Assembly (NCBI GenBank): GCA_025060325.1
Contig: JANXBW010000014.1
Location: 77,860 to 119,667 of the forward strand
Direction of reading: 5' to 3'
DNA: 41,808 nt
Origin: Thermoguttaceae bacterium
GTDB taxonomy: Bacteria > Planctomycetota > Planctomycetia > Pirellulales > Thermoguttaceae
Shown: one piece after another, positions 1 through 41,808 of the stretch
Numbering within the stretch: position 1 is the stretch's first letter
Layout of the letters: each line of letters begins with the position of its first letter
Position numbers and translations under genes: made by a program
The notes under the pieces: generated by a model
What the model was told of the DNA's origin: nothing
The model's input: only the letters and a program-made list of their open reading frames with translations
Database searches by the model: none

Positions 1-966
1 CACATAGCCACTCACCAATCGCGTGGTGACTCTTCCGGTTAAAAGATTCTTTTGTCGGAGGACCTGACCCGCGTACAAAAGCCCCGTTTGGCTCAAGCCG
101 ACCACAATATCGGCGTTGGGCCGACTCACTCCGTCCACAAGAATAATCCCCACCTCCCCCATTTTGACACGGAATTCTTCCACGATCTTGCCGCGGAGAA
201 GCTGATACTGTCGGGGAGTGACATGGGTGAGAACGCCCCCTTCGTAAACAGAAGATGCGCCCAGGGGAAGCTGCAGCAGGTGGGGGGGAAGATCGCTTGG
301 CTCCACAAATGTGGACTCGAAGTCCCACCGGCCCACGATGACTTCCCCGGAAGTGGTGCCGGCATACCAGCGCCTTAAGACCGGATCAAACCGCCATCCA
401 CAAATCGTATCTTCTGCGGGCACAAGCCAATGCTCGCCCAAAACCTTCCCATCCGCAGCACAAATTGCCCTGGCCCAGCCCCGCCCTACGACAACAAGCA
501 TCCGCACCGCTTCATCGCTAATCACCTGCGGGAGGGAGTCAGGCACCGCCTCAGTTAAAGCCCGCGAGGGCAAAAAACCCTCGGCCGCTCCGCTCGACAG
601 CGGCGGCTGGCCCGGGGGCGATCCTGGCGGGGGCGAATCCTCACCGCCTGAACCATCACTCACGTGGTCGTTGACACCGGCTACCTTATCCGGGGCCGGC
701 TTGACGAGCTGCCCACCCTGAGGCGGCGTTACAAGGGCCTGCGAGGACAAGAAAAACTTAGGGCTTACTGAGCCGGGCAGGAAAATCGGAATAACCACGA
801 GAAGTAAGTAGACAAAAACGCCAAAGACGGTAACGATCACACCAATCCCGCCCAAAGTTATGAGCACCCGGGCGACCTTGTCAGCGATCTTAGCGGCAAG
901 CGATACTCGCCGTGGGCGGCGGATCTCCGACAAGTCCGGTTGGTTTTGCCTCTCTCCCGCAGACAC
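1..966 (-). CDS. pstC: Phosphate ABC transporter permease PstC, N-terminal part (runs off left edge)
   Basis: The frame is open for about 320 codons from a GTG at 966 to the window edge without a stop. The N-terminus is basic (RRPRRVS), then comes a short amphipathic stretch (AAKIADKVARVL) and one strong membrane helix (residues about 28-52), as in PstC inner-membrane subunits. The next 270 residues are soluble: a Gly/Pro/Ser-rich linker and then a beta-rich region (VRMLVVVGR, GEVIVGRWDFE), probably periplasmic. The permease core with the remaining helices would lie beyond the window. Start choice: GTG 966 has TTGGAG 12 bases upstream; a TTG at 1023 in the same frame is possible. It follows pstS by about 230 bases on the same strand, which supports the transporter role. 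From family knowledge, PstC pairs with PstA to form the phosphate channel. The identification rests on the N-terminal helix and on the context. Confidence 0.72.
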   Translation of the reverse strand, partial: MSAGERQNQPDLSEIRRPRRVSLAAKIADKVARVLITLGGIGVIVTVFGVFVYLLLVVIPIFLPGSVSPKFFLSSQALVTPPQGGQLVKPAPDKVAGVNDHVSDGSGGEDSPPPGSPPGQPPLSSGAAEGFLPSRALTEAVPDSLPQVISDEAVRMLVVVGRGWARAICAADGKVLGEHWLVPAEDTICGWRFDPVLRRWYAGTTSGEVIVGRWDFESTFVEPSDLPPHLLQLPLGASSVYEGGVLTHVTPRQYQLLRGKIVEEFRVKMGEVGIILVDGVSRPNADIVVGLSQTGLLYAGQVLRQKNLLTGRVTTRLVSGYV

Positions 967-1194
967 AGTTTTGCTTGACTCCAAATTGAGCGTCGATCTC
1001 TCGGAGCGGCAAATAGCCGGCAACGGCTGATTAGCCGAGGTGACTCAACTCCCAACCCCACCGCTTGCGCCGCGCCGGCTCGGTAAAGGCCGAGACCCGG
1101 GCTGGATTCAACACTCCGGCAGAAGTAACCCGGTGGAGAATCGGACAATTCACATTTACACAGGCCAGGTATTGCTTATTTTTCAGTTAAGCGT

Positions 1195-2193
1195 CTACTT
1201 GGGCTCGATACCCACGCTCTTAAGTGCCTCCCGAGCCATCTCCCACGTTATGGGGAAATAACCATCCTTGATGACCTGTGCCTGTCCATCCTTGCTCAGG
1301 ATATACCGCACGAATTCCCGCCGCAACGGGTCCAATTGCGAGCCCGGGCGATAGTTGATGTAAACAAAAAGGATCCTCGTCAGCGGATAGTCGCCCGAGT
1401 AGGCATGTTCCGGTGCACATTCCACAAAGGGCTGACCCGGGGCACTAGCCAACGGCACAACCCGCACATCGGCCGTCTTGTAACCCATGCCGCTGTACCC
1501 GATAGCAAAACGGTCGGAGCCAACCCCCTGCACGACCGAGGAGCTTCCGGGCTGCTCCTTTACTTCGTCCTTAAAGTCGCCCCCTAACAGCACATGCTCC
1601 TTGAAAAACCCATAAGTACCAGAGGCAGAGTTTCGGCCATAAAGACTGATTGGCCTTTGGGCCCACTCGCCCGTCAGACCTAAATCCCCCCAAAACCGGA
1701 TGTCGCGGGGATAACCGCTTCGCCGGGTTTTGGAAAAGATGGCGTCAAGCTGGGGCAAGGTTAGCCCCGACAGGGGATTATCCCGGTGAACATACACAGC
1801 TAGTAAGTCAATGGCCGTGGGAATGGCCGTGGGCTTATAACCGAATCGCTTTTCGAAGGCGTCCACTTCGCTTGGCTTCATCTCCCGGCTCATCGGACCG
1901 AATTGCGCAGTACCGGCAATCAACGCCGGCGGTGCCGTTGACGAGCCCTTGCCCTCAATTTCAATTTGCACACCGGGGTAATACTGTCGGAATCCCTCGG
2001 CCCAAAATGTCATCAGGTTGTTCATCGTATCGGAGCCGACGCTTTTTAGTTTTCCTGAAATCCCAGGCACCGGCTTATACGAAGGAAAACGCGGGTCCAC
2101 TTCGATCTGGGCCAACGCGTCACTTCCTACCGCGACAAAAGCCAGAGCCGCCACAACATTTAGCACCCCCCATAGCCGGCCGAACCTTTTCAT
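1195..2193 (-). CDS. pstS: PstS-like phosphate-binding protein
   Basis: This is a 332-residue periplasmic substrate-binding protein of the PstS family, which captures phosphate for the Pst ABC transporter. The ATG at 2193 is preceded by AAAGGAGT at ideal spacing; the frame extends 13 codons further upstream, but that would spoil the signal peptide. Residues 1-29 form a typical Sec signal (MKRFGRLW, hydrophobic core, then ALA before QIEV). Family motifs follow: VGSDTMNNLM near the mature N-terminus, GKGSSTAPPALIAG (phosphate loop), GPMSREMKPSE, and GRNSASGTYGFFKE around residue 195. The length fits the family. Transcription is leftwards into pstC. A promoter-like sequence lies about 230 bases upstream. 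I saw no convincing PHO box, so phosphate control is only inferred from the family. Confidence 0.93.
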   Translation of the reverse strand: MKRFGRLWGVLNVVAALAFVAVGSDALAQIEVDPRFPSYKPVPGISGKLKSVGSDTMNNLMTFWAEGFRQYYPGVQIEIEGKGSSTAPPALIAGTAQFGPMSREMKPSEVDAFEKRFGYKPTAIPTAIDLLAVYVHRDNPLSGLTLPQLDAIFSKTRRSGYPRDIRFWGDLGLTGEWAQRPISLYGRNSASGTYGFFKEHVLLGGDFKDEVKEQPGSSSVVQGVGSDRFAIGYSGMGYKTADVRVVPLASAPGQPFVECAPEHAYSGDYPLTRILFVYINYRPGSQLDPLRREFVRYILSKDGQAQVIKDGYFPITWEMAREALKSVGIEPK

Positions 2194-2594
2194 TTCGCAC
2201 ACTCCTTTCAGGCAAGGCTTCACCCACACCATGCTTAAGACACTTCATTTGTGCGAATGCACTTTTAGTGCTTCATCCACACCCCAACTCAGAACGGAAC
2301 CGATCCCAATCGCCGTCACGGGTAAAGGATAAGAACCCGTCGGATCCGTTAAGCTGCACGCATGAGCTGAAGCACCGCCAGCGGCCTTCAAAATGCGGAT
2401 AAGCTTCAACACCCCACAGCATTATAAAACTGCTTCAATATATGAGCAAATTCGTGACTATATGGCGGATTCCCCGGCAAAATCTAACCCGTTAAAAAGT
2501 CGGAAATTCTTGCCGTCCCAAGCACGTTTCTCTCCCTGCCGCGGATAGTGTGTGAACGCCGACTGGTCTTCGTCCCGCCGCCGCACAAAACTTT
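2194..2594. other. Intergenic region between mnmE and pstS
   Basis: This 401-base stretch has no credible gene. It is richer in A+T than its surroundings, mainly at 2400-2460, where a promoter-like sequence for pstS sits. I see no strong terminator hairpin after the mnmE stop codon. Confidence 0.6.
2421..2449 (-). promoter_or_regulatory. Probable sigma-70 promoter of pstS
   Basis: On the minus strand TTGCTC (2449-2444) and a perfect TATAAT (2426-2421) are separated by exactly 17 bases. The -35 box matches at only 3 of 6 positions, which is typical of promoters that need an activator such as PhoB. Transcription would start near 2414 and give a leader of about 220 bases before the pstS ATG. 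TCAC/TCAT repeats overlap the -35 region but are 12 rather than 11 bases apart, so I do not call a PHO box. Confidence 0.5.
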
Positions 2595-4103
2595 TCATTT
2601 GCCGATGCAAAATCGGCTAAAAATCTGATCCAAAATCTCCTCAGTGTAAACGCTCCCGGTAATGGTCCCCAGCGCATCGAGTGCTACCCGCAGTTCCGTG
2701 GCGACAAGTTCTTCGCCCAGCCCCAAGCGGTTCAGCTCCAATGCGCGGTCCACGGCAGTTATCGCCTCCTCCAGGGCACTCCCCGCCCGAAGGGCAGTCG
2801 TCGGAATGACTTCGCCCGCTTGCGATAGCTCTCGGCGAAGGATTGACGACACCACCTGTTCAAGCTCGCCAAGCCCCTCACCCGTGCGACTGCTTGTCAC
2901 CACGACCGGATACACCTCCGATAGTCGTTTGGCTAGTTCGACTACCTCCGGGTGCCAAGCAAGATCCGCTTTGGTGATTGCCACAACGCGGTAGGCCCTT
3001 CCTCCAGCACGAGTAACCGGGGGAATTGCTGAGGGTTTTTGGGAGCAGTCAACGCAAAAGATCTCAATCCGCGCTTGGCCCAACTGTGCTCGGGCACTCA
3101 CTTGTGCCCAGCGGTCTGGATCCCAGCCGTGTAGCCACTGATCCACAGGATCCGACTGCCGTGCTTTGTCGAAGGGAGACTCCGCGGGACCTCGGCCGAC
3201 CGCATGCAGGGCACATTCTCCCTCCCCCGTGATACCCGCGCAGTCGACCAAGGTCAGCTCCATTTCGTTTACAAACCAGCGAGCGGTCAAATAATCCCGG
3301 GTGGTTCCCGGCAAATCAAAAACCAAAGCCTCCTGCCGGCCTAAAAGTGCATTAAAGAGGCTACTTTTACCCGCGTTGGGAGGTCCCACCAGTACCACAG
3401 CCCAAGCTTCTTCCGGCGCGCGGCGGGCTTGCAGCTTCTGGGCGGCGGCCGCCAGCTTTGCTCGAATCTGCTCAAGACGTGTCAACAACTCCTGGTGACT
3501 TAACGGTCGCACGTCCTCCTCGTCAGGGAAGTCAAGCCCAGCTTCAAGGAGGGAAACCAGTTCCAGCAAGGATTGGCGGAGGTTTTCAAGCTGGGCTCTG
3601 ATCCCCCCGGCAAGCTGCCGCAGGGCAATTTCAAGGGACTGGTCATCCCAGGCATCCACAACACCCAATACAGCTTCGGCTTGAGTAAGATCCATCTTGC
3701 CGCACAAGAAGGCTCGAAGGGTAAACTCCCCTGGGCGGGCTAGCCGGGCGCCACTGGCCACCAAACTTTCCACAACCGCCTCAAGTACCGGGCGTGATCC
3801 CACGGTGTGGATCTCTACAAGGCTATCCCCGGTGTAGCTTGCCCCCTCCGGCCAAAAGTAGAGATAGGCAGGTAACGCAGTGGCAAAGCCCTTTGGACGT
3901 AAGGTAGCCGCGGAGACCTCCCCTGGCCTCGGCGACCAGCTTTTGGCCCTCGATCCCTTGTCGACTAATTGACTTACAACGGCGAGTGCAGCGGGACCGC
4001 TGATCCGGACAATCCCCAAGGCGCCCGGCCCAGTGGTGGAGGCAATCGCAACGATCGTGTCCGCGCGATCAGCTTGCAACATACTTGTTGGGGAATCCGC
4101 CAC
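2595..4103 (-). CDS. mnmE: tRNA modification GTPase MnmE
   Basis: This 502-residue protein has the full MnmE layout. The N-terminal folate-binding domain has DTIVAIASTTGPGALGIVRISG at 15-36 and GEFTLRAFLCGKMDL at 125-139. A helical domain follows, then the inserted G domain with G1 GPPNAGKS (240-247), G2 TTRD (267-270), G3 DCAG (287-290) and G4 TKAD (377-380). The C-terminus is FCIGK with the invariant Cys. From the family, it works with MnmG to put the cm5/cmnm5 group on U34 of certain tRNAs. Oddity: after G3 there are about 40 extra residues (293-335, including the run from ECALHAVGRG to DQWLHGWDPDRW) where relatives have a short switch II. The start is GTG at 4103 with a poor ribosome binding site; ATG at 4082 is an alternative. 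yidC lies 146 bases upstream on the same strand, a common bacterial neighbourhood. Confidence 0.95.
   Translation of the reverse strand: MADSPTSMLQADRADTIVAIASTTGPGALGIVRISGPAALAVVSQLVDKGSRAKSWSPRPGEVSAATLRPKGFATALPAYLYFWPEGASYTGDSLVEIHTVGSRPVLEAVVESLVASGARLARPGEFTLRAFLCGKMDLTQAEAVLGVVDAWDDQSLEIALRQLAGGIRAQLENLRQSLLELVSLLEAGLDFPDEEDVRPLSHQELLTRLEQIRAKLAAAAQKLQARRAPEEAWAVVLVGPPNAGKSSLFNALLGRQEALVFDLPGTTRDYLTARWFVNEMELTLVDCAGITGEGECALHAVGRGPAESPFDKARQSDPVDQWLHGWDPDRWAQVSARAQLGQARIEIFCVDCSQKPSAIPPVTRAGGRAYRVVAITKADLAWHPEVVELAKRLSEVYPVVVTSSRTGEGLGELEQVVSSILRRELSQAGEVIPTTALRAGSALEEAITAVDRALELNRLGLGEELVATELRVALDALGTITGSVYTEEILDQIFSRFCIGK
3092..3109. repeat. Perfect 6-bp hairpin at the edge of the MnmE insertion
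   Basis: GGGCAC and GTGCCC are separated by TCACTT, a perfect 6-bp stem inside mnmE. It lies at the boundary where the extra residues after the G3 motif end and the canonical sequence resumes. The two DnaE2 insertions also carry hairpins. Confidence 0.45.
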
Positions 4104-4249
4104 TTTCGCTGACTAGATAGCGCCACCCGGGAAGGATAGCGCAAGCGCCTGAACCTGATTTCGCCGAATAAAAAGGCTGGCCCCTTCTCTACGACTTCTA
4201 CCAGCACGCCGCCTAGCGCTACACTTTCCGTTGTGGAGCTATTTAGCAG

Positions 4250-6937
4250 TTAGCTTGGTGGATTTTTTTTCGTTTTCTTAGAAAGCATGCGCCGCAGCTG
4301 CCGCGAACCAAAGGAACCTCGGGGTTTTTTCCGGCCCGATTCTTCTGTCAATTCTTCCAAACGCGACCGAAGCCGTTCCAGCCAACCTTCCCCTTTGCGG
4401 GCGGAGGGCTTTGGGGGCGGTGGCGGCGGCTCTTCCTCTTTGGGCGGTGCAAGTTTCGGCAGGAACTGCCGTTCTGCTAATCCCCAAAGGCTGGATGCGA
4501 TGAAGTACAAACAAAGCCCACTAGCGACCTTGTAGAAAAGGACCCCCATAAAAATAAGCATGAACGTCATTACCCGCTGCTGCATCGCCGCTTGTTCATC
4601 CGCAGGCGGCGGACTGAGCACCTTTTGCTGCCAAATAAAGAGGGCAATCGTCAACACCGGAAGAATGTTGAAATATGGTCCGAGGGCAAAAAGCCCGTAG
4701 CCCTCGTTGAACCAGTGCCAACCTAAGGCGGCCCAAAACCCGCTCCAATCAAGTAACATGTCCGGGGCAGAAAGATCCGAGCACCACCGAATGGCATCGC
4801 TAATCAAAGGGGCCGCCCGTAGCTCCACATCGACCATAAGCGCCCGGTACAACCCGATAAATACCGGAAGCTGAAGCAACAAGATCAAGCACCCACCCAG
4901 GGGATTGTAGTTGTATTTTCGAAATAGCTCCTGCTGCGCTCGAAGCCGTTGCTGCGGATCGTTTTTATATTTTTCGTAAATGCGGCGTAATTCCGGCTGG
5001 ATTTGTTGCATCTTTTGCGCGGCAAGCGCTTGTTTTCGGCTAAGCGGGAACATGGCCAATCGAACGAGAACCGTCAACGCAATGATGGCTAGCCCGTAGT
5101 TAAAAAGCACGTAGTCATGGAGAAAATGGAGAAGCCAAAGCAGTGGGATGGCCACCCACCAAAACCATCCGTAAACGACAAGTTCTCGCAAGCCATAGTG
5201 AGCAAGCAGTGCCGGCCGTTTTGGTCCAGCAAAGATGCGGTATTCATGAACAAGCTCGCCGCCGTTTCCGGGCAGGGAAAAATCAATTGTCATTAGCTGG
5301 CAAGAAGTGTTAGTGAGATTTTTGCGATCGGTCCGCACCGGACCGAAGCGGATGGGCTGGGCGGCATGGTACCTCTCCTCGCGGAGGTCGCTGCGCTGGG
5401 GAAGGAGAACGACCGAAAAGTACTGGGCATCCACGCCGAGATAGCGAAGGATTTGGCCGTGCTCTTCCCGCCACAAAGGCGGCCGCCCCTCAGCGATTCG
5501 CCAACAGCTAATGAGGTCCCACCGGCCGCCGTGCCAAGCCACAGCCACGTCGCGAAGACCATAGGCCCCCCAGCCGGGTCCAACCTTCGTGGCATACCAG
5601 TGCCCCTCAGTGGGAAGCCCGTTTGGGCCATCCAGTTGATAAGCCACTCGACGGGGCTCACTCCCCAAGTTGCGAATTGCCACACGCAGGGTTAGATGAT
5701 AACCCGGAAAAGAGCGATTATTGATGTGGGGCTCCGGTACCCGGACCAACTCGTATGTCTTTTCGACTTCAAGCTGAAGCCATTCAAGCCGACGACGAAA
5801 GGTCACGCTTTGGTCAGTTTTTCCAACTATTTCCCAAGTTGCGTCGCGGAGGTCAACCCCCGGTAGTTCCAAGGCGGCTGGATCAATCTCTGCAAGGTCC
5901 GCCGCCAATTCGTCGACGAACTGTCTGGCAGCCGAGGCCATCCCAAAGCGTAGCCGCAGTTCCTCCTTCCGATTGTGTACAAGCTGAGTGAACTCCTTGT
6001 GGAGATTGGAAAGCTCCCCGGCAATGCCAGCAAGTCCGGCTTCGTCCATCTTTTCCCGCTGAAGCCGCCGCTTAATCTGCTCGACAGCCTCCCGGAGCGA
6101 CTCCACCCGACGGCGAACATCCACTAGGCGCTGATCATCGACAGCGGCAAGTGTCAGTAGGAAGGAGGCCGGCGAGCCCCACTCGGGGCGAATAACCTCC
6201 ACCGGTTGCCGGGCAAGCTGAACGGTTACCTCAACGGGCTTACCCTCCCGGTCAACAGTTATTCGCATCCGCTGACCAGGGCGAGTTTTTCGCAGATAGC
6301 CCTCCACCTGGCTCCAGCTCGCCACGGGCAAGTCGTCCACAGCGACAATACGATCCCCAGGGCGAATGCCTGACTTGGCCGCCGGAGTACCAGGACCTAC
6401 CACCGCAACTGGACAGCCTAACTGACCTGAGGGTCCTTCACCGCCAAGATGACCCAAGTATCCCCATCGGGCGTCCGTGGCTCGGTAACGCGGATCGTTT
6501 AGCTCAATGCGAACAACCGAGGCTCCGCGGTTCGACAGCGTGACCAACATCCGATAGCCACTGGCAGGATCAAGGGAACCTAAGGCCACATACTGGAGAG
6601 GCGGAAGCTGCTCCGGCTTGGTCACCTCCTCGGGCGGCTGAGAAGGTTGCGACTTGGACTCCGCCGCCAAGTCTTCGGGCGTTTTTAACTCGGTAGCCTC
6701 TTTGGGTTGCTCTTGACCCATTTGGCCTGAAGCCAGAGCACTCGGCTGCCCGGCGGGACCTTTCGCCTCACCTGGGGAGACGGGTTGCTTTACGGTAGGC
6801 GGTGGCTCCGACACCGGTTTTCTCCCGCGGGGGGCATAAAGGTAGGCATTGAAAGCCAAGATCGCCATCGACAAGGTGACAAAAAGCACATAGCGGACGA
6901 GCATGTTGTAGTTGGAAGATTGAAACTGCATGCTCAT
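4250..6937 (-). CDS. yidC: Membrane protein insertase YidC with PDZ-like domain
   Basis: This is an 895-residue YidC/Oxa1 protein, long for the family (E. coli about 550). In order: transmembrane helix 1 (12-34), a Pro/Glu-rich linker (37-113), a periplasmic region holding a PDZ-like segment (about 173-242; VAVVGPGTPAAKSGIRPGDRI then IVAVDDLPVASW), a charged, probably coiled-coil stretch (270-335), the beta-rich P1 domain (to about 575), and the conserved insertase core (590-825). The core has VLVRLAMFPLSRKQ with the groove arginine at about 626, the MQQIQPELRRIYEKYKND loop, and helices to YFIASSLWGLAERQ. A Pro-rich, then basic tail (831-895) could contact ribosomes. From the family, it inserts and folds inner-membrane proteins. 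The start is ATG at 6937 with a weak ribosome binding site; an ATG two codons on is also possible. mnmE follows on the same strand. Confidence 0.95.
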   Translation of the reverse strand: MSMQFQSSNYNMLVRYVLFVTLSMAILAFNAYLYAPRGRKPVSEPPPTVKQPVSPGEAKGPAGQPSALASGQMGQEQPKEATELKTPEDLAAESKSQPSQPPEEVTKPEQLPPLQYVALGSLDPASGYRMLVTLSNRGASVVRIELNDPRYRATDARWGYLGHLGGEGPSGQLGCPVAVVGPGTPAAKSGIRPGDRIVAVDDLPVASWSQVEGYLRKTRPGQRMRITVDREGKPVEVTVQLARQPVEVIRPEWGSPASFLLTLAAVDDQRLVDVRRRVESLREAVEQIKRRLQREKMDEAGLAGIAGELSNLHKEFTQLVHNRKEELRLRFGMASAARQFVDELAADLAEIDPAALELPGVDLRDATWEIVGKTDQSVTFRRRLEWLQLEVEKTYELVRVPEPHINNRSFPGYHLTLRVAIRNLGSEPRRVAYQLDGPNGLPTEGHWYATKVGPGWGAYGLRDVAVAWHGGRWDLISCWRIAEGRPPLWREEHGQILRYLGVDAQYFSVVLLPQRSDLREERYHAAQPIRFGPVRTDRKNLTNTSCQLMTIDFSLPGNGGELVHEYRIFAGPKRPALLAHYGLRELVVYGWFWWVAIPLLWLLHFLHDYVLFNYGLAIIALTVLVRLAMFPLSRKQALAAQKMQQIQPELRRIYEKYKNDPQQRLRAQQELFRKYNYNPLGGCLILLLQLPVFIGLYRALMVDVELRAAPLISDAIRWCSDLSAPDMLLDWSGFWAALGWHWFNEGYGLFALGPYFNILPVLTIALFIWQQKVLSPPPADEQAAMQQRVMTFMLIFMGVLFYKVASGLCLYFIASSLWGLAERQFLPKLAPPKEEEPPPPPPKPSARKGEGWLERLRSRLEELTEESGRKKPRGSFGSRQLRRMLSKKTKKNPPS

Positions 6938-8150
6938 AAGCTAAGTAATTCCGGCAATTTTGTGCTCAGCTTCTCTCCCAGATCCGTGCCTACTTCATAG
7001 GAATGCCAACTCGACTGTCGAGCTCCCGACATAAGAGAAACTAATGGCCTCGTTTCACCCCTTCGCCTTGGGGGTCAAAAAGCCAAGTCGCATGGCTTCC
7101 AGCCCCGGAGCTGGCCCCAGTCGCTGATTTGTTTCGGCTTTGGCGCAAGACAATGTCTCGCAATCAAGCGGGAAGGCTCGCGAACCTTCGCTTGAAGGCA
7201 GACCATCGCGGAGATACGCCAAATGCAACGCTGATCGCTCGAACTGCGGCAGCCCGCGCCGGCCAGCGGGTGTACGCTCCCGTTGGGATTTGGGGAATCC
7301 GGTCGGTATGCGGGTATTCCAGAATATTACCAAAGCTGTCCGACAAGAAGCGGCCAGCAAGTCCCAAATTGCCGGTGGGCCGGCTTCAAGGCCGCTATGG
7401 GACGCGCCGGGAAGCGTCGAGGGTCTTTTCCGAGGAGCAGGCTGAGCGGTCCGGAAGCGCGGCCATTGGTCGTGCGAGGGGATCATACCCCCCGATCGAG
7501 TAGCATCCACCGCAGCTCATCCCTAGCGCTTTGGGGAGAAATTTCGCCCTCACCTCCGCCGGATACCCGGAATTTGGCTACCCCGAAAGTGACCGCGCGA
7601 CTCTGGGAAAGAGCCGTGGCCGAGGTGGGCGCAACACGAGAGCGAAAGGCTTCGCTCGCCGCTGAGTCGGTCGTGAGCTCGATGAAGCGTATTTTCCCGG
7701 TGGCTCGGCCCCCATCCCCTAAGCACCAGGGTAGAATGGGGAGTGCGCGGCAGAATTGGCCGAAGCAGTTGCGGCGGGTTGGGCAGCTTAGAACTAGATT
7801 ACGTCGCATTTTTTGGCGGAGCCCGAATCCAGGAAGGTAGAGCGGCTGCTTCCGAATTTTAAATCGTCACCAAAAAAGTGATATATAGAGAAGGCTGCAC
7901 GAAGGGGTCTTCCGGAGACATGTCATTGGCCGGGATTCTAGACCACTCCTTCCCCTTAGTGCACTTTTCGACAGGTTTCCCAGCAGTTTCAGGGCAAAGG
8001 CTTGGAACCGGGGCTGGGTTACCAAGTCTACGGCATGCTGCGCCCGGGGAACGCGAAGCCGAGAAGGACCGGCCCGATTTCACCGGCCGCTTGCCCGGCT
8101 TCCCCTGGCGAGGCGGGGCGTGGAGGGAAAAACCTTGGCATGCTCGCATT
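6938..8150. other. Long gene-poor stretch between yidC and plsC
   Basis: About 1.2 kb lies between the divergent yidC and plsC. Several overlapping reading frames of 100-185 codons are open on both strands (for example + 7283-7840 and - 7483-7809), but none shows a recognisable domain, a good ribosome binding site, or residue composition like its neighbours. A perfect 7-bp hairpin with a 4-base loop lies at 7640-7657 (GAGCGAA/TTCGCTC). The plsC frame is open from 7878, but its first 90 codons do not look like the family. I looked for RNase P, SRP and tmRNA signatures and did not find them. Confidence 0.5.
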
Positions 8151-8750
8151 GTGGGGACGTTTTTAACCACGCTAGCCAAGATCGTCACGGGAGTGCAGGT
8201 CCGCTGGGTTGATTGTCAGCCGGATACATGTCAACGAGTTTACTTCGCCAATCACACCAGTCATTTAGACCCGGTAATCCTTTGGGCCGTTCTTCCTCCG
8301 GCAGTGCGGGCGTTGACTCGTCCGGTGGCCGCCAAGGACTATTGGACCGCCGGCTCGGTGCGTCGCTACTTGGCAACGGTAGTTTTCAACGCCATACTGA
8401 TTGATCGACTAGAGATCAGGGTGCGTCGGAATCCCGTCGACGTCATGCTGGAGGAGCTGGGGGATAGACACTCGCTGATAGTTTTTCCGGAGGGTGGCCG
8501 AACACCTGGCCCGGATGTCGCCCCATTCAAGAGCGGGCTATATTACCTGTGTCGCCGGCGCCCGGAGTTAGAGTTGGTGCCGGTTTATATCGGCAACATG
8601 AATCGAATCTTGCCGCGGGGAGAAATTCTCCCGGTGCCACTTCTGGCGTCGGTTACTTTCGGCCCGCCCATCTGGTTGGAAGCGGGCGAAACTAAAGCGG
8701 CTTTCTTGGAACGGGCCCGGCAAGCTGTGGAAAGGCTCCGGGAGATTTAA
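8151..8750 (+). CDS. plsC: PlsC-type 1-acylglycerol-3-phosphate acyltransferase
   Basis: The protein has the acyltransferase block I NHTSHLDP (the HX4D catalytic pair), a basic stretch RPVAAKDYW, and block III FPEGGRTPG, the substrate-phosphate site. Later blocks are seen as VPVYIGN and VTFGPPI. It should acylate lysophosphatidate to phosphatidate at the membrane. The open frame begins at GTG 7878 and contains ATG 7920, but the first 90 codons are Gly/Pro/Arg-rich and unlike the family. GTG 8151 gives a normal-sized protein of 199 residues starting just before LTTLAKIVTGVQVRW. None of the three starts has a strong ribosome binding site. The next gene on the same strand, 338 bases on, is a CdsA/YnbB-type cytidylyltransferase that would use the product. 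Confidence 0.85.
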   Translation: MGTFLTTLAKIVTGVQVRWVDCQPDTCQRVYFANHTSHLDPVILWAVLPPAVRALTRPVAAKDYWTAGSVRRYLATVVFNAILIDRLEIRVRRNPVDVMLEELGDRHSLIVFPEGGRTPGPDVAPFKSGLYYLCRRRPELELVPVYIGNMNRILPRGEILPVPLLASVTFGPPIWLEAGETKAAFLERARQAVERLREI

Positions 8751-9088
8751 CCGACCTGACCCCCGAGTACTTGCAAGGCCTAGTTGGTGAAGGATGGGGC
8801 CGCGGTGCTGATGCCGGGTGGAGGCCTCACCAGGATCAACATGGGGCCGTTAGCCCGCGGTACCGCGTGGGAATGAGATTTGTGCTGGCCCGGTGTCCAC
8901 TCAGCGGGATGCTCCCAGGCGGTCCTCTTAGCCAAAACCCTGTGGTTTGATAGATACTTCCTGAGTTTTCAGCCCGAGGCCGTCCCCGGGGTCCCAAAGT
9001 CGGACGGAGGGAAAAACCTCAGTCGCCCAAGCGTCTCGTAAGTTCGGGGAGCAACGGCAGCCACCGCCGGTTGGCCGGAGAGGGTCCC
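8751..9088. other. Spacer between plsC and cdsA
   Basis: This stretch of 338 bases holds no credible gene. It includes a 12-base palindrome CGCGGTACCGCG near 8857 and the ribosome binding site of cdsA (GGAGAGGG at 9077-9084). I see no clear promoter or terminator, so co-transcription with plsC remains open. Confidence 0.45.
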
Positions 9089-10246
9089 GTGGATCTTGAG
9101 ATGCTCATCTTAATGGGGCTTGTGCTAGTGGCACTTGCCACTGCGACTGGGGTCTGCGCGGTCCTCCGGTTTGCGGGTGGCGCCTCGGTTGATCCCGCGC
9201 TTCTTGACCGGTTTTCATCTCGACTGCGAGCATGGTGGCTTCTTTTTGCCGCGTTGGCCGGGGCTTTCTTGCTGGGGAAAACGGCGACGGTTGTACTCTT
9301 TGGCCTCCTATCGTTTTGGGCCTTGCGGGAATTTATTACCGTCACCCCGACCCGGCTGAGCGATCACCGTGCCCTTTTTTGGGTCTTCTTCGTTTTCCTG
9401 CCGCTCCAGTACGTGCTTGTGGGTTTGGGGTTGTACGACTTTTACCTAACGCTGATTCCGGTATATGCGCTTCTTCTTGTCCCGGCGCGAGTGGCGCTTT
9501 GCGGAGACGCCACGCGATTTCTGGAGCGGACGGCAAAAATTCAGGCCGGGCTCCTTTTGTGCGTTTATTGCTTAAGTTTCGCCCCGGCCATTCTCTCGTT
9601 GCGGTGGGACCAACCCCCGCAGCTGGCCGAGCCGTCCGTCCCCCGGCCATCGCTTGAGGAACTTGTTTTCCGGGTGCCCGAAAAGGGCTCCGATGCTACC
9701 CCCGCATGGCGGCCACTGACGGAGGTCCCACCTTCCGATCAAACCCTTTTGGCGGGGGCAACCCAAGCACGATCTTCTTTTGGCTCAGTCGCGCAAAGGG
9801 CATCGGCTGTGCCCGCGTTTATGGCCGCGGATATGGAAAGGGCACGGCTCCTCTTTTTCTTAGTGGTGCTGGTGCAGCTAAGCGATGTCCTCCAGTATGC
9901 CTTCTCGCGGCTTTTGCGTGGACATTTGGTCGCGCCGAGCATCCATCCGTCGCGAACATGGGAAGGATTTGCGGCGGGAACAGCCTGCGTGGTGGTCATC
10001 GGTACGGGCTTGTGGTTTGCTACGCCTTTCCCGCAGTGGTGGCAGGCGGCGGCCGCAGCGTTGGCCATCGCGTGTATGGCCTTCGCAGGGGCGATGACCA
10101 TGTCGGCCATCAAGCGGGACCGCAGCGTTCGAGACTACGGCGTGCTGTTGGAAGGGCATGGAGGCGTTTTGGATCGGCTTGATTCCCTATGCTTCTCCGC
10201 GCCAGTTTACTTCCACATTTGTCGATACTTTTTGGGAGTAAATTAG
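9089..10246 (+). CDS. cdsA: Phosphatidate cytidylyltransferase, CdsA/YnbB type
   Basis: This integral membrane enzyme should convert phosphatidate and CTP to CDP-diacylglycerol. The protein is 385 residues with about eight hydrophobic helices. Near the C-terminus is the family signature SAIKRDRSVRDYG, then GHGGVLDRLDSL. The usual Lys before Asp in the first half (KD) is Arg here, a conservative change. The segment QLSDVLQYAFSRLLRGH and SIHPSRTWEGF upstream of the signature is typical of the YnbB-like branch. A hydrophilic, Pro/Ser-rich loop (about 185-245) splits the helices and is longer than usual. The start is taken as GTG 9089 because GGAGAGGG lies just upstream; a TTG at 9071 and an ATG at 9101 are in frame. 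plsC lies upstream on the same strand; dnaE2 converges from the right, 70 bases away. Confidence 0.9.
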   Translation: MDLEMLILMGLVLVALATATGVCAVLRFAGGASVDPALLDRFSSRLRAWWLLFAALAGAFLLGKTATVVLFGLLSFWALREFITVTPTRLSDHRALFWVFFVFLPLQYVLVGLGLYDFYLTLIPVYALLLVPARVALCGDATRFLERTAKIQAGLLLCVYCLSFAPAILSLRWDQPPQLAEPSVPRPSLEELVFRVPEKGSDATPAWRPLTEVPPSDQTLLAGATQARSSFGSVAQRASAVPAFMAADMERARLLFFLVVLVQLSDVLQYAFSRLLRGHLVAPSIHPSRTWEGFAAGTACVVVIGTGLWFATPFPQWWQAAAAALAIACMAFAGAMTMSAIKRDRSVRDYGVLLEGHGGVLDRLDSLCFSAPVYFHICRYFLGVN

Positions 10247-10316
10247 TTTAACAGGGGATAAAGCAGCTAGTCCCAGGGGGTGGTTACTCCGGTCGCTTTT
10301 CCGCCGCCAGGAGTGC

Positions 10317-13300
10317 CTAGCAAAAGTCCCGGGACATCGGCGGAAATTCGTTTATCTTTTCTGACAGGTCGATCAATTTTCCCACCCGGATGTGGATTAC
10401 CTCCCCTTGTTTTTGAAGTCTCCCCTGGGCCAGCAGTAAAGTAGCGGTCAACCCGGCCTTTCGCCATTTGCGCCATACATCTGGACGGATGATCAGATTC
10501 GCTTGGCCGGTCTCATCTTCCAATGTCACGAAAGTGATCCCTTTGGCGGTAGCTGGTCTTTGCCGAACGAGCACCACTCCGGCCACTTTCACCGGCGCTC
10601 CATCCGGCAGAGAGGCCAGTCGGCAAGCAGGAACGACCTTTTGGGCGGTTAGCCATTGCCGCAGGAAGCTAAGGGGATGAGCACGCAGCGAAAGCCCGAG
10701 CATCCGGTAGTCAGCAACTACTTCCTCCACAGCACTCATGGGAGGCAGGAATTGCCTGCAGGACTGACCGGCCTCACTCCCGGGCCGGTCGCCCTCCTTA
10801 CCTAATGAGGCTGGGGCAAGTTGTGGACAACCCGGAACCGTATGGCTTCCCACCTCCGCAGTTGGCTGGCTTACCCTTTCGTTTGCTGACAAAGCGTTCT
10901 CTCCAGTTAAACCCGGATCAGTATCTTTTGTTTCAAAGAGCGGGAGGGAGACCGCAGGCACAAGGCATTCCCAGAGGCTCTGCCGGCGCGAAAGTCCTAG
11001 CGAGCTAAAGGCCCCCGCCTGGGCCAGGAGGCGCATGGTACCGGAACCCAGCCCGGTGCGCTTTCTAAAATCATCCACAGAGCGGAAGGGTCCTTGTTGC
11101 CGAGCTGCCACGATCCGCTCCACCGCCGCTGGGGAAAGCCCCCGCACCAAGTGGAAGCCTAACCGAATGGCAAACGGTCGGTGCTTTTGCCCCGGCAAGA
11201 CAGGAGGGGTGGGCTGAGGGTAGTTTTGTCCATTTAAACTTCGCCCACCTGGGGATAAGGTTAACTCCCCCGGTGGGGCAAGTCGCAAGGGATGTTCACC
11301 TCGGGGCGGCCTCGCTATCTTTCCGTTGTTGACAGTCCCAAGATCAAATAATGACCCATCCTCTACCTTTCCCCCAGGCCGGATAGCCAAAGAAACACCG
11401 CCTACCGAAACCACCGGACCCGAGCAGCCCGATATGCCGTTCTCTCCGGCCGGCTCAAGCGTTGTCTCCCAAAAGCTTGCGTTGATATCTACTGCTCGAA
11501 CCGCCACCCCATGGGCTTGTGCATCCTGGATGAGCTGGGCCGGGGCATAAAAACCCATAGGCTGACTATTCAGCAGGGCAGCCGTGTACACTTCTGGATA
11601 GTGGCATTTAATCCACGCTGATACGTAAACAAGCAAAGCAAAGCTTGCTGCGTGCGACTCCGGAAATCCGTATTCCCCAAAACCCCGGATCTGGCGAAAG
11701 GCAGCCTCGGCATATTCCGGGGTTAAACCGTGGGCGAGCATCCCCCGGATAAAGCGCTCACGCATTTGGTCAATCAGTCCTGGTCGGCGCCAGGCCCCCA
11801 TGGCCCGCCGAAGTTGATCGGCCTCCTCCGGAGTAAAACCCGCCCCCACAATAGCTAGACGCATCGCCTGCTCCTGAAAGAGCGGCACCCCCAGTGTCTT
11901 TTCCAGGACTTGGCGGATAGCCTCGTTGGGATAGACGACAGGTTCCTCCCCACTGCGTCGCCGCAAATAGGGATGAACCATGTCTCCCTGGATCGGTCCG
12001 GGGCGAACAATCGCCACTTCGATAACAAGATCGTAAAACGACCGCGGCTTCATTCGCGGCAGCATGGCCATCTGGGCCCGACTTTCGATTTGGAAGACCC
12101 CCATCGTATCGGCCCGCTGGATCATCGCATAAACAGCCGGATCCTCCTCGGGGATGGAGTTCAGGGTCAGCTTTTGCCCGTAGTGCTTTTCCAGTAGATC
12201 AAAAGACCAGCGGATGGCCGTCAGAATTCCCAGGGCTAGACAGTCGACTTTGAGGATGCGCAGTTCATCCAGATCGTCTTTATTCCACTGGATGACTGTT
12301 CGCCCGTCCATTGCGGCATTTTCAATAGGAACAAGCTCGCACAATGGACCGCGGGTGATTACCATCCCACCGGTGTGTTGCGACAGATGACGCGGAAACC
12401 CCATCAACTCGGTGGCAAGTCGGACCAGCTGGGCACCGACTGGACTGTCCGGATCTATGCCCACCTCTCGGCAGCGCTCTGCCAGTTCCGGTTCGTACTC
12501 AAAGTGCTCAATCTGCTTGGCCAGGCGATCCACGCGATCAAGCGACAACCCCAGCGCTTTGCCCACCTCCCGCACCGCCAGTCGCGAACGGTAAGTGATC
12601 ACCTCCGCTGTCATCCCAGCCCGGTCGCGGCCATATTTGCGGTAAATGTACTGGAGGACCTCTTCACGGCGGTGGTGTTCGAAGTCGACATCAATGTCCG
12701 GTGCTTCATTGCGCTGCCGACTGACAAATCGCTCAAACAGGAGGTCTATCCGTTCCGGATCGACGGAGGTAATTCCGAGCACATAGCAGACGGCAGAGTT
12801 GGCTGCCGAACCACGCCCTTGGCACAAAATGCCGCGACTTCGGGCAAAGGAAACGAGGTCCCAGACGGTCAAAAAATATGCTTCGTAGCGAAGTTCTTCG
12901 ATCAGGCGAAGTTCGTGCTCAAGAAGCTGGCGGACTTTCTCCGGGATGCCCTCCGGCCAACGACGAGCCGCCCCCTCCCACGTCAACTTTCGGAGGAAAT
13001 CCATCGGCTGCATCCCTGCGGGGGCCAATTCCTCCGGATAGTCGTAGCGGAGCTCGCTAAGGCAAAAAGAACAGCGATGGGCAATTTCCTCCGTACGGGC
13101 CACTAGCTCCGGATAGCGGGCAAATCGCAGGGCAATTTCTTCCAGCGACTTAAGATGCCATTGGGCATGGGGCTGAAGGTGCTCCTTAATTTCTGCAAGT
13201 GGGGATCCCAGCCGAATGGCCGTTAACACATCTTGAAGAGGCTGGCGGTCTGGGTGATGGTAGCGGACACCACCGCCTGCTACCGGCGGGATCCGAACGG

Positions 13301-13889
13301 CCCGAGCAAGCTCCACTAGATGGCGAAGGTATCCGGCGTCGTCCGGCCCATAGAAAGGTTCCACCACAAGATAGGTCCGATCACCAAAGATCCGGCGGTA
13401 GTGGGGGAGCCACTCTTCGGCGAGCTGGCGGTAAAAATGTCGATCAAGCAAGGCGGGGGAAAAAGGGAGCCGTTGGCCACTTGCCGCCTCTTCCGGGTTC
13501 CGAACGGGTGGTTGGGGAAGGACACAAGCCACCAACCCCTCGCTGTGTTCTGCGAGGTCCTGTCGCCACAAAAGACACTGTCCTTTGGGGACCCGCAACC
13601 GGCCCAGACTGATAAGCCGACACAAATGGCCGTAGCCCACGCGATTCATCGCAAGCAAGACCACTGGCGGCGTGTCCACAGGCGTGATTTCCGCCCCCAC
13701 TAAAAGTTTGAAGCCGAGATCCTTGGCGGCGGCATATGCCCGGACAATCCCGGCCAAGCTATTACGATCGGTCAGGGCCAAAGCCGTGTAACCAAGCGCA
13801 TGAGCCTGCCGGACAAGCTCGTCCGGATGCGACGCAGCTAGGAGGAAGGAAAAATTGCTCTGAGCATGGAGCTCGGCATAACCGCTCAT
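10317..13889 (-). CDS. dnaE2: Error-prone DNA polymerase DnaE2 (ImuC)
   Basis: This 1190-residue C-family polymerase does translesion synthesis after DNA damage together with ImuA and ImuB. In order (residues counted from ATG 13889): PHP domain (AELHAQSNFSFLLAASHP at the N-terminus), palm with the catalytic aspartates in PDIDVDFEH (about 397-405) and KVDCLALG (about 547-554), fingers, helix-hairpin-helix segment (about 915-965), and a C-terminal OB fold (VKVAGVVLVRQRPATAKG then FVTLEDETG). SLPLF near residue 980 resembles a clamp-binding motif. ATG 13889 fits the family start and overlaps an upstream stop as ATGA; the frame stays open to TTG 13928. Two Gly/Pro/Ser-rich stretches absent from ordinary DnaE2, about 813-902 and 987-1049, interrupt the sequence between conserved blocks, and both hold DNA hairpins. 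Last gene of the imuA-imuB-dnaE2 cassette. Confidence 0.95.
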   Translation of the reverse strand: MSGYAELHAQSNFSFLLAASHPDELVRQAHALGYTALALTDRNSLAGIVRAYAAAKDLGFKLLVGAEITPVDTPPVVLLAMNRVGYGHLCRLISLGRLRVPKGQCLLWRQDLAEHSEGLVACVLPQPPVRNPEEAASGQRLPFSPALLDRHFYRQLAEEWLPHYRRIFGDRTYLVVEPFYGPDDAGYLRHLVELARAVRIPPVAGGGVRYHHPDRQPLQDVLTAIRLGSPLAEIKEHLQPHAQWHLKSLEEIALRFARYPELVARTEEIAHRCSFCLSELRYDYPEELAPAGMQPMDFLRKLTWEGAARRWPEGIPEKVRQLLEHELRLIEELRYEAYFLTVWDLVSFARSRGILCQGRGSAANSAVCYVLGITSVDPERIDLLFERFVSRQRNEAPDIDVDFEHHRREEVLQYIYRKYGRDRAGMTAEVITYRSRLAVREVGKALGLSLDRVDRLAKQIEHFEYEPELAERCREVGIDPDSPVGAQLVRLATELMGFPRHLSQHTGGMVITRGPLCELVPIENAAMDGRTVIQWNKDDLDELRILKVDCLALGILTAIRWSFDLLEKHYGQKLTLNSIPEEDPAVYAMIQRADTMGVFQIESRAQMAMLPRMKPRSFYDLVIEVAIVRPGPIQGDMVHPYLRRRSGEEPVVYPNEAIRQVLEKTLGVPLFQEQAMRLAIVGAGFTPEEADQLRRAMGAWRRPGLIDQMRERFIRGMLAHGLTPEYAEAAFRQIRGFGEYGFPESHAASFALLVYVSAWIKCHYPEVYTAALLNSQPMGFYAPAQLIQDAQAHGVAVRAVDINASFWETTLEPAGENGISGCSGPVVSVGGVSLAIRPGGKVEDGSLFDLGTVNNGKIARPPRGEHPLRLAPPGELTLSPGGRSLNGQNYPQPTPPVLPGQKHRPFAIRLGFHLVRGLSPAAVERIVAARQQGPFRSVDDFRKRTGLGSGTMRLLAQAGAFSSLGLSRRQSLWECLVPAVSLPLFETKDTDPGLTGENALSANERVSQPTAEVGSHTVPGCPQLAPASLGKEGDRPGSEAGQSCRQFLPPMSAVEEVVADYRMLGLSLRAHPLSFLRQWLTAQKVVPACRLASLPDGAPVKVAGVVLVRQRPATAKGITFVTLEDETGQANLIIRPDVWRKWRKAGLTATLLLAQGRLQKQGEVIHIRVGKLIDLSEKINEFPPMSRDFC
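10766..10790. repeat. Perfect 8-bp hairpin in dnaE2 (second insertion)
   Basis: GACCGGCC (10766-10773) and GGCCGGTC (10783-10790) form a perfect stem with a 9-base loop. A weaker stem, GCAGG/CCTGC, lies just before it. Both lie in the variable segment of dnaE2 ahead of the conserved EEVVADYRMLGLSLRAHP block. Confidence 0.55.
11244..11277. repeat. 34-base imperfect palindrome in dnaE2 (first insertion)
   Basis: CCCACC pairs with GGTGGG and, after one mismatch, GGGGA pairs with TCCCC around a 10-base loop: 11 of 12 positions paired. It lies inside the 90-residue low-complexity segment of DnaE2 that separates VDINASFWETTLEP from HRPFAIRLGFHLVRGL. Confidence 0.6.
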
Positions 13890-14224
13890 GGCTTTGCTGC
13901 CCAACGCGCCCTGGCCATTCTCGTGCAAGGGTGCCAGTGATCCAACCCCCTCCTTGTCAACGCTAGGCTCCCTCTCCCTTTTGCGGGAGGGCTGTCTGCG
14001 GCAAGCCCGGTAGAGCTACCCTTTTTGTTGCCGGAACGGTCCTTTCCCTGTTTTTTCCGGGCGAACCCTACCCTCCATGCCAGGAAGACTTCACCCACCG
14101 CACTCCCGGGTTTGTTTACAAAATCTCTCCGCTTCTTAGCGAGCAAGTTTTCAAAATCCGTTTCGGCCATCCCGAGTTGCCAGCGGCCAAACGAGGGCAG
14201 CTGCCACCTATGTTGGGGACTCAC
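13886..14224 (-). CDS. Possible small ORF between imuB and dnaE2
   Basis: I do not recognise this frame. It starts at GTG 14224 (or ATG 14170) and its TGA overlaps the dnaE2 ATG as ATGA, the layout of translationally coupled genes. The predicted product of up to 112 residues begins with a charged, helical-looking part (MAETDFENLLAKKRRDFVNK) and ends in a basic, Gly/Ser/Arg-rich tail. It fills the 350-base space that separates imuB from dnaE2 in an otherwise tight cassette. Neither start has a good ribosome binding site and the tail composition is unlike a folded protein, so it may be only a leader or untranslated spacer. Confidence 0.3.
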   Translation of the reverse strand: MSPQHRWQLPSFGRWQLGMAETDFENLLAKKRRDFVNKPGSAVGEVFLAWRVGFARKKQGKDRSGNKKGSSTGLAADSPPAKGRGSLALTRRGLDHWHPCTRMARARWAAKP

Positions 14225-14239
14225 CGCTCGTGCGGGGGA

Positions 14240-15889
14240 TTAATCGAAGAAACCGTGGAGGAACCACTGGCCGGTGTCAAGCTGGCGAAAGAGCCAGAAC
14301 CGCTGCCCGGTGATGGTTTCCGCCCGGTAATAGTCCCGCCTGACCTTCTGGCCGCGCCACCAGCCAGTTTCGATTCGCTCCGGTCCCCAAGCGCGGACAA
14401 CTCGATAATGCTTTCCTTTGAACACAAACTGTGCAGGTGTTCCCAGTGGACACATAATCACATAGCGAACCGGTATCGGTTGGGCAAGGAGGGTAGCCGG
14501 TCGCGGAAGTGCCTTCCCTTTTTCCGCTTGGTTCTTTCCCCAACCTGGAGGCCGGTCGGCAGAGGCCGGGAGCCTTCCCCCCACAGGGCTTGCTGCCCAG
14601 CTTCGCTCCGGCTGCACTTCCCCTGTAAGCACCGGCAAGCAAATAGCCCCCGATCCCAGCCGGGCCTGAAGCCGATCCACCACCTGGCTTATCTGACCGG
14701 GACGGCTGCGTTGACAAACCTGCCCCGCAAACCCGAAAGACCCTTGCGCTGCCGACAGGGGAGCCGTCTGAAGAACAAGGAGCTCCACCTGGCGAATACC
14801 CCCTTGGTAGCTCACTCCTTCCAGTCGTACTTCGAGGACACCCAGGATATGCTCCCTGTTGACGGTTGGTTGGTGGAAAAGTAGCTCTACAGGAATTTCC
14901 CGCCGTCGAGGGGGTGTTCCGGTTTCTTCACCTAGCACACAGCGAAGAGCCAGCACACCTTCGTTTTTAGCCACAAGTGGGGGAAGGATTTTGTCAACAA
15001 GCCCTGATAAAGCGCGGAGGAGATCATCCCGCTCCTCTATGGGCCATTCGCTGGCCAGGCAAACTTTAAGGGTTTCCGGAGTGGGCAGGAAAGAGAGGGC
15101 TTCCGGCAGGTGGCCGATCGCCTCCTGCCACCGCCGCCATAACTGGGGACCAAATCGACAACACCATTCTTGTGGAGGAACCCGCGCAAGCTGATCTAAT
15201 GTATATATCCCAAGTTGAGAAAGAAGATCAACGACCTCTTCCTCCACTCGCAGGCAAGCCACTGGCAAAGGCCGGAGAGCTTCCGCCGTTTTGCCCGGAG
15301 GAATAATCCGCCACGTCCCCTCCGCCCGGTTTTGGCTGTCTTCTTTCTCCCACCCATAATGACAGATAGCCCAGGTGGCAGAGGCGGTATCGGCCACTGC
15401 TATTCGGAAGGTAAGCCCTAGGGGGGAAAGGGCCTGGGCAAGCCGGCAGCAGAGGGCTTCCTCACCCCCAAAATAAAACGCGGTGGTGGTGATATCGATC
15501 CACACCATCCCAGTGGCTATCCCCGGGTCGACTGCCACCTGGGGAGAAAATTGTTGACAAAAATAGCCCAGGGCCTCTAGCACCCGACGATCTGCCACGG
15601 GATCCCACGCCTGCCCGCGGAGGTTTTCCCTGCCGGCAAGTGCGATAGCTTCCGCGAGGGTCATCCCCGGCCTTATCCCCAGGACCTCTGCCTGCTTCGA
15701 ACAAAGAAGGACCCGGGCTATCCTCCCCTGCCGATGCCAGATCACTGTGGGAGCCTCTTCCTCGGCAGAGGAAACCGGACAAGGATCCTCAGGCAGGTGC
15801 AGACTCCCCTCAGGCCCCAGCAGTGCTTCTAATCGCTGCCGCTGAAAAGGCCAGTGGGGGAGCATTATGCCAACAATCCGCCCACTCAT
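14240..15889 (-). CDS. imuB: ImuB, catalytically inactive Y-family polymerase-like protein
   Basis: This protein (549 residues from ATG 15889) is the hub of the ImuA-ImuB-DnaE2 translesion complex. It has the Y-family fold order: SGRIVGIMLPHWPFQRQRLE at the N-terminus where true polymerases have a catalytic Asp, then DPGIATGMVWIDITTTAFYFGGEE where the catalytic SIDE motif is lost, a helix-hairpin-helix segment (LLSQLGIYTLDQLARVP), a little-finger region, and the ImuB-type tail DYYRAETITGQRFWLFRQ then WFLHGFFD. ATG 15889 has GGAG about 10 bases upstream and fits the family; the frame is open to 15922. It overlaps the 3' end of imuA by 80 bases, so translation is probably coupled. At about residue 378, where relatives carry a QLxLF clamp-binding motif after PLAPR, this one reads PLSAAQGSFGF. 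Confidence 0.93.
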   Translation of the reverse strand: MSGRIVGIMLPHWPFQRQRLEALLGPEGSLHLPEDPCPVSSAEEEAPTVIWHRQGRIARVLLCSKQAEVLGIRPGMTLAEAIALAGRENLRGQAWDPVADRRVLEALGYFCQQFSPQVAVDPGIATGMVWIDITTTAFYFGGEEALCCRLAQALSPLGLTFRIAVADTASATWAICHYGWEKEDSQNRAEGTWRIIPPGKTAEALRPLPVACLRVEEEVVDLLSQLGIYTLDQLARVPPQEWCCRFGPQLWRRWQEAIGHLPEALSFLPTPETLKVCLASEWPIEERDDLLRALSGLVDKILPPLVAKNEGVLALRCVLGEETGTPPRRREIPVELLFHQPTVNREHILGVLEVRLEGVSYQGGIRQVELLVLQTAPLSAAQGSFGFAGQVCQRSRPGQISQVVDRLQARLGSGAICLPVLTGEVQPERSWAASPVGGRLPASADRPPGWGKNQAEKGKALPRPATLLAQPIPVRYVIMCPLGTPAQFVFKGKHYRVVRAWGPERIETGWWRGQKVRRDYYRAETITGQRFWLFRQLDTGQWFLHGFFD

Positions 15890-16676
15890 CCCAGAAGATC
15901 TCCACTGCCTTTTTGTGGACAAAAGCCCCTCGACTCCGCACCAGTTCTACTTGCCAGCCCCAACAGTCCTCGCTTCCCTTCCGGGCTAGAGGGCGGACCA
16001 CAAGCTCAATATCCGCCCACAGGGAATTTGTGCCCCGGTCAAGCGGGCGAAAGAAAAAGCCTAAGCTCCCCTTTTGCTCCACCGCCAGCAGGAAGCGCCG
16101 ATAGACAGCCCGGCTGCAGCTAGGGAGATCGGTCCAAAGGATGGCGCCTTTGCCCCCTTCCAGCACTTGTCCGATAGCCCACAGGAGATCCCTCTTAGTT
16201 TGTGGATAAATGAGGATGATGGCCTCAAGAGGTATCCCGGCAGCCTGCGCTGCCAGAGGATAAAACTCCCTCCGGGGATCGACGACAAAAAGGACACCAC
16301 TCTTGGCCACAAGTGGTTTTAGGCTTGCCAAAGCTATTTGCTTAGCCCCTGCCCCTTGGCCGGAACTTAACCACTGGACAATTGTCCCCCATTGCCAACC
16401 CCCATGGGGGAGGAGACTATCGAGCGCCTGGCAACCGGTGGAAACGGGTTTTTCGCCGCGGGCTGGTCGCCACTGGGCTTCGCAGCGGAGGATTGCCTCC
16501 CGAAGCTGTGCCACAATCTCCTGCCGGGTAACTTCGCTAATAGATATTTGTTCACCATGGTGATGAAGACACAGATCTTGCTTCCTAGGGAAAAGGATCT
16601 CTTGGGCCGGCTGATGGCCTTCCGAGGGAAACCCGCCCAAAAGATACCGGAGATCGTCCACCGCCTGGAGTACCAT
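15810..16676 (-). CDS. imuA: ImuA, RecA-like mutasome accessory protein
   Basis: This RecA/SulA-related partner of ImuB belongs to the damage-induced mutagenesis cassette. The conserved core begins with VSTGCQALDSLLPHGGWQWG and continues through VLFVVDPRREFYPLAAQAAG, AILWTDLPSCSRAVYRRF and a C-terminal GWQVELVRSRG. The position of the Walker A loop holds SSGQGAGAKQIAL, without the GKT/S of active RecA, as usual for ImuA. I place the start at ATG 16676 because GGAGG lies 10 bases upstream, giving 288 residues. The frame is open 25 codons further to ATG 16751, but that segment overlaps a near-consensus promoter. The gene opens the imuA-imuB-dnaE2 cassette and overlaps imuB by 80 bases. Confidence 0.9.
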   Translation of the reverse strand: MVLQAVDDLRYLLGGFPSEGHQPAQEILFPRKQDLCLHHHGEQISISEVTRQEIVAQLREAILRCEAQWRPARGEKPVSTGCQALDSLLPHGGWQWGTIVQWLSSGQGAGAKQIALASLKPLVAKSGVLFVVDPRREFYPLAAQAAGIPLEAIILIYPQTKRDLLWAIGQVLEGGKGAILWTDLPSCSRAVYRRFLLAVEQKGSLGFFFRPLDRGTNSLWADIELVVRPLARKGSEDCWGWQVELVRSRGAFVHKKAVEIFWDEWADCWHNAPPLAFSAAAIRSTAGA

Positions 16677-16697
16677 AGTAGGGGAACCTCCGCTAAG

Positions 16698-16726
16698 AAT
16701 GTACATCGGTATATTACTCGTGTCAA
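16698..16726 (-). promoter_or_regulatory. imuA promoter with palindrome over the -10 box
   Basis: On the minus strand a perfect TTGACA (16726-16721) and TACATT (16703-16698) are separated by exactly 17 bases, and GGAGG follows at 16691-16687, 10 bases before ATG 16676. The 8-base palindrome ATGTACAT (16699-16706) covers most of the -10 box, where a LexA-type repressor could bind. This would make a short leader of about 15 bases. The promoter is well supported; the operator role is inferred from position and from the known damage control of this cassette in other bacteria. Confidence 0.6.
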
Positions 16727-17096
16727 TCCCTGGAGATATATATTTTTTCACTATCTTTTCCTTACTCCCCCACTATGTGGACATCCGTACCATGCCTTTG
16801 CCGGACAGTTCCCCGAAGCCACGGAAAAAGCCCCACCTATTTCCCCCCATCGGCGACAATCTTTGCCCTTCCCATTTCGTTGCCTTCTTTTGCCTTTCCT
16901 CCGTTTTTCGCCTTTTCTCTTTTACCGCTATTGCCTAGAAAACAAACCGGCTATAATCCCTGCCACAAAAACACGGGATGTTGGCTTCTGGGATGGCTTC
17001 ACCGCAGGGGCAGAAAATCCCCCAGCCTAAAGAGCGACAACTCCTGGCTTAATCCAGCGGCTTAACAACGGCAGAAGTGCCAGTAGGACTGAGGCT
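16727..17096. other. Divergent intergenic region upstream of imuA and the enolase-like gene
   Basis: This region holds no credible gene. It is pyrimidine-rich on the plus strand from 16740 to 16930. A perfect TATAAT at 16952-16957 with TTGCCT 15 bases upstream could drive the plus-strand gene at 17097, with a leader of about 130 bases; the spacing is short, so this is tentative. Confidence 0.4.
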
Positions 17097-18155
17097 GTGC
17101 GAGTTCCTGTTATCACGGACATCGAGCTGTTTTTAATCCAGGCTCCCGTGGCCGAGACGGACCTCCCGGTCCGCACCGTCCTTTTCCACCTGGTTAGTGA
17201 TCTGGGAACCGATGGGTGGGGCGAGGCCCAATTGGCTTGGCGGCCCACGGAGCTGACCGCCCGCCGGGAGATGCTCCTTAACATCCTCGCCGGCCGAAGC
17301 GTGTTCGATTTGGAAGAACTGGCGGAGATCCCCTCACTTCGTCCCGCTGCCCTTCGCTGCGGCATCGAACTTGCTTGTTGGGACCTCGTGGGCCGATTTA
17401 TTGGCCAACCGGTTTGCCGGCTTCTCGGTGGCGAGTATCGTCATTACGTGCCCCTGGCGGTCCGGCTCCCCGGAGACCGTTGCCATCTGCCCGAGGTGGC
17501 TCTTGAGCTCCTCCACCAGGGATTTGACACCCAAATCCTCTCCACGTGTGGTCAGGTGGATGCCGATGCCGAGGTTGTTCAACTTCTCACGCAGCTTGGC
17601 CGAGGCCGGATCCGGCTCCGGTTGGATGGAGCGGGCGCTTTCGATTGGGAGGCTAGCCGAAAGCTTTGCGAACTTCTGGAAGATCAAGGGCTGGAATGTT
17701 TTATCGATCCCTTAAGGGACTATGACCTGGCGGAGATGGCCTCCTTAGGGCGGCAGACCGAGCTTCCCTTGGCCGCGTGGCGCTCGGTTACTTCGCCGCG
17801 GGAGGTGATGGCCATTGCCCGGACTGGCGCAGCCAAGAGCGTCATCATCGAACTTCAGCGGGTCGGCGGGATCCTGGCCGCGCGATACTGCGGAGCCATT
17901 GCCCGCGCTGGGGGACTAGAGGTTTCCTTGGCCAGTGGACCCTCTTTGGGCATTGCCGCGGCGGCGCTCCTCCACTTGGCCGGTGCTAGTCCCGTTTTTG
18001 CCACCTGTAACGAATGCGGCTATTTTTCAATGAGGGACGACGTACTGGCCCGGCCGATAGAACGTGTTCAGGGGCTTGGCCGAATTCCTTTGGAGCCAGG
18101 CTTTGGTGTTTCGGTGGACCGCAATAAGCTCGAGGCCCTTCAGGTGCCGTTTTAG
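17097..18155 (+). CDS. Enolase-superfamily protein with degenerate active site
   Basis: This 352-residue protein (GTG start at 17097) has the mandelate racemase/muconate lactonizing fold: an N-terminal capping domain (IELFLIQAPV, VLFHLVSDLGTDGWGEAQ) and a TIM-barrel with family landmarks ALRCGIELACWDLVGRFIGQPVCRLLGG (86-112), RLDGAGAFD (175-183) and SVTSPREV (230-237). The catalytic set is mostly missing. The KxK pair on barrel strand 2 is QIL (145-147), the second metal ligand region reads CFIDP with a residue deleted, the third ligand is replaced by Trp-Arg (228-229), and the strand-6 Lys is Glu (252). Only Asp177 remains clearly. It may be a non-enzymatic protein or use different chemistry. 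A MoxR-like gene follows 180 bases downstream on the same strand. Confidence 0.85.
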   Translation: MRVPVITDIELFLIQAPVAETDLPVRTVLFHLVSDLGTDGWGEAQLAWRPTELTARREMLLNILAGRSVFDLEELAEIPSLRPAALRCGIELACWDLVGRFIGQPVCRLLGGEYRHYVPLAVRLPGDRCHLPEVALELLHQGFDTQILSTCGQVDADAEVVQLLTQLGRGRIRLRLDGAGAFDWEASRKLCELLEDQGLECFIDPLRDYDLAEMASLGRQTELPLAAWRSVTSPREVMAIARTGAAKSVIIELQRVGGILAARYCGAIARAGGLEVSLASGPSLGIAAAALLHLAGASPVFATCNECGYFSMRDDVLARPIERVQGLGRIPLEPGFGVSVDRNKLEALQVPF

Positions 18156-18334
18156 TCGGCTGGGCTGGCCGAAGCGCGAGCATCAAGGCGAAGCAAATCG
18201 ATCTTGCGTCAAGGCGCCTTGCCACAACGAATTGGCCGTTTCACCAGGGCCCTAAACTTGATGGTAAAGGCCCGGTCCCACGTGGGGCATAGAACGAGCC
18301 ATAAACAGGGAGGAAAGCATGGAAGGGAACATCC

Positions 18335-19363
18335 ATGGTGGTGGAAGCAGATCTCCAGGCGGCAATTAATCGCTGCTACGAGGCCTGTCAACGTTTGGTG
18401 GCGATTTTGCGCGAAAGGGTCGTGGGCCAAACCCAATTGATTGAGCAAGTGTTGACAGCTTTCCTGGCCCAGGGGCATGTGCTTGTGGAAGGAGCATCCG
18501 GCGTAGGTCGGAGCTTGATCGTCTCCACGTTGGCAAAAGCTCTCCAGGGAAGCTTTCGCCAAATCTTTTTAAGCCCAGACCTTGTGGCCGCCGATCTGGT
18601 GGGTCGGGAGGTGCTGATCGAGGATCAAACCACCGGCCAGCGCCGCCCCCATTTGGAGCCGGGGCCTATCTTCGCAAACTTCGTGGTCGTGAGGGACATC
18701 CAATTTGCTTTACCGCGGATTCAGTCGCTTTTGATGGAAGCGCTGGAGACCGGGATGGTCACCGTGGCCGGGCGGCAGCGAGAACTTCCCCGGCCATTCC
18801 TTGTCCTGGCTACCCAAAACCCGGCCATTCAGCACGAAATCCATCCTCTTCCGTACGAACATTTGGATCGGTTCCTTTTTTTCGTTAAGGCCGACTATCC
18901 CTCCGCTGCGGACGAATGGCGCATTGCGCGATCTGCTCAGGCAAAGGTCCGCGACCCAGAGCCGCTCCTAACTCTTGCTGAGTGGCAGGATTTTGCTGAT
19001 CTTGTAGACAAAATTGTTTATCCGGAGCGGCTCCTTGGGTACACCTGGGCCCTTGTTCGAGCTTCGCGTCCCCGGGCGGCAGACTCCCCGGACTTTGTCG
19101 ACCGCTGGATAGCCTCCGGGGCAAGCACGCGCGGACTTGTAGCCTTCGTCCGCGCTGCCAAAGCCCGCGCCCTTCTTTGTGGACGAGCGGCGGTTGGTTT
19201 GGAGGACATCCAGGCCGTGGTTAAGCCAATCCTTCGTCACCGCATTACGCCAAATGAGGCGGCTGAAGCTCAGGCCCTTAGCTCCGATGCCCTGATCGAT
19301 ATGATCATGGAGGCCGTTCGGCCTGATCGCACTTACCCCCCGCCGGAATTGTCAGGCGATTAG
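18335..19363 (+). CDS. MoxR-type AAA+ protein with degenerate Walker A and B motifs
   Basis: This 342-residue protein aligns with MoxR chaperone ATPases along its whole length: VVGQTQLIEQVLTAFLAQGHVLVEG, RQIFLSPDLVAADLVG, EPGPIFANFVVV, QSLLMEALETGMVTV, VLATQNPAIQHE (sensor 1, 158-169), LPYEHLDRF and the C-terminal lid helices. The nucleotide site is altered. Walker A reads GASGVGRS (53-60), with Arg for the invariant Lys, and the Walker B DE is replaced by RD in FVVVRDIQ (116-123), where active members have a hydrophobic run and then DEINR. ATP hydrolysis is therefore doubtful. Active MoxR proteins normally sit beside DUF58 and VWA genes; neither is here. The neighbour is a likewise degenerate enolase-like gene upstream. 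The start ATG 18335 is preceded by a purine-rich GGAAGGGAA. Confidence 0.9.
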   Translation: MVVEADLQAAINRCYEACQRLVAILRERVVGQTQLIEQVLTAFLAQGHVLVEGASGVGRSLIVSTLAKALQGSFRQIFLSPDLVAADLVGREVLIEDQTTGQRRPHLEPGPIFANFVVVRDIQFALPRIQSLLMEALETGMVTVAGRQRELPRPFLVLATQNPAIQHEIHPLPYEHLDRFLFFVKADYPSAADEWRIARSAQAKVRDPEPLLTLAEWQDFADLVDKIVYPERLLGYTWALVRASRPRAADSPDFVDRWIASGASTRGLVAFVRAAKARALLCGRAAVGLEDIQAVVKPILRHRITPNEAAEAQALSSDALIDMIMEAVRPDRTYPPPELSGD

Positions 19364-19424
19364 TCCACAGCTCAACCCAGCTCGCGCGGAACCTAATCCA
19401 TCTCAACCGGATGCGTCCCAGGAT

Positions 19425-19463
19425 CCTAAGGGCGACCCGAAGGGGGTAAGCACGGCCCTTAGG
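19425..19463. terminator. Perfect 9-bp inverted repeat between convergent genes
   Basis: CCTAAGGGC (19425-19433) and GCCCTTAGG (19455-19463) are exact inverted repeats around a 21-base loop. They lie between the converging ends of the MoxR-like gene and the kinase gene, where a two-way terminator is expected, but neither side has a T-run, so it may instead be a processing or pausing structure. Confidence 0.4.
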
Positions 19464-19558
19464 CTTGTTGACATGGCAGAAATACGCCCGGCCCGCTTAG
19501 TGTTCCTGCCAACCGATGACAAAAGGCTTTTAGAGAACCAGCCGGGCCTCCGCGAGGT

Positions 19559-20980
19559 CTAACGGCTGATGTGGGCCAAGACAAGTGCAAAAGCAATAAG
19601 GGCAACCGGCAGAAGGACAAACAGGATAAGAGCGCCCAAAATTCCTGCCGGGGAGGGCCCGGTCTCTTGGTTACCGCCTTCCTCCGGTCCATCCGGCCGG
19701 GGTTGCCAGCTCCCGTCATACGATGGCCTGCCCGACTTCAGAATAGGAGCTTTTGTCTGTTCGCTCTCGCTGGGCCAAGAGAGCCCCCGGTCATCGCCGG
19801 TTCCTGCGGCCCCCGAGGCTGCCGGTCTACTCGCCTCTGCCGTGGCCGATTGGCTTGCGATCTCCCTAGATGGCCAGGTTAAAGACACCGCCGCTTGCGC
19901 CTGTTTCCTTGCATGAACGGCCAAGGCGTATTCGCCGGGAAGCATCGCCGGATTGACCCACGGCCCAAGTCTGAGCACGACCTCCAAGGCGCTTGCCGGC
20001 CTTTCTTGCGGATCCTTGGCCATCATCTGGGTAATCAGCTCGCATAGCTCCGGCGACAGCTTGGGATTAAGCTCCCGCGGGTCCACCGGCCGCTTTTCCA
20101 AATGGGCACGCATTTTCTCTTCCGTGCTTCCTTCCGGGAAAGGGACCCGCCCGGTGACTGCATAATAAAGCGTGCAGCCTAAGGAATAAATATCCCATGC
20201 CGGCTTCGGATCCCAAGGGGCCGTGATGTGATCCGGTGCTAAATAGTCAACAGTGCCGGCGATTTTCGCCTGGCGCGTCCCCAGAAGCTCGTCGCCGAAC
20301 AGGGAACTTGCAAAACCCAAATCCGACAGTTTGGCCCGGCCTTCCGGGGAGACAAGCACGTTGCCCGGTTTGACATCTCGGTGAATGAGACCTCGGCGAT
20401 GGGCGTACTCCAGGCCCAGGGCAACTTGGGCGATGATGGTGGCCGCCTCTGTCTCCGGCAAAGGTCCGCTTGCCTGAACATACCGGCGCAAATCAAGCCC
20501 TGGAACATATTCCAGCACTAAATAGTACACACCGCCGTCTCTGCCGGCATCCAGGGCCCGCACCAAGTTAGGATGATCCAACGCGGCCAAGGTGCGGATT
20601 TCCTGCAAGAATCGCTCCACCCGCTCTGGGCTGGCCCGATCCCGGGGCAAAACTTTTATCGCCACTTCCCGTCCAAGGAATTCGTGTACACCCTTGAAGA
20701 TATGCCCCGTTCCGCCTCGCCCTAAACCGTCCACAACTCGATAGGGACCAAGCGTGAACTTCACCCGGCCGTCAAGGAGCTGTTTGACCTGCCAAGCGTT
20801 CAGAAGACCGCGGGCAACCGCTTCCTCTCCCAACAGTTCGCCGCGGACTCGGGGATCGGCAGGCAGTTGGCCCCCGGAGCGGGTGCGGACTGCCTCCGCC
20901 AACTCGGCGATCTGCTCATCGCTGAGAAGGCCTGACTGCCGAGCACATTCTTCGAAGCTCAGCCGCATCTGTTCGGCCAC
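19559..20980 (-). CDS. Membrane-anchored Ser/Thr protein kinase
   Basis: This is a 473-residue bacterial eukaryotic-like kinase. Residues 1-75 form a helical N-terminal domain (LSDEQIAELAEAV, VARGLLNAWQVKQLLDGR) common ahead of planctomycete kinase domains. The kinase domain (80-345) has the Gly loop GLGRGGTG (85-92), the ATP lysine in VAIKV (109), catalytic HRDVKPGN (200-207), DLG in place of DFG (220-222), and LAPD where APE is usual. A Ser/Ala/Pro-rich linker (370-445) leads to one C-terminal membrane helix (448-470), so the kinase should face the cytoplasm with almost nothing outside. All catalytic residues look intact. GTG 20980 is preceded by GGGGAGG at good spacing. The substrate cannot be read from the context; neighbours are not obviously related. 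Confidence 0.93.
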   Translation of the reverse strand: MAEQMRLSFEECARQSGLLSDEQIAELAEAVRTRSGGQLPADPRVRGELLGEEAVARGLLNAWQVKQLLDGRVKFTLGPYRVVDGLGRGGTGHIFKGVHEFLGREVAIKVLPRDRASPERVERFLQEIRTLAALDHPNLVRALDAGRDGGVYYLVLEYVPGLDLRRYVQASGPLPETEAATIIAQVALGLEYAHRRGLIHRDVKPGNVLVSPEGRAKLSDLGFASSLFGDELLGTRQAKIAGTVDYLAPDHITAPWDPKPAWDIYSLGCTLYYAVTGRVPFPEGSTEEKMRAHLEKRPVDPRELNPKLSPELCELITQMMAKDPQERPASALEVVLRLGPWVNPAMLPGEYALAVHARKQAQAAVSLTWPSREIASQSATAEASRPAASGAAGTGDDRGLSWPSESEQTKAPILKSGRPSYDGSWQPRPDGPEEGGNQETGPSPAGILGALILFVLLPVALIAFALVLAHISR

Positions 20981-21164
20981 GAGTGCCTCCCCACTCCCCG
21001 CGACGCCTTGTGGACCCTAGTGATGTGGGTTTCAGGTGAAAGCCCTGCCGCTCTCTTATTGACCGAAAGCCACCTCGCCCAGCCGCCCGGGCGGTGGCCC
21101 TGAGATAGCCGCAACCGTTCTGCTAGCCTTTCCAAGATGCTGCCACCCGAGGGGCGCCCAATCC

Positions 21165-22037
21165 CTACCCGTCGGCCTCGTCCGCCGGCGAAGCTGGCTT
21201 AGCGAACGTAAACTCCACAATCTTGAAGGCGCCCCGAACGGCCGGAAACCACCGTCGCAATATTCGGAAGTGGAGCGGGAAGCGGTTCAAATGTCCATCA
21301 TAATACGGCGAGTCGCCAAACCCGATCCATCGCACCGATTGGACCCTGGGGATTTGCCTCGCCAGTCGCTCGACACTGCCCACGCTCCATACCAAAGCAC
21401 TTGTCCGAAGTGGGTGGCGCCACCGTGAATACCGCAAAAACCAAGGCGACTGGCAGTCGAAGATGATCCGCCCGCCGGGGAATTCTCGGCTTAGCCGGGC
21501 GAAAACATCAAGCAGAACCTTATGGCGGAAGAAATAAAAGACCCCTTCAGCCACGATTAGCACTGGACTGATGTGCCGGTCGGGGATGGCCTGAGTCCAC
21601 TCAGGATCAAGGAGCGAATAGGCCAGGAACCGTCGCCGCGGCGTTTCGGAAAAGAAGTGACGGCGCAGCCCAATGACTTCCGGCAAGTCAAGCTCCCACC
21701 AGCACACGTCGCCGTTATCCAGCCGATCGAACCGGGTGTCAAGCCCGACCCCTAATTCAACGACGTTGCCTGCAGGGTGAAGGCATAGCCACTCGCGGAC
21801 AAGTTGATCGATAATCGCCGCGCGAGAACAGTAGCCAACCGGATCTACACCCCGACGACGAAAGCGTTCGAAATCGTAGTCCAGCCGCTCAACAATGGCG
21901 ACCGCCATGGGATCGCAGAGAATAGGCCGCGGCTGGACCGACTCGACCGCACGCGACCATAGCGGCATTAAGAGAGTCTCACTGACGCCCTGAAGTACAC
22001 CGGCTGACAGCTTTGATTCGGAATGCCTTCCCTCCAT
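21165..22037 (-). CDS. LCM/Ppm1-type class I SAM-dependent methyltransferase
   Basis: This 290-residue protein resembles the leucine carboxyl methyltransferase family, whose bacterial members include polyketide O-methyltransferases (TcmP-like). Seen motifs: SETLLMPLWSRAVES near the N-terminus, CDPMAVAIVERLDYDF (41-56), the SAM-binding motif I NVVELGVGLDTRFDRL (91-106), WWELDLPEVIGLRR with the acidic residue that binds the SAM ribose, and VLIVAEGVFYFF (motif IV position). The C-terminal part is consistent with the family. It should methylate an oxygen of an unknown small molecule or protein carboxylate. ATG 22037 has no clear ribosome binding site. It is on the same strand as the kinase gene 184 bases downstream, but a shared function is not evident. 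Confidence 0.88.
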   Translation of the reverse strand: MEGRHSESKLSAGVLQGVSETLLMPLWSRAVESVQPRPILCDPMAVAIVERLDYDFERFRRRGVDPVGYCSRAAIIDQLVREWLCLHPAGNVVELGVGLDTRFDRLDNGDVCWWELDLPEVIGLRRHFFSETPRRRFLAYSLLDPEWTQAIPDRHISPVLIVAEGVFYFFRHKVLLDVFARLSREFPGGRIIFDCQSPWFLRYSRWRHPLRTSALVWSVGSVERLARQIPRVQSVRWIGFGDSPYYDGHLNRFPLHFRILRRWFPAVRGAFKIVEFTFAKPASPADEADG

Positions 22038-22464
22038 TTATTCGCCAATACCGCGATAAAAAATGGACCAACCGCCGAATGCAGTGGGAGCCCCTTTTCT
22101 GCCGAGGGCCAAATTAAACGGAGGGTCCCAAAAACCACGTCCTGCGCGATGATTTACTGGTGCAAACAAGGTACCACCCAAGGGCCGCCCAACACCGCGG
22201 TATTCGATACCCCCAAATCGGGGAAATACTACGGGAAATTCTTCCGGCCAAGCTATGCTACCACGCCGGTCGCTTCCCTGGCGGATAAAGCAAACCTTCC
22301 CAAATGCTTCTTTACGAACTTTTCGTAATGGGCTCAGTCGCGGGCCGTTCCCAAGGCGCCCTAATCCCCGGCCCGGACTCCCCAACTTGCCGACTCGCAC
22401 TCCGAGAATTCTTCGGCACAACCCAAGAAGGGGGCCGCGGGCGGCTCCTCGTCGGGATATCTCG
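22038..22464. other. Intergenic region between methyltransferase and oxidoreductase genes
   Basis: No credible gene is present in these 427 bases. A short hairpin GGTAT/ATACC (around 22199-22211) and a loose promoter-like pair on the minus strand (TTGGCC, 17 bases, TATTTC) may serve the methyltransferase gene; both are weak. Confidence 0.35.
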
Positions 22465-23766
22465 TCAGCCCAGTGTCCAGGGGGGCCGCATCGGCCGATG
22501 GAGCATCGCCTGAGCCTTTTCGCTCCCTTCCACTAGCCGCTCCGTCTTCGGGTCCCAGACAATTCGCTCGCCTGTACGGACGGCAATATCGCACAAGTGG
22601 CTAATGATGTCGCTCCGCACCGCGTCGGGCAAGGGGGCCACAGCCGCAGATGGGTCGGATCGCTTGACCGCCTCAATGAAATTGCCGCCATGCGAACGAC
22701 TGATCAGGAGGCGGCACTTTTCCAGATCCTCTGGCCGGGGACGTCGCAAGAACCCCGGATCACTTGCCTCCGTGCGACCAGTATCTCGTGCCACCTGGAT
22801 CCAGCCATGTTCGCCAATGAATTTGGTCCGCTCATTTCCGGGCCGGAAAATTAGCTCCACCTCCCCCAATTGGATCCGCATGTCCCAGTTGATAACCGTG
22901 TCGTAAAGGCCCTCGGTGGGGACTTCTCCCGTCCCTTCCACAACGATTGGCCCGCTTTGGTCCGCGTCACAGCCCCAAATCATGATGTCAAGCGGATGCG
23001 ATCCCCACCCAGCCAAGTAGCCGATGGAGTAGTCGTAAATCCAGTAGGTGCCCGGCGGATTGCACCGCTGTGGATTGTAGGGTTTTTCCGGGGCCGGCCC
23101 CAACCACCACTGGTAATCGAAACCTTCCGGAATAGGAGCTGGCTCGGTAGAACCACCCCGGCCACCGTTAGGGGCATCCACCTCAATCCGTAGGATCTTC
23201 CCGATCACTCCCCGCCGCACTTGTTCACATCCCCAATGGCAATGGGGCATGCTTCGCTGCTGAGTGCCGTACTGAAACACTCGCCCTGTCTCGGCAAAGA
23301 CTTTTCGACAAACAAGGTCTTGTTCGATGGAAAGCCCGAGCGGTTTTTCCACGTAAGCGTGTTTACCAGCGCGGGCAGCCGCTATGGCAATCGGCACATG
23401 CCAATGATCAGGCGTGGCAATAACGACCGCGTCCACATCCGGCAGGGCTAGCGCCTCACGAAAGTCCACAAAAGCTTTCCCCTTACACAACCTGGCAATC
23501 GACTCACGCCTATCCCGATAACAGTCCACCACGGCCACAACTTGCACATCAGGGTGTTGGAAAAAATCGGCGAAAAGCCCTCGGCCTCGGCCCCCAACGC
23601 CGATCATAGCAATTCCCACCCGATCATTGGCCGCCGACTTTTCCTCAAGCCCAAGTGCTCGCGCGGGGACAATCCACGGCAGGGAAATCGTCCCAGCTGC
23701 TAAACGAAGAAAATGTCGCCGGCGGAAACTCACCCGGTGAGAGGCATTCTTCTTGCAACCACTCAT
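22465..23766 (-). CDS. Tat-exported Gfo/Idh/MocA family oxidoreductase
   Basis: This is a 433-residue NAD(P)-dependent dehydrogenase of the inositol/glucose-fructose oxidoreductase family. ATG 23766 is preceded by AGGAG at 7 bases; the open frame extends to 23850. The N-terminus is a twin-arginine signal (FRRRHFLRLAAG, then a hydrophobic run to ARALG), so the folded enzyme is exported with its cofactor. The Rossmann domain has VGIAMIGVGGRGRG and VVAVVDCYRDRR, then VIATPDHWHVPIAIAAARAGK and the catalytic-loop YVEKPL. The C-terminal domain has GYLAGWGSHPLDIMIWG and SHGGNFIEAVK. Planctomycetes carry many such exported paralogues, thought to act on sugars or sugar acids. The substrate cannot be inferred here. 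A second family member is divergent, 633 bases away. Confidence 0.92.
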   Translation of the reverse strand: MSGCKKNASHRVSFRRRHFLRLAAGTISLPWIVPARALGLEEKSAANDRVGIAMIGVGGRGRGLFADFFQHPDVQVVAVVDCYRDRRESIARLCKGKAFVDFREALALPDVDAVVIATPDHWHVPIAIAAARAGKHAYVEKPLGLSIEQDLVCRKVFAETGRVFQYGTQQRSMPHCHWGCEQVRRGVIGKILRIEVDAPNGGRGGSTEPAPIPEGFDYQWWLGPAPEKPYNPQRCNPPGTYWIYDYSIGYLAGWGSHPLDIMIWGCDADQSGPIVVEGTGEVPTEGLYDTVINWDMRIQLGEVELIFRPGNERTKFIGEHGWIQVARDTGRTEASDPGFLRRPRPEDLEKCRLLISRSHGGNFIEAVKRSDPSAAVAPLPDAVRSDIISHLCDIAVRTGERIVWDPKTERLVEGSEKAQAMLHRPMRPPWTLG

Positions 23767-24399
23767 CTGGTCACTCCTCTCCCAAAAAAGGCTCGTCAAC
23801 AATGAGTTGTTCTGAAAAATGTGTCCACCTTCAACTGGGGCCGAACACAAAACCCGCGAAATGTTGCGGGATTGTGCCGCCGGTCTCCACTGTAGCTAAG
23901 CAACGGGGACAAGCGGCGAAATGGCGCGCCATGGGCCTGGCGACATATACCTCCTGGCGGAGTTTCATATTCGCACGGGGGCGAACACAAAGCAAGTATC
24001 GGAGCGCACATTCCCAAGCCCGCAACAAAATGCCGCAGCTGGCACCTGCCTACTTTGTTGGCTATGTCTGGCCTCCCGATCGGCTTAAAGACACGGTTGA
24101 CCGCACCGGATTGATCAACACCGGTCCCCGGCAAAAAAGATGCCCTCAGAAAGAGCCTGGGCTTTATTTGCATCCGGTCGCTCCCAACGTGTAATCGAGG
24201 TTCACCATATCCGGGAAATGTCCTCTTTCTCAAGTGGTTGCAGGGGCTTGATCGCAGAGTCACAATATTCGTACTTGTGTCCCCGGACTTGCCCCCCACC
24301 CCAGGAAGCAAGCCACGGAGCTTCCTCTCACCCGGTTGGCAAGCTTATAAAGTAAGTTGTGGATGAAACCTTCGGGTATCGTGCAAGAGGAGGTTGTTT
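23767..24399. other. Divergent intergenic region between two Gfo/Idh/MocA genes
   Basis: This stretch of 633 bases must hold both promoters; I found no convincing -35/-10 pair. A minus-strand frame at 23831-24028 (65 codons; ATG 24028 or 23968) contains MKLRQEVYVARPM, AACPRC and a GGTIPQHFAG stretch, which faintly resembles a small zinc-ribbon protein but has only one CxxC and no ribosome binding site. I treat it as uncertain. The ribosome binding site of the rightward gene is AGGAGG at 24388-24393. Confidence 0.4.
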
Positions 24400-25743
24400 A
24401 TGCACCAAGCGACTTTCCCATCCAGTAAACCCCAGGGCAGCTGTCCCTCATCGCGTCGGGAATTCTTGAAAACGACAATTGCCTCGGCGTCGGCTCTTGC
24501 GGCGGGAAGCCAAGTCCTCACCGCCACGCGGGCAGCACATGCCGCCGGCAAAGAGGAGATCAAAATCGGTATGATCGGTTGTGGCGGTCGCTGCACTGGT
24601 GCGGCAGCTCAGGCTTTGAGCACGGGGCCGGATGTCAAGCTGGTAGCTATGACGGATATTTTCGAGAATCGTGCACGTGCTTCCCTCGCGAACCTCAAGC
24701 AGCGGTTCCCCGAGCAGGTCCTCGTCGATGATGACCACCTTTTCATCGGCTTTGACGGCTATCAAAAAGTCATCGATTGCTCAGACGCTGTGCTGATCGC
24801 CTGCGCTTCCAAATTTCACCCGATGTACATGGAGGCAGCCATTCAGGCCGGCCGACACGTCTTTGTGGAAAAACCCCATGGCATCGACCCCGTGGGTGCC
24901 CGACGTACCCAGCGGGCGTGCGAGTTAGCTAAGGAAAAGGGGGTTTCGGTCATTTCCGGGCTCCATAGCAGGTTCGACTTCTGTTTCCAGGAGACCATCA
25001 AGCGCATCCACGACGGGGCCATTGGGGACGTGGTTGCCATTCAGACCATGTTCTTGCGAGGTCCGTACCAGCTTGTCAGCCGGGATCCCAAACTCACCGA
25101 AACTCAGTACCAGTTTAGCAACTGGTATCACTTCTGCTGGCTGTCTGGCGATGACGTGGTGCAATCGCTAGTACACAATCTAGACCGAGTGGCCTGGGTG
25201 TTGCGGGAGCAAACTCCGATCTGGTGTTTCGGCCTCGGTGGTCGTTCGGCCTCCTTCGGCGAGGTATTCGGCGACATGTATGACCACCACACCGTTGTGT
25301 ACGAGTATCCCAACTCCGTCCACGTCTACGCTCTGTGCCGGACGCAGGTCAACACGTACGGGAATTACAACGATTTGATCTTCGGCACAAAGGGGCGATG
25401 CAACCTGTTTGCCGGCCGAATTGAGGGCGAGACCGATTGGCGCTACACCGGACCGCGAAATGACGCCCACCTGGAAGTGCAGAAAGTGTTTATGGATTCC
25501 ATCCGCAAGGGCCAACCCGTCAACAGTGGCTACCACATGGCCACAAGCACTATGGTGGCGGTGATGGGCCAGCTTGCTTGTTACCTGGGGAGGGAATTGA
25601 CCTACGAAGAGGTCAGTAAGTCGAACTTCCAATTCGGCCCGCCACCGGAGGAGAGCACATTCGACACACCGCCACCGGTTCTCCCGGATGCTACCGGCAA
25701 CTATCCGCTCCCAAAGCCGGGGATTACTAAATTCGAGCTGTAA
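24400..25743 (+). CDS. Tat-exported Gfo/Idh/MocA family oxidoreductase (second copy)
   Basis: This 447-residue paralogue of the same family is only distantly like its divergent neighbour. ATG 24400 follows AGGAGG by six bases. A Tat signal is seen (SSRREFLKTTIASASALAAG, ending near AAHAAG). The nucleotide-binding motif IGMIGCGGRCTGAAAQA is followed by LVAMTDIFENR, LIACASKFHPMYMEAAIQAGR and the EKP motif in VFVEKPHG. The second domain has the family helix WLSGDDVVQSLVHNLDRVAWVL and ends with a Pro-rich tail (PPPEESTFDTPPPVLPD). This matches a planctomycete subgroup often annotated as myo-inositol 2-dehydrogenase-like; the true substrate is unknown. The gene converges with rplT, 501 bases away. 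Confidence 0.92.
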   Translation: MHQATFPSSKPQGSCPSSRREFLKTTIASASALAAGSQVLTATRAAHAAGKEEIKIGMIGCGGRCTGAAAQALSTGPDVKLVAMTDIFENRARASLANLKQRFPEQVLVDDDHLFIGFDGYQKVIDCSDAVLIACASKFHPMYMEAAIQAGRHVFVEKPHGIDPVGARRTQRACELAKEKGVSVISGLHSRFDFCFQETIKRIHDGAIGDVVAIQTMFLRGPYQLVSRDPKLTETQYQFSNWYHFCWLSGDDVVQSLVHNLDRVAWVLREQTPIWCFGLGGRSASFGEVFGDMYDHHTVVYEYPNSVHVYALCRTQVNTYGNYNDLIFGTKGRCNLFAGRIEGETDWRYTGPRNDAHLEVQKVFMDSIRKGQPVNSGYHMATSTMVAVMGQLACYLGRELTYEEVSKSNFQFGPPPEESTFDTPPPVLPDATGNYPLPKPGITKFEL

Positions 25744-26244
25744 AATAGAGCTTCGCCTATTGCACGACGGCGCGGTAGCGCGCTTGCATGGCCCTCTCCC
25801 CGAAGGCTCAGTATTCACGGAGATTGAACCAGTACTTTGCGACCAAGCACTTAAAGGCTCTTCGGACGCGCGGGCCCTTCAGTGGGGGGAGCCCGAAAGC
25901 CGTGGCCTTTGAAGGCCTTGAGGGCTGGGATGGTACGCAGGTCGATCCACCACCGAGGTTGGCCCGGAGTACGGGCGGCTTGGCGAGATAGAAAAGATCG
26001 GCCCCTTGCGGCAGATTAACGGCCCAGGCGGCCGGATTCTTGAGAAGCCGGCAACTCCCGTACCATCGTGGAGACGGCATCTGAGGGGATCGGTCGCGAG
26101 CTGCCGCTTTGTCCGTGGATGAGCTGCCGACGTGGCTATGTTTTGCCCTGCCGGAGAGAAACTTCGGTCAAAGTCTGCCGGGCACGCGGCAGCAGCGGTA
26201 CTCGCCCCCGAATCGTCTACACCCCCTCGGCAGGCAAAAGCGAC
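25744..26244. other. Convergent intergenic region between oxidoreductase and rplT
   Basis: This stretch of 501 bases has no credible gene. It contains a near-perfect palindrome GGCCTT-TG-AAGGCC at 25904-25917 and GC-rich short hairpins (GCGC/GCGC around 25774). None is followed by a T-run. Open frames on both strands lack domains and ribosome binding sites. Confidence 0.4.
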
Positions 26245-26619
26245 TTAAGCCTTTGCGGCGGGGGCCTCCAGGGCCGCCTTTGCCTGAGCAAAGATCTGAT
26301 CGAAAGCCATAGGATCATGAATCGCCAGCTCGGAGAGCGTCCGGCGATCCAGGGCAATGCCGGCTTTCTTTAGCCCGTTCATAAACTGGCTATAACGCAA
26401 GCCACGGGCTCGAACCGCCGCGTTAATTCGCAGAATCCACAGTTGGCGAAATTCCCGCTTGCGGGTCCGTCGGTCCCTATAAGCGAAAACACCGGCCCGA
26501 ATGAGGGTTTCTTTAACGACCTTCAGCAGTCGCCGGCGGCCCCCGACAAATCCTTCCGCACGCTTGTAGAGCCGCTTCTTCCGGCGAAGTCTCGCAGGAC
26601 CTGGCGTTGTTCGCACCAT
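26245..26619 (-). CDS. rplT: 50S ribosomal protein L20
   Basis: This 124-residue L20 has the conserved blocks [20 protein letters not shown] (rRNA-binding basic helix), [23 protein letters not shown], and [27 protein letters not shown]20 binds 23S rRNA early in large-subunit assembly and in other bacteria also represses its own operon. ATG 26619 is preceded by GGAGG at 10 bases. A short Ala-rich tail extends past the usual end. It follows rpmI as expected but at the unusual distance of 284 bases; this spacer has an 8-bp hairpin. Confidence 0.97.
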
Positions 26620-26843
26620 CGAATGTCAGCCTCCTCGGAAATCGGCAGAAAGCAATCTTGTTTCCGATCTGAAATCAGTCGCGCGTGTTAACCTTCCGGC
26701 TTGCTGCCAGAAACTTGCCATCAACCGGCCCGATTCACACGGATTCCCAACCAAAAAACGAACCAGCCTTCTTCCGGCCGTAAAAACCTCCGTGCTACTC
26801 GTTCCGCAGCGATGAGGGCTCAAAACCCCCGATCAAGTCCCTC

Positions 26844-26870
26844 GAGAGTTGCCATCCAAACTCAACTCTC
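26844..26870 (-). promoter_or_regulatory. Hairpin in the rpmI-rplT spacer
   Basis: GAGAGTTG and CAACTCTC form a perfect 8-bp stem with an 11-base loop, 34 bases past the rpmI stop codon in the direction of transcription. No T-run follows. It could be a processing site, a partial terminator, or an L20-binding element; the sequence alone does not decide. Confidence 0.45.
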
Positions 26871-26903
26871 CTTGCCCAACCCGCGGGACGGGTAGCGCGT
26901 GGT

Positions 26904-27107
26904 TTAATAGCTCCACTGGGAAAGGGCTTTCTGAATGGGCTTTGCCACCACGGGATCCAGAGGAGCCGTGCCCCGCAATTGGCGGCGACGTTTCTTACTT
27001 TTGCGGGTGGCCAAGTGGCTCGTCCCTGCCTGCCGATGCATAACCTTGCCCGTTGCCGTCAAACGAAATCGCTTTTTGACTGACTTCCTGGTCTTCTGTT
27101 TGGGCAT
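26904..27107 (-). CDS. rpmI: 50S ribosomal protein L35
   Basis: This 67-residue L35 has the typical start MPKQKTRKSVKKRFRLTATGK and the block HLATRKSKKRRRQLRG. It belongs to the large ribosomal subunit. It is co-directional with rplT. infC, which commonly precedes rpmI, is not within the window on this side; a leader of about 340 bases with hairpins precedes the gene instead. Confidence 0.96.
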   Translation of the reverse strand: MPKQKTRKSVKKRFRLTATGKVMHRQAGTSHLATRKSKKRRRQLRGTAPLDPVVAKPIQKALSQWSY

Positions 27108-27453
27108 AGAGGTTCAAACTCCGCAGATATTCTTAACTATTTTGCTAACAATCCGGCGATTGCGCCTAAACTACCCCACCGGTAAATGGGGCAAATCCAA
27201 TCGCATCATTCCAGTAGGGCGTCTACCCCGAGGAAAAGTCCAGCGGTCGGTTTCCCTTAAAGAAGCAACTTTTCCCGCGTCTCGCTTCCCCAGGGGGGCC
27301 CTTCGGGCCGTTTGTTCGGCCAGCGTGTGGCGAAATTATCCTGATCGCCCCTTGCCGGGCCTCAACACTACTGGAACCTCTCCCAAATGTAGTATCTTTG
27401 GCAAGATGATGGATTTTCTTAACGTTTGTTTGAACGCACGAGTGGAACAAGCG
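27108..27453 (-). promoter_or_regulatory. Structured leader of rpmI with overlapping hairpins
   Basis: Between the promoter-like sequence at 27454-27480 and the rpmI ATG lie about 340 untranslated bases. They hold two hairpins that share bases and so exclude each other: GGCCC/GGGCC (27297-27301 with 27305-27309) and GGCCG/CGGCC (27306-27310 with 27317-27321). A third stem, CCCCA/TGGGG, is at 27174-27191. In other bacteria L20 binds the leader of this operon to repress it; this leader is a candidate for the same control, but I cannot point to an L20 site. Confidence 0.45.
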
Positions 27454-27480
27454 ATTATACCACTTTAGGCGCGTTTGCAA
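27454..27480 (-). promoter_or_regulatory. Possible rpmI promoter
   Basis: A perfect TATAAT on the minus strand (27459-27454) has TTGCAA (27480-27475) 15 bases upstream. The -10 box is ideal but the spacing is two bases short of the optimum. Confidence 0.4.
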
Positions 27481-28077
27481 AATCCGCCAGAAACTCGATC
27501 AAATCATACAGCTTGCCCCACTTATGGGCGAAATAGAGGCAACCGCCACAAGAAAGGCGAGGTTTTCCTCGCAGGCAGGTTGGAATTCGAACGGCTCCAC
27601 CGTTGAGAAATAGCGTCTAAGTGAAGCCGCCTTCCAGGCGGCGCCAGCAGGTTTTGCGGGCTCGTGCCGGGTTACCTGCCAGCAAGCAAGAGACCTCCGG
27701 GGGACAGGGGCCGTCCCTCGGCCGAGAACCGGACCAGGGGCCTATATTGTCGGCGGGTTGCGCCCGAAGAACCTTTGGGGCCGCACTGACTGCCCGATCA
27801 AGCCGGCAACTGGTCTTCTCATGACTGTTCCGGACTTGAACCGGCAACATCCCCGCAGTTTCCTTGGAGGAAATGAACGATCTGCGGTTTTTTCCGAACG
27901 AAGGGGGAACCTTCTGGCTCAAGAGAATCGCTGCGGTCGGTCTCAATCCAAGGCCCTGGGGTTTTGAGGGGCGTGCCCAATTTGTCGGACCCTCACAAGT
28001 CAGGGTAGGGAGTGAGGCGGCGGTCAAGGGTGCTCAACCGGGGGAATCAAAACGATATCCGTCAAGGGCTGGAGCCG
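27481..28077. other. Gene-poor stretch upstream of the membrane protein gene
   Basis: No gene is supported. On the minus strand a 53-codon stop-free frame (27616 to stop 27455) reads PTCLRGKPRLSCGGC and then WGKLYDLIEFLADFA, which looks protein-like with three Cys, but there is no ATG, GTG or TTG start ahead of it. It contains the hairpin GCGAGG-AAAA-CCTCGC. On the plus strand a frame from ATG 27873 (MNDLRFFPNEGG...) has GGAGG too close to its start. A two-part stem CCGCAG...CTGCGG with inner TTTCC/GGAAA lies around 27851-27885. Confidence 0.35.
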
Positions 28078-28707
28078 ATGGCTGCTCGCGTTGATCCGCA
28101 ACTCTTTTGCGTTGAGCGTTGGCAGCCTGGGTTGCGGCAATTCGTTCAACAGCTGCAGGCTTTACTCTTGGGGATGACAGCCGGGCCTGGGATGCTTCTT
28201 ATCGTGGCCCTTGCGATTACGGGGTTCACGGGCGGAACTGGGGCGGCACCTCTGCCATGGATTCCGTGGGCGGTGGCCGGGACTGCGCTGGCCGGTTGGA
28301 TCCTGGCCGAAATCTGGGCCCAGCACATGGTCCGGACAAAGTTTGGCGAGATAGTCGTTGGCAAAGGGCGGCTTTTTGGGATACCGGGCAATTCCGATTT
28401 GAACAAAGCCCTCAGCGGGTTTATCAACGAATTTGGCGACGTGGGCCGACTGTTTACGATCTTCTTTCTGTCCCGGTTCCTGCGATCGGCGGTTCTGGAG
28501 GGCTTAGCCTTCCTTGCCACGGTCGGTTACCTTCTTAGCCCAAACCCGCTTAGCCTTGGAGCGGCCATCATCCTTATCATCGCGATTCCCTGGGGTTTCC
28601 CCACGCTAAACGGTGTGACTCAATGGATCGTGGAGATGCTGCGTCGACTGGAATACAAACGGGCTGAAAGCTTCTCCGCCCAGACTGCTGGGCCAAAAGA
28701 GCGGTAA
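28078..28707 (+). CDS. Integral membrane protein of unknown function
   Basis: I do not recognise this family. The product of 209 residues (ATG 28078; the frame is open from GTG 28012, and neither start has a strong ribosome binding site) has four likely membrane helices. Two are at the N-terminal side (GMLLIVALAITGF; IPWAVAGTALAGWILAEIW) and two at the C-terminal side (AVLEGLAFLATVGYLL; AAIILIIAIPWGF). Between them is a polar segment RTKFGEIVVGKGRLFGIPGNSDLNKALSG. The end is basic and charged. Base composition and frame make a real gene likely. It stands alone, with gaps of 600-750 bases on both sides. Confidence 0.6.
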   Translation: MAARVDPQLFCVERWQPGLRQFVQQLQALLLGMTAGPGMLLIVALAITGFTGGTGAAPLPWIPWAVAGTALAGWILAEIWAQHMVRTKFGEIVVGKGRLFGIPGNSDLNKALSGFINEFGDVGRLFTIFFLSRFLRSAVLEGLAFLATVGYLLSPNPLSLGAAIILIIAIPWGFPTLNGVTQWIVEMLRRLEYKRAESFSAQTAGPKER

Positions 28708-29457
28708 CCGCCGGAACGAAGCGCCGCTTCTGCGCCCTCCGGACAAAACGCGGTAAGAGAAGAAGCCAACTCGTTGAGCAGTGACCCCCGCCTGAAGGAT
28801 CTTGCGCGAATTTTTGGCGAAACGATCTAAACAACTTGGCAACGGCACCACTTATTCCGGCCCACGCCCCAAAACAAAGCGCCCTAGCGCGCCGCGAATC
28901 CTTCGCTATCTTGCCAGTTTTCTCAATCGGGCCCCAATTAACCGGATAGTCCGTTTTGCCGGCTCGGATCTTCTCTTGCAACCGCCGATTTACTGTTGAC
29001 TTGACGCGGTCATTCTAGCTAATGAATGAACGGCTAATCCGTCTGTCTTTTTTGGCCGATACTTTTCTCGGCTATTTCTCGACCGCGACTCAAATGGACT
29101 TTTCCGCCGCGGCCGTAAGTGCCGGCGCTTATGCGGGTCACTTGAGCGGCAACAGCTGCGGGTTTGTCGACCGCTGGGATGACCTCCCGGTGGGTGGTTG
29201 ACTTTTCCGCCTTACTGAGGGGTCCGGCAAAGATCCATTTAAGGAGTTTTCAAAAACAGTGCTCGTGTGGCCGCAGCTCCGCCGCCCCCAACCCGGGTAG
29301 GTGCCTTGGCTCCTTGTCTTGCTCCAAAGGCCCCGGAAACCAGGCCGAGTTGGTTGCGAAGTTCTGGATCAAACCTTAACCGGGTACGGAGCTTAGTAGC
29401 CCCCTCACGGATTTTTTGTTTTCAAAGATCGTCAACACCTTTTCAGGAGGAGTGGTA
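28708..29457. other. Gene-poor stretch upstream of the large secreted protein gene
   Basis: This stretch of 750 bases has no convincing gene. A 59-codon frame starts at ATG 29022 (MNERLIRLSFLADTFLGYF...) but has no ribosome binding site. The ribosome binding site AGGAGGAG of the next gene lies at 29443-29450. No clear promoter or T-run terminator was found. Confidence 0.4.
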
Positions 29458-32400
29458 ATGGGCCTTTGCCCGCGAAAGATTGTAGCAGCTTGTGCCGGTA
29501 AGACCCAGGCAAAGAAAGACGCGCTGATGCTCCAAAAAAGTAAGAGCCACTCGCGGCGGGCTCGCCAGCTTCGTTTTGAGGTACTTGAGTCGCGGGAACT
29601 TCTCTCGATTGCCCCCGGCCATTATGTGAGCGGATTAGTGGGCAGTGACTCTCGGCTATACATTTTTCCCCCGGAGATGCCGGAGGGATCTCTGCTAGCC
29701 TTTCCCGTGGCGGAACTAAGAACGGCTAGCGGCACGCTTGCCGCCCCACCACGCGATGTCAGCTGCTACCCAGGGTACGCCTATCCCGGCCATTGGGATA
29801 AACAATTCCTGGACGTTGCCGATCACCCCACCAACCCGAAAGGTCTTCCCAGTGTGTTGCGAAGCTGGGATCTCAGTGTGCTCAATGCCGCTGCAGAGGA
29901 GGAAGGAGAGGGGTTTCTGCAAATCCCGGTGGTGACGGTGGGAAATGTGTACATGGATAATCCCGCCTATCCCGGGCCAAATCAGCCACGGTATTTGGAC
30001 GTGCGACTTAACGCCCTGGAGTGGAGCCCGGAACTTCCCGACGGGACGCGATTACTCTTCGGGGCCGGGTATGCCGGCATCGCCGGACAGAATACCATTC
30101 GCGGCCATTACCTTTTTGTTATCAATCAGCACTATGCCAAGGCTCGACCGGTCGTCAACTTAAGTGAACTGCGGGTGGAGTCTGCCGGCGATATCGCCTT
30201 TGGACCCAATGGAGTACTTTACCTTGGTTTAAAAGGTGGAAAGCTGCTTGCCGTCAAGAACTGGGATTCCAGTCAGCCTGTTGCTACCGTCCACCAGTTG
30301 ACAGGTCAATGGGAGGATTTTGATTCTCTCCTTCCGGGGGAGGGTAATCAGCTAATTGGAATTGCCCAAGATGGGGATTGGTACGAAATCAACCTCCAGC
30401 AGCTCTCCAGCCAGCGGAAGGGTACTCTTCCCTTAGGGACCGAGGTGATCGCCTTTGCGGGGGGCAATCCTTCCGGTCAAGGGCCCGCCCCGGGATCGGC
30501 TGTTTACGCGTACGGGGCATTCTTCGGATCCCGCCGCCCAGATGATTTGGGAACAATAACGGGCACCGTGGGGCGTAATAGCATCCGGCCTTATTTGTTC
30601 CAGCGATGGTACCGGTTTGATGTGGGCCAAAACGGCACAATCCGGATTTGGATCACACAAGGCTATCAAGAGAACCCCGGAATTAGGATTAAGCTTTATC
30701 AACAAATCAATGGCGGACCGCTCCTACCTGTATCGGAAGTCTCGGGCGATGGTGAACAAAACCTGGAGCTTACCTACACCCGCGGCCGAGCGGACAGCCC
30801 GGGGATGGACGTGACCTACTACGTCCATTTCAGCGACCTTTTCAGCCCGATTAGCTTCCGCGTTCAGGTTGTGCCTGGTGGCCCCTGGCCCAAGGTGCGT
30901 CTGGGCGTCTTGGGCGATATGCTTAGCCAAGAATATGCCGAGCATTGGTTCATCAACGGGAAAGGGTGGTACGATCTTCTGGCCGAAAGCGGCCGCGTTG
31001 ACGGCGGCCACTATGCCCAATCTTATCCCGATATCCGCTGGCAAGGTTATGAATACAACTGGGCCAACTGGTGGGCAACTACTGGGTCGATTTTCAGCAA
31101 CGGCCAACTTGACGGCCTGGTGGCCCAAGCCCAGTCGGGGCTGCTTTCCCATGTGGTCGTGATCCTCGGCTCAGGCGATTATATGGACAGCGGTGCCTAT
31201 GCGGCGATTTACAACAAACAGTGGACAAGCGGGCAGATAGCCGCTTTTGACAATCAGCGGCTTTCGTCGCTTTATCAAGCTCTTAGTCGCCTAACAGCTA
31301 CAGGTGTTCCCGTAATATTGTCGACAGTGGTAGATCCGGGATTCGCCCCGGGAGTCCAAGGGCCGTACTCGGATCCGGCTGGCCGGGCCCGCGTTAGCCA
31401 GGCCGTTGATAACTTCAACCAAAAATTGCGTCAGATGGCCGCCGAGCTGGGAGTTCCGGTCATCGACTCCAACGGTTTGATGAAGGCGATTTTCGGTTCG
31501 GCGGCTAATCCGGCAAATACTATTTGGGTAGGTGGGGTTGCGTTAACCCACGGGCAGGGTAACGAACCACAATTCACATTTACTGCAAATGGGATTTGCC
31601 CCGGCACGGTGATAAGTGGCCTGTGGGCGGGGCTTGTCGTCCACGCTCTCAACCAGCTTTATAATGCCAACTTACCGCCCGTTTCCGTTCAAGAGATCTT
31701 GCAAGCAGCCGGCTTAGGAAACGGCTACAACCCGGCCGGACCTTCGCTTGCCGTCAGCTACAGCCAGCTAATCGAGCTCCCCACCCTGCTGCCGGGCAAC
31801 AACGCTATCGATGGGATGGCCTGGCAAGATAACAACCGCAACGGGCGAAGGGAGCCAGGCGAAAGCCCCGCGGGCAACGTGACTATCCAGCTCTATTCAA
31901 TAGGCTGGGACGGTCAAATTGGTTCGGATGACGACCGCCTCGTCGGGGAAACTGTCACAAATTCCTCGGGCCAGTATGTGTTTACGAATTTACGAGCAGG
32001 AACATATTATCTTCGGGTTCTCCCTCCCCCGGGATCTCACTTCACCTACTACCTGGCCGGTTCGAATTCCTCCCGGGATAGTGACATAGTTCCTCCTGTC
32101 GGCACGTCGCGACCAATTCAGCTTGAGGGAGGGATGGTGGTCAGCAATATCGATGTGGGGTTGACCAGCTCGTCAATCTTGCAGGCCCAGGGGCTTGGAC
32201 GAGTCGACTACCGCCACTTTCCCAACAGACAACCTAGCACTGGTCAACTTTACTACCAGTTCGAAAGCACTCGAGCGGGGCTCGTCAGTGTCAATTTGGA
32301 CACGATGACTCCCGAGGCGGTCCTGCTCCTAACGGATGCCACAGGAAAGGTGCTTGGCTATTGTCTCGGTGCTGGTCAGGTAGACGCATGGGCGGATGCC

Positions 32401-34509
32401 GCTGGACAAACCTTCTTTGTTTGGGTGGGCGGAATCCGGTCGCTGTCCCATCTGGCGATTGGCAACCTGGTGGAGTACGACACGGCCACCAAACAGGTAA
32501 CAATCCGCGGCTCAAGTCAACGCGATACGATCAGCATCGCTGTGGAGCCAACCTTTGGGGTACAAATCAATCAGCTGCGCTATTCGGGGGTACCGGAACA
32601 GGGGTTGTCGCGGATTGTGGTACGCAGCTCGAGGGATATCGTTCGGCTTCAAGCAAGCTCCAGTGCTGATCGGCTCAACGTAACACCTGGGCGTGTCACC
32701 GGCGAAGTGTGGATAAATCAAGGCCTACTGCCCATTCAGCTTGACAATTGGGATGGTAAATTCGAATTGGACTTAGGCCTTGGCGTTGACGTAGTGCGGA
32801 TTGGCGGAGCACCGGCCGAAAGTGCCGAGGTTTTCGAATTCGGGCCTGGGGGGATTCGCTGGCGGAATAGCGGCTTTGACCACCGAATTTGGGGGGCAGA
32901 AGACATTCTGGTAGTGGCGGGCAACGGTGGTAACGACAGTGCTTTCTTGGTGGATCCTCGGGGGAGTACAGTTGTTGAAGCTGGGCTCACTAACCCCCAG
33001 GCCTCGCGACACCTGCTTGCCCTTCACGGCCTGACGGCGGAGGGTTACGCCTACCGCTGCGCTGTGCGAGGATTTCAGCGAGTGATCGTGGATGTGCCTG
33101 GGGCCACCGACCGGGCCACCCTGTACGACTCCCCCGAGTTTGAGGACCGCTTTTTCATCGATCCGGCCGCCGCCACGTTGGTTGGTCCCTCGGGCCTTAT
33201 GATCAAGGTGACAGGTGCCGAACTGGTCCAGGCTTACGGTTCCTCAGGTACAGTGGCGGATCGGGCCGTTGTTGACGGATCGGCCGGTGACGATCGCTTC
33301 GAGGCAGAAGGAACTGCGTGCCGAATACTCTGGGGCGGCGATCCCAATCGGTCTGCCGAGCTACGCTCCTTTGGTCGGGTTACTGCCAATGCTCGCGGTG
33401 GTGCTGACGAAGCCCGGTTTGCTATCGCCGATCCTACCGCGCCTGTCGAACTATCCGCTTCGGCCGCGGAGCGGTTTGCTCGAATTGTTGGTCCAAACTA
33501 TCGCTACGAGGTCAACGGCTTTCGCCGGGTTTATGCCGGTTCAACGGACGAGCTGGCTCAGACGATTAGCGTGCTCGTCAATGCCCGAGCCACACTTGTC
33601 GACAGCGGGGGTCATGACTTTCTCTATTTCCTGAGCGAGGAAGGAGAGTTGCGTACCCTGCTTGACGCTCAGCTCCCCTCGGAAAATTGGCTGCCCGGGC
33701 AGTTGGCGGGTGAATTCCAGGTGGGTCTCCGCCAGTTTGGTCAGGTAACGGCCGAAAGTCGTAATGGAGGCACGGACGTCGCTGTTTTTGCAGCCGGATC
33801 AGATGGGCGATTTATCGCCACGCCAGAATATGCTGTGGTTCAGGGGAATGGCTATCGCTTCCGCACCTTCGGGTTTGACGATGTAATCGTCTGGAACGAG
33901 GATGGGCTGGGGCCCCAATCGGCGGTCCTCTACGGCAGTGAGTACGACGATACTCTGCAGGTAGGCCTCATTGGCTGGCGAGGGCTTGATATCGGGTCGG
34001 CTATGCGATTTGCGCTTGGTGGCCCAGTACCCGTTAACTATTACCTCGTGGCAGTGCCTACCGTCCGCATTCTTGCCGACGGGCTTGCCTCCGGAGGTGT
34101 TGACCAGGCCCAGCTCATGGGTATTGCGGGCGTACAGGAGCGGATCTCGGCTCTCACGGCCACCCGCTCCGTCGTTTACTGGGCCGAGGGCGGGGCGGGC
34201 AATCGCCGGTTGCTTACCCTGGAGGGCTTCCAAAGCGTCCAAATCACCGGCAATGCGAGCCAAGGTGATGCCGATTTGGCTGTGGTGATCGATTCGCCCG
34301 GCAACGACTGGCTGTGGGCTTCGGGGATCCACAATCCCCGCCGGCTTAGCTTCGAGGCTGTCGACCACGTGCTTACGTTAGAGGATCTGGCCGGCGTGAC
34401 AGCCGTGCGGTTTTTCGGCGGGGCAGACACGGCCGAGATCGAACATCGGGAAGAGCTAGAGTTCGAGCTTGAGCTTGTTGGCGACTGGCTCCTCCCCGGC
34501 CCCGCGTAA
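29458..34509 (+). CDS. Large secreted multidomain protein with degenerate SGNH-like domain
   Basis: This 1683-residue protein starts at ATG 29458 behind AGGAGGAG; the frame continues 14 codons upstream. Residues 33-50 (RRARQLRFEVLESRELLS) carry the motif typical of large planctomycete surface proteins. In order: a beta-rich domain (55-340), a pre-peptidase-like beta domain (345-478), an SGNH-hydrolase-like domain (about 480-735), an SdrD B-like domain (about 783-905; IDGMAWQDNNRNGRREPGE then SGQYVFTNLRAGTYYLRV), another beta domain (910-1000), and diverged repeats of roughly 110-120 residues to the end (for example RATLYDSPEFEDRF, AVVDGSAGDDRF, AVLYGSEYDDTL). In the SGNH-like part the GDS motif is GDM (LGVLGDMLS), the GxND block reads GSGD, and the last block reads NGICPG instead of DGIHP. 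So it keeps the fold but not the catalytic set. Probably an adhesive or structural surface protein. Confidence 0.85.
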   Translation: MGLCPRKIVAACAGKTQAKKDALMLQKSKSHSRRARQLRFEVLESRELLSIAPGHYVSGLVGSDSRLYIFPPEMPEGSLLAFPVAELRTASGTLAAPPRDVSCYPGYAYPGHWDKQFLDVADHPTNPKGLPSVLRSWDLSVLNAAAEEEGEGFLQIPVVTVGNVYMDNPAYPGPNQPRYLDVRLNALEWSPELPDGTRLLFGAGYAGIAGQNTIRGHYLFVINQHYAKARPVVNLSELRVESAGDIAFGPNGVLYLGLKGGKLLAVKNWDSSQPVATVHQLTGQWEDFDSLLPGEGNQLIGIAQDGDWYEINLQQLSSQRKGTLPLGTEVIAFAGGNPSGQGPAPGSAVYAYGAFFGSRRPDDLGTITGTVGRNSIRPYLFQRWYRFDVGQNGTIRIWITQGYQENPGIRIKLYQQINGGPLLPVSEVSGDGEQNLELTYTRGRADSPGMDVTYYVHFSDLFSPISFRVQVVPGGPWPKVRLGVLGDMLSQEYAEHWFINGKGWYDLLAESGRVDGGHYAQSYPDIRWQGYEYNWANWWATTGSIFSNGQLDGLVAQAQSGLLSHVVVILGSGDYMDSGAYAAIYNKQWTSGQIAAFDNQRLSSLYQALSRLTATGVPVILSTVVDPGFAPGVQGPYSDPAGRARVSQAVDNFNQKLRQMAAELGVPVIDSNGLMKAIFGSAANPANTIWVGGVALTHGQGNEPQFTFTANGICPGTVISGLWAGLVVHALNQLYNANLPPVSVQEILQAAGLGNGYNPAGPSLAVSYSQLIELPTLLPGNNAIDGMAWQDNNRNGRREPGESPAGNVTIQLYSIGWDGQIGSDDDRLVGETVTNSSGQYVFTNLRAGTYYLRVLPPPGSHFTYYLAGSNSSRDSDIVPPVGTSRPIQLEGGMVVSNIDVGLTSSSILQAQGLGRVDYRHFPNRQPSTGQLYYQFESTRAGLVSVNLDTMTPEAVLLLTDATGKVLGYCLGAGQVDAWADAAGQTFFVWVGGIRSLSHLAIGNLVEYDTATKQVTIRGSSQRDTISIAVEPTFGVQINQLRYSGVPEQGLSRIVVRSSRDIVRLQASSSADRLNVTPGRVTGEVWINQGLLPIQLDNWDGKFELDLGLGVDVVRIGGAPAESAEVFEFGPGGIRWRNSGFDHRIWGAEDILVVAGNGGNDSAFLVDPRGSTVVEAGLTNPQASRHLLALHGLTAEGYAYRCAVRGFQRVIVDVPGATDRATLYDSPEFEDRFFIDPAAATLVGPSGLMIKVTGAELVQAYGSSGTVADRAVVDGSAGDDRFEAEGTACRILWGGDPNRSAELRSFGRVTANARGGADEARFAIADPTAPVELSASAAERFARIVGPNYRYEVNGFRRVYAGSTDELAQTISVLVNARATLVDSGGHDFLYFLSEEGELRTLLDAQLPSENWLPGQLAGEFQVGLRQFGQVTAESRNGGTDVAVFAAGSDGRFIATPEYAVVQGNGYRFRTFGFDDVIVWNEDGLGPQSAVLYGSEYDDTLQVGLIGWRGLDIGSAMRFALGGPVPVNYYLVAVPTVRILADGLASGGVDQAQLMGIAGVQERISALTATRSVVYWAEGGAGNRRLLTLEGFQSVQITGNASQGDADLAVVIDSPGNDWLWASGIHNPRRLSFEAVDHVLTLEDLAGVTAVRFFGGADTAEIEHREELEFELELVGDWLLPGPA

Positions 34510-34558
34510 TTCCGAACTTGTCTCAACAGTCGCCGGAACCTCACCGCACTCCTAAGAC

Positions 34559-34574
34559 CCCGTGGAAGCACGGG
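34559..34574. terminator. Tetraloop hairpin between convergent genes
   Basis: CCCGTG-GAAG-CACGGG is a perfect 6-bp stem with a 4-base loop between the converging ends of the two large secreted-protein genes. No T-run follows on either strand, so termination is only likely from position. Confidence 0.4.
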
Positions 34575-34638
34575 CAGGGGAGAAGCCATAGTTGCGCGCT
34601 CGATCAGCCGCGCCTAGTGTCCTAAATAGAGCGGAAAC

Positions 34639-37600
34639 CTACTGGCCGCGAATATAGTCGACGGCAAACTCCCCTGAGGCAACCGAGCCGCCGGGGTCAA
34701 GACGCAGAGCCGTGATTCTCTGGCCGCGCCACCGGGGATGTTCGCCGACATTGAGCTCATACTCGCCAAACTCGCCCGGCGGCCCCAGGCGGAACAAAAG
34801 CGACTTTTCCTCATCGAATTGGGGCGACTCGGCAGTGGTCCAGAACAGCTGCGCTACCGAACCGGCAGTGCTGCGCATGCGAATCCGCAACACCTTGTAC
34901 CGGTCCGGCGCAATCCGCAAGTTGCTTCGCACGATATATGGGTCGCGGCCTGTTACAGTTCCCACCAAGAATCCGTCCGCTACAGAAAATGCGGTCACGT
35001 CATGGGCGGCAAGCCAACCCTCGAATGACTTATCAAACTCAAAAGCGATTTCCTCAACTGGGAGAGCGATCCGCTCCCGTTTGAGGAATTCCGCCGGCAC
35101 CACCTCGACCTGAACCGGCCGTTCCGTGGGAATCCGGATCACAAGATACGCCAACCCGGAGTCATAGCGCCAGGCAGCCGTCGCGCTTTGTTCCACACGC
35201 GGATCCTCCGGGATTGGCTGGCCGTCAACAAGTACGTCTGTCGGCTGGCCGATATTGGAGACCAAAATGCAGCCCTCTTCTCGCGGCCGAAATTGGACGC
35301 GCATTACCAATCGCCCTCCACCCCAGTTGACATCAGACAAAGAGGCTAAGCTGGTGATGCGGAGCTCCTCGGGCGGACGTCCGATGGCCACGGTCCGGGG
35401 CTCGACATTTCGACCTAAGAAGTGCAGGACCAAATCCAAGATCTGACGCGGGGCAAAAACCCACGATGCCTTGGAGCCGTCGATCAAACTAATTGCATCC
35501 GGCCACAAGGCCACGTTCTCTCCCTGGGTATCCTGTTGATAAAGCGCAGAACGAACGATTCGCTCGGCAATCTCTCGCCAGGGCAAGCTGGCGTCGTAGT
35601 CTGCCAATCTCAGAAGTGCTTCAGCATAGCGAAGCCCATTCCACTGAACAGCCCGCCCAAACCACGACCCGCGGTACCAGGTTGCTCCAAAAACAGGAAT
35701 ACTGGCCCCTTGGAGGTACGGTTTGTCCGGATCATCCCACAGGTAGATAAAGGGCAGGCCCCGCTTGGCCCACTGCACAGAATCGGCGAGCCACCGCTCT
35801 TCCCCGCTTAGCCGATATGCCTCGATGAAAGCGTCCACAGCATCGGCCGCTGCTAACACGTCCGGCGTGTGGACGGGAATCTCCCACACCTGTGCCGCCC
35901 GAGGTACGCGGAAGTTTTCCATCAGTTCCAGCGTGGGCAGCATTTGATGATAAGCATCCCAATCCCCGGCAATTCGTGCATAACGGAGCACCGTGTAAGC
36001 CCGGCGGGCGCAGGTGCCGACCTCCACCGCCCCGTGGGGGCCGAGTTGCCGATAGTCCATCCCTTCAAACGGGCCGGATCCGGGCTGATCGGCGTCGAAT
36101 CCCCAACTGCCGTCCGGATTCCGCTCAGCCAGAAGCCCGCTTGGCCCAAAGGACCCGGCCAGAGCAAGGTCGAACCGGCCTGGAAAGGCGAGGGCATCCC
36201 AGCGGGCCGGGAGCCGAAGCATGGCAGCCACCAATTCCGCCCGAGCACGGCACAAACTCCGCAGGCCCGGCTCTTCCACCACCCACTCGGCCAATAACAA
36301 ATCGGCTGCATAGTTAGCCGGTCGATCAAGCCGGGAAAGGATCCCGCCACCCTTGCTCGTCCACCACTTCTGCTCCTTCTCGTCCCAAAGGGACTGCAGG
36401 TAAGCCTGCATGCTGAAGGCGACCTCGGCTTCGTAAGAGCCCCGCGGCAAGGGACGCATTGGGGGCAGGCCTACCAGCCGAAGATACGCCTCGATCCCCG
36501 CCAGGGGATCACTGGCAGAGCCATCGGCCCAAATCCAGCCGGTTAGCCGCAGCTTTTGCCCCCCTTGCCATAAATACGGTGTTGACGCAATGCGCTGGTT
36601 TTCCTGAATAAATTCGGGAACCCCTGGTAATATCAACCCAACGAGGTGACCCCGCTGGTTATTGAACCGATCCGGCGAGGCAAAGACACACGGCGGCCTA
36701 TCCCGCTGGCCATCCCACTTCTGGTGCACGTCCCACACGTACGCCAACGTGCCATAGCTTCCCGTAAACGTAACCGCGGGCACTGTGATCTTTTGTGGAT
36801 GAGGCACATAACGAATCCGGTCAGGATGATCTTCGGCAATATCTAGACTATCGCTCGAAAGCTCGTCCTCCACAAGCCACTCAAGCCCGGGGAAGATTGC
36901 TTCCTGCCGATCGACTACGTAAACAAGTGGCGAATCGAAAGCCACAAGCCTCACAGGTTGAGGGGTGATGGCCTGGATCTCCCAGCCAATAAGATTTTCT
37001 TCCGCCGGAATCTGAAATCTGACGACGTACTCTAGCCCTCGGGCCGGCCCTGTCTCAATCCGCCCGGGAAGCTCAAGTGAGGCATAACCTGGCGCAACTT
37101 GAGTCCGCGGGGCAAGATTGCCGGTAAGTTCGCCTTCCCAAGCGGCCGAAGCTTCTGCCGCCTCGGGCGGCTTAACCACCAGGCGGGCGAGCACAGGGAT
37201 CCAGGCTGCCTGGACCCATTGGCCTTTGCTGTTTTTCACTTGGATGACACCCGCGCCAAACCCTGCTGGCTCTCGGAGGAAAAGCACGCGGACCCGGTTA
37301 TTTTCCACAACCGCCCACGCACCGGAGGCGTCCGCATTCGGGCGGTCGGCAGGAGCTGGCAATTCAACCGCGGGCACCACACGGATTCGGCTTTCCAAAC
37401 CAGTTGGTTGGGCTTGATCAACGGCAGAAATCTCTATCTGTACCGGAAGTACCCCCAACACAGAGGGAGCTTTGAACTTTGCCTGAACGGTGCTGCGCTT
37501 GCTGGGCGGAAGCTCGCTCAGAACCTGCTTCTGGATCGTAGCCCCTGCTCGGAAAAGGACCTCAATGTTTTCAAGCAGTGCCGAGCCGGTGTTCTCTAAC

Positions 37601-38646
37601 TGACACTCGAGCGTGAAGTCGCCGCCGGCAATTGTCACCGGCTGGGCAGGCCCTCCACTTCGCACCCTAAGCTGTGGGCGCAACGGGAAGGTGGCCTCAA
37701 CCTGATGGCGATCCGCGGCGGCTCTGATATGTACAGAACCGCGGCCACGCCTTTGGCCCAATATTTTCCACCGAAGTGCCTGGGGACGCTTCACCGGCAA
37801 AACAGGAATCTCATGCACGCGCGGTTCGACGGAAAGCCCTGCCGGTACCTGGACCGACACCCGCACGCGCTCCGCCGATCGGTCACCCACGTTGTTGACT
37901 TGCACACGAAGCACCCCAACCGAGCCAGGTTGCTCCGGATCCTCATCAAGCGTAGGCTCCCCAAAGGCGAGGATTGGTCCCGCTTCCTCCAGGTAGGCAA
38001 AATCGTCAAGCAGGATCTCGCCCGCTGTGCCGACAATTCGTGCCGCGAAGTGCACGAACTTCACTGCCGGATTGCTGGTATAGTCATACGCAATGCGGGC
38101 AACGTGCCAGTTTCCATCGCCAATATGCTCTTTCGGCACGACATACGTCGCCCGCGGCGAACCGGTCCGCTCCACTAACTGCTCGTTGACGGGAATCACA
38201 TAGATCCGCAGTTCCGCGTTATGAGCCGAAACAGCTTTATACGCAAACTGCATCCCTCCTTTCACACGTGCGATTAAGCCGGGCTTCGGATCTCCGGGGC
38301 CGTGTGACCGGTTCACTCCTGTCTCCGGGGTTTTAGTCTCGGGTGTGCGGACGAGGCGAAGGCTCACCCGGCCTTGGTAGGCATCCGAGCTAATGGTCAC
38401 GGTCTGGCCCACAGGAGCCCAATCCACTGGAAAGCCCCCGGGGCCAAGTATTTCGAAGGAGCCGTTCGTGCACACATCCTGTCCTGCGTGGAGCTCGCTC
38501 CATGCTCCCACGACGCTGCAAGCCACTAGCCCGGCGACACAACCTAGCACTAGTGACCATCCGGTCTTACGAAAAGATCCCCCGACAGAGCGAAGCCTCG
38601 GAACTTCAGGGGGCATGGTTGAACGCGATTTCCCCGCGGCCATCAT
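34639..38646 (-). CDS. Large secreted protein, carbohydrate-active-like, function unknown
   Basis: This 1335-residue protein starts at ATG 38646 with GGGAGG 7 bases upstream. A basic N-terminus and hydrophobic segment (GWSLVLGCVAGLVACSVVGAW, about 29-49) act as a signal peptide or anchor. Residues about 57-235 resemble a carbohydrate-binding jelly roll (TNGSFEILGPGGFPVDW, GRVSLRLVR, GEILLDDFAYLE). Two CARDB-like beta domains follow (about 235-430; LRVQVNNVGDRSAERVRVSV, LECQLENTGSALLENIEV). A long beta-rich region (440-700) precedes a helical part (about 735-1075) that looks like an alpha/alpha-barrel of the glycosidase/lyase type (AYLQSLWDEKEQKWW, RRAYTVLRYARIAGDWDAY, DAVDAFIEAYRLSGEERWL). 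A C-terminal beta sandwich ends the protein (about 1205-1335). I cannot assign a family or catalytic residues; polysaccharide processing is inferred from the layout. Confidence 0.8.
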   Translation of the reverse strand: MMAAGKSRSTMPPEVPRLRSVGGSFRKTGWSLVLGCVAGLVACSVVGAWSELHAGQDVCTNGSFEILGPGGFPVDWAPVGQTVTISSDAYQGRVSLRLVRTPETKTPETGVNRSHGPGDPKPGLIARVKGGMQFAYKAVSAHNAELRIYVIPVNEQLVERTGSPRATYVVPKEHIGDGNWHVARIAYDYTSNPAVKFVHFAARIVGTAGEILLDDFAYLEEAGPILAFGEPTLDEDPEQPGSVGVLRVQVNNVGDRSAERVRVSVQVPAGLSVEPRVHEIPVLPVKRPQALRWKILGQRRGRGSVHIRAAADRHQVEATFPLRPQLRVRSGGPAQPVTIAGGDFTLECQLENTGSALLENIEVLFRAGATIQKQVLSELPPSKRSTVQAKFKAPSVLGVLPVQIEISAVDQAQPTGLESRIRVVPAVELPAPADRPNADASGAWAVVENNRVRVLFLREPAGFGAGVIQVKNSKGQWVQAAWIPVLARLVVKPPEAAEASAAWEGELTGNLAPRTQVAPGYASLELPGRIETGPARGLEYVVRFQIPAEENLIGWEIQAITPQPVRLVAFDSPLVYVVDRQEAIFPGLEWLVEDELSSDSLDIAEDHPDRIRYVPHPQKITVPAVTFTGSYGTLAYVWDVHQKWDGQRDRPPCVFASPDRFNNQRGHLVGLILPGVPEFIQENQRIASTPYLWQGGQKLRLTGWIWADGSASDPLAGIEAYLRLVGLPPMRPLPRGSYEAEVAFSMQAYLQSLWDEKEQKWWTSKGGGILSRLDRPANYAADLLLAEWVVEEPGLRSLCRARAELVAAMLRLPARWDALAFPGRFDLALAGSFGPSGLLAERNPDGSWGFDADQPGSGPFEGMDYRQLGPHGAVEVGTCARRAYTVLRYARIAGDWDAYHQMLPTLELMENFRVPRAAQVWEIPVHTPDVLAAADAVDAFIEAYRLSGEERWLADSVQWAKRGLPFIYLWDDPDKPYLQGASIPVFGATWYRGSWFGRAVQWNGLRYAEALLRLADYDASLPWREIAERIVRSALYQQDTQGENVALWPDAISLIDGSKASWVFAPRQILDLVLHFLGRNVEPRTVAIGRPPEELRITSLASLSDVNWGGGRLVMRVQFRPREEGCILVSNIGQPTDVLVDGQPIPEDPRVEQSATAAWRYDSGLAYLVIRIPTERPVQVEVVPAEFLKRERIALPVEEIAFEFDKSFEGWLAAHDVTAFSVADGFLVGTVTGRDPYIVRSNLRIAPDRYKVLRIRMRSTAGSVAQLFWTTAESPQFDEEKSLLFRLGPPGEFGEYELNVGEHPRWRGQRITALRLDPGGSVASGEFAVDYIRGQ

Positions 38647-39358
38647 TCATCAACCTCCCTGTAAATTGGTGAGCCGTTCATTTGCGATCGGTAAACTCCC
38701 TGGCAACAAAATTCCTGTAGCAACGCATGACAATGTAGTGCCAGATGGTGGGGGACGCAAACGCCGGCCGACCCAGCCCGCGCCTAAGCTTTCCTCGGGG
38801 TCGAGGTTCAATCACGGAGCTCGTCCCAGGGAAAACGGAGAAAGCGATACCAGGCGGAGGTCCTGGGCCGAGTCGGTACGCCGCCTCACGGGCATAGCGT
38901 TTCGTTGGCGGAAGAACTAGTCGGAGGAGCTAACTCTCTTCTCCCACAAGGAACTGACTTGATCCGGTTAATTGCCGAACCTGCTACCACAGATGAGGCC
39001 GCCCAGACCGACTCATAAGTGAGCATCAGTGGGCCTAAGCTAGGGGGAAAACACGCGTTACCAACTCTGCGTGCAAAGCACGCCCTCGGAACAAGCCAGA
39101 TTACACAAAAGCCAGCACAAAGCCCCCCAGAAAAGCACAAAGCCGGGGCAATTCCCCCGGCAACCAAAGCCGCGAACTATCTTTGAGGGTGTCCCGCAAC
39201 TGCGAAGTCCGTCAACCGGCTTGAGGATGCCCTGTAAATCCCATCGCCGGCGATTGGCACGTGACGCGAGGCTCCGGAAGCCCGAGTTACAAATCGGGCA
39301 ATCTGTCCCACGATGCCCCGCCTCTTGTGGTCAGTAATCTTTTTTTACAGCGGGCTTC
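38647..39358. other. Intergenic region upstream of the 1335-residue protein gene
   Basis: This stretch of 712 bases has no credible gene. The ribosome binding site of the downstream minus-strand gene is at 38654-38659. A hairpin at 39280-39299 follows the PEP-CTERM gene. Frames open on both strands carry no recognisable domain. Confidence 0.4.
39280..39299 (-). terminator. Possible terminator hairpin after the PEP-CTERM gene
   Basis: GCCCGA and TCGGGC form a perfect 6-bp stem with an 8-base loop about 60 bases past the stop codon. The following bases are not a T-run, so it would be a weak or factor-assisted terminator. Confidence 0.35.
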
Positions 39359-40354
39359 CTACTTGCCCGGTATTGGCCTGGAAACCAACACCCGCCCGAG
39401 CAGATTCCACAGTGATTTAGCCGCCTTCGAGCCTCGCCGCACCGTAAAGATCAACCCCGCCGCCGAGGTCGTCAGAAGCGAAACTAGAGGAGATGGCTCC
39501 GGCACAACGTTGACCAAGACTGTGCCCCGATCAATGTACAGAGCCGCAACGCCAGGTTGTGGATTAACATTCTTAAGGCTGACATACATGAAGTCGCGGA
39601 GACTAAACTCGTACTTGCTGAGGTCGATGCGCTCACCCGATTCGTTGAAAAGCTGGCGGAACCACGCCAGGTCAACGCCCGATCCCGCGGCTACTGGGCT
39701 CAGCCCAAAGAACTCGAGCGATGTCCCGAGACTGTCGGGCGAACTCATGAAGTAAAAATCTTGAGAATCTACGGGGCCGAACGCAGCCAGCAGTTGACCT
39801 TTTGATGCAAGCTCGGCAATGGCGTTGTCAATAAGCGTTTTCCCGGCGGCAGTATCGTTAGTGAGCTGCTTCAGATAGGTGGTAGCCGAATAACTGATAT
39901 TTAGTTCCACTAGCGCAGCCATAGCCGTGGGAGGCAGGGAGCTGCTTCCGAGCAAACTCCCTAAGGTATAACCGGAAACCGTCGTAGGCACGAAATCATT
40001 TCCACTAAGATACATTGGGCCAAAAGGCCCTTTAAACGAGCGAGTTGTTGCCGCGGAGCGCGTGACAGAAAAGACCATCCAGGTGGAACGGTCGAGATTA
40101 TAATTTACGCCGTTAATGGTCAGCGTATCAAAAGCCGAAAGGCCGTACATTACATTTCCGACGGTGCCCGCGCTTCCTGAATTAGCCAGTTCCAACCGCC
40201 AGCTTCGGTCCTGGAGGGCGTCGTTTTGGGCGTTCGGCGGTGAGAGGAGTAAACTCATCACGCCGGCTTGACCTTCCGGCAAAGAGAGCATGTACACTAG
40301 CTGGACCAAAAGCGACAGCAACAAACAATTCCACTTCATAAAAAGCCCTCGCAT
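39359..40354 (-). CDS. PEP-CTERM sorting-domain protein
   Basis: This 331-residue exported protein has a signal peptide (KWNCLLLSLLVQLVYMLSLPEGQAG, with a second usable ATG at 40339; both ATGs have a purine-rich site upstream). The middle is Ser/Thr/Leu-rich and beta-like without a recognised domain (GPFGPMYLSGNDFVPTTVSGYTLG, DFYFMSSPDSLGTSLEFFG). Near the C-terminus is a PEP-CTERM signal: VVPEPSPLV (PEP at 285-287), a hydrophobic helix, then RR. From the family, an exosortase would cut at PEP and place the protein on the cell surface; no exosortase lies in the window. About 20 residues (SKAAKSLWNLLGRVLVSRPIPGK) follow the RR, where most such proteins end. Confidence 0.85.
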   Translation of the reverse strand: MRGLFMKWNCLLLSLLVQLVYMLSLPEGQAGVMSLLLSPPNAQNDALQDRSWRLELANSGSAGTVGNVMYGLSAFDTLTINGVNYNLDRSTWMVFSVTRSAATTRSFKGPFGPMYLSGNDFVPTTVSGYTLGSLLGSSSLPPTAMAALVELNISYSATTYLKQLTNDTAAGKTLIDNAIAELASKGQLLAAFGPVDSQDFYFMSSPDSLGTSLEFFGLSPVAAGSGVDLAWFRQLFNESGERIDLSKYEFSLRDFMYVSLKNVNPQPGVAALYIDRGTVLVNVVPEPSPLVSLLTTSAAGLIFTVRRGSKAAKSLWNLLGRVLVSRPIPGK

Positions 40355-40871
40355 AGGAACGCCTCAATAACCCGTGCTTATCCTGCCGACTTTACTCCCT
40401 ACTCCCCCTCCCGAGTCTCATCGTCTTTGAAGGACACAGCGAGGCCCTAGTCCCTCCGTCGATACATCCTGTGCGTGATGAGGCTCAGTTGATCCTGTAG
40501 GTAATCGGAAGCGCTCACCCCCAGGTCCCCGGGATCGTGCGAAGGTCCCTACTTGTCGAGACTAATTGCCCCTAGAAAGGCGTCAACGAAAAGGTCCACA
40601 GGGCTGGCAGAAATGAGTCCGTGGGCGGGCTCTTAGGGCGTCAAAATTAACACAATTGGTAAACTCATGACCATCCAAAAAGCACCTATCCCAACAATTA
40701 GGGGGTAGATTTCCCCACGGAAGTGGAAGGGGGCCAAAGTCCGGGTTTACTAGCCTATTGCGAGAGAAGCTGTCTGTGCTATCGCAATGCCCATTTCACT
40801 TCGGAAAGTTCAGAAACCAAGGAGGCTTAGCAACCAAGTTCTGACGGAGGTGGAGCAACGTTGAGCGGGAG
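40355..40871. other. Gene-poor stretch between ThiF/MoeB-type and PEP-CTERM genes
   Basis: This stretch of 517 bases shows no reading frame of note and presumably carries the PEP-CTERM gene promoter. I could not place a convincing -35/-10 pair. A weak stem CTATCCC/GGGGTAG lies around 40687-40708. Confidence 0.4.
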
Positions 40872-41669
40872 TCAATTTCCGGAAGGAAAGACTTCGCCAG
40901 AAAGAAATCGGAATTGCCCCTTCTTGCAAACGGGGCAATCAGTGTTTTCTCGCAACCCCGTTAAATCGACCTGGCGGATATCCCCGTACCAAAGGTCGAC
41001 TACCGTAAGCCGCGGCACGATACGCTCCACATTGCCCGAAAGGATCTTGATTGCTTCCATCGCCTCTAACGAGGCGATTACTCCTGCCACAGGCCCAAAG
41101 ATGCCCACCATTTCGCAGGTGAAGTCCATCCCCGACGGCGGGCACTCCCCCAGCAAGCATTGAAGGCAGGGGGTTCGGCCCGGCACGATGGCCAGCACTT
41201 GTCCTTCCGCGCCCAAACACCCGCCGAAGACCCACGGAATTCCTCGCTTAATGGCCACATCGTTAAGTAGGAATCGCGTCTCGAAATTGTCCGTAGCGTC
41301 AACAATAATATCCACATCTTTACACAGAGCCTCGACATTCTCTGCGGTGACTCGCACTGGCAACGCTTCTACGCTGACTTCCGAGTTGGCCCGGCGAAGC
41401 TTTTCTGCCGCCGCCTCGACCTTGAGACGTGGCGGTTGGCAATCCGCTTCGTCAAACAAAATCTGCCGGTGCAAGTTGACAAGCTCAACCGTGTCCGGAT
41501 CGGCGATGCGGACCTTTCCCACCCCAGCTCGGACCAGGAGCATGGCAACAAAGTTCCCAAGCGCTCCGCAACCACAAACAAAGGCCGAACTCTTCCGGAG
41601 CCGCCGCTGACTTTCTTCACCGAAAAGGCTGAACCTTATCTGACGCATGTAGCGACTAAGATCGAGCAC
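40872..41669 (-). CDS. ThiF/MoeB/HesA-type adenylyltransferase (E1-like)
   Basis: This 265-residue E1-like enzyme should adenylate the C-terminal Gly of a ubiquitin-like sulfur carrier such as ThiS or MoaD. Visible features: RYMRQIRFSLFGEESQRRL at the N-terminus, nucleotide-binding GCGALGNFVAMLLVRAGVG (33-51), the DPDTVELVNLHRQILF block (57-72) with the catalytic Arg, VDATDNFETRFLLND (123-137), and IFGPVAGVIASLEAMEAIKIL (190-210). Four cysteines in two pairs (168/171 in PCLQC and 245/248 in CPVC) form the zinc site. No rhodanese domain is fused, unlike some MoeB proteins. The start is GTG 41669 behind a G-rich stretch (GGGGGG). It stands alone, so ThiF versus MoeB cannot be settled; the carrier protein gene may lie outside the window. 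Confidence 0.9.
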   Translation of the reverse strand: MLDLSRYMRQIRFSLFGEESQRRLRKSSAFVCGCGALGNFVAMLLVRAGVGKVRIADPDTVELVNLHRQILFDEADCQPPRLKVEAAAEKLRRANSEVSVEALPVRVTAENVEALCKDVDIIVDATDNFETRFLLNDVAIKRGIPWVFGGCLGAEGQVLAIVPGRTPCLQCLLGECPPSGMDFTCEMVGIFGPVAGVIASLEAMEAIKILSGNVERIVPRLTVVDLWYGDIRQVDLTGLRENTDCPVCKKGQFRFLSGEVFPSGN

Positions 41670-41808
41670 TGGATCGGCCCCCCTTAACGCAAAGACGGTG
41701 ATGCAGTTAATTCATTCATGAGCCGAGGTTCGGCCCCACTCTTTCCGGGCAACCCCACTGGGCACGCGTTGGTCGCCGTCGGCATAGCTTTGGGTAAACC
41801 GCTGGCTG

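Follow-up and report, generated by a model that had tools for sequence, protein, structure and literature searches.

A MoxR-type AAA+ protein with a rewritten ATP site, retained in one genus of the Thermoguttaceae

The window, that is, the whole 41,808-nucleotide stretch of DNA that was analyzed, lies on contig C5 of a 4.78-Mb Thermoguttaceae genome and contains a complete open reading frame (ORF) for a 342-residue MoxR-type AAA+ protein (Table 1), referred to below as the window MoxR. According to Pfam, this protein carries an AAA_3 domain covering the full profile (E 7.7e-33) and an AAA_lid_2 domain (E 2.1e-16), both above the curated cut-offs, and has no match to a VWA/integrin I domain. 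A scan with NCBIfam returned no family above cut-off, the magnesium chelatase D subunit family TIGR02031 scoring 29.1 bits against a cut-off of 499.55. Genome-wide there are eight AAA_3 matches: besides the window MoxR, six (E 3.6e-63 or better) are full-length MoxR proteins in which the Walker motifs are normal, and one is weak. A clear DUF58 gene lies beside three of these six other MoxR genes, and a weak DUF58 match beside one. Elsewhere in the window, we noted two very long ORFs and a possible mutagenesis cassette, whose 1203-residue gene might, at a guess from its position and length, encode DnaE2.

Table 1. Features of the window, with positions counted from its first nucleotide.
Feature	Position	Strand	Basis or remark
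MoxR-type AAA+ protein with rewritten ATP site, 342 aa	18335..19363	+	ORF, Pfam, motif reading, AlphaFold2 model
Walker A position GASGVGRS, residues 53-60, Lys59 to Arg	18491..18514	+	KT in 61/61 orthologues read outside the genus
Walker B position FVVVRDIQ, residues 116-123, Asp120 to Arg, Glu121 to Asp	18680..18703	+	RD in 3/3 genus species, DE in 61/61 outside orthologues read
Sensor 1 ATQNP, Asn162 kept	18809..18823	+	7/7 orthologue-invariant residues of 157-163 kept in all three species
LDRF, Arg179 kept, arginine-finger position just ahead of model strand 5	18863..18874	+	Motif reading, model, PMC7159879 (accessible part)
Sensor 2 segment GASTRG, Arg266 kept	19118..19135	+	Motif reading
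Enolase-superfamily (MR_MLE) protein lacking the usual catalytic residues, upstream neighbor	17097..18155	+	Beside MoxR in 3/3 genus members
Ser/Thr protein kinase, convergent downstream neighbor	19559..20980	-	Same arrangement in 3/3 genus members
Possible imuA-imuB-dnaE2 type mutagenesis cassette	10317..16751	-	ImuA match below cut-off, IMS-domain match above cut-off
Very long ORF, 1697 aa	29416..34509	+	
Very long ORF, 1335 aa	34639..38646	-	

An earlier note on this DNA had described a MoxR chain in which the Walker A lysine reads Arg and the Walker B Asp-Glu pair reads Arg-Asp, with sensor 1 and the LDRF arginine kept. Both substitutions are present as described: residue 59 is Arg, encoded by CGG at 18509-18511, and residues 120 and 121 are Arg and Asp, encoded by AGG and GAC at 18692-18697. 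The sensor 1 and LDRF residues are likewise kept, as is the sensor 2 Arg; the arginine-finger position of MoxR proteins was taken from the accessible part of PMC7159879. The window MoxR lacks the combination of Walker A GxxxxGK[ST] and Walker B DE by which an active MoxR ATPase was defined. At least two bases must change to turn any Lys codon into CGG, and three to turn any Asp codon into AGG. Since each altered motif requires at least two to three base changes, no single sequencing error explains them, and with the Walker B change present in three separate assemblies, a sequencing or assembly error is ruled out.

To examine the fold, we used an AlphaFold2 model built from a 35-sequence alignment, for which 34 sequences were taken from the 80 MoxR loci of a public scan. 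The model has a mean pLDDT of 91.9 and a pTM of 0.90, with lower confidence in the P-loop block (pLDDT 81) and in residues 161-170 (pLDDT 78). The closest solved structure is 2R44, which it matches over its full length with a TM score of 0.87 by query length (0.87/0.90); the other top matches are mostly MCM helicase chains, RavA following at rank 29 and BchI at rank 33. The AAA+ fold is thus predicted to be intact despite the changed ATP site. The two domains, the full-length fold, and the position in the tree described below all agree with the earlier assignment of the whole chain to MoxR.

We then asked how the altered motifs are distributed among relatives. Arg-Asp in place of Asp-Glu was found in all three sampled species of the genus (Thermoguttaceae, Pirellulales; separate assemblies), and Arg in place of the Walker A Lys in two of them, the window species (G000) and G001. 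Searches in 60 genomes from relatives and 119 from the family placed the sequences of G001 (77% identity; motifs GASGVGRG and VRDI) and G002 (59%; GVPGIGKS, with the Walker A Lys kept, and ARDI) nearest to the window MoxR. All 61 orthologues read outside the genus carry KT and DE. These were collected at E <= 1e-75 from 319 genomes of the order that were at least 90% complete, with six candidates scored per genome; 62 of the genomes, the three of the genus included, gave a match, and two less complete genomes of the family were added. Not one of the 64 orthologues read lacks the Asn of sensor 1, the Arg of LDRF, or the Arg of sensor 2. In the wider public scan, whose 80 MoxR loci were found by two conserved peptide patterns and are so biased towards conserved sequences, the 78 loci besides two genus members all have K and DE. 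MoxR matches in 277 plasmid records were all below 60% identity. The earlier note had proposed looking for a conserved clade with Arg in Walker A and Arg-Asp in Walker B. Such a clade exists within one genus as far as Arg-Asp is concerned (3/3), and the Walker A Arg reaches only two of its three species. Normal motifs in close relatives, which that note would have taken as a sign of isolated mutations, are the rule outside the genus (61/61) and not inside it. The idea of an isolated mutation did not hold up, the Walker B change being common to all three species.

In a phylogenetic tree, the three genus members group together (100/100) on a long branch inside the canonical orthologue clade (98/100), a group of 23 rows made up of 19 canonical orthologues, the three genus members, and one further deviant MoxR, L024 in G003 (G003:C178:5598-6572). 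The latter is 42% identical to the window MoxR and, at E 1.8e-74, lies just outside the 1e-75 threshold; it keeps the Walker A Lys, reads DQ (ADQ) at Walker B and ATRNP at sensor 1, and brings the canonical count to 61/62 when included. It joins the three genus members on a very long branch (91/94), and its placement without them is not settled. Two distant paralogues, L098 and L099, were excluded from the tree without genus members and from the count of invariant residues given below. Each genus genome has one member of the orthologue clade at E <= 1e-74 and no second canonical copy. Parsimony places the Walker B change in the genus ancestor and the loss of the Walker A Lys later, on the branch leading to G000 and G001.

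In relatives, the gene belongs to a conserved gene order, c3-c2-c1-MoxR, present at all 11 loci with enough flank, and a DUF58 gene follows MoxR at 10 of them. The first three are large genes; in the representatives scanned, Pfam matches were obtained only for c3 (DUF7408) and the DUF58 protein (also VWA_2). In the three genus genomes, which are 92-98% complete, searches with c3, c2, c1, and the operon DUF58 gave no match at orthologue level. The best c3 matches in these genomes reach 31-33% identity, compared with 51-52% in two relatives with the operon, and the DUF58 matches reach 38%, compared with 64-74% in relatives. For c2, two genus genomes gave no match and G001 a weak one (E 1e-7), and for c1 none of the three gave a match, compared with E 2e-48 or better in relatives. 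As the earlier note had it, the window MoxR stands away from the usual DUF58/VWA partners: none of the seven neighboring proteins scanned with Pfam matched either domain, and the genus is without orthologue-level operon partners. The L024 gene, too, has no operon genes beside it. A locus on contig C1 of the window genome (L246, G000:C1, 5595-11342) contains a DUF58 gene, a c3-like gene, and a gene for a 771-residue protein, with no MoxR adjoining. Because the DUF58 gene found with the same query in G002 shares a contig with another, putatively canonical MoxR, the C1 locus was not assigned as a partner of the window MoxR; our partner search identified none.

The immediate neighbors are those listed in Table 1. 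Across 20 enolase-like loci with a flank of up to 1.5 kb, MoxR is present at the three genus loci only. The enolase-superfamily protein lacks the paired Lys motif and has Arg for the third metal-ligand Glu. Seventeen related enolase-like proteins (L102-L118) are also without both motifs, and the distant L119 has both. This neighbor has the appearance of a pseudoenzyme that occurs throughout the family.

We next considered whether the protein is still under constraint. Codon-position differences were used instead of dN/dS because silent sites were saturated, most NG86/YN00 values not being computable. Between G000 and G001, 70, 33, and 203 differences fall at codon positions 1, 2, and 3, respectively, in 339 codons (p = 9e-35 against equal positions), which indicates that protein-level constraint persists after the loss of both motifs. 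The two proteins are 77% identical, compared with 88, 97, and 97% for three MoxR paralogues of the same two genomes, and the ten window neighbors range from 51 to 90%; the faster change than in the paralogues would also fit partial relaxation. Slow decay, in which the operon partners were lost, the ATP site drifted, and the gene is on its way out, would agree with this faster change, with the lost partners and the long branch, and with the occurrence in three species only. It nevertheless appears improbable. The ORF is intact in all three species even though the proteins of G001 and G002 have diverged from that of the window at 23% and 41% of their residues, respectively, the strong third-position excess is found between the two most derived copies, and only 61 of 5000 simulated copies, in which half of the observed differences were placed randomly on one copy, were free of stops.

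The 19 canonical orthologues have 154 invariant residues in common, of which 75 are also found in each of the three genus species. By segment, 2/21 are kept in Walker B and the next helix, 6/14 in Walker A, 7/7 in the sensor 1 segment, and 26/42 in the lid (p 0.0005 for the segment comparison, the segments having been picked after the motifs were seen), and the segment ahead of the arginine finger is much changed (5/16). Because about half of the invariant residues (75/154) are kept anyway, the keeping of R179, N162, and R266 is weak evidence when taken alone. At 18 orthologue-invariant positions, all three genus species carry an identical new residue; common changes in or near the site are A58G, L72G, D120R, E121D, T129I, A132L, M137L, and Q138E. 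Between G000 and G001, the two rewritten segments are identical at 14/16 and 21/25 residues, compared with 77% overall. The comparison of 35/41 with 227/298 elsewhere is not significant (p 0.23), so the data are no more than suggestive of the rewritten site being better conserved between these two species than the remaining protein.

Some P-loop proteins with a Lys-to-Arg replacement still bind nucleotide, RecA K72R being one example, and in the altered site, too, nucleotide binding or a weak turnover could persist. A stronger version of this idea is that the P-loop Arg and the Arg-Asp pair form a working site of altered geometry, with nucleotide or some other phosphate compound as its ligand. 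Speaking for it, the substitutions at and around the site are common to all three species rather than random, and a comparison of G000 with G001 shows the site to be conserved at least as well as the remaining protein. According to the accessible part of PMC9976466, however, the MoxR protein NorQ uses its Walker B Asp to bind Mg and the Glu for catalysis, and an Arg at the Mg-binding position is hard to square with Mg-ATP; we therefore hold such a site to be unlikely.

The reading that we favor, with a probability of roughly two in three, is that the genus has retained the window MoxR as a non-hydrolysing protein, or pseudo-ATPase. It would act by binding, and its place might be in a ring, as a regulatory or adaptor subunit. 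The starting point would be a MoxR orthologue from the DUF58 operon, the sole copy in the genus, that was kept although the genus is without the operon partners. In a first step its Walker B would have gone from DE to RD in the genus ancestor, and in a second its Walker A from K to R in the window species and its sister, as judged from a genus sample of three species. The resulting protein would no longer hydrolyze ATP and would work through binding, with its fold, lid, sensors, and arginine finger kept; its most plausible form would be a non-hydrolysing ring or adaptor subunit. Loss of ATP hydrolysis is the most likely consequence of the two changes; ring formation, a mixing of rings, and any partner or client are likewise matters of inference. 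In the available text of PMC9976466, NorQ with the Walker B change E109Q is described as keeping about 2% of its ATPase activity and as being mainly hexameric with ATP.

A sharper form of this pseudo-ATPase reading would make the window MoxR a regulator within a mixed ring: it would join one of the genome's six further full-length MoxR proteins in a hetero-oligomer, offer its arginine finger to the neighbor's site, and modulate the ring as ChlD does ChlI. This would be in line with the arginine finger and the residues of sensors 1 and 2, which none of the three species has lost, and with the normal motifs of the six other MoxR genes in the genome. The earlier note had likewise thought of a regulatory or scaffold member of a mixed AAA+ ring, a role that would fit these residues and the ChlD precedent. 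However, the window MoxR is not co-located with any of those genes, the 18 common new residues are equally compatible with a new homomeric assembly, and Synechocystis ChlD keeps its Walker Lys and Glu, the Lys being needed, as far as the consulted parts of the ChlD literature go, so that the parallel is one of action and not of motif loss. We regard a mixed ring as possible, if doubtful. More speculatively, once freed from the DUF58 operon, this MoxR might have specialized as a non-hydrolysing subunit whose task is to regulate or rewire the ring of another MoxR, perhaps with the enolase-superfamily pseudoenzyme as an associate, in a ChlD-like conversion that took place stepwise within one genus.

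MoxR proteins occur widely but are poorly understood, and the usual view is of chaperones that are driven by ATP and work in pairs with VWA proteins. Here, a lineage without the operon partners has kept its MoxR while the ATP site was rewritten step by step, which would suggest that the binding role of MoxR is separable from its motor role. It also offers a matched series for testing a ring without hydrolysis, namely, an active orthologue, the Lys-kept intermediate of G002, and the fully altered form. In the open-license literature, we found no paper on MoxR as a pseudoenzyme, on MoxR in Thermogutta, or on MoxR with DUF58 in planctomycetes. The case looks like a motor part retained for another job, which is unusual and not a new kind of machine.

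Among known systems, the nearest are the canonical orthologues in the operon of Thermoguttaceae and Pirellulales (e.g., L012 in G026 and L013 in G009), which share clade and domains with the window MoxR and are 40-49% identical to it; they differ in carrying KT and DE and in that their gene comes after a DUF7408 gene and two large ones with no Pfam family, and usually before a DUF58 gene. CHU_0153 of Cytophaga hutchinsonii (PDB 2R44), a putative MoxR-type ATPase, resembles the window MoxR in whole-length fold and in sequence (E 1.7e-43), whereas the P-loop Lys and DE are present in its alignment. Catalytically inactive AAA+ domains encoded with a MoxR are described for MoxR-vWA conflict systems in the accessible part of PMC7159879; there, the inactive part is an iSTAND or N-terminal FtsH-type domain that has lost P-loop and Walker B, and not MoxR itself. 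In its mode of action, a possible parallel is ChlD of magnesium chelatase, placed in the same helix-2-insert branch of AAA+ proteins as MoxR (PMC7159879, in the same part). In the sections available of PMC6604950 and PMC3789969, ChlD, for which no ATPase activity was observed, is said to regulate the chelatase allosterically and acts on an active AAA+ partner. ChlD differs in its C-terminal integrin I domain, in the Walker Lys and Glu present in the Synechocystis protein, and in having a ChlI-type partner, none being known for the window MoxR, whereas both would be helix-2-insert AAA+ subunits that act without hydrolyzing ATP themselves.
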